The position numbers were made by a program, and so were the translations under genes. The notes under the pieces are model-generated. The model was not told where the DNA came from, searched no databases, and saw nothing but the letters and a program-made list of their open reading frames with translations. From a virus, in the IMG/VR virus record IMGVR_UViG_3300003321_000136, positions 1 through 42,384 of that record: a DNA stretch of 42,384 bases; one strand, given 5' to 3'. The first letter of the stretch is position 1; each line of letters begins with the position of its first letter. Positions 1 through 42,384 of this stretch are shown here, in pieces.

Positions 1-151
1 CTGGGCCGTAGACCTCATAGATTGCATCTGGCGCGAGCCAGTCGGCATACGCCGAGAGGTCGTAGGTCGGCTGCCCGTTGACCCCCGCCAGCGGCAATCT
101 GGTCGGTAGCCACATCTCGGCCAACGCGGCATTGATGCACTGCCGTAGCCC
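1..151. repeat. Terminal direct repeat, left copy
   Basis: These 151 bases recur exactly at 42234-42384. The minus-strand reading frame that runs off the left edge continues in the right copy, so this is the overlap left when a circular or circularly permuted genome is assembled as a linear contig. Whether the virion DNA has physical redundancy of this size cannot be told from the sequence. Confidence 0.97.
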
Positions 152-538
152 GCGCATCCGGTCGCGGTTCAGCGGCGGTAGCTCGGTGTGGATCTCGACC
201 TCGGCATTCGCCGGTACCGCCACACTCAGCGGTGTAGACAGGGTGAGTTCGCCGTTGGTCGTGTTCAGCCCGCGTTCGCCGACGCGCCGAATCTCGCCTG
301 CGCTCGGCCCCATAACGGGCATCACCCAGGCCGAGCGGTACTGATTCGGGTCCAGTCCGCCGACCAGGTCGTTGCTGATGATCGTGCCCGCGGTCGTGGC
401 TGGCGTGGACACGGTGACCAGCGTCAGGCTCTGGAATTCGTCGGACTGCGCCAGCAGACGCCGGATCGCCCCAAGGCTTCGACGGGTGTACTGCGAGCCG
501 AGCTGCGGTGGTTGCCCGGCTGGGATGATGCCAGGCAT
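1..538 (-). CDS. Probable head-tail adaptor, N-terminal part (cut by window edge)
   Basis: This is the 5' part of a virion gene that continues across the circle junction at 42233 and ends at 41797. Joined, it encodes 324 aa. The start ATG at 538 overlaps the stop of the upstream fibronectin-like gene by one base (TGATG). No catalytic motif is visible: the N-terminal half is a mixed alpha/beta stretch and the C-terminal half carries an Arg-rich helix ending in a WGGRDPKNFGDWPAW tail. It lies between the spike genes and a large beta-propeller-like protein. In podoviruses the ring-forming adaptor is usually next to the nozzle protein (as gp11 and gp12 of T7), so an adaptor role is inferred from position only. 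Confidence 0.75.
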   Translation of the reverse strand, partial: MPGIIPAGQPPQLGSQYTRRSLGAIRRLLAQSDEFQSLTLVTVSTPATTAGTIISNDLVGGLDPNQYRSAWVMPVMGPSAGEIRRVGERGLNTTNGELTLSTPLSVAVPANAEVEIHTELPPLNRDRMRGLRQCINAALAEMWLPTRLPLAGVNGQPTYDLSAYADWLAPDAIYEVYGP

Positions 539-1107
539 CAGCTCACCACCAGCAGTTGAGAGGTAGACGAGGTCGTAGTCACGGCGCCGACGGTGAACGG
601 AATGCTCGCGCTAATGCCCTCCGTGCCTGGCGTGCTCCGTCCGTGCGCGCGGCCGATGTAGGAACCGGTCGAGAGGGCGGGTAGCGTGATCGAATGCGTC
701 AGTCTTCGGACGGGGTCAAGCGGCGTGGTCGAGGAGTTCGCGAACGTGGTATCCGTGCTGACCGTGTACTCGAACCAGGTCGAAGCGGGAATGTCGGTGT
801 TCCAGTTGAACCCCACGGGCGCACCGGCTGAACCGACCGTGAGCGTCGTCAGCCCGCTCCCAGGCGTGCCCGCCACGTTTCGAGAGATAGCGTTGATGTT
901 GTAGGTCTGCCCGCCGACCAACCCTGTCAGATGGACGCTATGGCTGGTGACGCGCCGCGGGTCGAGGTCAGTAAACAGGTGCGTCTGGCCAGTAACCCAG
1001 TATTCGACCTGAGACGAGCCGGCGACGTCGGTCGTCCATGTGACGGTCGCTGAGCCGCTGCCGCCCGCGACGACAACGAACTCGTACGGCCCAATGTCGA
1101 TCGGCAT
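538..1107 (-). CDS. Fibronectin type III-like spike extension, in frame with upstream beta-helix
   Basis: The 189-aa product begins MPIDIGPYEF and then shows two consecutive Ig/fibronectin-like beta sandwiches, each with the pattern of an aromatic strand, an SHSVHLTGL or THSITLPAL strand and a closing valine-rich strand. Such domains in tail proteins commonly bind carbohydrate or act as spacers. The ATG directly follows the TAA of the beta-helix gene in the same reading frame. The opening IDIGPYEF is the motif that normally closes a choice-of-anchor-Q type beta-helix. It therefore looks like the C-terminal part of one ancestral protein. It may be made by readthrough, by re-initiation at TAAATG, or as a separate subunit. 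Confidence 0.8.
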   Translation of the reverse strand: MPIDIGPYEFVVVAGGSGSATVTWTTDVAGSSQVEYWVTGQTHLFTDLDPRRVTSHSVHLTGLVGGQTYNINAISRNVAGTPGSGLTTLTVGSAGAPVGFNWNTDIPASTWFEYTVSTDTTFANSSTTPLDPVRRLTHSITLPALSTGSYIGRAHGRSTPGTEGISASIPFTVGAVTTTSSTSQLLVVS

Positions 1108-1110
1108 TTA
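1108..1110 (-). other. In-frame TAA inside a conserved domain, candidate recoding site
   Basis: On the minus strand the codons read ACT CGG TAA ATG CCG ATC GAC ATT GGG. The stop falls between TIDYEGTTR and MPIDIGPYEF, which in homologous beta-helix proteins are neighbouring parts of one motif. No frame change occurs across it. Readthrough, re-initiation at the abutting ATG, or a recent nonsense mutation would all fit. Confidence 0.7.
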
Positions 1111-2184
1111 CCGAGTCGTCCCCTCGTAGTCGATCGTCGGGGCATTCGAGGTCGTGCCAGCGTTGCGCGCGGGGCTGCCGCTGGTCAGGTGATAGTCGGC
1201 CGTGCTGTTGACCAGCGGTGTCGTCCACGGCCCCGGCGCGGCCTGATAGTTGACCATCAGCGGGTCGGCCGTGATCGTCCCGGTGACGCCCGACGTGACG
1301 CTGCTGCTGACCGGCGTGGTGCAGTTCCAGATCAGGTTGTCGGTCCAGGTGTTGCCCGTGCCGACGTTGCCGAAGATATGGATGCCCGTGGGGCAGTCGA
1401 TGATTTCGTTGTTGTTGGTCTTGCAGTTGGCCGACGGGACCGACGTGGTGGGCAGCGGGGCGTCACCCGTGCCAATCACGATGCCGCCGCCGCGGTGCGA
1501 GAAGATCAGATTGTTCGAGCACACCATTGCGGTCCCGGCGTGCCACGTCTGGACACCCCAGCCACCACACCGATAGATGATGTTGTTTTCGACGATCGCG
1601 TTTGCCTGACTGACGTAGACGGCGAAGCATAGGGACGTGACGGTCGTCCCGTAGCCGATGTCGTGGATGACGCACTCGGTCACTTCACAGTTGGAGGCGA
1701 ATGGGGGACTGTTGCTGCCGGTGAAGTAGTCCAGCAGTACCCCACTGCCGCCGTTGCCGCCGGCCGCGTCGACCACGGTCCGCGAGATATCGTGAACGTG
1801 GCAGCGACGGAAGCAGTTGAAGCCGACCGGACTGCTCGAATGCAGCCCGACGCGGTTGGTCGTCGAGCTACCCGGCGACACATCGAAGCCCAGGAAGTCC
1901 TGGTAGGCCCCGGAGAGCTCGACACACGCGTTGTTGCCCGTGCCGCTGTCCGCTACGGCGTTGATCTTCGCGCCCCAGCGGTTCGTCGACTGCCAGACAA
2001 TCCGGCTAGTGCTGGTGCCGGACTTGTTGAGTACGGGCGTTTCGTTGTACGTACCGTCGGCGACGTTGACGGTGTCACCGGCGACGACCACACTGTTCGC
2101 CTTCGCGAAGGTTGCGAACGGCGTCGCCGCCGACGTGCCGTTATTCGTGTTGCTGCCGGTTGTCGCGATGTAGTAGGTCGCCAT
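1108..2184 (-). CDS. Right-handed beta-helix tail spike (pectate lyase-like fold)
   Basis: The 358-aa protein opens with YYIATTGSNTNNGTSAATPF and a GDTVNVADGTY motif, the standard entrance of secreted and phage parallel beta-helix proteins of the pectate lyase/DUF1565 type. Repeated N-rich rungs follow (ENNIIY, CSNNLIF, TNNNEII, TDNLIWN). It ends with the GSPARNAGT and IDYEGTTR motifs, which in relatives lead straight into a DIGAYE-type strand. That strand is supplied by the next ORF after a single TAA. Likely role: trimeric spike that binds or cleaves surface polysaccharide; the cleavage chemistry cannot be read here. It starts four bases after the GH26 spike gene. Confidence 0.85.
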   Translation of the reverse strand: MATYYIATTGSNTNNGTSAATPFATFAKANSVVVAGDTVNVADGTYNETPVLNKSGTSTSRIVWQSTNRWGAKINAVADSGTGNNACVELSGAYQDFLGFDVSPGSSTTNRVGLHSSSPVGFNCFRRCHVHDISRTVVDAAGGNGGSGVLLDYFTGSNSPPFASNCEVTECVIHDIGYGTTVTSLCFAVYVSQANAIVENNIIYRCGGWGVQTWHAGTAMVCSNNLIFSHRGGGIVIGTGDAPLPTTSVPSANCKTNNNEIIDCPTGIHIFGNVGTGNTWTDNLIWNCTTPVSSSVTSGVTGTITADPLMVNYQAAPGPWTTPLVNSTADYHLTSGSPARNAGTTSNAPTIDYEGTTR

Positions 2185-2187
2185 GGT

Positions 2188-4326
2188 TCAGGCCGCCACC
2201 AGGGAGGAAATGACCGGCCCGGCGAGCCAGGCGCTGTAAAGGTCGTCGGCTGATTCGTCGGTGATGAAGTTGTCGTAGACGCCGAGAATGACGGCGCTCG
2301 CGAGGTTCATCAGCGGCTGGTTCGCTGGCGTCACACCCGTGTTATTGATCTGGTAGACCTGGAGCGGCGCGGCGCCCGCGGTGTACGCGCCAGTCTTGCC
2401 GGTGCTCGCTGGCTGGGCCACGCCGTCGAGGCGACCCACAATCGGCAGGGTGTCGCCGAGTCGGATACGGATAACCCAGAAGTGCCAGACTCCGAAGAAG
2501 CCAGACGCCGGATAGCTCACGCTCAGCGAGGCGAACGTGCCGCCATTGTTCTGGTTCATCGTGAAGCCCCAGGTCGTCGCGCCCATGGGGGTCTGGTATT
2601 CGTAGTTGTTGCCGCCGGTGAACGTGGCTTTCGAGAACAGCTGCCCCGTCACCGTTGGCGCGGACGGCAGCTGGAAGGCTGACACGATGGTCATTTCCCC
2701 GGTCGTCGCGTTCGGGCTCCAATCGGCGCTGCTGGCCACACTGGCGAAGTTGCCCGCCGTACCGGAGGATCGGCCTGCCGTCTTCGACGGTTCGGCAGGG
2801 ACGGAGCTGCTGGCGGACCCCAGACCGATCGAGCCGGTGACGGTCATGGGCCGCGCGCCGAGCACATCGGCGAGGGTGGTCGAGCCGCTCGGGTCCCACT
2901 GTGGCCAGCCACCCTTCAGACCGCCAATCGACTTCAGGACTTCGAGGAAGCGCTCGTTCGGCGTGGTAACGGCCTGGTCCTGGAAGGGAATCCAGAATTT
3001 GCCGCTGACGTCGGTCGCCATCTGGCCGCCAGCGAGGAAGCGCCCTTCGTTGAACCAGGAGCGGAACTCGGCCAGGTCGATGTTGTTGAACTGCCCGGCC
3101 TGCCCGTCGTAGTCCATCGCCCATGACGTGCTGGTGTCGGTGTACTGAGTCCAGAAGTCTAGGATGGCCTTGATGCGCGGCATCGTGGGGAGGTCTAGCC
3201 GGCTCTGGGCGATCATCGCCTTGCGGGCGATGCGGTCGACCATGATCCCCTGGCCCATCGTGGTGATCGTGGGGACCGCGTTGGAGTTATTGACCTGCAC
3301 CGTGTTCGTGGTCGAATTCCAGCTGTTGACGGTGTACTGACCATTCACGCTCGAGGGCGTAAAGCTATAGAGCTCGAAGCCTTGCGTCGCGGCTGGCGCG
3401 TGTGTCGGTGCCGCGCTGAGAACGATATTCCAGTGACCGGCACCATCGGATGTGACCGACGTCACAGCCTTGTTTTCGGACTGCCACTTGCCGCCGAAGT
3501 TGGTTTCGCCGACGAGAATGGGCTTGCTCGGGTGCAGGTTGCAGAGCTCGGTATAGGTTGCCTTGAGGCCGCCGCCGACCGTGTTCCAAAACTGCGTGAT
3601 GCTCTTGCCGGCCTGTGGTGAGCCCTTGCCGACGTAGGAGTCGAAGGCGAGCCAGTCCACGTAATTGTCGCCGGGGTACATCTGCGCCGGAGTGATCGTC
3701 TCCGACGTGAGAAAGTTGTTGGGGCACCACACGGCGATGTGGTTCCACGGCTTCGGGACATTGGCATAGACACTGTTCCGAATACCGATCACGCGCTGCC
3801 ACCCGGCGAGAAAATCGGCGAGCGTGTTCGTCCAGGTGTTGCCGCCGAACGTTACTGAGAGCGTCCCGGTCGGCCCGAACTGCCACGGGAATTGCCCACT
3901 TAAATTCGGCTCCCAAGCATATCGCTCGGCTACTGGCTTTCCCCAATTTCGGATATTTGTGAAATGGTCGGTCCAATACGCGTCCCAAGTACCGCTGGCT
4001 TGAGCCGCTGGGCGGAATGAGAAGTCAGCCGCGTGGTTCGTGAAATCCCACCAGCCCATTTCAATGAGCGGCATCATTCCGTGCGCGATCGCGGCATCCA
4101 ACATGGGCTGCATGGACGACCAGGGAGTCGTGCCGCCGCTGCCGTTGCCTTGCTTGGTGGACATGTGGATGATGGACGGCCACTTACCGCCCATGCTGTT
4201 GATCCAACGGGTCAATGCTGAATCGGTGGGAGGATAGTTACCGCCACCGTTGAAGCTCGGGGCGCCTGAGCCGTTCTGGCCGTAGTCGATCATCGGCCCT
4301 CGGAGGATCGTTTCGAGGCCCGCCAC
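2188..4326 (-). CDS. Tail spike with GH26-like glycosidase domain and C-terminal lectin-like domain
   Basis: Residues about 10-430 of this 712-aa protein resemble glycoside hydrolase family 26 (mannanase/xylanase clan): WEPN near residue 139 carries the likely acid/base Glu, VWCPNNF and YPGDNYVDWLAFDSYVG form the usual core strands, and LVGETN places the nucleophile near Glu274. A beta-rich insert of about 75 residues (286-360) interrupts the barrel before the RIKAILDFW strand. Residues about 490-712 look like a concanavalin/LamG-type sandwich. Family knowledge supports hydrolysis of beta-linked hexose or pentose polymers, so this is a probable depolymerase; the substrate is unknown. The GTG start overlaps the upstream TAG by one base. 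Confidence 0.82.
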   Translation of the reverse strand: MAGLETILRGPMIDYGQNGSGAPSFNGGGNYPPTDSALTRWINSMGGKWPSIIHMSTKQGNGSGGTTPWSSMQPMLDAAIAHGMMPLIEMGWWDFTNHAADFSFRPAAQASGTWDAYWTDHFTNIRNWGKPVAERYAWEPNLSGQFPWQFGPTGTLSVTFGGNTWTNTLADFLAGWQRVIGIRNSVYANVPKPWNHIAVWCPNNFLTSETITPAQMYPGDNYVDWLAFDSYVGKGSPQAGKSITQFWNTVGGGLKATYTELCNLHPSKPILVGETNFGGKWQSENKAVTSVTSDGAGHWNIVLSAAPTHAPAATQGFELYSFTPSSVNGQYTVNSWNSTTNTVQVNNSNAVPTITTMGQGIMVDRIARKAMIAQSRLDLPTMPRIKAILDFWTQYTDTSTSWAMDYDGQAGQFNNIDLAEFRSWFNEGRFLAGGQMATDVSGKFWIPFQDQAVTTPNERFLEVLKSIGGLKGGWPQWDPSGSTTLADVLGARPMTVTGSIGLGSASSSVPAEPSKTAGRSSGTAGNFASVASSADWSPNATTGEMTIVSAFQLPSAPTVTGQLFSKATFTGGNNYEYQTPMGATTWGFTMNQNNGGTFASLSVSYPASGFFGVWHFWVIRIRLGDTLPIVGRLDGVAQPASTGKTGAYTAGAAPLQVYQINNTGVTPANQPLMNLASAVILGVYDNFITDESADDLYSAWLAGPVISSLVAA

Positions 4327-5228
4327 TAGCTCACCGCCGCCGAAATCTCGAGCACGCCACCGACGTACGTGGGAGTACCGGTGACGCTGGTAATCACGAA
4401 TTCGTAGATGTCACCGCCCTGAAAAGCCTGCCCAGCTGCCAGCGTGCCGGCTGAGCCGAAAGCGCGCGAGGTCGTCGAATCCGATGTGATCGAATGGTCA
4501 GTCGAAAGCAGGTTCGTGATGACGCCAGCTCGGATGCGGCGCGCGTTGAACAGTGTGCCCGTGCCACCATCCCGCCGATCGCGGAGGGCGGTAATCGTGC
4601 CCGTCATGCCAGGCGGGACCTCGAACGCTGGAATGTAGATCGGGAATGCTGGGCTGCTTGCAGGGTTGGCGTAGCCGCCAGTCTTCGAGTCCAGCAGCGT
4701 GTGCGTGTGGACACTGGCCGCCTTACCGTTCAGATCCGCTTGCAGGTTGCCGATGTCGGTTTCGGCATGCGTATGGCTGAGATTCGCCTTGCCCGCGAGG
4801 TCGGTTCCCAGATTGCCGATCTGGTCCTCGGTGTGGGTATGGACCAGCGGCGCTTTCGACGCGAGGTCAGGTGGCAGCCCTGAAACGTCGCCCTCGATGT
4901 GCGTATGAGCCGCAACCGGGCCACCGCTGCCGCCTGTACCGCCGCCACTCGCCGTCGGGTCTACGAACGGCAGATAGTCGAAGTAATCGACCCCGTCGAT
5001 AGTGACCTTTTGCATGGCCATCTTGCCGGCGGTGATCCACAGTGGCGGCCCTTTGCCATCGATCCCGGTGGTAACCGGCAGCGTGATCGTGCTGGTGCTG
5101 GTGTCGTCGGCGTAGATCGTGTCAGGGATGCGCGCGCGGGTGTGTGGGTCGACGATGTCGACCGACAGACCGGCGACCACGTTGCCCTGAGAGTCCTGCC
5201 AGAACGGGACTGCGAGCGCGCGGCCCAT
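4326..5228 (-). CDS. Tail fibre protein with HTH repeats
   Basis: The 300-aa product has a compact N-terminal domain (about 1-95), a Gly-rich linker, and a shaft of four repeats of the form HTH...DIGNLxxDLxGKA (about 105-175). These are typical of trimeric phage fibre shafts, in which the histidine clusters coordinate metal or stack at the trimer axis. A beta-rich C-terminal domain follows. It sits directly upstream of the two spike genes and overlaps both neighbours by one base, so it is probably a fibre or the attachment platform for the spikes. Confidence 0.82.
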   Translation of the reverse strand: MGRALAVPFWQDSQGNVVAGLSVDIVDPHTRARIPDTIYADDTSTSTITLPVTTGIDGKGPPLWITAGKMAMQKVTIDGVDYFDYLPFVDPTASGGGTGGSGGPVAAHTHIEGDVSGLPPDLASKAPLVHTHTEDQIGNLGTDLAGKANLSHTHAETDIGNLQADLNGKAASVHTHTLLDSKTGGYANPASSPAFPIYIPAFEVPPGMTGTITALRDRRDGGTGTLFNARRIRAGVITNLLSTDHSITSDSTTSRAFGSAGTLAAGQAFQGGDIYEFVITSVTGTPTYVGGVLEISAAVS

Positions 5229-5497
5229 CAGTTACCGGATGGCCTCGCGAGCGCGACTTGTGCCGTCAGCATCGCGCGCACGTCTTCAGCGAGGTCCGGG
5301 TCTTTCTGCAATCGCTCCTGGACAATCCGCATCACGCGCTCTACCTCGCGCACCAGCGCGGGTCCGGATGCGCCCTGAATGACGGCGTCCATGTAGGCGT
5401 CGAGGCACTTCTCGCACATCTGCTCGACGTCGCCCAGGATGGCGCCAGCGCAGTCACAGTGGACGACTGACGACTCGGCTATCGGTTGTAGCGTCAT
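5228..5497 (-). CDS. Small cysteine-containing virion-operon protein
   Basis: The 89-aa product is not recognised. An N-terminal segment has four cysteines (CDC and CEKC) spaced as a possible small zinc site, followed by a long amphipathic helix (about 45-85) suited to oligomerisation. It lies between the hairpin at 5515-5554 and the fibre gene and shares its TGA with the fibre start (TGATG). It may be a fibre assembly factor; nothing in the sequence proves that. Confidence 0.65.
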   Translation of the reverse strand: MTLQPIAESSVVHCDCAGAILGDVEQMCEKCLDAYMDAVIQGASGPALVREVERVMRIVQERLQKDPDLAEDVRAMLTAQVALARPSGN

Positions 5498-5514
5498 GGT
5501 GGCGTTGCCTGACT

Positions 5515-5554
5515 GCGGGACCCGGCCAGACCCCGATCGACGGCCGGACCCCGC
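5515..5554 (-). terminator. GC-rich hairpin between head and fibre modules
   Basis: GCGGG (5515-5519) pairs with CCCGC (5550-5554), and CCGGCC (5522-5527) pairs with GGCCGG (5542-5547), separated by a symmetrical two-base internal loop; the apical loop is 14 nt. There is no T-run on the minus-strand exit side, so this is more likely an attenuator or RNA-processing stem than a full intrinsic terminator. It fills the 74-bp gap between two late genes. Confidence 0.45.
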
Positions 5555-5571
5555 AAATCAGTCCTCTCCGA

Positions 5572-6078
5572 TCAGCTGAGGTTTTCCTTGACGTCGCCGA
5601 GCATCAGCCCGTGGCTGAAGTTGCGCGTGTTGGCATAGACGCCTTCGGTCAGTCGCGCGCCATCATGGACGCGCAGCTTCTCCAGCGACTTGATGTCGAT
5701 CAGAATTCCGTGGCCGCGCCAGGTGTCGCCTGGGCAGTTGTCGGCGCCACAGTTGCCGACCAGGCCCCATTCGTCGGTAGGCCGCCCGTCGCCGCCGAGT
5801 TTCGTCATCAGCGCGGACCCACGGGCCAGCGCCTGCAAGCGCATCGCGTGATTCGGGTCGGCCTCTGGTCCTGCCTCGGCGAAGACTTCCTTGGTCACCG
5901 CGCCACCGGCAATCTCGCCATTGGCTGGCAACTGCATCCCCATCGGGCCGTGGTTGATGGCCTTCGGGTCAGTCTTTTCCGCTTGCGGGTGGCCTTCGTT
6001 CCTGGCCGTGTTCGGATCGCCGGCCATACGGACCGTGCTCTCCGGCGGGGTGGTGTTGAGCTTCTGGTGTTCTGCCAT
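5572..6078 (-). CDS. Unrecognised head-module protein
   Basis: The 168-aa product has a polar, probably disordered first half (TTPPES, NTARNEGHPQAEKTDPKA) and a more ordered second half with GNCGADNCPGDTW, where two cysteines could form a disulfide or metal site, then a helical KSLEKLRVHDGARL segment. I chose the ATG at 6078, preceded by AAAGGAGC at good spacing, over a longer Arg-rich open frame upstream. Position two genes after the major capsid protein suggests a minor head or decoration protein. Function unknown. Confidence 0.7.
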   Translation of the reverse strand: MAEHQKLNTTPPESTVRMAGDPNTARNEGHPQAEKTDPKAINHGPMGMQLPANGEIAGGAVTKEVFAEAGPEADPNHAMRLQALARGSALMTKLGGDGRPTDEWGLVGNCGADNCPGDTWRGHGILIDIKSLEKLRVHDGARLTEGVYANTRNFSHGLMLGDVKENLS

Positions 6079-6095
6079 GATTCCGCAAGCTCCTT

Positions 6096-6575
6096 TCAGC
6101 GGGCGCGCGGGCCGAGGACCTTCATCTGGTAGACGGCGTCTTCGTCGAACATGTCGTTGGGCTTGTCGCCGTCGCGATACGCCCACGGGTTCTGCGTGTA
6201 GGCGATCAGGTCAGCGATGGATTGGGGAACCTCGATGGTGATCCCTTTCCATGTGTTGAACTCCACGCCGTTGACGCGGAACTGAGCCGGGTACTTGCCG
6301 CCGTGGGTACGTGCCACGTTCTTCTCGAAATCACTCTCGAGCGGAATCATGGTCAGCACCTTGGGCTCGGCGGCCCAGTGCGCCAACACACGCGCCTGCT
6401 CGTCCTGCAACGGCTCGAGCGGCTCGGGCGGCTTCGGCGGCTGCTGTGGGCTGGCCGTTGCCACGAGCGCGGCGAATGCCTGCAGCAGCGCCTGTGGGTC
6501 GAGAGCAGGCGCCGGCTCCGGCTGCGCCTGCCCCTCGAACTCCCCAGCCTCGAGCTTGCGAACGTTGAGGGTCAC
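6096..6575 (-). CDS. Unrecognised protein following the major capsid gene
   Basis: The 159-aa product starts at the GTG at 6575, whose GTGA overlaps the capsid stop. It has an N-terminal helix, a proline-rich linker (PQQPPKPPEPLEP, about residues 44-58) and a C-terminal globular part with RVNGVEFNTWKGITIEVPQSI. A flexible linker joined to a small fold, directly downstream of the capsid gene, would suit a capsid decoration or completion protein, but no family was recognised. Confidence 0.7.
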   Translation of the reverse strand: MTLNVRKLEAGEFEGQAQPEPAPALDPQALLQAFAALVATASPQQPPKPPEPLEPLQDEQARVLAHWAAEPKVLTMIPLESDFEKNVARTHGGKYPAQFRVNGVEFNTWKGITIEVPQSIADLIAYTQNPWAYRDGDKPNDMFDEDAVYQMKVLGPRAR

Positions 6576-7531
6576 GGGGTGACCGCCGTCTCGAGCCGCT
6601 CGATGCGGTTGGAATCCAGAACCTTCGCCACAAAGGCGACCTTCCAACCCAGATACGCGCGCTGGTTGAGCGGGTCGCTCTTGCTGTCGGTGTCCAGCGG
6701 AACGACAATCACGTTGACCGCGCCCTTGTTGGTCTGCGGATTCAGCGCCTGCAGCCCCATACCGGCCAGGTCGGTGACGCCGTAAGACTGCGGACCGTAG
6801 ATCACTGCGGCGTGGACGTCGATACCAGCAGCACCAGCACCAGTGAAGATCGGCACGTCATTGGTCTTGGTCAGCAGCGCGCCGTACACCGGAACCAGCT
6901 GGTTCATCTTGAGGTCGCTGGTGCTGGTGTAGATGCTCAGGTTCTGGTAGTTCGTGTCACCCGTCAGGTCGAATGCCTGAGAGGCAGACACGACGCCGTG
7001 GTACATGCCATCGGGGAACTTCGGCGCGTTCAGCTTCTCCAGATCGCGGACGACCTTACGGATGTCGAGCACCGTCAGGTTGTCGCCAGCGGCCACGGTA
7101 ACGCGGGAGGCGCGGCCGTTGGCGTAGCGGACGCTGGAGTTGGCACCGAGCTCGGTCACCACCACACGGTGGATGGTCTGGCCAGCCTGCTCACCGAGTA
7201 CCTCGACGCCAGCGGTGACGTTGTCGTCGATGCCCGCGGTGATCAGCAGGTCGGACTCGGTCAGGAAATCGCCGTACTGCGCGATCGTCGCGGTGATCGC
7301 CGTCTGCGCCAGGGAGTTGCCCGCCGGCGTGACGCCTTCGGTCAGGGCTGTGGTCGCCAGCGAGAGTGCGCTGTAGCGGCGCCACTGGGCCACGGTGCCG
7401 TTGTTGCGCGGAATAGTGGCCTTCTGGCCATCCTGAAGGAGCGGCAGGTAGGGGAGTGCTCGCTTCAGCAGCGTCCCGATGTAGAACGTTCGCTGCTGGG
7501 TGGACAGGCCACCGTAGGTTGTCGTTGGCAA
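6572..7531 (-). CDS. Major capsid protein, N4-gp56 family
   Basis: The 319-aa length and the motifs match the N4-gp56-type HK97-fold capsid family: TTTYGGLSTQQRTFYIG at the N-terminus, then QWRRYSALSLATTALTEGVTP, ITATIAQYGDFLTESDLL, and a C-terminal DPLNQRAYLGWKVAFVAKVL strand pair. It follows the scaffold gene, as expected. The only suitable start is a TTG at 7531 preceded by GAGGT eight bases upstream, inside the end of the scaffold gene. That is an unusual initiator for what should be the most abundant virion protein. Confidence 0.9.
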   Translation of the reverse strand: MPTTTYGGLSTQQRTFYIGTLLKRALPYLPLLQDGQKATIPRNNGTVAQWRRYSALSLATTALTEGVTPAGNSLAQTAITATIAQYGDFLTESDLLITAGIDDNVTAGVEVLGEQAGQTIHRVVVTELGANSSVRYANGRASRVTVAAGDNLTVLDIRKVVRDLEKLNAPKFPDGMYHGVVSASQAFDLTGDTNYQNLSIYTSTSDLKMNQLVPVYGALLTKTNDVPIFTGAGAAGIDVHAAVIYGPQSYGVTDLAGMGLQALNPQTNKGAVNVIVVPLDTDSKSDPLNQRAYLGWKVAFVAKVLDSNRIERLETAVTP

Positions 7532-7542
7532 GGCTCAGGACC

Positions 7543-8421
7543 TCAGGTGTTTGCGCCGAGAGCCGCCAGGCCGCCGGCCTTCGCTCTGGCAATGGCCTCT
7601 TCCGTGGGGAGTCCATCTGCGCCGAGTAGTCCTTCGAGCAGTCCGCCTTTGGTCGCCGTGCCGTTGCCCGTCGCTGGCTGTGAGCCGTTGACGACCGTTC
7701 GGGTCTGCAGATCCTTGATCTGTCCTTTCAGCCCCGCAATCTGGTCGTCGTACTCGGCCTTGACGGCTTTGGTCGCAAACTCGTGCATCAGCTTCAGCGC
7801 GTCGGGGCCACTCTTGGCCGCGAACAGCTGTTTGATAGCTGGGCCATCCACACCGGGCAGGGTGTCGAGTGCTTCGATGCCCTGGGAGAAGTGCGCCAGG
7901 ACATCTCGGTTGGCCGCTTCATAGAGCGGCGCGAGCTCGTTCTGCGCAGTGTGGATTTCGGCCAGTCGCTGGCGAGCTTGCGTGAGCGTCGCGTAATCGA
8001 CGTTCGGATCGGCAATCGTACGCTCGAGCCGTTGCCGTTCCTCGGGCGTCCCCAGCCGCTGTCCCCATTTCTGCTGGACGGCGCTACGGCTCGCGTTGGT
8101 TTCGGCAAGCTGGCGCTCCAGGTCGGCGGCACGCTGTTCAGCAGCCTGCGCGCGTTCGTAGAAGCGGCGAGCGTCTTTGCGACTGAATTGCTGCTCGGTT
8201 GTGGACTCTTGCCCGTTCGATTGCTCCGGCGCTTCGGTATCGCTGTCCGCGGCCTGGTCCTGTGACGGCTCACGCGGCGTGTCGACGACCTCTGCGGGTG
8301 CTGCAGTCGGAGCAGCCTGCTCAGCCGGCGCGAATGCCGCCTCTTGGGCGGCAGTGGCCATCATCTGATCGATGGCGGCCATCGTGTCGGCTGGTGCTGC
8401 TGTGGTCGGACTGTCGGTCAC
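7543..8421 (-). CDS. Capsid scaffold protein
   Basis: The 292-aa product has an acidic, Ala/Pro/Gln-rich disordered N-terminus (about 1-75), a long charged coiled coil (about 78-165, FYERAQAAEQRAADLERQLAETN) and a short C-terminal helical segment after a Gly/Thr linker. This composition and its place immediately upstream of the major capsid gene are the usual signature of a procapsid scaffold. The GTG start at 8421 has GGAG five bases ahead and lies downstream of the structured leader at 8458-8526. Confidence 0.85.
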   Translation of the reverse strand: MTDSPTTAAPADTMAAIDQMMATAAQEAAFAPAEQAAPTAAPAEVVDTPREPSQDQAADSDTEAPEQSNGQESTTEQQFSRKDARRFYERAQAAEQRAADLERQLAETNASRSAVQQKWGQRLGTPEERQRLERTIADPNVDYATLTQARQRLAEIHTAQNELAPLYEAANRDVLAHFSQGIEALDTLPGVDGPAIKQLFAAKSGPDALKLMHEFATKAVKAEYDDQIAGLKGQIKDLQTRTVVNGSQPATGNGTATKGGLLEGLLGADGLPTEEAIARAKAGGLAALGANT

Positions 8422-8457
8422 ATGGGCTCCGATGCCCTCTGCGCCGAGACATGAAGA

Positions 8458-8526
8458 CGCCCCCGGACTGGATCGTGGACGACGGAAGCCCGTAGGGCCT
8501 CAACGTGCGTCCCGTCGCCGGGGGCG
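8458..8526 (-). ncRNA. Structured 5' leader of the scaffold-capsid genes
   Basis: A perfect 9-bp inverted repeat (CGCCCCCGG at 8458-8466 with CCGGGGGCG at 8518-8526) encloses a second stem (CGACGG with CCGTCG) and an apical GCCC-TAC-GGGC hairpin, giving a three-tier RNA about 69 nt long in the untranslated region of the scaffold mRNA. No U-tract follows on the minus strand. It could tune translation or stability of the head-module message. It does not match any riboswitch or ribozyme I can recognise. Confidence 0.5.
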
Positions 8527-8565
8527 ATGAAGGTGCAATTAGTCTAGCAAAGTCTGAGCCGGCGA

Positions 8566-8573
8566 ACTATAGT
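8566..8573. promoter_or_regulatory. Palindromic -10 element, possible bidirectional promoter
   Basis: ACTATAGT is its own reverse complement, so TATAGT, one base off the -10 consensus, is presented on both strands. On the plus strand it ends nine bases before the GTG of the membrane-protein gene, predicting a leaderless transcript. On the minus strand it would start the structured leader of the scaffold gene. No convincing -35 is seen on either side, so this is tentative. Confidence 0.4.
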
Positions 8574-8581
8574 CCGGGTTT

Positions 8582-8845
8582 GTGACCTCCAAGATGCGGC
8601 AAGAACTCCGATCGATCGCCTTGTACTGTGCGCTCGGACTTGCCTGGCTGGTCCTATTCGTGTGTTCGATGGGGCCGGCCCGCGAGCACTTCGGCGAACA
8701 GTACGGGTTCCTGGTCGCGCTGCTGTGGCCGATCCCGGCCGCGTGGATCGTCGGACTGATTGTGCTGCCGTTTGCGATGGCCCGCATTCGGCGCGCACGA
8801 CGCTACCGGAATCGGTACATCGCCCAGGAGATGCGACCAGACTAG
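8582..8845 (+). CDS. Two-helix membrane protein, moron-like, on the opposite strand
   Basis: The 87-aa product has a hydrophobic helix at about 12-30 (ALYCALGLAWLVLFVCSM), a second at about 43-65 (FLVALLWPIPAAWIVGLIVL) and a strongly basic C-terminus (RIRRARRYRNRY), predicting an inner-membrane protein with a cytoplasmic positive tail. It is the only plus-strand gene inside the late operon, and its TAG overlaps the TAG of the 1544-aa gene in a shared CTAG. The GTG at 8582 sits nine bases after TATAGT, consistent with its own promoter and leaderless translation. Opposite orientation within a virion operon is typical of morons; superinfection exclusion or a lysogeny function is possible but unproven. 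Confidence 0.62.
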   Translation: MTSKMRQELRSIALYCALGLAWLVLFVCSMGPAREHFGEQYGFLVALLWPIPAAWIVGLIVLPFAMARIRRARRYRNRYIAQEMRPD

Positions 8846-11800
8846 GGCCGCTGCAGCCCAGGCACGGTAGCCTGTCGCTTCGCCTGATCGGCCGCGAGCC
8901 GCGGCCCAATGTCCGCCCCGATGCCGCCAAGAACCTGCTTACCGGCTGCCTCGTGGGCCTTGTCGATGATCTGCTGCAGGATCTTCCGCTGCTGCGGCTC
9001 TGGGGCTGTCTGGAAGGCTCGATCGTTGGCGAGCGGTGTCAGCATCGCCTGCAACAGCTGCCCCTGGGCATCCATGAAACGGCGCTTGTCATCGTCTTTC
9101 AGGGTCACACTGAAGCCCGGCTTGATGCTCACGTTGTCGGGCGCCGGCGGGACGCGCATCCCCACACCGCCCAGCAACTGCAGCGCATCATCTGGCCGCG
9201 ACTGTGAGATCCGCGTCACGCCTGCCAGCGGCGTCTGGCTTGCGGCAGTAGGCAGGTCGCGACCCAGTACGTCCTGCTTGACGGGGACCTGCTGGCGCAG
9301 CCCAGGGAGCCGCGTCTCGAATTGCTGGAGCGTGCCCAGCAGGGGATTGTCTTTGCTGGGCTGGTGCTCGACCGGATCTAGGGTCCGCGCCCCTGCCGAG
9401 AGCGCCCCACCGAAGGGAACCAGACTGCCGGCAGTGGATGCGCCCAGGTTCTGCAGATAGCTAATCGCCTCACCGTCGCCGCTGATCGCCTTCAGGACGT
9501 CGCCCAGCGACTGCAGGTACGTGGCCGAAAAGATGCCGCGGGTCGTGCGTGCAGCCACATCCGATACCAGGTTCTGCCCAGGTCGCTCGCCCTCGCGCCA
9601 TCCTTCGGCGGCTGAGGCGATCGCGGCCATCGGGATACTGGCTGGTCCCCACTGGGTGTAGCTCAGCCACTTGTCGCCGAGCTTGATGCTGTGGTCCTGC
9701 CAGCCCTGCGAGCGGAGCTGATTGCGCGCAGCTGGGTCTTGCGGTCCCTCGCCGCTCAGCTCGCCATTCATCGCCTTCACGGCTAGCCCCGCCTCGAAGA
9801 GTGACGCAATCGCCGCCTGACCAGCCTCGAGCCGGGCGGTTCGCGTGTCCCCAGCTAGCCCAGCGCGGACAGCGTTGTAGGTGCCGGTTGCCGGTTTGAC
9901 AGCGAGCCCTAGGCCCTGCCGCGTGATGTTCGCGGGTGTGCGGATGAACGGCAGAATGAATTGCACCGCTTGACCGCCGGGGCCGGGCGTCTGGCGCAGC
10001 TTGAGTAGTCGATTGACGAACTCGCCAGGGTCTTCCTGGAAAGTCGCCAGCTTGGCTGCCTGGTTCGCCTCGTCGACCAGATCGGGTCGCGGGTCGCTCA
10101 AGAGCTGCTCGTACTTGGCCATGTCGCCTGCGGCTTCGCGGTAGGCGGCCGATCGGTACGCGCCCTGATAGTTGATCTGCTTGAAGAAATCATCGGCCGC
10201 GGCCAGCAGGTCCGTCGGCAAGCTGATCGCGCGGCCCACTGGCCCATTGCCGAACGGCCGCGGGCGGATACCTTCGGTCTTCGTCAGGTCACTAGCGCTG
10301 ACGCCGGTCTTGAGCGTGCGGGCAAAGATGGCGCCGGCCTCGGGGATGGCTTCGAGCATGCCCTGCACGTCCGCGCCAGCCTCGCGCAGGTAGCCGCCCG
10401 CGGCGAGTCGTAGCGGCCGCGCTGTGGCCTGTGCGGTGTTGCTGGCCGCGTTCTGGATGTGGGTCTGCCATGAACTGAGCATGGAGGCGTAGCGCCATGC
10501 CGAGAGCTTGTCCCACAGTGTGGGCTTCGTCAGGCTCTGCAGCATCTGCGCGCGGGCTACGGTGTCCTCCGGGTCGAGCTTCGAGAATTCTTGAACCCAT
10601 TGGTCGAATTGGTCGGTGCCACCGAGTACCTTGAATGCCTGCTTGATCGCACCATCCGGTCGTGGGCCAGCGCCTGAGCCGATGGCCCCTTGCAATTCTG
10701 CACGGAAGGCACGCAGCGCCCGGCCAGCCTCAGCCGCGGCGCCAGACCTGACGCCCTCGAGCGTGGCGAACTGCAGTGCTTTGTCGGCGAGCTCGGCTTC
10801 CATCGTCGGCGTGACGCTACCCGTGGCTCGAGCGGCTACCACTGACTGGCGCAGCTGGTCGTACTCGCGGCCGGTCTTGGCCAGCGTCTGACCGAGCGCA
10901 ATCGCTTGCTCCTGGTTGAAGGCGCGACCGGCGGGCGTGCGCGTCCACTGATCGATGGTCGTGCCGAGCGCCTTTTCCGCGCCGTTCTGCATCGCCTGGT
11001 CGTCAGTGATCACACCGCGGCGCTGCCCGGCAAACTCTTTGAACGTGTCCGCGAGGTCGGTCATGTAACCCCGCGTCTCTTCGGGGAACTTGTCGAGCAG
11101 GACGTTGCCCGCGTAGCCGTCTTCCGCTGGTCGGAGCGCGGCCTGCTGCTCAGGCGTACCGCGCATCTGCTGCAGCTTGCGGAACAATGGCGACTGACTG
11201 ATCGTGCTAGACGCTGCCATGCTGGGGCTTTGCGTCGTCGGCTGTGACGGCGTCTGTGGCACATCGAAGGGCAGGTCTTCGCTGAATTGCTGCTGCGGCA
11301 GATCAGGCGTATCGTCGGGCTTCAGATAGCCGTGTTCCTCGAGAAAGTCGGCCTGTTCCTGAACGCGCGCCTGCTGGTCGCGTAGTCGGTTTGCCTCGTT
11401 CTGGTAGCGAGCCTTGAGCCCTGGGTTGAACGCTTCAGCCGATCGCGCGTCAAGTTCGGCGATCTGGTTGCCCAGCTCAGTGTGTGTCTGCCCCAGCGAC
11501 TGCCAGTGCTGTAGCAGGTCTTCATCCGAGAGACGCTGGGGCTCAGCCACCTGTGCAATGTCGTCGGCCGAGCGCGTGATGAAACCTTCTACGGGCGCCT
11601 CGCCGGCTTCAGACTGCGCGAACTGACGAAGCTCAGGATTGCGGGCCAGCGCGCCGGCGACTCTCGGGCCAACTGTTAGCCCCGCGGCCAGCCCACCGCC
11701 GATCGCTGCACCGCCGGCCACATTGCCCAGGACATCCAGAGGACTAGCATCGTCTGCTGAGCGAGCGAAGCCACCAACGGCGCCCGCGGCCGCGTTGCCT

Positions 11801-13476
11801 GCAATGCTGGTCGGATTGACGAACGTCAGCGGGTCGGTCAGAGCATTGATTGCACCGCCGACTACGGGTGCGTCGCGAAGCGGGTTCAGGTTCTCTGTCG
11901 CCTGCTCGCGGGCCTGCTCGGCGAGGCGGAAGGTCTGCCCCCCTGCCTGGAGTTGCTCTGTCGGGTTCAACTGCTGGCCGGCCACACTACGGGCCAATGG
12001 GCTACCCTCGGTCGGCTGTGGCAGTGACTGGCTAATGTCCGGCAGCGCTTGACCGACGGTGTCCATGGCACCGCGCACCGCCCCGCCAGGATCGCCGCCG
12101 AATAGCTTGCTCAGTCCGGACGTGATCGCGGTGCTGATCGTGTCTCCGATCTGCTGCAGCGGGTTCGTGCTGCCACCGCCACCAGATGACGCCGCGTCTG
12201 ACGGCTGCATTGCACCCATCGTCAGGCCTGCAGTCTGCTGGGCCAGCATGTTCTTGCTGATCTGCGCGCCCATGCTCGGCGGGTCGGCGGGACTGGGCAA
12301 GGCCGGATCCTGTTGTGCCAGCTGCGCCTGCACGGGCGCACCGCCGGGACCAACTCGACGAAACTCAGGCGCTGAGCCGATGGCCTGGTTCGCATCGCCG
12401 ATGTTGACGTTGGCCTGTGTCCCGCCGGACTGCAGGATTTTGCCGCCGCCCAAATAGATCGCCACATGCTGCATGTGGGGGTCTGAGCTGTTCATGTTGT
12501 AGAAGACCAGATCGCCGGGCTGTGCGTCCTGCTGGCTGATCGTCGAGGACTTGCCATACAGCGTGGTCGTGGACTCGGGTTGCCCGGTCGTCAGATAGCC
12601 CGCCAGACCTGAGCAGTCGAAACCCTGCGTCGGACTCTTGCCGCCCCAGACATACGGCTGACCGATGAAGTCTTTGGCTTTGTCGAGCACCGCGGTCGCG
12701 GTCTGTTGCGCGCCCTGCCCGAAGTCCTGGATGCCCTGCTGCGCGCTCTGCGTCGCATCCTTGACCGCCTGACCGATGCCGTCGAAGGCACCGATACCCG
12801 CCCGTGCGGCGCCGTGGAACGCGCCCCAGCCGTTCTTGGCCACGTTCTGCAGTGCGAAGTCGATCGCCGCACCGACGTTGTTGGGGTCGCGTGCGTCCAG
12901 CCCAGTCGCCTTCGTGAACGCATCGCCCAGTCCTGCTACCGCGTTGCCGCCCTGCGCTACGTTGCCGTAGTGCAGCTGGAAGGGACCGAAGCTTGAGCCG
13001 TTATCACCAGCGCGCACGGGATCGTCTAGGCCGCCTTCCGACTGCGCGACGCGGATCGCCGTCTCGGGGTCGATACCGTACTTCTTGGCCGTCTGGCGGA
13101 TCATATCGGCGATACCGCCTGCCGCTTGGCCGATGCCTCCCAGGACATCCCCGCCGGGCTGCGCGGAGGGGACGCTAGTCGGCGGGGAGCCTGCGGGAGA
13201 TGGGGCAGCGGGTGCGGGACCGCTGATCGGAGAGAGCGCCGGCTGTGTGGAAACCGGCTCTACGGGCTTGGGGGAAGCTACCGGCGTCAGCGCGGCCGCA
13301 ATGTTCGGCAACTGGCTCGTGACGTGTTGCTCCCAGGCATCGGCGGCAAGTTGTGGCACATTCGCTTGAGCGACATTAGCCCAGGCATCAGCCATTTGCT
13401 GCCGTGCGAACTTCTCGAAGTTGTCAGCCTGGAAGTTATTCCAGCTCGGCAGATCAACGTAGAAGTCGTCAGGCAT
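8842..13476 (-). CDS. Giant ejected virion protein with lysozyme-like and NlpC/P60 domains
   Basis: The 1544-aa protein contains a Pro/Ala-rich linker (about 60-110), a lytic-transglycosylase-like segment (about 120-225; MIRQTAKKYGIDPETAIRVAQ with Glu147, then GPFQLHYGN), an NlpC/P60 peptidase domain (about 262-355; FDCSGL with Cys288 and MQHVAIYLG with His337), Gly/Ala-rich hydrophobic stretches (about 535-605), a coiled coil (640-715) and a helical C-terminal half. WRYASMLSSWQTHIQNAASN (about 994-1013) recalls large polyvalent proteins injected with phage DNA. In the absence of a tape measure, it most likely acts like T7 gp16: packaged in the head, ejected, and locally opening peptidoglycan. 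It overlaps its upstream gene by one base. Confidence 0.85.
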   Translation of the reverse strand: MPDDFYVDLPSWNNFQADNFEKFARQQMADAWANVAQANVPQLAADAWEQHVTSQLPNIAAALTPVASPKPVEPVSTQPALSPISGPAPAAPSPAGSPPTSVPSAQPGGDVLGGIGQAAGGIADMIRQTAKKYGIDPETAIRVAQSEGGLDDPVRAGDNGSSFGPFQLHYGNVAQGGNAVAGLGDAFTKATGLDARDPNNVGAAIDFALQNVAKNGWGAFHGAARAGIGAFDGIGQAVKDATQSAQQGIQDFGQGAQQTATAVLDKAKDFIGQPYVWGGKSPTQGFDCSGLAGYLTTGQPESTTTLYGKSSTISQQDAQPGDLVFYNMNSSDPHMQHVAIYLGGGKILQSGGTQANVNIGDANQAIGSAPEFRRVGPGGAPVQAQLAQQDPALPSPADPPSMGAQISKNMLAQQTAGLTMGAMQPSDAASSGGGGSTNPLQQIGDTISTAITSGLSKLFGGDPGGAVRGAMDTVGQALPDISQSLPQPTEGSPLARSVAGQQLNPTEQLQAGGQTFRLAEQAREQATENLNPLRDAPVVGGAINALTDPLTFVNPTSIAGNAAAGAVGGFARSADDASPLDVLGNVAGGAAIGGGLAAGLTVGPRVAGALARNPELRQFAQSEAGEAPVEGFITRSADDIAQVAEPQRLSDEDLLQHWQSLGQTHTELGNQIAELDARSAEAFNPGLKARYQNEANRLRDQQARVQEQADFLEEHGYLKPDDTPDLPQQQFSEDLPFDVPQTPSQPTTQSPSMAASSTISQSPLFRKLQQMRGTPEQQAALRPAEDGYAGNVLLDKFPEETRGYMTDLADTFKEFAGQRRGVITDDQAMQNGAEKALGTTIDQWTRTPAGRAFNQEQAIALGQTLAKTGREYDQLRQSVVAARATGSVTPTMEAELADKALQFATLEGVRSGAAAEAGRALRAFRAELQGAIGSGAGPRPDGAIKQAFKVLGGTDQFDQWVQEFSKLDPEDTVARAQMLQSLTKPTLWDKLSAWRYASMLSSWQTHIQNAASNTAQATARPLRLAAGGYLREAGADVQGMLEAIPEAGAIFARTLKTGVSASDLTKTEGIRPRPFGNGPVGRAISLPTDLLAAADDFFKQINYQGAYRSAAYREAAGDMAKYEQLLSDPRPDLVDEANQAAKLATFQEDPGEFVNRLLKLRQTPGPGGQAVQFILPFIRTPANITRQGLGLAVKPATGTYNAVRAGLAGDTRTARLEAGQAAIASLFEAGLAVKAMNGELSGEGPQDPAARNQLRSQGWQDHSIKLGDKWLSYTQWGPASIPMAAIASAAEGWREGERPGQNLVSDVAARTTRGIFSATYLQSLGDVLKAISGDGEAISYLQNLGASTAGSLVPFGGALSAGARTLDPVEHQPSKDNPLLGTLQQFETRLPGLRQQVPVKQDVLGRDLPTAASQTPLAGVTRISQSRPDDALQLLGGVGMRVPPAPDNVSIKPGFSVTLKDDDKRRFMDAQGQLLQAMLTPLANDRAFQTAPEPQQRKILQQIIDKAHEAAGKQVLGGIGADIGPRLAADQAKRQATVPGLQRP

Positions 13477-13676
13477 CAGGCCGCCGCATCGTCCTTCGTG
13501 AACCGACCTCGGATGTGGCCGATGAACGCAAGGCGATCCATCGTCTGCTGGTCGTCCAGCAGCTTGTGCGCCGAACAGGACCCTTCATTCGCCACACACG
13601 TGCAGTTCTTGGCGATCGCTTTGACCAGATGCTCAAGGTCTTCAGTTGAGCCGTGCCAAACGGTGATATTCGCCAT
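13476..13676 (-). CDS. Small cysteine-containing late protein
   Basis: The 66-aa product is unrecognised. It has a CTCVANEGSCSAH segment whose three cysteines and histidine could bind zinc, between two short helices, and an acidic-basic C-terminus (GRFTKDDAAA). The start is close behind the upstream gene (13680), and the TGA overlaps the start of the giant ejection protein (TGATG), implying translational coupling with it. A role in packaging or folding the giant protein is possible from position alone. Confidence 0.7.
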   Translation of the reverse strand: MANITVWHGSTEDLEHLVKAIAKNCTCVANEGSCSAHKLLDDQQTMDRLAFIGHIRGRFTKDDAAA

Positions 13677-13679
13677 GCT

Positions 13680-14675
13680 TCATCCCAGTGGGATCGCGGC
13701 TCGCTGGCCCACTCTCGACTGCTGGTACGACTGCAGGAAGCTCGGCAGGCTGAACCCGGACGCCTTAAGCCCAGAGCCGAACAGCGCCATTTCATCAGGA
13801 GTCAACTGCTCGAGGGCCTGTGGCGCCAGACCCGTGCCGCCGGTCCTGCCGATGGCGCCGATCAACCCCAGTGCTCGGTCTTGCTGTGTCGGAGTGAGCG
13901 AGCCGGCGATCGCCTGATTGACGGGCGTGCCGGTCACCGCGGCCGCCTGTGCGGTCGGGCTGGCTGCCGGGTTGCTCTGCAGCGCGCGCATTGTGTCTGC
14001 TGGGCCAGTAGCAGCCCCTGTGGGCGTCGCTGACGCCGGCGTATTGGTCACACCAGGCGTCGCGCCCCCGGTAAGCTGCTGGGCCAGCGTATCCATGTTC
14101 TGTGCGATCGGCGCAGTGTCGCCCGTAGCACCGAAGGCCGGCATGGTCAGCCCGTTCTGGAGCGCTGACAAGAACGTAGGCACACCCGGATTCCCCTGCG
14201 CGCCGCGGAAAAAGTTGGACTGCTGGAAGTAGTCGGATGGTCCGCCCAACTGTGCTGCCTGACCCAGATAGCTCAAGCCAAGATTGGCCTGCGCCATCTG
14301 AATCTGGTTCATGATCTGCTGAATCGTGGCTTCCTGGACCTTGATGTTGACCAGGGCCGTCGGCAGCCCAGCTTGTTCCCACTGCTGCTTCTGGAAGTCG
14401 AGCTGCGCCTGAAACTGCGCCTGGTTCTGGGCCAGCTGCTGCTGGCTGAAGCCGGACGACGCCTTGAAGGCATCGAGAATCGACTGCTGGTCGGAGCTGA
14501 CCCCGCCACCGGCGCTACCGCCAATGCTCGCCGGCGAGCTCGTGACGCTTGCCTGACCGCCTGGGTGGCCAGCCTCGAGCACAACGTTGCCGCTCGAGTC
14601 GGCGCCTACCCAGTTGCCGGCGTCACGCGCGGCCTGGCGGCCCGCATAGGTACTCAGATCCCAGGTGTCAGCCAT
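13680..14675 (-). CDS. Probable internal/ejection virion protein
   Basis: The 331-aa protein has a Gly/Ser-rich N-terminus, a Gln-rich helical region (about 70-130; SQQQLAQNQAQFQAQLDFQKQ, then IQQIMNQIQMAQANLG), a central Ala/Thr/Pro-rich linker (about 180-245) and a helical C-terminus. There is no catalytic motif. With the 600-aa coiled-coil protein upstream and the 1544-aa protein downstream it forms a three-gene set that parallels the T7-type ejectosome genes (gp14, gp15, gp16). That assignment is inference from order, size and composition. Confidence 0.65.
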   Translation of the reverse strand: MADTWDLSTYAGRQAARDAGNWVGADSSGNVVLEAGHPGGQASVTSSPASIGGSAGGGVSSDQQSILDAFKASSGFSQQQLAQNQAQFQAQLDFQKQQWEQAGLPTALVNIKVQEATIQQIMNQIQMAQANLGLSYLGQAAQLGGPSDYFQQSNFFRGAQGNPGVPTFLSALQNGLTMPAFGATGDTAPIAQNMDTLAQQLTGGATPGVTNTPASATPTGAATGPADTMRALQSNPAASPTAQAAAVTGTPVNQAIAGSLTPTQQDRALGLIGAIGRTGGTGLAPQALEQLTPDEMALFGSGLKASGFSLPSFLQSYQQSRVGQRAAIPLG

Positions 14676-14678
14676 GGA

Positions 14679-16481
14679 CTAGCCTCCCCACTGCACGCCC
14701 TGCTGGGCAAGTCTGCGCTTCGCTTCGGCTACCAATTCGGCCGGCCACATGCCCTCGACATCGGCCGGTGTCGCCGGTTGCTGGGCCTGCATGAACGCGG
14801 GCATTCCATTGCGCGCGGCACTCTGGGCTGACGTCTCGGGCGTGTAGTTGTAGGTCACCGGAGTAGGTGCATATCCCGCGCCCGCCGGCTGTTGCGGCGC
14901 TGGAGATCCACCCGGCCCACCGATGTTGATAGTGATTGGCGTCTGCGAACCGGGATGCTGCGCCATTGGCATAGCCGGCATGGCCGTTGGTGCCTGCTGC
15001 GGCATGGACTGCGGCGCACCCATCGACTGCATAAGCGGCGACTGCGCCTGCGGGATCTGACCCATCTCGCCCAGGTTGGCCTTCATCATGTTCAGCGCGG
15101 CGATCAGTCCACGGCCAGCGGCATCGGAGCCGGGCGCCACGGTGTTGTTGAGCGAAGAGAACGTGTTGAACAGTGCCGTAGTACCGCTGGTGTAGTCGTT
15201 CATCCGCTGCCCGGCCAGCACGGCATCCTGACCGCGGCGCGTCGTGTCCTGCTCAGTGTTGAACTTGTTCTGCTCGAATGGCGTGGTGCCCTGGATCGCG
15301 CTCGTGATGTGCTGTTGCAGCAGCGCGTTCCCCTGGGTCGGGTCGAGCTGTCCGCTGGCGATCAGGTTCTTGATCTCCTGGATGCGCTGCGGCATCGCAT
15401 AGAGGCTGCCCAGCTGGCGCTGCTGCGTCGTCGCCTGGGTGGCTTCAGTCTGCGCCTGGGTAAGCGGAATGCCCGCCTTCGTCGCCTCGACCTGCGCCGC
15501 TGTGGCAATGACCTGTTCACGGGTTAGTCCGGTTTGGGCAGCGACCTGGTCGGCCTGCGCATCGGTCAGCCTACCCTGGGAACCGAGCAGCGCGATCTCG
15601 GCTTCGGTGTGTTTGACCTGTGCCTCGGTGAGCCCGGTCTGCGCGGCAACCTGCGAAGCCTGGGCTTCGGTCAACCGCTGCTGCGCGCCCACAAGCCCCG
15701 TTTCCGCGGCCGTCCGCGCGGTCTGCGCTCCGGTGAGCCCAGTCTGCGCCTGGGTCAGCCCGGTTTGAGCCTGTGTCTGGGCCGTCTGTGCCTGCACCAG
15801 CGGGATCTCAGCGCCCAGTCGCTGAGCCTGCGCCTGAGTGCTGGCCACATTCGCCTGGGCCTGCTGTGTGGCGATCTGGGCCTGCTGGATCTGGTCGGGG
15901 GTGGTTGCCGTCAGAACGGCCGTCTTTGCGTTCTCTGCGGCCGCCTGAGCCTGCGCGTAGCTCGATTGCGCGCGGATCTGGTTCAGGCGGTCGGGCTGGG
16001 TAGCCTGCGACTCCTGAATGTCGTACTCGATCTTCTTGCCGTTCCAGCGGGCGGCATTGGCTTGCGACTGCAGCAGGTCACGAGCGGTCGGGTCGGACCG
16101 CTGGACGATCTTGTCGACCTCGTCGGCCTTATTGTTCTGGGCCGTCTGGAGGTCGCCCGCGGCCTTCGCCCACGCCGTCTGCGCGGTCTGCAGGGCGCTC
16201 TGGTAATCCGACAGGAAAGCGATCTTGGACGGGTCGCTCTGTGCTGCGACCAGCGCTTGCCGGGCCTGGTTGACCGCAGTCTGTGTCTGCGCGTACTGCG
16301 ACTGCGCGGTCTGTACCGCCTGATCGAGCTGGTTGTAGAGCGCCTGGTCATTCGCCGACAGACCTTGCAGCGGGATCGTGGGCGCAGCCGGACTGAGCGG
16401 GGCTGCCGTGGCGCCGGTGGGCGGCGGGTTCTGGGTGTTGTACGCCGGCTCGCCAGGCGTCCCGTAGTCGTTCATCGTCAT
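14679..16481 (-). CDS. Long coiled-coil internal virion protein
   Basis: The 600-aa protein is almost entirely helical between residues 40 and 360 and includes an unbroken run of heptads of the type AQTGLTx (about 232-355). A second half with little secondary structure is rich in Met, Pro and Gln (about 455-560), and a short helix ends the chain (WPAELVAEAKRRLAQQG). It overlaps the preceding gene by four bases (ATGA). Length, fibrous nature and position among the ejection-type genes suggest an internal core or periplasm-spanning protein; a structural stalk is an alternative. Confidence 0.68.
   Translation of the reverse strand: MTMNDYGTPGEPAYNTQNPPPTGATAAPLSPAAPTIPLQGLSANDQALYNQLDQAVQTAQSQYAQTQTAVNQARQALVAAQSDPSKIAFLSDYQSALQTAQTAWAKAAGDLQTAQNNKADEVDKIVQRSDPTARDLLQSQANAARWNGKKIEYDIQESQATQPDRLNQIRAQSSYAQAQAAAENAKTAVLTATTPDQIQQAQIATQQAQANVASTQAQAQRLGAEIPLVQAQTAQTQAQTGLTQAQTGLTGAQTARTAAETGLVGAQQRLTEAQASQVAAQTGLTEAQVKHTEAEIALLGSQGRLTDAQADQVAAQTGLTREQVIATAAQVEATKAGIPLTQAQTEATQATTQQRQLGSLYAMPQRIQEIKNLIASGQLDPTQGNALLQQHITSAIQGTTPFEQNKFNTEQDTTRRGQDAVLAGQRMNDYTSGTTALFNTFSSLNNTVAPGSDAAGRGLIAALNMMKANLGEMGQIPQAQSPLMQSMGAPQSMPQQAPTAMPAMPMAQHPGSQTPITINIGGPGGSPAPQQPAGAGYAPTPVTYNYTPETSAQSAARNGMPAFMQAQQPATPADVEGMWPAELVAEAKRRLAQQGVQWGG
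15417..15788 (-). repeat. Heptad repeat region in the coiled-coil gene
   Basis: About seventeen consecutive 7-residue units of the form A-Q-x-x-L-T-x are encoded here without a phase break, reflected in DNA as repeated GCCCAGAC- and CTGACC-like 21-mers. Ala and Leu fall on the a/d core positions. The near-identity of several units suggests growth by tandem duplication. Confidence 0.75.
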
Positions 16482-16897
16482 GTGCTACCGCCCCCTCCCT
16501 GCTCAAATCGCGATGCTGTCTGAAACGCTCGCTCCGCCCGCTGTACTGCCGCCTCCGGCTCGAGGTCTTGCACGGGCGCCACTATCAGCCGATACGGGTA
16601 GACGGCCTGTATGGCCCCTAATTCAGCCTGCTTGTGGGCGACCTGGACATCGGCTGGCTGCGGGTTCGGATTCTGGCTCAGCGCCTGGGCCAGCAGTGTG
16701 TCGTGGATGTTCCAGAAGTCGGCCGCCGGGTCCTGGCTGGGCGTGAAGTGCCACATGGCATGAACGTCCTGGGGGCTGAGCGTCTTTGACTCGGCCGGCA
16801 CCTGATCCCAGGAATCGGCCACACGCTGCGCGCGCTGGTCGGCCATATCGTTGTAGAGGTTCGCGCGGAGCTCCATGCGGTTGTGCGCGTCAGCCAT
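16478..16897 (-). CDS. Unrecognised helical late protein
   Basis: The 139-aa product is mostly helical, with a polar N-terminus (LRANLYNDMADQRAQRVADSW), a central VHAMWHFTPSQDPAADFWNIHDTLLAQAL region and a C-terminal EAAVQRAERAFQTASRF helix. No family is recognised. It is coupled to the 600-aa coiled-coil gene by an ATGA overlap and may be a partner or chaperone of it. Confidence 0.65.
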   Translation of the reverse strand: MADAHNRMELRANLYNDMADQRAQRVADSWDQVPAESKTLSPQDVHAMWHFTPSQDPAADFWNIHDTLLAQALSQNPNPQPADVQVAHKQAELGAIQAVYPYRLIVAPVQDLEPEAAVQRAERAFQTASRFEQGGGGST

Positions 16898-16899
16898 GG

Positions 16900-17526
16900 C
16901 TAGAGCCTCTCATAGATGACCGGCGTGATGCGGAGTAAGACGCGGCCACGCTCGAAGACGATCTTGGGGCTCGGGGCAAACCCACCAGCAGAGATAGCAC
17001 CAGCCGTGCCGAGTCGCGGCAATGCCGCTGCACCGGCGAGGGCATAGGACTCGACCACTGCGCCGGTGCTGCCAAGTTTCTGCAGTGCGGCTGAGCCGGC
17101 GAGGGCGTACGACTCGACGACGGCGCCCGTGCTGCCGAGCTGCGGAAGCGCGGCACTGCCAGCGAGAACGAACCCGCCAGAAATGGTGCCGGTTGAGCCC
17201 AGCGGAGGGAGGGCCGCCGAACCGCTGAGAGCATACGATTCGACGACGCTCCCGCTACTGCCCAGCGTCGGGAGAGCGGCTGAGCCGGAGAGGGCGTAGC
17301 TTTCGGTGACCTGAGCAGCACTGCCGAGTCTGGGGAGTGCTGCGCTGCCGCTGATCGCATACGACTCGGTGACCTGAGCGGTTGAGCCGAGTGCGGGCAG
17401 TGCTGCGCTACCAGCAAGCGTGTAGCTCTCGGTGGCCTGGGCAGTCGATCCCAGGCCCGGCAGTGCGGCCGAGCCTGTGATCGTGTTGCCAGTCGCAACC
17501 GACTGGAAGAGCAGCAGCAGAGACAC
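16900..17526 (-). CDS. Surface-type protein built of eight 21-residue repeats
   Basis: After a 17-residue lead the 208-aa protein consists of eight tandem units following the pattern GSAALPxLGSTAQVTESYALS (residues about 18-185), then a C-terminal cap KIVFERGRVLLRITPVIYERL. The units look like short beta strands joined by a proline turn and could stack into a solenoid. The GTG at 17526 is preferred because the nearby ATG at 17528 opens a different, low-quality frame. It lies in the block of beta-rich genes between portal and ejection proteins and is probably a virion surface or head-fibre protein, although no homologue was recognised. Confidence 0.72.
   Translation of the reverse strand: MSLLLLFQSVATGNTITGSAALPGLGSTAQATESYTLAGSAALPALGSTAQVTESYAISGSAALPRLGSAAQVTESYALSGSAALPTLGSSGSVVESYALSGSAALPPLGSTGTISGGFVLAGSAALPQLGSTGAVVESYALAGSAALQKLGSTGAVVESYALAGAAALPRLGTAGAISAGGFAPSPKIVFERGRVLLRITPVIYERL
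16972..17475 (-). repeat. Eight tandem 63-bp coding repeats
   Basis: Eight in-frame 63-bp units encode the 21-residue repeats. The GSAALPxLG block is the most conserved at DNA level, while the TESYALS half varies; units 5 and 8 replace ESYAL with SGGFVL or SAGGFAP. Copy number is probably variable between relatives. Confidence 0.85.
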
Positions 17527-17532
17527 ATCGGC

Positions 17533-18429
17533 CTACTTGTAGAAGACATTGCCCAGGACCACGTTCGCCGCGAGTGCGGTCGCGTCGGTGTCGCTCACGG
17601 CCGCGGTGACTCGAATACCGATGCCCGTCGTGAATTGCAGCCCTTGCGTCACCGGCAGCACCAAGCCCGTGCCTGTCGTGTTGCCTGGGATCGCCGTCCG
17701 GTAGACGATGTTCGCGTTATCCGTGGTCGCGGGCGAGGTCGTCTGGTTGTAGAGCCGAACATAGGCAATCGTCGCGCTGGTGTTCGTGAACGTGAGTCCG
17801 TAGACCTGACCAGGGCTTGCCTTGATCGAGGCGGCCTGCACGGCAGCTGTGGACAGGAACGAATAGACCGAGCACCCGCCGCCAATCGCGGGCTGGAGCA
17901 TCGCCGAAGGCACCGGCTCCGTCGGCATGCTCTGCATGGTGATGAGCACGGTTGCCGTGCCCGATGTCCATGCGGTCGCCCTGACGCGGATCTGGGTCCA
18001 CGCGCCGATGAAGATATCCCAGGCGCGTAGCGTGTTCGTGAGCGTCGTGCCGCCAGTCTCAACGATGCCCGTATCGGTGCGCTGGCCTTGCAGAGCGAAC
18101 CAATTGCTTCCGTCAGGCGTGCCCTCGAAGACGAACGTCACGCCCGCATAGGTGCCCGCGACCGCGATGGTTGCCAGGTTGTAGCCAGTCGCGCCTGTCG
18201 CCGTAACCGTGCTCGTGGCCGTCGTGATCGTGCCGGACTGGAGCGAAGACTGCTTGCCCTGGATCGGGAATGGAGTGGTCTGGCCGTACTTGGTCGTCCC
18301 GTTCAGGTCGCCGTCCATGATCTTGACGTACTGGACTTCGACCGTGCCGAGCGTGCCATCGACCACTTCATCGGTCGCCACGGTCTGCGTGGCATTGCTC
18401 GCGTCTTTGATCGTGACGTTATCGGCCAT
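17533..18429 (-). CDS. Beta-rich virion protein
   Basis: The 298-aa product starts MADNVTIKDASNATQTVATDEV and is rich in Thr, Gly, Val and Ala with strand-turn patterning throughout, including YAGVTFVFEGTPDGSNWFAL and VYGLTFTNTSATIAYVRLYN, which resemble jelly-roll or Ig-like sandwiches found in head-decoration and tail proteins. No enzymatic motif is seen. It starts three bases after the stop of the 251-aa gene and belongs to the run of beta-rich genes between portal and ejection proteins. Confidence 0.7.
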   Translation of the reverse strand: MADNVTIKDASNATQTVATDEVVDGTLGTVEVQYVKIMDGDLNGTTKYGQTTPFPIQGKQSSLQSGTITTATSTVTATGATGYNLATIAVAGTYAGVTFVFEGTPDGSNWFALQGQRTDTGIVETGGTTLTNTLRAWDIFIGAWTQIRVRATAWTSGTATVLITMQSMPTEPVPSAMLQPAIGGGCSVYSFLSTAAVQAASIKASPGQVYGLTFTNTSATIAYVRLYNQTTSPATTDNANIVYRTAIPGNTTGTGLVLPVTQGLQFTTGIGIRVTAAVSDTDATALAANVVLGNVFYK

Positions 18430-18432
18430 CGA

Positions 18433-19188
18433 CTACGCTCCCACTCCAAGCAGCATCAGCTGCTGCTGCGCTGCTGCGGCGCCTGCTGGCCGAACGGATA
18501 CCTGCCAGGCAACCCACGGGGCCGAAGACCCACCGTTGAACGATGCCGCGGCTACAGAGCCTGGCGTGTTGCCCAGCGCAAGACTGGCACATGCGATCGT
18601 GCGGCCTGAGTTGACGGACAGCAGGTTGCTGTAGCCGCTCGGAGCGCTCCAGGTGTTCGCGGTGTTATCCATTGACGAGAACGCAAGCGCCCAGGCATTC
18701 GCCGTCGCGAACGTCGTCGCTGGTGCCTGTGGGGTGCTGGAGCCGCTCGTGCTGCCCGCGGCCGTCGGCAGCTTCGCGAGTGCGGGCCCGGTGACGTCGA
18801 TGGGCGTCGCATTGTCCACGCCGCTCAGCCCGCGGATGATGTACGCATAGCCGTTCGGCGTAGCGCTGCTGGTCGTGTCGTCGGCGGCCACGAACGAGAA
18901 GGCATAAGTCGATGGCTCGCTCGCGGCCGTCGTCACCACGCGGTAGAAGATCGAGAGCAGCACGTTCGGGCCGGCGTCGTTGCCCGTAATGAGCCGCGTC
19001 CAGGTGCCGTCCGTGTTTTTGACGCGGCGGTCGATGTTGTCGGGGCTGGTGATGTTCGTATCACCCGAAAACGCTGCAAAGAGCACGGCGCCGTCCGCGA
19101 GTCCTGTCGGCTTCGACACACTCAGGGTCGAGGTCGTATTGCCGCTCGATCCGGTGTTCGTGGTCAGGCTCAGGACGGCAATCGCCAT
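18433..19188 (-). CDS. Beta-sandwich virion protein
   Basis: The 251-aa product has the layout of a single large beta sandwich common in phage structural genes: LADGAVLFAAFSGD, SEPSTYAFSFVAADDTTSSA, YAYIIRGLSG and NAWALAFSSMDN are consecutive strands. It ends with a short hydrophobic tail (QQQLMLLGVGA) that may seat it in a larger assembly. Exact role unknown; it could be a receptor-contacting or decoration protein. Confidence 0.7.
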   Translation of the reverse strand: MAIAVLSLTTNTGSSGNTTSTLSVSKPTGLADGAVLFAAFSGDTNITSPDNIDRRVKNTDGTWTRLITGNDAGPNVLLSIFYRVVTTAASEPSTYAFSFVAADDTTSSATPNGYAYIIRGLSGVDNATPIDVTGPALAKLPTAAGSTSGSSTPQAPATTFATANAWALAFSSMDNTANTWSAPSGYSNLLSVNSGRTIACASLALGNTPGSVAAASFNGGSSAPWVAWQVSVRPAGAAAAQQQLMLLGVGA

Positions 19189-19189
19189 G

Positions 19190-19477
19190 TCAGCCGAAAC
19201 TCACGTCGTAGGGAAACTGGAGCTTGCCCTCGGAGTCCGGGCGCATCTTGATCGTGCCGGGCGGGTTGTACGTGACCGTAGGCTGACCAGCCGGCAGATC
19301 GACCGGGATCTCCGTCGGCGGATTGGTGGACGTGTCGGTAAAAACCAGCGTCGGTGTAGCCGCGGCTGGCTTCGTACACGTGACCGCGCTGATATTTCCA
19401 TTGGTCGCGTTGTAGGTGACCGTGACCACGATCTGACCGTCCGGCGTGTCTTCTTGGGCAAGCGTTCCGGTAGCCAT
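19190..19477 (-). CDS. Small beta-rich virion-operon protein
   Basis: The 95-aa product is a compact beta domain (DGQIVVTVTYNATNGNISAVTCT, then TPTLVFTDTSTN and GKLQFPYDVSFG) with one cysteine. It follows the 135-aa gene without a gap and precedes the 251-aa gene by one base. It is probably a structural accessory subunit; no family recognised. Confidence 0.65.
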   Translation of the reverse strand: MATGTLAQEDTPDGQIVVTVTYNATNGNISAVTCTKPAAATPTLVFTDTSTNPPTEIPVDLPAGQPTVTYNPPGTIKMRPDSEGKLQFPYDVSFG

Positions 19478-19885
19478 CTATGCAGCCTCCGTGATGCTGT
19501 GGCTCGAGAGTGTGAGCGTGGCGCCCGACGTGATCGACGTCGGTGTGACCGTCATGTCGGTGCCCACATCACCCTGCAGCTGGCAGACACCACCACTGGT
19601 GTAAACCCGGAAAAAGCTGGCTGTGCCGGTGTTCGCCGCGGTCGCGGTGAGCGGCGTGCCATTCAGCGCAGCTGAGACGGTTGCGCCCTCGGCGCCTGTA
19701 GCCGAAGCGTAGGCCGTGGCGCCCAGCGTGAACGTGCCGAGCAGGTTGCTTGCCGCCGGGTCGGCGGTGCTCGGCGTGGCTGGCTTCGTACCAGCCCACA
19801 CTTTGATCGTGCCCGTGGAGCCGACGGCCGTACTGACCGCGTTCACTCTGGTCTGGCGTAGGGTGTTCAGGACGTTGACAGTCAT
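19478..19885 (-). CDS. Beta-rich virion protein
   Basis: The 135-aa product begins MTVNVLNTLRQTRVNAVST and continues as Thr/Ala/Gly-rich strands (GTIKVWAGTKPATP, NLLGTFTLGATAYA, FRVYTSGGVCQLQGDVG). This resembles small structural proteins I have seen annotated only as hypothetical in tailed phages. No catalytic residues are evident. Decoration or head-fibre subunit is the most likely class, from its place in the block. Confidence 0.65.
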   Translation of the reverse strand: MTVNVLNTLRQTRVNAVSTAVGSTGTIKVWAGTKPATPSTADPAASNLLGTFTLGATAYASATGAEGATVSAALNGTPLTATAANTGTASFFRVYTSGGVCQLQGDVGTDMTVTPTSITSGATLTLSSHSITEAA

Positions 19886-19893
19886 GGGCTCCT

Positions 19894-20451
19894 CTAGCTG
19901 TAGGACAGGCTGGCGCGGTTGGTCCAGGCGCTTGCGAACGTGGCTGCCCCGCCCGCGAACTCAACGGCAACCAGGTTGCCGCTGGTGTAGGTGAATCGTT
20001 TGATCTGCCAGGCTGCGGCCGCCGTCGACGTTGCCGGCTGCGCGCGGCCCAGGTAGATCAGGTTTCCAGAACCGTCGTAGTCGAGCTGGGTTGTGAAGTC
20101 AGCCATATCCGGGTCCAGCGGTGTGCCGTGGGTGTGGTCCTGCCGCGCGTAATTGGTGCTGCTGCCAACGGCCGGCGCCTGGCCGTAGGTCGTTTCGCTG
20201 ACGACTGAGCCAGCGGGAATACCCGTGCCGCCGGGAATGGTGATGACCGTGCGCGTCCCGTCATCGGTGACCGTAACGCCCGTACCAACGAAGTTCAGGA
20301 TGGCTCGAGCGATCTGCGCTGCCCCTTCATCCTGGACGACCGAATACCCGCCACCACCAGCACCGGCCACAGCGTCGATGCCGCCGGCAGCATGAGCCGC
20401 GGCGTGGAGCTTGTAGTCGTCACCGTTGAGTCGGACGCGCGTGCCTGCCAT
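19894..20451 (-). CDS. Fibre-like virion protein with the HTHG motif
   Basis: I start this gene at the ATG at 20451 (185 aa), which overlaps the stop of the 33-aa gene (TGATG) and has AGGG upstream, rather than at an ATG 69 bases earlier. The N-terminus has a KLHAAAHAAGG segment, and the centre has TYGQAPAVGSSTNYARQDHTHG, the phrase that usually opens trimeric fibre or collar modules. A beta-rich C-terminal domain follows (LVAVEFAGGAATF). Coming right after portal, it may be a head fibre or neck appendage. Confidence 0.72.
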   Translation of the reverse strand: MAGTRVRLNGDDYKLHAAAHAAGGIDAVAGAGGGGYSVVQDEGAAQIARAILNFVGTGVTVTDDGTRTVITIPGGTGIPAGSVVSETTYGQAPAVGSSTNYARQDHTHGTPLDPDMADFTTQLDYDGSGNLIYLGRAQPATSTAAAAWQIKRFTYTSGNLVAVEFAGGAATFASAWTNRASLSYS

Positions 20452-20552
20452 CAGGCAATTTTCCCTAGTTTGCTGGTGCGCAAAGCGTGCGATAAATTCA
20501 TCAGCGGCCTGCCGACGCATTTGTCTGCAGTAAGAATCTGCATGCCTGCCAT
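20451..20552 (-). CDS. 33-residue micro-gene between portal and fibre gene
   Basis: The frame reads MAGMQILTADKCVGRPLMNL and ends TSKLGKIA. Its ATG overlaps the portal TGA and its TGA overlaps the next ATG, both as TGATG, the same coupling used throughout this operon. The bases around the two starts are near-identical (TGATGGCAGGCA), as if the junction had been duplicated. It may encode a peptide or serve only to carry ribosomes across to the next gene. Confidence 0.45.
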   Translation of the reverse strand: MAGMQILTADKCVGRPLMNLSHALRTSKLGKIA

Positions 20553-22615
20553 CAGACTGCTGTCTCCGCCGGCTGACCTGTGGCCTGGATGACGTTGGAC
20601 TGCGCGCCGTTCATCGTCTGGCCGCCCATGATGCCGGCCACAGCTGAGGCGGCAGGATTGCCCGTACCGACCATGCCACCTGCCGGCTGACCGTTGGGCG
20701 AGGGCCGCGGCGGCATCATCACACTCGGCGTGCCGCCGGGACCGACTTGGCCTTTGTCGCGTAGCCCGGCCAACTGCTTGAGCTCCTGGTTGCCGCGTTT
20801 CCGTGCTGCCAGTTGCAGCACGTACTGCTGGCCTTCGGGACTATCGAGCTGGTGCTGCACCCAGAGCAGGTCTTCTTGTTCCTCCGGCTGCTCGAAGCCC
20901 GCCATTTCCTCCAGCCATGTCACCCGCGGGATCAGCTCGTCTTTGACGAACACACTACCTGCCTGCATGAGCGGGAGGTTGCTGAATCGCGGCGTGGGCA
21001 GCACCGCATCGATTTCGTAGCTACCCTGGAAGTCATCAGGACTAATCTCGAGCACGGACGTAACCGTGGGCTTCTGGTTGCCCTTACCGCGCGTGACCGT
21101 GGCCTCGACCGGCACCGGCTCACCGCTGTTGCGTCCGATGGCCGCGGCAATCTCGCACACGCCTTCGGCAATCGCTTCCCACGCTTGTAGCGCGCCCTCG
21201 CGGATCTGGCGCAGCATCACGTCAGCGCTGGCCGATTGCACCGCACCCTGGAAACCGCTGTCCGCGCTGCTGGTGTCGATCGTGTGGCTGGGCGTCATGC
21301 TGTTGAGCGTGCCCGTGGTCATGCTGACCAGGTCGCCCGCATCCTTGTTCGTGCCAGGATGAAACATCGGCTGCACGTCACCAGGGATGACTTGCAGCTC
21401 CATCGGTTTGATCTCGAAGCTCGCGGGATGACCAATCTCCATCCACGCGCCAAGCAGATCCTTATCGAGCTTGATCGCACTACCGCCAAACGACCAGCGG
21501 AACGAATGCGCGGCAATCGCGGTCAACGTCTGCTGTGCCCCGCGAATCAGCCCCAAGAACGGCGCCAAGAACGGGATGCCCTTGAGCGCGGCATCGGTCT
21601 CATTCGCGTGGTGAGCCCCGTAGAAGTAGCCACCGAGCAGCTCGCAGATGCCGTACTCGCTCTCGAGGTCGATCACCGCATCCTTGCCGTTGAATTGCAG
21701 GTCGTAGCGCGTGTTCTGGCCACCCTCGAGCTCGTAGACGATCTGACCGCCGATGTGGAGCTCGTACAGCGTCAGGGTCTGCCCTGCGCCACTCAGCGCC
21801 TTGCTGCGCAGTGATTGCGCCTGCGGGTTGTCGGGGACCTCGCTGCCCAGGATGGTCCACGAGAAACCGTCTTTGCGGAGGCTGACCGCAGTTCGTCGGG
21901 ACTTGACCAGCAGGGCGTCGACCTTGCCCGTTGTCGGGTCCAGACCGATCGGCAGGCACATGGCGGCCGGCAGGATACGGACGACCACTGGCACCTTCTT
22001 GGCCTTTGCCTCGCGCTGGTACTTGGCGAAGGCGTCGCTCGACTTGCTGCGGCTGACCTTGAATCGGCGCTTGCTGTCGCTGGTGTAGTAGCTATCCTCG
22101 GGCGAACGGTTCTCGGCGTCCCGCTGAAAGATCGGGTCGATGATGTCGTTGCCCTGGCCGTCCTGCTCACCCGTGGTGAAGCTGATCAGGTTGGACCACG
22201 CTTTCGGCGCCGGGCTGACGATCACCGCGAATTCACCATCATTGGTCGCGTGGGCGAGCAATGCTTCCCAAAGGTCCTCGCCGTTGGCCTTCAGCGCGTC
22301 GTCCATGCACGCCTGGACCCACTCTTCGACCTTGGACGCCAGCCGGCGCGCGGTTGGGCCTTCACCGTTCGGATCGCGTCTGGCCGTCGGCCGCTTGCGA
22401 CCCAAGAAGTTGACCACGTCCTGGCCGAGCGTGGTCGGATGTGGGAGCTCCACGCGGAAGGCATCGGGGTTTTCCCAGCCAGCGGGGATGTGCGGGTGAA
22501 CCTCGCGCCGGCGGTACTGGCCGCAGACGTCGATCTGACGCCTCGAAAACTGGAAACGCGCGTACTCCGAGTCCCACAGCGCCGCCAGCTCGCCGCGGTT
22601 CGGGCTATCGGTCAC
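20552..22615 (-). CDS. Portal protein
   Basis: The 687-aa product has the features of a large phage portal: an N-terminal wing (WDSEYARFQFSRRQIDVCGQ, then RVELPHPTTLGQDVVNFLG), a long alpha/beta core with GGYFYGAHHANETDAALKG and LIRGAQQTLTAIAAHSFRW, a helical stem (SGFQGAVQSASADVMLRQIR), and a Gly/Pro/Gln-rich C-terminal tail. It forms the dodecameric gate through which terminase pumps DNA. The start is a GTG at 22615, overlapping the 58-aa gene by 11 bases. Size and downstream genes favour the podovirus-type portal class. Confidence 0.82.
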   Translation of the reverse strand: MTDSPNRGELAALWDSEYARFQFSRRQIDVCGQYRRREVHPHIPAGWENPDAFRVELPHPTTLGQDVVNFLGRKRPTARRDPNGEGPTARRLASKVEEWVQACMDDALKANGEDLWEALLAHATNDGEFAVIVSPAPKAWSNLISFTTGEQDGQGNDIIDPIFQRDAENRSPEDSYYTSDSKRRFKVSRSKSSDAFAKYQREAKAKKVPVVVRILPAAMCLPIGLDPTTGKVDALLVKSRRTAVSLRKDGFSWTILGSEVPDNPQAQSLRSKALSGAGQTLTLYELHIGGQIVYELEGGQNTRYDLQFNGKDAVIDLESEYGICELLGGYFYGAHHANETDAALKGIPFLAPFLGLIRGAQQTLTAIAAHSFRWSFGGSAIKLDKDLLGAWMEIGHPASFEIKPMELQVIPGDVQPMFHPGTNKDAGDLVSMTTGTLNSMTPSHTIDTSSADSGFQGAVQSASADVMLRQIREGALQAWEAIAEGVCEIAAAIGRNSGEPVPVEATVTRGKGNQKPTVTSVLEISPDDFQGSYEIDAVLPTPRFSNLPLMQAGSVFVKDELIPRVTWLEEMAGFEQPEEQEDLLWVQHQLDSPEGQQYVLQLAARKRGNQELKQLAGLRDKGQVGPGGTPSVMMPPRPSPNGQPAGGMVGTGNPAASAVAGIMGGQTMNGAQSNVIQATGQPAETAV

Positions 22616-22781
22616 GGAAGACGACCTCCGGACTCACGCCCCAAACCTGCTCGATGCGCTGATCGACCTGCTGCAACCGGTCAACCTCAGCCACCGCAAT
22701 CCGCACATCGGACACGTACCGCTCCATGCGGCAGCACTCGATGTCGTCGCAGTTGCAGAGCACGTAGACCTCGTGCGTCAC
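22605..22781 (-). CDS. Small cysteine-rich coiled-coil protein before portal
   Basis: The 58-aa product begins (GTG start) MTHEVYVLCNCDDIECCRME, with four cysteines that could chelate zinc, followed by one amphipathic helix (VAEVDRLQQVDQRIEQVW). Its GTGA overlaps the stop of the secreted Thr/Pro-repeat gene and its 3' end overlaps the portal start. Function unknown; it belongs to the cassette between terL and portal. Confidence 0.6.
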   Translation of the reverse strand: MTHEVYVLCNCDDIECCRMERYVSDVRIAVAEVDRLQQVDQRIEQVWGVSPEVVFRDR

Positions 22782-23023
22782 GCCGCGCGGAACTCCAACG
22801 GACCGATATCCACCAGCCTGAGCGTGCCGACCGTGACCGTCGGCGTGGGCGTCCTGGTCGGGCCGAGCGTAGGAGTCGGCGTCCGGGTAGCCGTCACGAT
22901 CGGCCGCGGTGTGGGCGTGGGTGTCGCGCGCCGGCGCAAGCGATGCGGCCGCGTGAAGCCTGCCAGCGGCAGCACCGCCACCACACCAGCGAACGATGCC
23001 AGGAGCGCTCGACGGGTCGGCAT
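22778..23023 (-). CDS. Secreted protein with Thr/Pro-repeat stalk
   Basis: The 81-aa product has a twin-arginine-like signal (MPTRRALLASFAGVVAVLPL), a basic patch, and a Thr/Pro repeat stalk (repeated TPTPT, TRTPTPT) ending in VDIGPLEFRAA. The ATG overlaps the protease TGA (ATGA). Threonine-proline repeats behind a signal peptide are common in secreted proteins of Chloroflexota and some actinobacteria, a weak hint to the host. It may be exported by the host to the envelope; its linkage to the papain-like protease suggests it could be a partner or substrate. Confidence 0.65.
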   Translation of the reverse strand: MPTRRALLASFAGVVAVLPLAGFTRPHRLRRRATPTPTPRPIVTATRTPTPTLGPTRTPTPTVTVGTLRLVDIGPLEFRAA

Positions 23024-23823
23024 CAGCGCTTCTCCGGCAGATCCCAGGCGAGATTGCCCGCGGGCTGGCTCAGGCGAAGCTGCTTGCAGTCCATCTGGCT
23101 CTTGAGAGCCTGGTACGTGCTGAGCCGCATACGGCCGCAGCCGTGATCGCCCCACGAGTCGGACCATGAGTTGTGAAAGCGAATCACGCAATAGTCGAGA
23201 CTTTTCTCCGACCACATCTCTAGCGCTTCAACGTAAACCTCGTGGCCACCAGCGATATCCGACTGCTGCCATTTGCGGTTGTCGTCGATGAACCCGCCCT
23301 TCGGCTCAAAGAACGCTTCGTACCACGGCATCCCGATCATCACGCCGCCGGTCTGCAGTAGCACCGCCATAGAGCGAGCCGTGAGCGCCCAGGCGTAGGA
23401 GTCGATCAGGCCGCTAGCCTTCAAAGCCCGACAAACACCCAAGCCGCTACTGCCCGTATCGTCCGGCGGGTACGTGCCAGGGAAACCATCGGCGACTGTT
23501 GCCTTGTGGTAAACCTGTACCGCGAACGATTCGTCCAGTGGGCCTGAGAGCGCACGATTAGGCGACGGTGGGAGCATCGCCACCCCGTACAGTGCCGACA
23601 GCGCATACGTGCCCGCATTGCCCGTACAGCTGCCCAGGTTGCCCTGGTCGAGCGTGGGAATCTTCGGCAGCCATTCCGCGGGCTTGATCGGACGCCGTGC
23701 CTTTTCAAGCGTGACGGCGTAGGTCAGGCTGCGCGCGTCGAGCTCCAGGTTGCGGCCAAGCGCCATGCCTGGCTTGCCGTTCTGCGGGATCTGGTGAAGC
23801 AACGTGCCTTTGTCGACGAGCAT
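23023..23823 (-). CDS. Papain-like (C1A) cysteine protease
   Basis: The 266-aa protein keeps all four papain landmarks: Gln60 and Cys66 in LDQGNLGSCTGNAG, His194 in GGHEVYVEAL, and Asn218 in HNSWSDSWGDHGCGRMRL. No signal peptide or pro-domain is obvious, so it should act in the cytoplasm or virion. It lies between the Acb2-like gene and portal, with one-base and four-base overlaps, so it is expressed with the head genes. It could be a maturation protease, since no standard prohead protease is seen, or an accessory enzyme acting on host proteins. The fold is confident; the role is open. Confidence 0.85.
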   Translation of the reverse strand: MLVDKGTLLHQIPQNGKPGMALGRNLELDARSLTYAVTLEKARRPIKPAEWLPKIPTLDQGNLGSCTGNAGTYALSALYGVAMLPPSPNRALSGPLDESFAVQVYHKATVADGFPGTYPPDDTGSSGLGVCRALKASGLIDSYAWALTARSMAVLLQTGGVMIGMPWYEAFFEPKGGFIDDNRKWQQSDIAGGHEVYVEALEMWSEKSLDYCVIRFHNSWSDSWGDHGCGRMRLSTYQALKSQMDCKQLRLSQPAGNLAWDLPEKR

Positions 23824-24020
23824 CAGTCAGCCAGCGCCACCGCCGCGTTTGCCCACATGCGGCATTCCTGCAGCTTCGTGATTGCGAGCGCTCGCTCTCG
23901 GCCATCGGGACAAGCGTCTAGGATGCCGTCTCGGACAGACATAAACATTGCCGTCAATGCGTCATACGTGAGTTGCTGCTCAGCGGTCGGCTTCTGGTAC
24001 TCGAATGCATCCTTTGGCAT
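23823..24020 (-). CDS. acb2: Acb2/Tad1-like cyclic-nucleotide sponge (anti-CBASS candidate)
   Basis: The 65-aa protein consists of the helical-hairpin domain found in Acb2 and Tad1: FEYQKPTAEQQLTYDAL leads to a long helix, then CPDGRERALAITKLQECRMW and ANAAVA, matching the family signature of Cys-Pro, Arg-Glu, an (A/S)LAxTxLE run and MWANAAI. Acb2 proteins form hexamers that bind cyclic di- and trinucleotides and so silence CBASS; Tad1 relatives bind the Thoeris signal. Here only the core hairpin is present. It starts directly after the terL stop and overlaps the protease gene by one base. Assignment rests on motif recall; the ligand is unknown. Confidence 0.72.
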   Translation of the reverse strand: MPKDAFEYQKPTAEQQLTYDALTAMFMSVRDGILDACPDGRERALAITKLQECRMWANAAVALAD

Positions 24021-25328
24021 CTATCGCCTCACCATCCAGTCCGCGGGGTTCGTGGTCTTCGGCGCCATACCGACGCTCTGGCGCAGGGGCATACCCGTAC
24101 GCATCATGGAGCCGATCATGGCGTTCTGCTGCTTCCTGGTCGTTGCCTGGGCTCGGTGATGCACCGCCAGAGCCAGAGCACACACACAGTCGTCATGCAG
24201 GCCCTCAGGAGCCGTATACCGAACCCCGGTGCGCGTGTACTCATACTCGAACGTCTCCAGCTCATTGACAATCGGGCCTTCGGGATAGCCGACCTGCCGC
24301 GACTGAATCGCCACGGCCAAGCCTTCCATCAGCATCTGCTTTGACGGGGCCGTGAACTTGAAGCCCTCGTAGGCTGCGCCAGAGGCTTGTAGGGCCTCGA
24401 GGATCGGGTCACCTACTCCGGTACTGTCCACGAGCGCCGGCGTGCGCTGTGTGGCGTTCTGGATGGCTCTGAGCGTGTCCTGCCATGGTCGCTGCCACCG
24501 CTCGAGCCTGCAGGTCTTGCCATGGCTGCAGAGCGCGATGCCTACGGTCCAGTCCTGGGATTTCGCCAGATCCCATCCCCACACTTCTGGCTCGCAGTTT
24601 GTGTGGAGATACTCCACGGCTGCTCGTATGGATGCCAGACCAAACGGATTGCCACCATCGTCGGACGGTTCTGCGGCGTAGAGCTCTTGGAAGACGGCCG
24701 CGGGCAGCTGGGCTCGAGCATCCTCGATTTCATCACGACTGAGGACACCAGCTTCCACAGCGTCAGACGCCGTGATCTTGAAGTACGCCATATCAGGCGC
24801 ACCAGACTCAGCACGTCGCGCCAGGTGATATGCCCAGTTGCGCCGGCCCTTGACGTTGCCAATGACCCGAATAGGTCCTCGAGTGGCAGTGAGTGTGGAC
24901 CTGACGGCATGCCAGGCTTCCTCCTTGCAGCGTGACGCTTCATCGATAACCGCGGCGTAGACGTCCTCGCCATACAAGCTGTCGGGGTTGTCGGCACCCT
25001 TGAACCAGATGGTCGTGCCGTTGGGCAGTGCGATCGTCAGCCGCGATTCGTTCGCGTGGAACATCTCGGCGGGCAGCCCGTGCTTCATGCGCCGAAATGC
25101 AATCTCGGCCTGCAGGTAGATCGGGCTGACCCACCAATACTGCTGCCCGTTACTACCCTGCATAGCTTGCTCGAGCAGCCACACGATGCACGCCACGGTC
25201 TTGCCGCTTTTCGTGCTCGCCTCGATGACGCTGTACCGCTGGTCGTTGAAGACGGCGCGCGTCTGATACTCGGCCATCCACGGCCGGGTGTAGGTCGCCG
25301 AGCTGAGCCTAGTCGCCGTCGCTGGCAT
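24021..25328 (-). CDS. terL: Terminase large subunit
   Basis: This ATPase-nuclease drives DNA packaging. The Walker A is EASTKSGKTVACIVW near the N-terminus, the Walker B is YAAVIDEASRCKEEAW, and the coupling motif is likely IGNVKGRRN. The RNase H-like nuclease has WGWDLAKSQDWTVGIAL, STGVGDPILEAL and the final HDDCVCALALA aspartates. I prefer the ATG at 25328 (435 aa; AAGG six bases upstream) over a TTG at 25361 that would add 11 residues. It overlaps the zinc-ribbon gene by about 20 bases. The length is typical for the family. Confidence 0.93.
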   Translation of the reverse strand: MPATATRLSSATYTRPWMAEYQTRAVFNDQRYSVIEASTKSGKTVACIVWLLEQAMQGSNGQQYWWVSPIYLQAEIAFRRMKHGLPAEMFHANESRLTIALPNGTTIWFKGADNPDSLYGEDVYAAVIDEASRCKEEAWHAVRSTLTATRGPIRVIGNVKGRRNWAYHLARRAESGAPDMAYFKITASDAVEAGVLSRDEIEDARAQLPAAVFQELYAAEPSDDGGNPFGLASIRAAVEYLHTNCEPEVWGWDLAKSQDWTVGIALCSHGKTCRLERWQRPWQDTLRAIQNATQRTPALVDSTGVGDPILEALQASGAAYEGFKFTAPSKQMLMEGLAVAIQSRQVGYPEGPIVNELETFEYEYTRTGVRYTAPEGLHDDCVCALALAVHHRAQATTRKQQNAMIGSMMRTGMPLRQSVGMAPKTTNPADWMVRR

Positions 25329-25512
25329 TGGCAACCTTGGCTTGCTGGTTTCGGAAGCCAACTGTCACACGGCAACGCTCAGAGCAATACTTCTGGCCCA
25401 CCCGCGAAACGATGAACCCGTGATGGCACTCCACACAGATGCCAAGGATTTGAACCGGCACCCCCTGCACTGGCACCTTCAAACGCATACCGCGCCTCAG
25501 CGAACCTGCCAT
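25309..25512 (-). CDS. Zinc-ribbon protein between the terminase subunits
   Basis: The 67-aa product has CVECHHGFIVSRVGQKYCSE followed by RCR, a CxxC...CxxxC zinc ribbon, framed by a hydrophobic beta N-terminus (LKVPVQGVPVQILG) and a polar tail. The ATG overlaps the terS TAA by one base, and its 3' end overlaps terL. Small zinc proteins sometimes sit beside terminases and HNH nucleases in phage packaging modules, but no nuclease residues are present here. Confidence 0.75.
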   Translation of the reverse strand: MAGSLRRGMRLKVPVQGVPVQILGICVECHHGFIVSRVGQKYCSERCRVTVGFRNQQAKVANASDGD

Positions 25513-25874
25513 TACTCAGACTCACCCGCCCGCTGAATCGCGAAGGTGAACAGCGGTGCGCCCGAGTCGTTGTCGTTGCTTAGCGGCTGTGTGGGCTTGC
25601 CCATGACCCGGTCCATCAGGTACTTGCCGGCTTCGCGGTCTGGTGGCCTGGTGTAGATCCGCTCCTGACCGTGGCTATCGCGCTCGCTGACCGTGACGCC
25701 CTCGACCAGCTCGAGCATTCGATCAACGATCATCGGCAGCTTGTCGCGGATCTTTGCCTCTGCCGCGGCAACCGGGCCCAGGGCCTCAGGGCCGAACTTT
25801 CGAGGGCGTCCGGCGCCAGGACGGGCACCGCCACGTCCTGAGTGAATCGGCTGGTCGGAAATCAGAGAATTCAT
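25512..25874 (-). CDS. terS: Terminase small subunit
   Basis: The 120-aa protein opens with SGRGGARPGAGRPRKFG, the basic AT-hook-like lead typical of many small terminases, followed by helices (AAAEAKIRDKLPMIVDRMLELVEG) that should oligomerise, and a DREAGKYLMDRVMGKP helix. It recognises the packaging site and loads TerL. No Shine-Dalgarno is visible: the ATG lies only nine bases beyond the T-run of the upstream terminator. Expression therefore probably depends on antitermination or on a promoter overlapping the terminator. Confidence 0.85.
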   Translation of the reverse strand: MNSLISDQPIHSGRGGARPGAGRPRKFGPEALGPVAAAEAKIRDKLPMIVDRMLELVEGVTVSERDSHGQERIYTRPPDREAGKYLMDRVMGKPTQPLSNDNDSGAPLFTFAIQRAGESE

Positions 25875-25883
25875 TTAGGCAAC

Positions 25884-25919
25884 AAAAAACGGCCCTCGCC
25901 CTGAGATGGGCGGGGCCGT
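25884..25919 (-). terminator. Strong intrinsic terminator between early operon and terS
   Basis: On the minus strand the stem ACGGCCC/GGGCCGT (25889-25895 with 25913-25919) continues with CGCCC/GGGCG (25897-25901 with 25908-25912) after a one-base bulge, around a 6-nt loop, and is followed by TTTTTTG. It should stop early-operon transcripts before the late genes. Confidence 0.85.
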
Positions 25920-25961
25920 GGATTCGCGCTGGTTGGGCGCGGGGCGGTACCGGTGCCGAAG

Positions 25962-25967
25962 ATCATA
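25962..25967 (-). promoter_or_regulatory. Possible late-promoter -10 element upstream of the terminator
   Basis: TATGAT on the minus strand lies between the stop of the 70-aa gene and the terminator, and would give a short leader containing that terminator, an arrangement like lambda PR'-tR'. No clear -35 is found, as expected for an activator- or antiterminator-dependent promoter, so support is weak. Confidence 0.3.
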
Positions 25968-25976
25968 GCGCATCGG

Positions 25977-26189
25977 CTACTGGGTCGCGCGAGCAGCAAT
26001 GTATTCGTCCGTGTACCCCTCAAGGCAGTAGCACCCGTGGTTCTTGCCGCCGAACATCGCCCTATACCTAGCGGGCATCGGCAAGTCCCGCGGCGCTGGC
26101 ACTGCAAATCCGCCAGTGTTGTAGTGCGGCCCGCCACCCATGCAGATCCCCAGGTGTTTCGGGTGGCCGCAACGACAGTTTTCGCTCAT
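25977..26189 (-). CDS. Small Cys/His-rich protein at the end of the early operon
   Basis: The 70-aa product begins MSENCRCGHPKHLGICMGG and later has HGCYCLEGYTDEY, giving five cysteines and several histidines that could bind one or two zinc ions. The ATG has GAGGGG at good spacing. It is the last early gene before the terminator. Function unknown; small zinc proteins at this place may be nucleic-acid-binding regulators, possibly of late transcription. Confidence 0.7.
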   Translation of the reverse strand: MSENCRCGHPKHLGICMGGGPHYNTGGFAVPAPRDLPMPARYRAMFGGKNHGCYCLEGYTDEYIAARATQ

Positions 26190-26213
26190 GGCAATTCCCC
26201 TCGCTGTTGAAAT

Positions 26214-26417
26214 CTACGCCGCATCGCAGTCAGGCGCTTCCGTCTTGCCCTGCTGGACCAGGTAGCGGACATGGTTGGCGCCGACGAAGAACGTCACCGA
26301 GCCGACGAACTCCTGGTCCTCGACCTCGGGCAGCTGCTGCAGGGTCAGCAGCATCCGAAGCCGTCGCTTGCCCAGGTTCAGCGCCTGCCGCAGCTCGGCA
26401 TACGTCGGCATGGTCAC
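26214..26417 (-). CDS. Unrecognised small early protein
   Basis: The 67-aa product has an N-terminal helical hairpin (YAELRQALNLGKRRLRMLLTLQ) and a strand-rich C-terminus (EFVGSVTFFVGANHVRYLVQ). The GTG at 26417 forms a GTGA overlap with the upstream stop, and an in-frame ATG lies two codons downstream. The helix-turn pattern could be DNA-binding, but no clear HTH is scored by eye. Confidence 0.6.
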   Translation of the reverse strand: MTMPTYAELRQALNLGKRRLRMLLTLQQLPEVEDQEFVGSVTFFVGANHVRYLVQQGKTEAPDCDAA

Positions 26418-26653
26418 CCCCGCTCAGGCTCCGTGAGGGCGGCCTTGATTTCGCAGTGTAGATCATGTGGCTCAGACTGCTTCGCGAAGCACCAAGGGCA
26501 ATCTCGCCCTGAGGGATGCTCCAGGAGTTCCAAGAGCCTCTTGTACCGGTCGCGCTCACGGGTGACTCGCTCAAGGTCGGCCTGCAAGTCCCGAAGGCGA
26601 GCACCGAGTTCAAACTCAAACTCAAGATGCTGCGCGATGGTCATGTCGCTCAC
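26414..26653 (-). CDS. Coiled-coil plus zinc-knuckle early protein
   Basis: The 79-aa product has an N-terminal coiled coil (LRDLQADLERVTRERDRYKR) followed by CPWCFAKQSEPHDLHCEIKA, a plausible CxxC...H...C zinc site. The GTG at 26653 is chosen because its GTGA overlaps the stop of the 42-aa gene; MTIAQHL three codons on is an alternative start. The role is unknown; this domain pair appears in small phage proteins that bind nucleic acid or act as adaptors. Confidence 0.62.
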   Translation of the reverse strand: MSDMTIAQHLEFEFELGARLRDLQADLERVTRERDRYKRLLELLEHPSGRDCPWCFAKQSEPHDLHCEIKAALTEPERG

Positions 26654-26778
26654 GCCTTCCGCTCTCCCTGCTGCGCGGCCTGCCGCAACAGCCAAGCCCC
26701 AATGGAACACAACGCAAACGGGTGCTCGCGGCACTGGCGACAGAGAGCCAGATGGTCGTGAAACTCATCGGTCTGCAT
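26650..26778 (-). CDS. 42-residue zinc-finger-like protein
   Basis: The product begins MQTDEFHDHLALCRQCREHP, with a CRQC pair, a histidine and a third cysteine, followed by a helix. It starts eight bases after the upstream stop and its TGA overlaps the next GTG (GTGA). The pattern resembles the short zinc proteins common in actinophage early regions; function not known. Confidence 0.55.
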   Translation of the reverse strand: MQTDEFHDHLALCRQCREHPFALCSIGAWLLRQAAQQGERKA

Positions 26779-26786
26779 CTCAAGCC

Positions 26787-27206
26787 CTACCGATCTGGCC
26801 ATTCGCCGGTCTCATACCCATGCTGGACTTCGTCGTCACTGAGCGCGCGGGTGAACACCTTGACATCCATGACGTCGGTTAGTGCCTGCTGCTCAGTGTT
26901 GCTGCGGTCGAGGGCTTCACGAAGCATCTCAGCACACGCGCGCAGCGCTTGGTTCGTCGCATCGGCACGCTCCGACTTGTATTCGTTGGCTATGTCGGAT
27001 TGCCTCAGAGCCATATCGACCCACCTGTCCGGCAATTCCCGTACTTCAGCGATCACCCGGTCCTGAGCAGCGATGCGGGCCTGAGCTTCGGCCAGTTGCT
27101 GATCCAGTTGCTCGATCAGCAGGTTCCGTAGTGCGATGCTTACGGCATCGTCATGACGCTCGCTCGCCTCACTGGCGGCTTGTGGTTCAGCGGTCCGATC
27201 GGTCAT
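26787..27206 (-). CDS. Unrecognised helical early protein
   Basis: The 139-aa product starts at the ATG at 27206, overlapping the nuclease stop (ATGA). It is dominated by long helices (RNLLIEQLDQQLAEAQARIA, then RADATNQALRACAEMLREAL) and ends with an acidic HGYETGEWPDR tail. A dimeric coiled coil is likely. No family recognised; adjacency to the Cas4-like nuclease hints at a replication or recombination accessory role. Confidence 0.6.
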   Translation of the reverse strand: MTDRTAEPQAASEASERHDDAVSIALRNLLIEQLDQQLAEAQARIAAQDRVIAEVRELPDRWVDMALRQSDIANEYKSERADATNQALRACAEMLREALDRSNTEQQALTDVMDVKVFTRALSDDEVQHGYETGEWPDR

Positions 27207-27886
27207 GCGACGCCCTCCTGGTGTTTCTTGCAGGTACAGCCGAATTGCTGATCCTCGATCAGCCGATGAATCTCGCGAATGCGGTCGAGCGTTGCTTCGA
27301 TCTGCTCGGGTGTCCTGGTGCCGTCGACCAGCTGCAGCCCGCCCGCGTTCCGCGGCAGGCCGCAGAACATAAACCGATCCGGGTATTCGCCGTAATGGTC
27401 GGCGTGCGCCAGCGAGTACAGCACTGGCTGAAATGGCTCCCGGTCTGCCTTGTCCGCGGCCAGCTTGAATGCCGCCATTTTGAAGTCCCACACTTCATGG
27501 TCGTTGGACAGATCGAGCAATCCAGTAAACGGGATGTTGATGCCCGGGATGATCATCCAGAAATGCCGCTCGGGGATACCGACCAGCCCTAATTCGCGCA
27601 CCATTTCAATCAATTCGAGCCCGCGGGATAGGCCTGCATCGGGCATGGAAACGCCCGCCTCGGCAAGCAGTTTTTTGGCGTTGTACCAGTACCGGATATA
27701 CGCCAGCTCGTAGTCCTGCCCGTTGTAGTGGGCCTCGAGCCCAGCGTGTACCGCCTTGCCCAGCCACTGTTCCCAGCCTGGCTGCTCGGGCAGCTTGAGC
27801 ACATACCGCTCGGCGTAGGCCGCCGGGCAGCGGTCGTACAGTGCCAGTCGCGAGGCCGACAGGTAGGGCGGGCGGTGCTCAGGCAT
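27203..27886 (-). CDS. Cas4/RecB-like PD-(D/E)XK nuclease
   Basis: The 227-aa protein shows the Cas4/RecB layout: SASRLALYDRCPAAYAERY with Cys20, GKAVHAGLE with His47, GLLDL with Asp125, EVWDFKMA with Asp134 and Lys136, and a C-terminal CTCKKH (Cys217, Cys219). The N- and C-terminal cysteines could hold an iron-sulfur cluster as in Cas4 and AddB. Such phage enzymes are usually 5'-3' exonucleases feeding recombination-dependent replication. It lies next to the primase-helicase across the repeat-rich segment. Confidence 0.8.
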   Translation of the reverse strand: MPEHRPPYLSASRLALYDRCPAAYAERYVLKLPEQPGWEQWLGKAVHAGLEAHYNGQDYELAYIRYWYNAKKLLAEAGVSMPDAGLSRGLELIEMVRELGLVGIPERHFWMIIPGINIPFTGLLDLSNDHEVWDFKMAAFKLAADKADREPFQPVLYSLAHADHYGEYPDRFMFCGLPRNAGGLQLVDGTRTPEQIEATLDRIREIHRLIEDQQFGCTCKKHQEGVA

Positions 27887-27911
27887 CGTTTTTCCACACC
27901 CCTGCCGTCAG

Positions 27912-28022
27912 CTCTGGACACTGACACGTCCTCCCCCCCTTTAGGGGGGGACGTGTCCAGAGTTTCGCTGTCCAGAGTTTGAGATTGAGCGTGTCCAATG
28001 GACACAGTGGACTGTCCAGAGT
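27912..28022. repeat. TGTCCA iteron cluster with hairpin, candidate replication origin
   Basis: TGTCCAGAGT occurs at 27954-27963, 27969-27978 and 28013-28022, with an inverted copy of its first nine bases at 27912-27920. Two palindromes carry the same core: GTGTCCA-A-TGGACAC (27991-28005) and TGGAC-T-GTCCA (28008-28018). Between the outer copies lies a strong hairpin: GACACGT/ACGTGTC (27923-27929 with 27951-27957) capped by C7/G7 around a TTTA loop. The cluster fills the gap between primase-helicase and nuclease genes, a natural place for an iteron origin. An operator for the downstream genes is the main alternative. Confidence 0.6.
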
Positions 28023-29983
28023 CATCCGAAGATCCCAGGCGCCCCGGAGGCAGCCGAAAAACGAGCGTCGCTGGTCGACCCAGACCGCTCGACCCAGCCC
28101 AGCGCGACCAGCCGCGAAAGGGCTCGCTGGGCCGTCTTGTCCTTGATGTGGGCCAGCTCGCAGATGTCGTGTTTGCTGAGGGGTTTACCGAAGCTGTTAT
28201 TGATTACCCTCATGACGGAAGACTCGCTGTCGGTCAGTTTCGGCTTACCAGTTTTCAGGCTGAACCCTTCGCTGCCGTCGAAGTGAATGCTGATCGGTGT
28301 TTGTTCCTCACCGCGAAACTTGGGGAACGTCATGAACGCCTGGTCCCGAATCGTGCCACTCAGGTGAATCATGACGTCACTGATAGCTGACTTTGTTCTG
28401 CCGCCATAGAGCGTATCAATGGGGTCTACGGGCTGCATTGTTCCCGTCGGTTTGCGCGTGTGGTCGATGACGATATTCGACATCTTCATGGTCAGCGTCC
28501 ACTGCAGCAGTCGAGACAGGGGCTCCAGTTCCTTGCTGCTGAACTTTTCAGACGGGACCAATCGCTCACAGGCGTCAAGCCCCAGAACCAGCGGCTGCCA
28601 GGGAGCCTTGGCGACCATTGCCTGCACCTGAGCAACGCCAGCGTCATCCATCAGCCGTATGCCCTTGACGCGGTTGGTCAGGAAGGGGATGGTGTCCACG
28701 TCGATGTCGTAGATGTCGGCCAGCATCTCCACGTAGTCGGAGATGACCGAATCGGGCGAGTCCTCTTCGATCAACAGGACGGGCCCATGGACCAGCTTGC
28801 GTCCACAGAACGTGTCCTTGCTGCTGTCCGCAATGTGCATCAGCGCAGCCAGCCAGAACAGCGTCTTGCCCGCCCCAGGGCCCGAGTAGACCCAATGGGT
28901 ACGCATCTCCCACAACATGCCCTCGGCCAGCTGGCGGCCGTGATCGGGCGCCGCCCGCACGACTTCGCCCAGCGTCCGCCATGGCGATTCTTCGACGACC
29001 TCCCCCGTCGCCGGATCAACGGTGTATGACGGCGCGGCTACGCTGCCGCCCGGAATGACCAGGTGCAAGCCTGCGCCGGGCCCGCTGTAAAACTCTGTCT
29101 TGCCCTCGAGCGCTTTGCCGATGGTGGAGTCGCGGTAATCAGCCCGCTCCCACTTGTCGCGCATCAGCCCGCTCGAGCGGAACAGGCTGTCCAGCCTCGC
29201 GGGGTCTGGCCCGGTCCAGAACGACAGGTGGTTGACCAGCGCGAGGTCGGCCTCCGACTGGCTGTGGTATTGCCCGCTCCAGTCTCCATTCCAGAGCGCC
29301 CAGAATGCCGTGCCGTTGGCCGCGTTGCGCGCTCGCTCGATCAGCTCGCTATCGCTCAGGGCCAGCGGAGAGCGCTGTACGAGGGCCGTCGGCCGCTGCT
29401 GGACGACCGGGCCAAAGACTTCCTCGTGCCACACGCTGAGCTCGTCTGAGCGGTCGTAGATGGCGTCTGGCGTGCCGGGCAGCCGATTGCCCGTGATCGT
29501 CAGAAACCGCGCCTGGCTGTAGATCTCGAGCGGCCCTTTGCGGCGCCCGTGTGGCGGCAGGGTTCCGCGAATGAAGATCCGTAGCCCGGTCTGCGACGGG
29601 CTGATTTCGGTGTAGCTGTTGAGCCGATCGACGATCTGCCTGGCCCACGTCTGGATTGCGCCGGAGTCCCGGTCGCGGCACTTGTCCAGGTCGACGCCGA
29701 CATACGGATCGTCCGGCGACAGGACGTAGCCGATGCCGTCGAGCTGCGCTGAGCCGTGATACGTGCTCAGCGCTTCGCTGTAGCTCGCCCAGGTGTGCGG
29801 GTCAGTCGAGGATGCCCGTTGCCCCGTACGCGGGTTGTACGGCACTTTGGTTGGCTTCTGAGTGCCGTCCCGGTCGGCGCGCAGCTCGAGCCGCCACACG
29901 ACCCATTGGGGTCGTGCGGCGAGCTCCGACGGGGCGCTCGGCCCCGTCGGCTGACTGAACCAATTACCAGGGGAGGCTGACAC
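28022..29983 (-). CDS. Primase-polymerase fused to RecA-like replicative helicase
   Basis: The 653-aa protein begins with an AEP-type prim-pol domain (about 20-185; PYVGVDLDKCRD with Asp98 and Asp100, EIYSQARFLTITGNRL). It continues with a helix-bundle domain resembling that of the NrS-1 phage polymerase (about 215-290; NGDWSGQYHSQSEADLAL, FRSSGLMRDKW). A RecA/AAA-25 helicase follows, with Walker A GPGAGKT (368-374) and Walker B LVLGLDACE, then a winged-helix-like end (KPLSKHDICELAHIKDKTAQ). It should unwind the origin and synthesise primers, possibly longer strands. The GTG start overlaps the upstream gene by 20 bases. Confidence 0.87.
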   Translation of the reverse strand: MSASPGNWFSQPTGPSAPSELAARPQWVVWRLELRADRDGTQKPTKVPYNPRTGQRASSTDPHTWASYSEALSTYHGSAQLDGIGYVLSPDDPYVGVDLDKCRDRDSGAIQTWARQIVDRLNSYTEISPSQTGLRIFIRGTLPPHGRRKGPLEIYSQARFLTITGNRLPGTPDAIYDRSDELSVWHEEVFGPVVQQRPTALVQRSPLALSDSELIERARNAANGTAFWALWNGDWSGQYHSQSEADLALVNHLSFWTGPDPARLDSLFRSSGLMRDKWERADYRDSTIGKALEGKTEFYSGPGAGLHLVIPGGSVAAPSYTVDPATGEVVEESPWRTLGEVVRAAPDHGRQLAEGMLWEMRTHWVYSGPGAGKTLFWLAALMHIADSSKDTFCGRKLVHGPVLLIEEDSPDSVISDYVEMLADIYDIDVDTIPFLTNRVKGIRLMDDAGVAQVQAMVAKAPWQPLVLGLDACERLVPSEKFSSKELEPLSRLLQWTLTMKMSNIVIDHTRKPTGTMQPVDPIDTLYGGRTKSAISDVMIHLSGTIRDQAFMTFPKFRGEEQTPISIHFDGSEGFSLKTGKPKLTDSESSVMRVINNSFGKPLSKHDICELAHIKDKTAQRALSRLVALGWVERSGSTSDARFSAASGAPGIFG

Positions 29984-30569
29984 CAGCTGGCGCCTGTGGG
30001 GCTGCAGCCGCTACGGGCTCTGGGGGTGGCGCCGCCTGCACGGGCGGGATAGCGGCCGACTGTGGCATCGGTGCAGCGGCTGGTGTTGCCCGCGGCCCGA
30101 GCTTCATGATCTTCAGTCGTACGCCTGGGTCCTGGCCGTCTTCGCCGCCGACCTGCTTTTCCTCGAACAGCGCCACGGCGACTTTGCCGACCAGGTGTCT
30201 AGGCAGATCGCCTTTGATCTGGTCAAGCTCTTCATCGGTCAGAACGCGGCCGAGTAGCGCTTCGGTCCACAGCCGCGCGGTTGCTGTTTGGCCGCCAGCC
30301 CGTTTCGGCTTGCCGAGCTTGCTGCTGGTGTAGTCGAAGTGCAGGAACGGCTGGCCCGCGGTGTCGAGCACCGGCTCACCGGTTTCCGTGGCCATCTGGA
30401 ACTTCCACAAGATGCGGTGTGTCGGATTCTTCGGGTCGTCGCCCGGTTGGGGGAATCGGGACGGCCCCAGGTCGACCAGCTCCTGAACGCGCAGCAGGTA
30501 GCGCTTGAGCGGATCGATTGGCGTGGCGGGCGGGGTATAGGTGACGGTGCTGATTGGAGACTGGAACAT
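29964..30569 (-). CDS. Possible single-stranded DNA-binding protein
   Basis: The 201-aa protein has a beta-rich core (HRILWKFQM, FLHFDYTSSKLG, GKVAVALFEEKQVGG, VRLKIMKLGP) and a long Pro/Ala-rich disordered tail ending in VSLPW. An OB-like core with a flexible tail, placed between RusA and the primase-helicase, suggests an SSB or annealing cofactor. The tail lacks the acidic DDDIPF-type end of bacterial SSB. The assignment is inference; the gene itself is secure. Confidence 0.72.
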   Translation of the reverse strand: MFQSPISTVTYTPPATPIDPLKRYLLRVQELVDLGPSRFPQPGDDPKNPTHRILWKFQMATETGEPVLDTAGQPFLHFDYTSSKLGKPKRAGGQTATARLWTEALLGRVLTDEELDQIKGDLPRHLVGKVAVALFEEKQVGGEDGQDPGVRLKIMKLGPRATPAAAPMPQSAAIPPVQAAPPPEPVAAAAPQAPAGVSLPW

Positions 30570-30580
30570 GGTGTTGTGTC

Positions 30581-31006
30581 TCAGTAGGCGTCTGTCTGGC
30601 CGGACGCATTAGCCGCTATCTGGTCGTTCACCGCTTCGTACTCGAATTCCAGAATGAGCGCGCGTCTCCCTTTCTCGACGACCATCTCGACGCGCTCCTG
30701 TCGCAGATGGTCAGAATCGTCAGCTTCGAGATAGCCGGCTTTCACCAGGCCGTCGCGGACGGCCTTCATAACGCCGGTAGCAAAGTTGTCGTCATCCCGG
30801 TTTCGCTTGACCGGGAAGACGAATGTCGGTCGGAGCGTCACCATGCCGCGCATGGGTTGCAGGTCGAACCGCGCCAGGACTTTGACGTGCTCATGCACGC
30901 CCTTTCGGGCGCGTGCCTTCGCCATATGATGGGCAGTCCCGTTCGGCGATAACGTCCGTGCGACATCAGGCCGCGGAAAGTTGTTGAGCGTGAGGGTTTG
31001 CTTCAT
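30581..31006 (-). CDS. rusA: RusA-family Holliday junction resolvase
   Basis: The 141-aa product carries the RusA signature: NRDDDNFATGVMKAVRDGLV followed by EADDSDHL, giving the acidic metal-binding cluster (Asp71-73, Asp85, Asp96-97) and Lys81. RusA-type enzymes are dimers that cut branched DNA; phages use them to resolve recombination intermediates before packaging. The start at 31006 lies just after the stop of the PP-loop enzyme. The length fits the family. Confidence 0.88.
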   Translation of the reverse strand: MKQTLTLNNFPRPDVARTLSPNGTAHHMAKARARKGVHEHVKVLARFDLQPMRGMVTLRPTFVFPVKRNRDDDNFATGVMKAVRDGLVKAGYLEADDSDHLRQERVEMVVEKGRRALILEFEYEAVNDQIAANASGQTDAY

Positions 31007-31008
31007 CG

Positions 31009-31818
31009 TCACGTCCAGCAGTAGCCGCTCGTGCAAGCGGCATCCTGGTCGTCGAACATCGCCGATTGCTCTGCCCCTTCCGGGATGGCCACGTCTAGCG
31101 GCTTGAGCCGATCTGTAAGCCACAAGCGGCTTTTGCCGAGTCGGTCGCGTTTCGCGTTTACTTCCTGCTCCAGCGCCACGGCTCGCTGGAACATCTCTGG
31201 CTCCCGCAACCGCATCGTTGCCCACGTCTGCCGGGAATGGAACGGGCAGAACCAGCACGAGCTCTTCGGCGCTGGCGGCAACCCTTCCTCGGCCACGATC
31301 CTCAAGCAGTCGGCAACCGTGATCTTCTTGTCGATCAACGGGAACACCTTCTGGAAGGTCATGCCGTCGACCGTTGTTTCGGACGTCGACATACGGTGTA
31401 CTTCGTCCCATGAGATGCCCAGCCCAACCTCCCACGGCTGCGGCCATTTGAGGGTCTTTCCGAGATAGCGGGCGACAGGCCGGATTTTCCAGTCGTACGT
31501 ACACTGCCGATTCGCCGGCGCACCGCTATCATTCATCCGCATCGGGATCGGTACGCCTGTTCGGTCACGATGAACCTGCGCGAGCAGATCTGGGTCGCGC
31601 CCGTCGCGGTACTCGCGCTGCACCGTGACCAGCTGGATACCGTGATGCTCGGCGTATGGCCGGGCAACCTCGCTCACGTATTCCAGCGTCGCGGGGTTTT
31701 CCGCTTTGTCCCCAACGTTGGCCCAGACGAAGCAATCAGCGTCCATCTCGCCGCGAGCAGCAAGTACCAGCGCAGCCATTGACTGTCGCCCGCCGCCGAA
31801 GCTGAAGGCGCGATTCAC
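31009..31818 (-). CDS. PP-loop ATP pyrophosphatase, PAPS reductase-like
   Basis: The 269-aa protein starts MNRAFSFGGGRQSMAALVLA, whose SFGGGRQS is the ATP-binding PP-loop of the adenine nucleotide alpha-hydrolase superfamily, and has SSCWFCPFHSRQTWATMRLR, a conserved Cys-containing motif of PAPS-reductase-like and DndC-like proteins. Phage members of this group are common; roles in thiolation or DNA modification have been suggested, but no dnd or other modification genes are present here. The GTG start at 31818 forms a GTGA overlap with the zinc-ribbon gene. Confidence 0.82.
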   Translation of the reverse strand: MNRAFSFGGGRQSMAALVLAARGEMDADCFVWANVGDKAENPATLEYVSEVARPYAEHHGIQLVTVQREYRDGRDPDLLAQVHRDRTGVPIPMRMNDSGAPANRQCTYDWKIRPVARYLGKTLKWPQPWEVGLGISWDEVHRMSTSETTVDGMTFQKVFPLIDKKITVADCLRIVAEEGLPPAPKSSCWFCPFHSRQTWATMRLREPEMFQRAVALEQEVNAKRDRLGKSRLWLTDRLKPLDVAIPEGAEQSAMFDDQDAACTSGYCWT

Positions 31819-32126
31819 GCGGCGACCTTGCCTGTGCGTTCCTGTTGGATGATCCGCCGTGCCATCCGACGTACCCGTCGATAGCACGGCAGACACATAT
31901 CGGATCGTTCGGCCTGTCGACCTTCGATCCGGCAGACCGTGCAGTCGGTACGGACTACAGCCAGGCGCGTGTGTTTGCGGCTATCCCACGCGAGGGGCAT
32001 ACCCTTTGCGATCCAGTAACGAGACATCGCGACGACGACTCGCCAGCATGGCGGACAATACGCATTCAGTCGTCCGCTGGCCTGTAGCTGGCGCTCCCGC
32101 AGCTCGCACATTGGACAGAGCTTCAT
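31815..32126 (-). CDS. Double zinc-ribbon early protein
   Basis: The 103-aa product has two zinc-binding modules: MKLCPMCELRERQ with YCPPCW, and DCTVCRIEGRQAE with MCLPCYRR, joined by a Trp/Lys-rich segment. A basic helix ends it (RRVRRMARRIIQQERTGK). This suggests nucleic-acid binding. It overlaps both neighbours by four bases. The name of the family is not known to me. Confidence 0.72.
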   Translation of the reverse strand: MKLCPMCELRERQLQASGRLNAYCPPCWRVVVAMSRYWIAKGMPLAWDSRKHTRLAVVRTDCTVCRIEGRQAERSDMCLPCYRRVRRMARRIIQQERTGKVAA

Positions 32127-32293
32127 GGCTTCGGTCCCCAGGTCTGCGCGATATAGAGGCACAGCGCCGCGAACGAGATGAAGATCGCGGCCTGCACCAA
32201 CGGGTCATGCCACCACGGGCGCTGCTGCTGTTGGCAGTACGGGCAGCGCGGCGGCGTGTGCGGGGCCATCCGATAGGCTTGCTGGCGTTTCAT
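32123..32293 (-). CDS. Small membrane protein with CxxC
   Basis: The 56-aa product has a basic start (MKRQQAYRMAPHTPP), a CPYC pair and one transmembrane helix (LVQAAIFISFAALCLYIAQ). The ATG at 32293 overlaps the TGA at 32290-32292 (ATGA), which belongs to the shifted frame of the upstream gene. The frame also happens to be open further upstream. Cytoplasmic zinc site plus a single anchor suggests a membrane-tethered regulator; not otherwise recognised. Confidence 0.6.
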   Translation of the reverse strand: MKRQQAYRMAPHTPPRCPYCQQQQRPWWHDPLVQAAIFISFAALCLYIAQTWGPKP

Positions 32294-32563
32294 TCGGATA
32301 ACTCCTCCCGCACCCGCGCAAAAGCCATCTCTTTTGTCAGATAGGTTGTGTGGACGTTGCGAGGGCATCCCCAGCTTTGATTGAGGACCACGGACCAGCC
32401 GGTGGCCGTGAACGTCGTAGTGGATATACCCGGCCCGCTCCCCCATCAGGAACACGTTGAACCATGTGTCTTCGCCTCCCTCTCGCAGCGGAGGGGCTGC
32501 CTTGAATACGATGCGGTCGGGACTTTCGGACAAGATACGCTCGACCTCTTCCACTGCGTTCAC
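32290..32563 (-). CDS. Early protein with an apparent +1 frameshift
   Basis: From the ATG at 32563 the first frame gives a convincing protein up to about residue 54 (EDTWFNVFLMGERAGYIHYD). Beyond VHGH the convincing continuation is in the +1 frame: GWSVVLNQSWGCPRNVHTTY and LTKEMAFARVREELSE, ending at a TGA that overlaps the next ATG in the usual ATGA way. The joined product is about 90 aa. The shift lies near CACCGGC at 32398-32405 and could be programmed, a real mutation, or a one-base assembly error. Without it the first frame runs into the membrane-protein gene. Confidence 0.6.
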
Positions 32564-32811
32564 GTTCCCGGCTCCATGATCTTGAAGGTGTCGTGCAGCG
32601 CTGAAAGAGAGGCATTCAGCGAGTCGAATGTTGCTTGCTTCTCGTGCGCGAACTTCATCAGTGCATCGAGTGACCGCTGCGCGTGGTCGAGCTTGTCCTG
32701 TGTCTGGGTAATCAGCGGAATGACCTGAGACATGCTGGTCATTGCTTTAGCGCAGTCCTGCCAGCCACGCTTGTAGTCCTCGCTGACAGGTGCCTTCGGA
32801 GCGGCGGTCAT
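32560..32811 (-). CDS. Coiled-coil early protein
   Basis: The 83-aa product is a single long amphipathic helix region (IPLITQTQDKLDHAQRSLDA) preceded by a polar N-terminus with KRGWQDCAKAM. It starts inside an ATGA overlap with the 52-aa gene and overlaps the next gene by four bases. It probably oligomerises; role unknown. Confidence 0.65.
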   Translation of the reverse strand: MTAAPKAPVSEDYKRGWQDCAKAMTSMSQVIPLITQTQDKLDHAQRSLDALMKFAHEKQATFDSLNASLSALHDTFKIMEPGT

Positions 32812-32966
32812 GCCGCCCGCTCCTGAGCGATCGTGATGATGCCGACCGACAGGCCGCAGCGGAGGCAGAGGTCGCGGAAGTGCAAATACCCGTGTAGCTT
32901 GACTCGCCAGGGGGCCGTGGCATGGCCCAGCAGACGGCAGAGGATCTGGCGGTGTTCGAAGTTCAC
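32808..32966 (-). CDS. 52-residue early protein with CxxC
   Basis: The frame reads MNFEHRQILCRLLGHATAPW, then a YLHFRDLCLRCGLSVG segment with one CxxC pair and a further cysteine near the start, which could make a small zinc site. The GTG at 32966 overlaps the upstream TGA (GTGA), and the TGA overlaps the next ATG (ATGA), which supports it as a true gene despite its size. Confidence 0.62.
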   Translation of the reverse strand: MNFEHRQILCRLLGHATAPWRVKLHGYLHFRDLCLRCGLSVGIITIAQERAA

Positions 32967-33301
32967 GCTTTGCCCCTCCCCTGGAGAATGGCTTCGACGT
33001 CGCTGAGCACGTCTTCGAACTTCAGCCCGGCGTCTTCGATGTGCAGCTCCAGCGCGGGGTCAGGCCACACGATGCCCAGGCTCGACGGGTTCTGCTCGGC
33101 GAAGTAGTCGATCGCCTCGAGCGCTTTGCGTCGTCGGTTCTCCGCCTGCCCCGATGCCTGGGTGAGCTCGGTCAGCGCGTGATTCAGCCGTGCCTTGCAG
33201 ATGTCGTAGGCGCCTAACAGGCGGATGGACTCGGCCAGGGCTTCGAGCGCTTCCTTGCCGCTGGTGAAGCCGCCGGGTGCGGTGTTCTGGTCGGCCATCA
33301 T
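32963..33301 (-). CDS. Unrecognised helical early protein
   Basis: The 112-aa product contains helices KEALEALAESIRLLGAYDIC and LNHALTELTQASGQAENRRRK and an acidic C-terminal region (LKFEDVLSDVEAILQG). Two ATGs in tandem (33301, 33298) could start it; both overlap the preceding stop. No family recognised. Confidence 0.65.
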   Translation of the reverse strand: MMADQNTAPGGFTSGKEALEALAESIRLLGAYDICKARLNHALTELTQASGQAENRRRKALEAIDYFAEQNPSSLGIVWPDPALELHIEDAGLKFEDVLSDVEAILQGRGKA

Positions 33302-33618
33302 GGCTGGCGGCCTTCGGCCTTCTCGATGATTTCGAGTGCGTACTGCCGCGCTTCCGATGTCAGGTAGCGACCATCGGCGTATGTGCCCGGCTCGTGAGTA
33401 AGGACCGCGTTGAACATCTTCACGAGGTCCAGCAACTCAAGCGCGGCGGCGATCAGGCGGGCGTTAGCTTCGGTTAGCGGTCCAGCGATGACTACGGGCA
33501 ATTCCTGTTCGTCGACCGCTATCTCGCTGACTACGAAATAGTCGTCGGAGCCATCGTTCTCAACGCGCCACGGTCCGGGCGTGTGCTGTACAGTTGTGTC
33601 GGACGCGGTATCTGCCAT
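33298..33618 (-). CDS. Widespread small phage protein of unknown function
   Basis: The 106-aa product belongs to the familiar phage type with TPGPWRV near the start and ANARLIAAALELLDLVKMF in the second half, found in early regions of many temperate phages without a known function. It has a strong Shine-Dalgarno (GGAGG eight bases before the ATG), so it should be well translated. It follows the hairpin at 33642-33665. Confidence 0.78.
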   Translation of the reverse strand: MADTASDTTVQHTPGPWRVENDGSDDYFVVSEIAVDEQELPVVIAGPLTEANARLIAAALELLDLVKMFNAVLTHEPGTYADGRYLTSEARQYALEIIEKAEGRQP

Positions 33619-33641
33619 CGACAGATCCTCCGTTCAGAATG

Positions 33642-33669
33642 GGCGACGTGTGCGAGCACGTCGCCTTTT
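33642..33669 (+). terminator. Intrinsic terminator oriented against the early operon
   Basis: GGCGACGTG (33642-33650) pairs perfectly with CACGTCGCC (33657-33665) around a six-base loop and is followed by TTTT on the plus strand. All genes nearby are on the minus strand, where the hairpin has no T-run, so it would stop antisense transcripts or act as an mRNA stem. Confidence 0.6.
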
Positions 33670-33685
33670 CGATGCCCTGGGTGGG

Positions 33686-33850
33686 CTAGAAGTGGGGCAG
33701 CGGCGCGGCGCAGAACAGATGGCCGCTCACGACTTTGCAGTTCGACGGCAGCGGGAAGATGCTGGCGGACATGGACACGAACACGAGGGCCAGCGCGAGG
33801 CTGGCGAGTACGGACCGCATAGTGCGGGGCGATACCTTTCTGGGGTCCAT
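33686..33850 (-). CDS. 54-residue secreted or membrane protein
   Basis: The frame begins MDPRKVSPRTMRSVLASLAL and continues with ALVFVSMSASIFPLP, a signal peptide or single helix, then a short tail with two cysteines (NCKVVSGHLFCAAPLPHF) that could form a disulfide outside the cytoplasm. It lies six bases after the Arc-like gene stop as the second early gene. The inner ATG at 33820 is an alternative start. An exported peptide expressed early could modify the host envelope. Confidence 0.55.
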   Translation of the reverse strand: MDPRKVSPRTMRSVLASLALALVFVSMSASIFPLPSNCKVVSGHLFCAAPLPHF

Positions 33851-33855
33851 GGCGG

Positions 33856-34053
33856 CTAGGCCGCGACGGCTGGCCGCGGAGCTTCGAGCCCTCGTTCAAT
33901 CAGTACTTGCATCTGTGCATTGATCGAGCGACGCTCGGCCTCTGCAACGGCGCGAACCTGATCGGCTAACTCGTCAGGGAGCTGCAGCACGAACCGCTGG
34001 CGACCAGCGATAGCGGGCCTGCCGATCCTTCGGCTCAGCGTGCTTACTTGCAT
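33856..34053 (-). CDS. Arc-like ribbon-helix-helix regulator
   Basis: The 65-aa protein has an Arc/MetJ-type fold: the strand RFVLQLPDEL, helix ADQVRAVAEAERRS and helix INAQMQVLIERGLEAP, preceded by a basic arm (SRRIGRPAIAG). It is the first gene of the early operon and diverges from the XRE repressor, the place usually held by Cro. The ATG at 34053 lies seven bases after the -10, so the mRNA should be leaderless. It probably dimerises and binds the shared intergenic operators. Confidence 0.82.
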   Translation of the reverse strand: MQVSTLSRRIGRPAIAGRQRFVLQLPDELADQVRAVAEAERRSINAQMQVLIERGLEAPRPAVAA

Positions 34054-34141
34054 GCATACCAGCATAGTACTGGCCTGCACGAACTGTCAACGGTTTTGTC
34101 ACAACGACTTTGCAACGGTGCAAGAATTGACTTGCATGCAT
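34046..34141. promoter_or_regulatory. Operator region of the lysis-lysogeny switch
   Basis: ACTTGCATGCAT is present as a direct repeat at 34046-34057 and 34130-34141, one covering the Arc-gene start, the other the spacer of the repressor promoter. Between them are the inverted repeats TTGCA-ACGG-TGCAA (34110-34123) and TTGT-C-ACAA (34096-34104). These are the likely binding sites of the XRE and Arc-like proteins. Confidence 0.65.
34061..34090 (-). promoter_or_regulatory. Early promoter (PR-like)
   Basis: On the minus strand a perfect -35 TTGACA (34085-34090) is followed, after 18 bases, by TATGCT (34061-34066). The predicted start of transcription falls at or within a base or two of the ATG at 34053. 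It should drive the whole early operon. Confidence 0.78.
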
Positions 34142-34155
34142 GCTTGCGCTAGATT
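34127..34155 (+). promoter_or_regulatory. Repressor promoter
   Basis: TTGACT (34127-34132) and TAGATT (34150-34155) are 17 bases apart, and the ATG of the XRE gene follows nine bases later, predicting a leaderless or nearly leaderless mRNA as for lambda cI from PRM. The spacer contains one of the TTGCATGCAT operator copies. Confidence 0.78.
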
Positions 34156-34164
34156 CATGCACGC

Positions 34165-34791
34165 ATGGACGACGCGGCAGCTCAATTCAGGGAGTTCCTG
34201 AAAGCCTGGCTGGAATCGAATGGCTGGACGAAGTACCGACTCGCGACCGAGTCGGATATTGACGAGAGCATCATCAGCAGATGGCTCTCGGATGACCCCC
34301 GCCGACGGACACAGCCATCAGATGCCAAGCTTCGGGCACTGAGCGCCGTGATCCAGGTCCCTGCCGCCGATCTCATGCGCATGGCCGGACGGCTGCCCGG
34401 CCCCGTGAGCGAAGACGTGGCGCGAGCCAAGCCGTCAGTCCTGGTTCAGCAGCGGACGCTCAGCGATAACTACGATCGCTGGATGGCGGTCATGGGGCCG
34501 CGGATGGGCGAGCAGAAAGCCCACGACCACTACTGGCAGATGTTAGTCAGCAACAGCGCGAACATGGTTAGCGCGGTCGAGTCCATTCTGCAGGGTGACA
34601 CGCCGCCCAGCGGATCAACCGCAGTTAGCGGCCAGGCAGACACCGCCGTTAGCGACGTGGTTAGTGACCAACCGCGGCGCGCTAACCGACGACCCGGAAA
34701 GGGCAGGGACCAGTTTACGGGTCGTTATCACCGGCTCGAAGTGTTGGAGAGCTTCGCGCTCGGCCTAGCTAATCCGCCTCTCGCCGCCTAA
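34165..34791 (+). CDS. XRE-family phage repressor
   Basis: The 208-aa protein has an N-terminal lambda-repressor-type HTH (about 8-75; KYRLATESDIDESIISRWLS, then LRALSAVIQVPAADLMRMAG), a middle region with helices (SDNYDRWMAVMGPRMGEQKA, then HDHYWQMLVSNSANMV) and a basic C-terminus (RRANRRPGKGRDQFTGRYHR). No LexA-like Ser/Lys autoprotease motif is visible, so induction may not go through RecA cleavage. It diverges from the Arc-like gene, is preceded by a good promoter without leader, and is followed by the integrase on the same strand. It is the likely immunity repressor. Confidence 0.8.
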   Translation: MDDAAAQFREFLKAWLESNGWTKYRLATESDIDESIISRWLSDDPRRRTQPSDAKLRALSAVIQVPAADLMRMAGRLPGPVSEDVARAKPSVLVQQRTLSDNYDRWMAVMGPRMGEQKAHDHYWQMLVSNSANMVSAVESILQGDTPPSGSTAVSGQADTAVSDVVSDQPRRANRRPGKGRDQFTGRYHRLEVLESFALGLANPPLAA

Positions 34792-34830
34792 CTGCGGCGC
34801 CAGTCACACCCCGGACCGCAGTTTGAGTCA

Positions 34831-34852
34831 CAGATGAAGCGCAGATGAAGCG
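34831..34852 (+). repeat. Tandem 11-bp duplication at the integrase start
   Basis: CAGATGAAGCG occurs twice head to tail (34831-34841, 34842-34852). The first ATG opens a four-codon frame whose TGA overlaps the second ATG, the integrase start, making a mini-upstream ORF that could couple or dampen integrase translation. Confidence 0.6.
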
Positions 34853-35879
34853 CCGTAATACATCTGTAACCGACATTTCCCCCAGCGAGGGGGCTAGCAC
34901 TTCACCGCCCCCCTCTAAGGTACCGGGCATCCCGTGGAAGGGGGGAATGCCTTTGAACCTGCTCGAAGGCTTTGAGTACCACTTGCGGACTCTGGAGCGC
35001 CTGGGGCGCAGCCCTGAAACGCTCAGGCTGTACCGCATCTATGAGCGTCAGTTTCTGGTTTTCCTGGATGAAGGGGGCATTGCGCCGAGCTTCGACGCGC
35101 TCACGCCCCAGCTGGTCCTGGAGGCTCAAGGCTGGCTGCGGTCGAAGTCCGTCGGCCATCGGGCCGGCGCCACGGCTGAGCGCATGTTTGTCCTGGTCCT
35201 GCGGACGTTCGACCGCTGGGCTGTGGATAACGACCTGTACCCGGTGCCTCGGCTGGCTCGGCTCAGGAAACCGACGGTGCCGAAGATCAAGCGCAAGCCG
35301 TTCACTGAGGCTGAGGTCAAGCGGCTGTTACAGGCGGCCCTTGAGGGGTCGAACCCGCTGCGCGATCGGGCACTGCTTTTGCTCATGCTCGACACCGGCT
35401 GCCGCATTGGCGAACTGTGCAACGCGACCGTCGATGACGTCGACCTGGTGAAAGGGTCGATCCTGTTCAGGCACACGAAAGGGCGCCGACCGCGAGAAGT
35501 CATATTTCGAGTAGCCGAGCGGCGGGATGGCGGACCGTCGCTGCAGGCACTACGCCAGTGGCTCCGGGTGCGTAACGCCGGGCCAAACGTGAACGCATTG
35601 TTCACAACCAGAGAGCAGCGGGCGCTGAGCCCGCGGAGGGCGCATGAAATATTCGCTCAGTTGGGCAAAGCGGCGAGGGTGCCGAATTGCCATCCACACC
35701 GGACCCGTCATACGGCGGCAACCGAATTCCTGGCGGCGCGACCGGGGGCCGAAATCCAACTCCGGTCACGGCTTGGCCACGTCAGTGACGACGTGCTGCA
35801 GGATTACGTGACGATCAGTGATCCCACTGCTGAGTCGGCGGCCAGCATCGCGTCCGTATCGAGCAAATGGCGCCTGTGA
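34845..35879 (+). CDS. int: Tyrosine integrase
   Basis: The 344-aa tyrosine recombinase has a SAM-like core-binding domain (about 38-135; LLEGFEYHLRTLERLGRSPE) and a catalytic domain with all six residues: Arg187 in TGCRIGEL, Lys212 in RHTKGRR, His285 and Arg288 in HPHRTRHTAATEF, His312 in LGHVS and Tyr321 in DYVTIS. It should insert the phage into the host chromosome. The N-terminal 35 residues look disordered, and an in-frame ATG at 34947 behind a GGGGGG run is an alternative start. No excisionase was recognised, although a small early gene might fill that role. Confidence 0.93.
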   Translation: MKRRNTSVTDISPSEGASTSPPPSKVPGIPWKGGMPLNLLEGFEYHLRTLERLGRSPETLRLYRIYERQFLVFLDEGGIAPSFDALTPQLVLEAQGWLRSKSVGHRAGATAERMFVLVLRTFDRWAVDNDLYPVPRLARLRKPTVPKIKRKPFTEAEVKRLLQAALEGSNPLRDRALLLLMLDTGCRIGELCNATVDDVDLVKGSILFRHTKGRRPREVIFRVAERRDGGPSLQALRQWLRVRNAGPNVNALFTTREQRALSPRRAHEIFAQLGKAARVPNCHPHRTRHTAATEFLAARPGAEIQLRSRLGHVSDDVLQDYVTISDPTAESAASIASVSSKWRL

Positions 35880-36046
35880 CTGCCAGAAGCGCAAACGACC
35901 GCCCGAGTCCCCGCCGGCAAGCAAAGAACTCGGACAGCCGCAAGGCCCACGCTACCGAATAGCTAGGCATCCACCACAATAACTGAATGAGGGCTAAATC
36001 CGGTTATGACTCCAGTCACAATTCGTTGACTTTCCCGTGAACATTT
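35880..36046. other. Intergenic region downstream of int, likely to hold attP
   Basis: There is no gene in this gap between convergent int and lysis operons. Phage attachment sites usually lie beside int. It contains an inverted repeat CCGAGT (35903-35908) with ACTCGG (35928-35933), and a less GC-rich stretch at about 35950-36046. The crossover core cannot be identified without the host junction; no tRNA fragment was recognised. Confidence 0.35.
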
Positions 36047-36072
36047 GCCACCGCTCCGGGTAGCGGAGTGGC
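36047..36072. terminator. Hairpin between convergent int and late operon
   Basis: GCCAC-CGCT (36047-36055) pairs with AGCG-(GA)-GTGGC (36062-36072) around a CCGGGT loop, with a two-base bulge. Only short T-rich runs flank it (CTTT on the plus side, AAAT read as ATTT on the other). Its position between convergent stops suggests a weak bidirectional terminator. Confidence 0.5.
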
Positions 36073-36076
36073 GGCT

Positions 36077-36571
36077 TTATCGGGTCATCCGGCGACCCAG
36101 GAACATCTGCCCCAGGTCCGCGGGCGTGATGCTAGCGGGGTCCGTGAACATCGGCACGCGGGGATCGCCAAGCGCTTGAGCCGCCATAGTGCAGAGCGTC
36201 GAGCACACGACCTCGCCGCCAACCCGTAGCACCAGTTTGAACCCCAGCCGATTCCCGATCAGGTCGGCGAGCAGTGTGGACAGGCTGTACGGGCGGCCCA
36301 CCATCTGCTGCTTGAGCGCTGGCCAGACGTGGAGCTCCTGGCCAGCTGGGCGCGCCTGGAGCGGGATGCGCTCTGTTGCGCCGTCGTAGGCCGCCTGGGC
36401 ATCGGTGCCGGTCCTGAGCCTGACCTTCGGCCAGACTGCCTCGACGAGCTCGCCGTTGCGCCACAGCGCCGCGTGTGAGAACCGAGACGGTGAGTTGGTC
36501 GCCCAGGCGATCGCGTGGCCCAGCGCGTCGTGCTCGGCCTTCGCGGTGTAGAGCAGCAACGCGATCGTCAC
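36077..36571 (-). CDS. Permuted NlpC/P60-like (YiiX-type) hydrolase
   Basis: The 164-aa protein has FSHAALWRNGELVEAVWPKV, placing the catalytic His before the Cys, and VVCSTLCTMAAQALG with the nucleophile Cys, then PASITPADLGQMF. This order marks the circularly permuted papain-like hydrolases of the YiiX/YaeF group, which act on peptidoglycan peptides, proteins or lipids. It is the last gene of the late operon, coupled by GTGA to a membrane protein, so a role in lysis or envelope remodelling is likely. Confidence 0.75.
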   Translation of the reverse strand: MTIALLLYTAKAEHDALGHAIAWATNSPSRFSHAALWRNGELVEAVWPKVRLRTGTDAQAAYDGATERIPLQARPAGQELHVWPALKQQMVGRPYSLSTLLADLIGNRLGFKLVLRVGGEVVCSTLCTMAAQALGDPRVPMFTDPASITPADLGQMFLGRRMTR

Positions 36572-36873
36572 GTCCGCGGCGGGGTGTAGACGACCGGCGG
36601 ATCGGTAATGGCGACCTTCGGGGGCGGGACGGTCTGAGATTGCGTCTGGAGCGCCACGTCGACCGCAGCCACGCTCGGCGAGGCCGTCGTGGTGTCGGAC
36701 TGCTTGAGGTACTGCTCAGCGGCGACGATGGCCGCCGAAGTCAACACCGCCAGCAGATGCCGCCAGTCGTAGCTGTCGCTGGCCACAAACTGAACAATGG
36801 CATCGCCCGCGCCTGCCGCCAGGAAGACGGCCAGCAGACGGTAGAGCGTGCGCTTCGTGCGCGCGTCCATCAT
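36568..36873 (-). CDS. Holin-like membrane protein
   Basis: The 101-aa product begins MMDARTKRTLYRLLAVFLAAG and has two hydrophobic helices (about 11-30 and 42-57) separated by a short polar SDSYDW turn, then a Thr/Pro-rich tail (VPPPKVAITDPPVVYTPPRT). Size and topology match small phage holins. I use the first of two adjacent ATGs, which overlaps the upstream TGA. It lies in the lysis cassette with a second two-helix protein, so the pair may be holin and antiholin. Confidence 0.68.
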   Translation of the reverse strand: MMDARTKRTLYRLLAVFLAAGAGDAIVQFVASDSYDWRHLLAVLTSAAIVAAEQYLKQSDTTTASPSVAAVDVALQTQSQTVPPPKVAITDPPVVYTPPRT

Positions 36874-37037
36874 GTGAGCCTCGCGACGGCGAGCGCTGCA
36901 ATCAGACCGAAGACGGTCGCGGCGCCGAAGGGGAACACGCCGAGCATGCCGAGCACGGCGAGCAGCAGCACCAATAAGGCGATGACACTGCCGGCGCTGA
37001 GCGGTGGGAATGTCACGATGTTGACCCTCCTGGTCAT
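36870..37037 (-). CDS. Small two-helix membrane protein (second holin-like)
   Basis: The 55-aa product has a short basic start (MTRRVNIVTF) and two almost contiguous transmembrane helices (SVIALLVLLLAVLGMLGVF and TVFGLIAALAVARL). It overlaps both neighbours by four bases. Its tiny size and place between the nuclease and the holin-like gene suggest a holin, pinholin or antiholin. Confidence 0.65.
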   Translation of the reverse strand: MTRRVNIVTFPPLSAGSVIALLVLLLAVLGMLGVFPFGAATVFGLIAALAVARLT

Positions 37038-37528
37038 GGAACGCCGAGCCAGTCGGCAAAGTCGGGCCAGTTGCCAGCCATCCATGCCTGAGCATCAGGC
37101 AGGCTCACCAGGTCGCTGCATACCGCGCGGCGTGCAGCATTCTCGACAGCGTCCTTCCGGTTGGGCGATGCGCCCGGCTCGGGCCACAGGTTGCGTGAAT
37201 CGCTGGAGCCGCCGAGCTCGATAGGCACCAGATGGTCTTCCTCGTAGCCAGAGAGCGGATCGTCCGGACGGCCGTACATGGCTAGTTGCTGCCGTTTGAG
37301 TAGGTTGGTCTGCCTTGTCGGCGGCCGCGGCAGGTTAGCCGTGACCCAGCCTGGTACACAGATCGTCTCGTGGACGTTGTCTTGGGTAACGATGTCGACC
37401 ACGGCGCCAGGCGTACAGTGCGCGTCAGGCAGCGTGTAGCCGCCTGCAGCCACGATGTAGAAGCACGCCGGCACTTCGGGCTGTGCGGGCTGCCCAAGCA
37501 GCAGCAGTGCAGCAAAAAGCAGGTTCAC
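37034..37528 (-). CDS. Secreted HNH-type endonuclease
   Basis: The 164-aa protein has a signal peptide (MNLLFAALLLLGQPAQPEVP) and, in its C-terminal half, the HNH-like motif YEEDHLVPIELGG with Asp98-His99, then DSRNLWPEP (Asn113) and RKDAVEN (Lys125). Four cysteines could form disulfides outside the cell. Similar exported DH/N-type nucleases occur in actinobacteria and their phages. Placed between endolysin and holin genes, it may degrade DNA during lysis or in the envelope. The signal peptide argues against a packaging nuclease. Confidence 0.75.
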   Translation of the reverse strand: MNLLFAALLLLGQPAQPEVPACFYIVAAGGYTLPDAHCTPGAVVDIVTQDNVHETICVPGWVTANLPRPPTRQTNLLKRQQLAMYGRPDDPLSGYEEDHLVPIELGGSSDSRNLWPEPGASPNRKDAVENAARRAVCSDLVSLPDAQAWMAGNWPDFADWLGVP

Positions 37529-38322
37529 GAAAGGATCGCGTCTGCCCTCTGGCGAATGCCGTCGGCGAGCGGAACCAGCACCGAACGCCGCGGGCCAGAG
37601 CGCCGCGTCGCCTCGCTGGCCAGTTGCTGAGCGACCGTCTGGAGCTCGCCGGCGATCTGCACGACCTGGGCCTTTTTTGCGACCCAGCCGGGATCATCGG
37701 ACGTCGGATCGGATGGGATGACTCCTGGCATATCTGCCTCTTCCTCTGCGCTCAGCACGTCTAGGTCAGTGCCATCTGACTGGCTGCCTGCGTACTGTTT
37801 GATGCGGCAGCTCGACCAGCCGCCGAATGGGGTAAACGCCGTCGTGTCCGCTACGTTGTCGTACTGAGCCGCCCAGAGTTGGCGGTCGGTGAAGAACGCG
37901 CCACCGTCCATGCGGGTGTTCCACCACCAAGCGGCCGAGTAGATGCCAACGGTCAACCCGCGGGCGTCGCACGCGGCCAGGTCGCGCTGGATCGCCGCTA
38001 CACGCTGACTTACTGTCCAGCCCTGCCCCTGGTCGACGTCCTCGAGGTCGAGCCACAGCTTGCGCGGCTGCAGTCCTTCCTGCGCGGCCGCATCCAGTGT
38101 GGCTAGCGCGCCGGTACACCAATCGGGGGAGTTGAGGTATTGGTAGACGTAGGCGTCCCAGGGCAGCCCTGCCGCGGCCACGGCGCGAATGAGCCGGATG
38201 GACTTGTCGTTGCCGTAGCCTGCCGGGTGCGCCTGGCAGATGACCAGGCCGACGCCGTTTGCCTTCCACTGATCAACGGGGAACGGCTCGAGTGTGAACT
38301 TGCTTGCGTCGACCGCCAGCAT
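37525..38322 (-). CDS. Endolysin, GH25 muramidase
   Basis: The 265-aa protein has the GH25 lysozyme barrel: VDASKF (Asp5), LVICQAHPAGYGND, KLWLDLEDVD with the catalytic Asp92 and Glu94, GLTVGIYSAAWWW, LWAAQYDN and IKQYAGS...GTDLDV. It hydrolyses the glycan backbone of peptidoglycan. A C-terminal helical extension (about 195-265; KAQVVQIAGELQTVAQQL) is not a known wall-binding repeat. The start at 38322 is three bases beyond the upstream stop; an in-frame ATG at 38421 would read through the neighbour. It has no signal peptide, so it needs a holin. Confidence 0.9.
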   Translation of the reverse strand: MLAVDASKFTLEPFPVDQWKANGVGLVICQAHPAGYGNDKSIRLIRAVAAAGLPWDAYVYQYLNSPDWCTGALATLDAAAQEGLQPRKLWLDLEDVDQGQGWTVSQRVAAIQRDLAACDARGLTVGIYSAAWWWNTRMDGGAFFTDRQLWAAQYDNVADTTAFTPFGGWSSCRIKQYAGSQSDGTDLDVLSAEEEADMPGVIPSDPTSDDPGWVAKKAQVVQIAGELQTVAQQLASEATRRSGPRRSVLVPLADGIRQRADAILS

Positions 38323-38324
38323 GA

Positions 38325-38744
38325 TTAGTGGCCCGCTGCTGTGGGGATGAAGTGGAAGATGGTCTGCAGGAAGGCGAGTGCCGTCGCGAAGCCGGAGGTA
38401 ATAACCGCCCGGAGCATCCACTGATTCTGCTCGCGCAGTTCTTTGATGTCGGCGCGCAACTGCTCGTGCTCCTCATTCCGCCGTTTTGTTGAGTTGTCGA
38501 ACTTTTCGTTAATCTCGCGGCGCGGGACGTATGTCTCCGGCATGGTGACCTGCAGTGCCGCGAGCTGGCTTTGAAGGGTGGTTGCGCTCGAGCCAAGGCT
38601 GGCATGCCAGCCTTCAGCGTTGTTGCGCAGATCGCGAATGTCTGACTCCAGCCGCTCAATGCGGTAGGTCAGAGCATCGCCGTCCATCGGCGGCACGCTT
38701 GCATCCTCTCTAGGGCCTGACGTGGCCAGCGTTTCAATGGCCAT
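38325..38744 (-). CDS. Holin-type protein: coiled coil plus C-terminal membrane helix
   Basis: The 139-aa product has a coiled coil (about 22-112; RIERLESDIRDLRNNAEGW, then NSTKRRNEEHEQLRADIKEL) and ends with a single transmembrane helix (WMLRAVITSGFATALAFLQT). This is the architecture of XhlA-like holin partners. The ATG at 38744 is preceded by GAGGT at good spacing. It lies directly upstream of the GH25 endolysin. A membrane anchor for a virion component is a less likely alternative. Confidence 0.72.
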   Translation of the reverse strand: MAIETLATSGPREDASVPPMDGDALTYRIERLESDIRDLRNNAEGWHASLGSSATTLQSQLAALQVTMPETYVPRREINEKFDNSTKRRNEEHEQLRADIKELREQNQWMLRAVITSGFATALAFLQTIFHFIPTAAGH

Positions 38745-38784
38745 AGGGGTCTGACCTCGTCCGTTGGTTGATGGGGCGTACGCC

Positions 38785-39111
38785 TCAGGGAACAATCTGT
38801 GCCCCCTGAAACTCGGGAAGGGCAAGCAACAACTGCTCAGCGAAGCCGCGTGTGGCGGCCGCGAGCGTGATCTGTGTCGGCAGCGGCTGCAACTCAACCA
38901 CAGCGTCGAACTCGTCCGGGCGCAGTACCCGCGGCGGGAACGTCGCCAGCGGCTGATAGCCGCCGTCGTGGGCCATCTGGTCGTACCAGACCGCCAGCGT
39001 GATGACGGCGTGCTTTGAGAGTAGGTCAAGCTCGACGTTGAGAATGTCCCAGTAGGCGTCCATTGCCAGCGCCTGCGTCAGCGGGTCCTGGTAAGGCATC
39101 GTGAAGGCCAT
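38785..39111 (-). CDS. Unrecognised late protein between fibre and lysis genes
   Basis: The 108-aa product starts MAFTMPYQDPLTQALAMDAY and is mostly helical (LNVELDLLSKHAVITLAVWY), ending FAEQLLLALPEFQGAQIVP. It overlaps the fibre gene by one base (TGATG). It could be a fibre chaperone, as small genes after fibres often are, but there is no motif to confirm it. Confidence 0.65.
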   Translation of the reverse strand: MAFTMPYQDPLTQALAMDAYWDILNVELDLLSKHAVITLAVWYDQMAHDGGYQPLATFPPRVLRPDEFDAVVELQPLPTQITLAAATRGFAEQLLLALPEFQGAQIVP

Positions 39112-39866
39112 CAGGCCGCCTCATACTCGAGCTTCATGCTCAGCGTGTCGCCTACGGCTACGGCGAATGACGGTCCGCCCGTGGCGCCGAGATACCCGCC
39201 ACCGGTTGACTTGTTGCCGAACATCTGTGCCAGCGCGGAGGCTGTGGCGACCACGGCGCCGACGTGCTGATCGACGCCGAGCTGCAGATACGTAAAGGTG
39301 CCGATGATCGAATAGCCGCTGGTGAACTTGGGCGGAACCGGCAGCGTGCTCACGATGATGGGCGAGCCGGCAACGCCGGTGCTCGTGGCCTGCACGTTGA
39401 CCCGCACGCGGACGTATTTGCCTTCCTGGCTGTAAGCGGAAGACAGGTTGTTGAGCGTGGGATTGGTGCCGCCTTGCGTGAAGGCTGGCGTCCATGACGT
39501 CCACGGGTCAAAGCCGGCGCTGCCGGTGAGCGTGCCGTTGATCACGGGGCTGGTGAGCGTCTTGTTGCTCAGCGTCTGAGTGCCGCCGGTGACCACTGGA
39601 ATCGTGGCCGCGCCGCCGTCCCACGAGAGCTTGACGCCGCTGGCGTCGACCTGCAGCAGTGGCACGCCCGTCGGCGAGAGCACCTGTACCGCGCGGCCGT
39701 TGGCGTCGAGGTTGCGCACAGTGAGCGCGAAGTTGATTGCATCGTTGAGCGCGGTCATGCTGATCGGCTGGCCCTTGCCGGCCGTACCGCTCAGTGCGTC
39801 CAGGATCTGGTTCAGCTGGACTGCCAGAATGTCGTCCTGGCCATCGGTAACGTAGATGAAGCTCAC
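39111..39866 (-). CDS. Tail fibre/appendage protein
   Basis: The 251-aa protein has a helical N-terminus (MSFIYVTDGQDDILAVQLNQ), the phrase VVTGGTQTLSNKTLTSPVIN typical of trimeric fibre shafts, and a beta-rich C-terminal domain that ends SMKLEYEAA, like carbohydrate-binding fibre tips. The GTG at 39866 with GGGAGG upstream forms a GTGA overlap with the nozzle gene and is preferred to the longer frame. It is a second, separate fibre in addition to the one at 4326-5228. Confidence 0.78.
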   Translation of the reverse strand: MSFIYVTDGQDDILAVQLNQILDALSGTAGKGQPISMTALNDAINFALTVRNLDANGRAVQVLSPTGVPLLQVDASGVKLSWDGGAATIPVVTGGTQTLSNKTLTSPVINGTLTGSAGFDPWTSWTPAFTQGGTNPTLNNLSSAYSQEGKYVRVRVNVQATSTGVAGSPIIVSTLPVPPKFTSGYSIIGTFTYLQLGVDQHVGAVVATASALAQMFGNKSTGGGYLGATGGPSFAVAVGDTLSMKLEYEAA

Positions 39867-41800
39867 GACCAGGACCTCCCTATGGTTCCCCACTTGACGC
39901 CGGTTCCCCACCGGGCTCCGACGCCTCGGGGAAACAACACCGCGAGCGTGACGGTCGCAACCTCTACCCGCTCTTTGTCGCTCGTCTCGACTTCCTGGTA
40001 GGCAACGCCGCCTTCGATGATCGCCAGTGAGTCGCGACCGGCTTCGTCTCGGAACGTGACCGGTGCGCGGGCAGTCTGCAGACGGTCGAGCCGCAGCTTG
40101 CGGTCTTCAGGGTCGTACCCGTCGAGGTTGCCGCCTACTGATCTGGTCGCGCGCCCCAGTTTGAGCTGGTACACCCGGACCTGCCGTGTGTCCGGCCGCG
40201 GCATCGGGCGCTTCGTCAACCGGCGCAGTACCGGCGGGACGGTCACTGTCCCAGTGCCCGTCAGCCGAATGGTGCTGCGGTAATAGTTGATCGGCTGTGT
40301 AGGTCGGAGGATCGATCGCGGGCCGCTCTTGGCGGTGCCGATCAGCTGATACGTGGAGTCGCCGTCGGCGGCAATGCTCACCGCGACATTCGTTGCGCCG
40401 CTCAACGCCTCGCCCTCGACCACAACCTCGGGTAGGTACTTGATCTGGCTATCGTCGCCGTCGTCATCGTTCGACAGGTCGACCTGGTACGACTGCGCGA
40501 AGCGGTAGGCGCGGCCCGCGCGGAGGTCGCTATACGGCGTATCCCAGGCCAGGTGTGCCCAGGCCAGTGCGCGATTGTTCGTGAAGTTCTCGGTAGTGGC
40601 CATCCACAGCCGCGGATTGTTGCTGACCAGGCCGCTCACCCACATGCTGGTCACCTTCACGTTGTCGAGGACGATCGGCGCGATGTTCCACGTCAGCGGG
40701 CCTGCCTCGTCCGGGTTGGCTTCGCGCGCCCAGCAGACGTATGTGGCCAGGCCGGTGTAGAGCGAGCCGATGATGTACGACTTGTAGCGGACCAGGTCGG
40801 TAAAGAAGCCGCTGACTGTTGGCGATTCATTCGGAATGCCTTGGCTGGCGCCTGGGCCGCACGGCTGAACGGTTGCGTACTGAGTGCCCGCGACGCGCAC
40901 GCGCAGCAGGCCGCCGTACCCCACGTTCATATAGGCGTAGCCGGCTGCAATCATCGCGGCTGAGCCGTTCTGATAGATGATCTGCTTTTCGGCTTCAGGC
41001 GTCAGATTCGGGGCAATGCCGCTCGAGTCCACATCCCGCAGACCGCCTGTTGTGGCCACGTAGACGTGGTCCCAGTTGGAAACCAGATCCTGGATCGGGT
41101 AGCTGCCGACCGGGATTACCGGTCCCCAGTTGGCATCATTCCGGGGGGCGCCTGTGGTGTACTGGATGCTCGGCGTTGCGGCATTCGGAACCTCGGCTAC
41201 CAGACGCTCCTGGGTGAGCCCGCCGATGGTCCAGACAACGGTCGTCATCCGTCCGCGGTAGACCGGGTTCGCGCCGAGCGCGGCCTGCGTCCACGCACCG
41301 CCGGAGGGCTTTTCCCACAGGCTGCCGGCCGTGGCATCCGATCGACCGACGAACAGGCTGTTGCCGAATTTCTGAATGCTGGTCGCAACGGCGCCCGTGC
41401 CTAGCGACTGCTCGACGACCGCTGGCCCGTCGCCACTGGGCAGGCGATAGACGGTGCTCCCACCAGCGAGGTACAGGTGTCCGTCCTGCTCGCCCCACGC
41501 CAGAATGTCGGCCGTCGGCTGCGAGGGCAGAGTGACCGTGGTCACCAGCGGACCCGGCAGCATCATGCCTGGATCGACCGTCCAGACGTTGCGCCCCCAA
41601 TGGATGCCGTCGCGACCGCCTAGGCTACGGCCAATCAGGCTGCCCTTGTGCCAGGTCACATAGTTGGTCGGGTTCATCTGCAGCGAGGGCTGCTGGCCGG
41701 CCACGAGCGGGATGTTCTGAGCGTGAATGCCTCGCGCCCCGCCGCCGTGCGCCGCCTCGTAGGCGATGCCGTCGAGCTCGACCGTGTAGGCGAAGGTCAC
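39863..41800 (-). CDS. Beta-propeller-like tail nozzle protein
   Basis: The 645-aa protein shows repeated blade-like strands, for example ILAWGEQDGHLYLAGGSTVY, SIQKFGNSLFVGRSD, DHVYVATTGGLRDVDSSG and NPRLWMATTE, spread over residues about 90-420, then a C-terminal beta region with LRLDRLQTARAPVTFRDEAG. In podoviruses the nozzle (T7 gp12-like) is a large beta protein with a propeller, next to the adaptor, as here. A siphovirus-like distal tail role is the alternative. The GTG at 41800 (GTGA overlap) is chosen over the adjacent GTG at 41803. Confidence 0.7.
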   Translation of the reverse strand: MTFAYTVELDGIAYEAAHGGGARGIHAQNIPLVAGQQPSLQMNPTNYVTWHKGSLIGRSLGGRDGIHWGRNVWTVDPGMMLPGPLVTTVTLPSQPTADILAWGEQDGHLYLAGGSTVYRLPSGDGPAVVEQSLGTGAVATSIQKFGNSLFVGRSDATAGSLWEKPSGGAWTQAALGANPVYRGRMTTVVWTIGGLTQERLVAEVPNAATPSIQYTTGAPRNDANWGPVIPVGSYPIQDLVSNWDHVYVATTGGLRDVDSSGIAPNLTPEAEKQIIYQNGSAAMIAAGYAYMNVGYGGLLRVRVAGTQYATVQPCGPGASQGIPNESPTVSGFFTDLVRYKSYIIGSLYTGLATYVCWAREANPDEAGPLTWNIAPIVLDNVKVTSMWVSGLVSNNPRLWMATTENFTNNRALAWAHLAWDTPYSDLRAGRAYRFAQSYQVDLSNDDDGDDSQIKYLPEVVVEGEALSGATNVAVSIAADGDSTYQLIGTAKSGPRSILRPTQPINYYRSTIRLTGTGTVTVPPVLRRLTKRPMPRPDTRQVRVYQLKLGRATRSVGGNLDGYDPEDRKLRLDRLQTARAPVTFRDEAGRDSLAIIEGGVAYQEVETSDKERVEVATVTLAVLFPRGVGARWGTGVKWGTIGRSWS

Positions 41801-42384
41801 CACGCCGGCCAGTCTCCGAAGTTCTTGGGGTCGCGGCCGCCCCAGGTGCCGCGCATCGATCGCCGCTGGTCATGTGGCAGATAGGTCAGCTTGAGCATGT
41901 TGGCGCGTGCTCGCTGTCGATCGGCCAGCGCCTGCCAGCGCTGCCGCTCGACCTGCTCGCCGGTCGTCGCCATGGCCGCGTAGACGTGCTGCAGGGCGAT
42001 CTGCACGACCAGCTCGGGCTGGAAGACCGTCTCGTCCGTGTCGTTGCTGAGTCCCGTTGTGGATGGCCCCCACACGCCGTTGACCTTGATCCACGTATGG
42101 CCCGGCCGGAACGCACCGACCTGCGCTGCGGCGCCTGTTTGGAACGTCGGCGCAACATTTACGGTCAGCGCATCGTTATTGGATTGAGGCTCGAAATTCG
42201 GCCATGCCGACGGGACCAGCGTCTGGTTCAGGGCTGGGCCGTAGACCTCATAGATTGCATCTGGCGCGAGCCAGTCGGCATACGCCGAGAGGTCGTAGGT
42301 CGGCTGCCCGTTGACCCCCGCCAGCGGCAATCTGGTCGGTAGCCACATCTCGGCCAACGCGGCATTGATGCACTGCCGTAGCCC
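41797..42384 (-). CDS. Probable head-tail adaptor, C-terminal part (cut by window edge)
   Basis: This is the 3' part of the 324-aa gene whose start is at position 538 on the circle; the frame is open to the right edge and joins exactly through the 151-bp repeat. The visible 195 residues include YEVYGPALNQTLVPSAWPNF, a beta middle part with HTWIKVNGVWGPS, and the helix ERQRWQALADRQRARANMLK. It must not be counted as a second gene. The adaptor role is inferred from its place next to the nozzle-like gene. Confidence 0.75.
   Translation of the reverse strand, partial: GLRQCINAALAEMWLPTRLPLAGVNGQPTYDLSAYADWLAPDAIYEVYGPALNQTLVPSAWPNFEPQSNNDALTVNVAPTFQTGAAAQVGAFRPGHTWIKVNGVWGPSTTGLSNDTDETVFQPELVVQIALQHVYAAMATTGEQVERQRWQALADRQRARANMLKLTYLPHDQRRSMRGTWGGRDPKNFGDWPAW
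42234..42384. repeat. Terminal direct repeat, right copy
   Basis: This is identical to positions 1-151, with the flanking bases differing on the outer sides. Removing one copy gives a circular map of 42,233 bp. Confidence 0.97.

Follow-up and report, generated by a model that had tools for sequence, protein, structure and literature searches.

The window analysed here, by which we mean the whole stretch of 42,384 bases, is a single IMG/VR virus record from an uncultured virus. On its minus strand, a reading frame for a right-handed beta-helix protein (ORF A) starts with ATG and is closed by a TAA, and a second reading frame (ORF B) follows without a gap (0 nt), its ATG beginning in frame at the adjoining base (Table 1). 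The minus-strand letters across the junction are ATC GAC TAC GAG GGG ACG ACT CGG, then the stop TAA, then ATG CCG ATC GAC ATT GGG CCG TAC GAG TTC, with IDYEGTTR as the terminus of ORF A and MPIDIGPYEF as the opening of ORF B; read through the TAA, the two frames together give 548 residues. The original prediction had placed both the stop and the directly following frame correctly, without giving the strand.

Table 1. Features at the stop-start junction and in its surroundings, in window coordinates.
Feature	Position	Strand	Remarks
Upstream gene, 712 aa	2188..4326	-	weak match to glycoside hydrolase family 26 (PF02156, 20.6 bits, cut-off 20.2)
ORF A, right-handed beta-helix protein, 358 aa	1108..2184	-	matches to PF13229, PF22842 and PF07602; C-terminus is the first part of the choice-of-anchor Q domain
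Choice-of-anchor Q domain (NF041518)	1078..1206	-	six-frame search, 38.8 bits, one TAA inside
GAGGGG, possible Shine-Dalgarno sequence for ORF B	1111..1127	-	about 12-13 nt from the ATG, bad spacing
In-frame TAA	1108..1110	-	falls in the choice-of-anchor Q domain, within the variable linker of 4 residues that leads from the conserved Arg to D-I-G-P-Y-E
ORF B, 189 aa	538..1107	-	final strand of the Q motif at its start, fn3-like sequence after it
Downstream gene (tail1), runs off the contig	5..538	-	conserved in related phages; 1-nt overlap with ORF B

Domain content and gene neighbourhood

ORF A scores 38.5 bits against PF13229 (cut-off 25.9) and belongs to the right-handed beta-helix proteins, with a likeness to enzymes that act on sugars; the helix begins directly at the N-terminus, with no recognisable virion anchor. 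ORF B is intact over its 189 codons, with a third-position GC of 0.80 like that of the neighbouring genes. Its match to fibronectin type III (PF00041) reaches 21.9 bits against a cut-off of 25, making it fn3-like at best, and the match to PF16656 (Pur_ac_phosph_N) at 25.8 bits likewise stays below the Pfam cut-off. The fibronectin-like character first proposed for this part is thus retained in a weakened form. The functional labels fared worse: neither ORF A nor ORF B has a match in a PHROG search, and a comparison with phage tail spikes gave no similarity to a known spike and no virion-binding N-terminal domain, which leaves the name spike unproven, and nothing was found to support a C-terminal receptor domain in ORF B. 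The AlphaFold2 model of the read-through product has a mean pLDDT of 39, too poor to judge the role of the last strand in the cap.

Related phages carry a major capsid protein 60-61% identical to that of the window (L002/L084, L081, L082 and L083), and in them the genes flanking the locus are kept. The region from 538 to 4326, which holds the GH26-like gene, ORF A and ORF B, is occupied by other genes in these relatives and by nothing in L081. Judged from this gene content, the three genes are a cassette in a variable accessory region. The closest phages are therefore uninformative about the split, whether for or against it, and a role of the cassette in host binding is something that we infer.

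A choice-of-anchor Q domain crosses the stop

When the product is read through the TAA, the choice-of-anchor Q model NF041518 matches residues 328-369 with 35.3 bits, covering positions 14-57 of the 58 in the model, as against 24.4 bits for ORF A alone, which falls below the 25-bit cut-off; ORF B alone has no match. The gain from reading through is 11 bits, and the cut-off is reached only across the stop. This bears out the original proposal that the two frames share one continuous motif.

In the window, a linker of 4 residues joins the conserved Arg to D-I-G if the stop is counted as a residue. In 18 unbroken motifs from the loci that we fetched, the linker has 4 residues in 9, 6 residues in 8 and 7 residues in 1, and a linker of 3 was found in none of them; in the column of the window's ATG, none of the 18 has a Met. 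Among the hundred-odd choice-of-anchor Q matches surveyed in 296 genomes, all from another phylum, one other internal stop was seen. Internal stops are thus, as far as these matches indicate, rare in this domain, and the split motif of the window is more than chance.

A bacterial choice-of-anchor Q domain (L062; genome G124, contig 209) is interrupted by a single in-frame TGA, at another residue than the one affected here (TDQR*FPKVGIRDIGAFE). Among the papers searched, none names "choice-of-anchor Q".

Homologues and the direction of change

Searching plasmids at the protein level gave a protein of Azospirillum ramasamyi (WP_111068220.1, 1e-29), whose alignment crosses the stop, and one of Massilia litorea (WP_193689246.1, 1e-19). 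A second Azospirillum protein is encoded close to the first, and a scan of viral contigs with the alignment of the Azospirillum and Massilia proteins yielded a phage contig (L043) with a protein of 1394 aa. These four homologues align across nearly all of ORF A plus the motif, at 31-39% identity. In the column of the stop they have E (Azospirillum), P (the second Azospirillum protein), S (the phage contig) and G (Massilia), so the sense codon that the original prediction had expected at this place in relatives is indeed there. Since a sense codon occupies the stop column in every one of the four full-length homologues, the split is derived, and on these alignments the direction of change is settled for the motif.

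On the Azospirillum ramasamyi plasmid (L041), two beta-helix choice-of-anchor Q genes lie close together (1-764 and 2794-4662), the larger with CBM60.

The same conclusion does not extend to the tail. After the motif the homologues continue into CBM60 or into an extension bearing GH5, or the protein ends; relatives in which both parts are fused, which had been expected if the 548 residues were once a single protein, were not among them. No homologue carries the fn3 tail, so the evidence for an unbroken ancestor covers the beta-helix and Q motif only, and the proposal of one 548-aa protein in which a sense codon became TAA stands for the motif, on the evidence of the four homologues, but not for the fn3-like part. 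That the beta-helix/Q ancestor was also fused to an fn3-like tail is plausible.

Neither the read-through protein nor ORF B retrieved a relative when used directly to scan viral contigs, and our searches across phages, plasmids and viral contigs gave no relative of ORF B. A scan of viral contigs for TAAATG at the Q motif gave no match. A scan with a degenerate motif of the same linker length returned only L011, which is unbroken, and did not return the window itself, although the window matches the pattern; records nearly identical to the window may thus have been kept out of the scan, and little can be concluded from their absence. A scan for DIGPYEF returned mostly unrelated proteins and a few unbroken Q motifs. 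Three of its matches (L023, L028 and L037), which have other sequence after DIGPYEF, were considered as relatives of ORF B and set aside, the similarity not being convincing. The split is common to no close relative and may be unique to the window sequence.

The absence of any homologue combining a beta-helix with an fn3-like tail would be expected if these had always been two genes, the likeness of the ORF B opening to the Q motif being chance or the scar of a recombination. We regard this as very unlikely, since the motif stays in register across the stop, the linker length and D-I-G-P-Y-E are conserved, and reading through adds 11 bits to the domain score.

Proposed translation of ORF B

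Many gene junctions in this phage fall within -4 to +4 nt. One-nucleotide overlaps occur at 538 (the TGA of ORF B with the ATG of the next gene), 4326 and 5228, and several other junctions overlap by 4 nt. There is also a second pair of frames with zero gap and the same frame, a TAG-ATG at 19478/19477 on the minus strand (window positions 19190-19885), where the gene downstream has a good Shine-Dalgarno sequence. The upstream protein there belongs to phrog_3758 (virion structural) and reaches the natural end of that family, residue 133 of 135. The TAG-ATG is thus a true gene boundary, so a zero-gap stop-start is a working type of junction in this genome.

The TAA-ATG junction of ORF A and ORF B, with 0 nt from stop to start, lies inside the spacing of a few nucleotides expected of termination-reinitiation gene pairs. 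In Escherichia coli, overlapping pairs reinitiate efficiently, and at +2 nt two of three tested gene pairs drop by only 5-20% (PMC10666635). The GAGGGG ahead of ORF B has a duplex energy of -6.4 kcal/mol, a strength that roughly one random position in ten reaches. It is badly spaced, however, and ORF B therefore probably depends on coupling. ATG makes up 1.8% of codons in the phage, giving a chance of about 2% of finding one right behind a stop, so that an ATG straight behind a random nonsense mutation is unlikely.

Since zero-gap junctions appear functional elsewhere in the genome and a chance ATG is unlikely, we favour, with moderate confidence, an in-frame gene split in which ORF B is made by coupled termination and reinitiation at the TAA-ATG. 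An accessory beta-helix gene with a C-terminal Q domain would have been split in frame when one linker codon became TAA, with ATG as the next codon, and two polypeptides would then be made from a single message. The ribosome that terminates ORF A at the TAA would restart at the abutting ATG to give the 189-aa product of ORF B, carrying the last strand of the Q motif plus the fn3-like part, and the two products may be held together non-covalently. The continuity of the domain across the TAA, the sense codon in the homologues and the lack of a Met in the 18 relatives argue for the split; the badly spaced Shine-Dalgarno sequence and the failure to find a relative with the fn3 tail argue against this reading. 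Where relatives have a single protein, this phage probably produces two neighbouring ones. A more elaborate form of the idea is a two-subunit device, in which the beta-helix is split in its C-terminal cap and the last strand is supplied in trans by the coupled fn3-like subunit, controlling how many particles carry the tail; we think it rather unlikely.

The chief competing explanation is that the TAA is a simple nonsense mutation or a consensus error. ORF A would then be truncated and ORF B expressed weakly if at all, with the ATG behind the stop a coincidence. The closest relatives lack the variable accessory cassette to which the gene belongs, so the phage may be able to do without it; the sequence comes from one record of an uncultured virus, and another choice-of-anchor Q gene in our survey has a single in-frame stop as well, at another residue. 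The roughly one-in-fifty coincidence that this explanation needs tells against it, as do an ORF B still open over 189 codons, with phage-like third-position GC and coupled to the gene that follows, and we consider it possible, with a probability well short of even.

Programmed readthrough of the TAA would yield a short beta-helix protein together with a minor fraction of the 548-aa product. It is compatible with the shared frame and the continuous motif, and a stem can be drawn downstream of the stop. The folding energy of that stem is, however, unspecific in such GC-rich DNA, and the window has no suppressor tRNA gene that we could find. Leaky UAA sites are rare in bacteria. The stop is found in no relative, all 4 full-length homologues having a sense codon where programmed readthrough would predict a conserved stop, and the ATG is left unexplained. 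UAA, moreover, is recognised by both release factors, RF1 and RF2 (PMC5009743). A literature search found no matching case of readthrough in a phage spike, and we hold this explanation to be very unlikely. Of the three outcomes originally envisaged, namely readthrough, re-initiation and recent inactivation of the C-terminal part, re-initiation thus fits best and readthrough worst. A reassignment of TAA to a sense codon in this virus can be rejected, since other predicted reading frames in the window end in TAA, TAG and TGA; the high GC and the lack of a suppressor tRNA gene in the window point the same way.

If both pieces are made and associate, the locus would be a snapshot of a phage surface protein in the course of becoming two subunits by way of a stop-start inside a domain; otherwise it would be one inactivating mutation in a swappable accessory gene. 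In either case the finding is real but modest, a derived in-frame split in a known kind of protein and a small, fairly ordinary gene-splitting event.

Comparison with known systems

Similarity between the window and the two bacterial proteins extends over the beta-helix and through the whole of the Q motif. In the Azospirillum ramasamyi protein WP_111068220.1 the motif is unbroken and is followed by a CBM60 module, and in the Massilia litorea protein WP_193689246.1 it is also unbroken and the protein ends after it. The protein of L043 (IMGVR_UViG_3300006175_000040, 4001-8185) is, like that of the window, encoded by a phage, has the same beta-helix (MATLYVSPTGSD) at its very start and contains the Q motif. 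Unlike the window, it is one unbroken protein with a long extension, a GH5 cellulase domain near its end and no fn3-like tail. The L043 gene thus fuses beta-helix, Q domain and GH5, while in the window the glycoside-hydrolase-like and beta-helix genes are separate neighbours.

With known translationally coupled gene pairs (PMC10666635) the junction has in common that stop and start are a few nucleotides apart. It differs from the usual coupled pairs, among which overlaps of -4 and -1 are commoner, in being in frame, at zero distance and within one protein domain.

Follow-up and report, generated by a model that had tools for sequence, protein, structure and literature searches.

A putative Acb2/Tad1-type hairpin sponge encoded beside the packaging genes of an uncultured temperate phage

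Proteins of the Acb2/Tad1 family soak up the nucleotide alarm signals that are used by bacteria to stop infection. T4 Acb2 (Vs.4, PDB 7UQ2) is composed of 88 aa, and its gene lies among the tk/vs/regB genes. The residue F82 of T4 Acb2 stacks on the bound dinucleotide (PMC12657218), the Y8-to-Ala mutant is binding-deficient, and the affinity is lowered by T68M (PMC12657230). In Tad1 (PDB 7UAV, 8KBB), an N-terminal antiparallel β-sheet is followed by two helices. Acb2 homolog 43 (PDB 9PTQ) is a stand-alone hairpin protein of 76 aa. Minimal hairpins are also encoded by actinophages: StellaBean gp101 is annotated as 'cyclic nucleotide sequestering protein', Gordonia phage Gray gp24 matches PF24729 in Pfam, and Statler gp57 has been named 'Acb2' (PMC13348362).

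The window analysed here is the whole 42,384-base IMG/VR virus record IMGVR_UViG_3300003321_000136. According to PF24729, phrog_1454, AlphaFold2 (AF2) and Foldseek, an Acb2/Tad1 hairpin-domain protein of 65 aa, a putative cyclic-nucleotide sponge, is encoded at 23823..24020 on the minus strand. It shares with T4 Acb2 the helical hairpin, the TKL-x-E-x-x-MWA core and the equivalents of Tyr8 and Thr68. However, the insertion of roughly 20 residues that separates the long helices of T4 Acb2 is absent, F82 corresponds to Ala62, and the gene lies among packaging genes. The C-terminal hairpin motif of Tad1 (RE-x-A-x-AITKLQEC-x-MW) is shared, whereas the N-terminal β domain is not. Acb2 homolog 43 aligns across nearly the whole hairpin, with lower identity in the RERALAITK core. 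The actinophage hairpins resemble the window protein in size and sequence motif, but their context differs; the StellaBean gene is among replication genes, and the Gray gene is directly after the portal gene. When Pseudomonas phage PaP2, which carries the founding member Acb2, was searched with a custom profile, its Acb2 was not picked out.

Gene structure and family membership

The sponge ORF reads from 24020 to 23823 with an ATG start, and the protein is MPKDAFEYQKPTAEQQLTYDALTAMFMSVRDGILDACPDGRERALAITKLQECRMWANAAVALAD. The signature residues listed in the first-pass annotation are present in this ORF, and the tight junctions described there were confirmed on both sides. The stop codon TAG of the terminase large subunit gene (terL) abuts the sponge ATG with a 0-nt gap, and a Shine-Dalgarno-like GGTGAGG is located within the end of terL just upstream of this ATG. 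The sponge–terL junction thus has the geometry of translational coupling. At the other end, the sponge TGA and the ATG of the next ORF have one base in common (TGATG). The codon-position base composition of the sponge ORF is similar to that of its neighbours.

In the HMM search against Pfam, PF24729 (Acb2/Tad1 hairpin) was matched with 52.6 bits against the gathering cut-off of 27 (E = 5e-14). The match spans profile positions 2–57 of 58, and no second PF24729 match occurs in the 42,384-base record. In PHROGs, the protein matched phrog_1454 (E = 1e-15), whose function is given there as unknown; no match to it was found in NCBIfam and PADLOC. A profile of six relatives searched against the PDB detected Tad1 (E = 4e-7), Acb2 homolog 43 (E = 6e-6) and T4 Vs.4 (E = 0.03). 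The assignment to the Acb2/Tad1 family made in the first pass is upheld by the Pfam score well over the cut-off, these PDB profile matches and the predicted fold.

As the length is merely 65 aa, a spurious ORF or a chance likeness to the family may be considered. However, the protein scored 57.6 bits against a profile of the relatives built without it. With the same profile, the best of 20,000 shuffles of its residues scored 16.7 bits, and the runner-up among the 926 ORF segments in the window 6.1 bits. The Pfam score is about twice the cut-off, and the junctions with both flanking genes are near-contiguous. A chance origin is therefore extremely improbable, and it was ruled out by the profile score against the shuffles. 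Judged from its sequence, the 65-aa protein is a minimal, diverged stand-alone member of the known Acb2/Tad1 hairpin family. The protein as such is ordinary, and the first-pass annotation was right to pick it out.

Several other members of the family were also observed. In Sulfitobacter phage phiCB2047-B (L060, 5539-6105), a RyR domain is followed by an Acb2/Tad1 hairpin domain in one protein, and this fusion may hint at another nucleotide ligand. The relatives L004, L006, L016-L018 and L021-L023 form a hairpin subfamily of their own, in which the hairpin is followed by a conserved C-terminal tail (approximately NPYPxSYDPxxPVVxPTADxLKL). In the Paenibacillus/Brevibacillus phage records (e.g. 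MG727702, KT361652, MH460826 and NC_028805), members of about 65-70 aa are labelled 'phosphomannomutase', which is apparently a mis-annotation.

Predicted fold and binding-site residues

The monomer was predicted by AF2 using an alignment of 17 sequences. The model (pLDDT 93.3) contains the helices 3-6, 13-36 and 41-63 and no strands; a short N-terminal helix is followed by a hairpin of two long antiparallel helices. The same helix arrangement is described for the Acb2 protomer (PMC12043709). The Acb2-like helical hairpin anticipated in the first pass was thus obtained for the monomer. Tad1 proper was rejected, as the 65-aa protein is all helical in the AF2 model and has no β domain.

According to Foldseek, three chains of T4 Vs.4 with cGAMP, together with Tad1 and Pseudomonas Acb2, were the five best matches in the PDB, with E-values of at least 0.15; 7uq2, 7uav, 8h2x and 8h2j are among the entries matched. 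These values are weak because the 65-aa hairpin is tiny, and the matches are no independent proof of kinship. Among the predicted viral proteins of BFVD, the majority of the best matches bear the Acb2/Tad1 hairpin name.

Two of the three published binding-site positions of T4 Acb2 are kept: Y8 corresponds to Y8 of the window protein, and T68 corresponds to T48, which is invariant. The third position, F82 in T4 Acb2, is also Ala in most small hairpin relatives, as it is at Ala62 here.

Neighbouring genes and siting in other phages

The terL gene (24021..25361, minus strand; 446 aa) is located directly upstream of the sponge gene. Its product matches Terminase_3, Terminase_6N and Terminase_6C over the cut-offs, and phrog_2 with E = 1e-29. 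The probable terminase small subunit (25512..25874, minus strand) is assigned from its position and a GGARPGAGRP stretch; it gave no significant Pfam or PHROG match. On the downstream side, the gene with the one-base overlap encodes a papain-like cysteine peptidase of 266 aa (23023..23823, minus strand), which matches phrog_16701 (E = 7e-35) and, below the threshold, Peptidase_C1 (E = 0.01). A 687-aa ORF (20552..22615, minus strand) is a candidate portal from its size and its position, which is the usual one for a portal gene. No relative of this ORF turned up in Pfam, in PHROGs, in the phage tblastn search or in the viral contigs, and no credible one in the PDB; the AF2 model from the single sequence was uninformative (pLDDT 33). 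The first pass had placed the sponge between terL and the portal gene. The terL side of this placement is correct, but the next gene encodes the peptidase, and no profile identifies a portal.

The peptidase looks intact, with Cys66, His194 and Asn218 in papain-like motifs. The relatives listed share about 31-41% identity with it and have a scattered distribution among phages of Streptomyces, Gordonia, Mycobacterium and Arthrobacter, and the actinophage homologues are annotated as cysteine protease; no relative of the peptidase was found in the viral contigs searched. In Streptomyces phage Ibantik, an annotated peptidase is beside the sponge gene, but it shows merely a sub-threshold Peptidase_C92 match. 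In ZL12 and Shaeky, the two best-listed relatives, no annotated sponge adjoins the peptidase. A functional link between the sponge and the peptidase was considered, and no link is claimed.

The major head protein (6572..7531, minus strand; phrog_1357, E = 5e-50) belongs to the structural module, which is on the same strand as the sponge gene. Replication genes are located at 27-31.5 kb of the window. A repressor-like HTH protein (34165-34791) and a tyrosine integrase (34845-35879) are encoded on the plus strand. These two genes indicate a temperate phage with its lytic genes leftward. A primase-like protein (28022-29983, minus strand) combines an NrS-1 polymerase-type HBD domain, an AAA domain and a C-terminal MarR-like winged helix. 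In a promoter scan of 20.4-34.3 kb, only two promoter-like sites were obtained (34061-34155), no more than expected by chance, and both are close to the repressor divergence. Thus, the scan says nothing on a late promoter.

The siting of the family was surveyed in nineteen annotated phage records, chosen mostly by similarity to the window protein; ten of these genes were checked with Pfam, and all ten passed PF24729. In the Gordonia phages Gray and ChisanaKitsune, the sponge gene begins on the last base of the portal gene. Arthrobacter phage Jasmine, the Mycobacterium phages Eponine, Ximenita and Bernal13, and Streptomyces phage Ibantik carry the gene upstream of terL or terS, at a distance of at most about 2.5 kb. 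Replication or other non-structural genes surround it in Pharaoh, Jenst, StellaBean, Daredevil, Ash and others. The gene of the closest relative (L001/L002/L030, 45% identity) is located between head genes and neck/tail genes.

A podovirus-like metagenomic contig (L035, 6415-10025) encodes terL, a sponge with a four-base overlap, a 63-aa ORF and a head-tail connector, and the major head protein is farther along, past the connector. The sponges of this contig and the window match with E = 8e-10, whereas the two terLs show no similarity beyond chance by BLASTP (E = 0.18). Therefore, the two terL–sponge pairs look independent. In three contigs with terLs 56-59% identical to that of the window, an ORF of about 440 aa (portal-like by reading) directly follows terL without a sponge between them. 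Thus, the sponge is no constant component of the module of the window terL. In this small, similarity-biased survey, siting near packaging genes is recurrent and not unique. The first-pass remark that expression with late genes would be unusual for such a protein was not borne out, as PF24729 genes are located inside the packaging/structural module, or at its edge, in several unrelated phages.

Proposed function

The protein is likely, in our view, to be a minimal sponge of the Acb2 type, which would sequester cyclic nucleotides of the CBASS type. The Pfam score, the PDB profile matches, the structural matches of the predicted fold and the retained Y8 and T48 speak for this reading. It would assemble into an Acb2-like oligomer (hexamer), and the oligomer would bind cyclic di- and/or trinucleotides from CBASS or a related signalling defence of the host. 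The bound nucleotides would be kept from the effectors, and the infected or induced cell would live long enough to make phage. The sponge gene is probably cotranscribed with the packaging genes, so the sponge would be expressed late and reach its peak when virion proteins accumulate. A late-made sponge could still work if virion proteins or replication trigger the defence. The replacement of the ligand-stacking F82 of T4 by Ala62 argues against this reading.

The same replacement could instead point to uptake of another signal (for example, an ADP-ribose derivative of Thoeris or a cyclic oligoadenylate of the type III CRISPR kind), and the core GRERALAITKLQECRMW is closer to that of Tad1 (RENAMAITKLQECLMW) than to that of T4 Acb2. 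However, the window protein lacks the N-terminal β domain of Tad1 (described in PMC12043709), and its short N-terminal helix, with the aromatic Y8, is of the Acb2 type. Another signal is plausible but unlikely. Far less probable is a hairpin that has lost nucleotide binding and turned into an accessory of packaging or virion assembly. This would explain the place beside terL, and the tight coupling to terL and the same siting in the unrelated podovirus-like contig are in its favour. However, Y8 and T48, which are associated with binding, are retained, and many sponge relatives are located among replication genes. The related terLs with no sponge after them also show that the packaging genes do not invariably include the sponge. 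Sequestration of CBASS-type nucleotides is the reading that we prefer.

A broader proposal is that sponges are repeatedly and independently put in packaging/structural operons: the defence would be triggered by late virion proteins, and coexpression with terL or portal would time the sponge. We regard this proposal as rather doubtful.

The present protein adds a minimal, diverged stand-alone hairpin, probably a sponge, from an uncultured temperate phage. In several unrelated phages, PF24729 genes are found within or next to the packaging genes, and two phages with dissimilar terminases have them directly after terL. With this recurrent siting, the timing of anti-signalling proteins is now a testable question.
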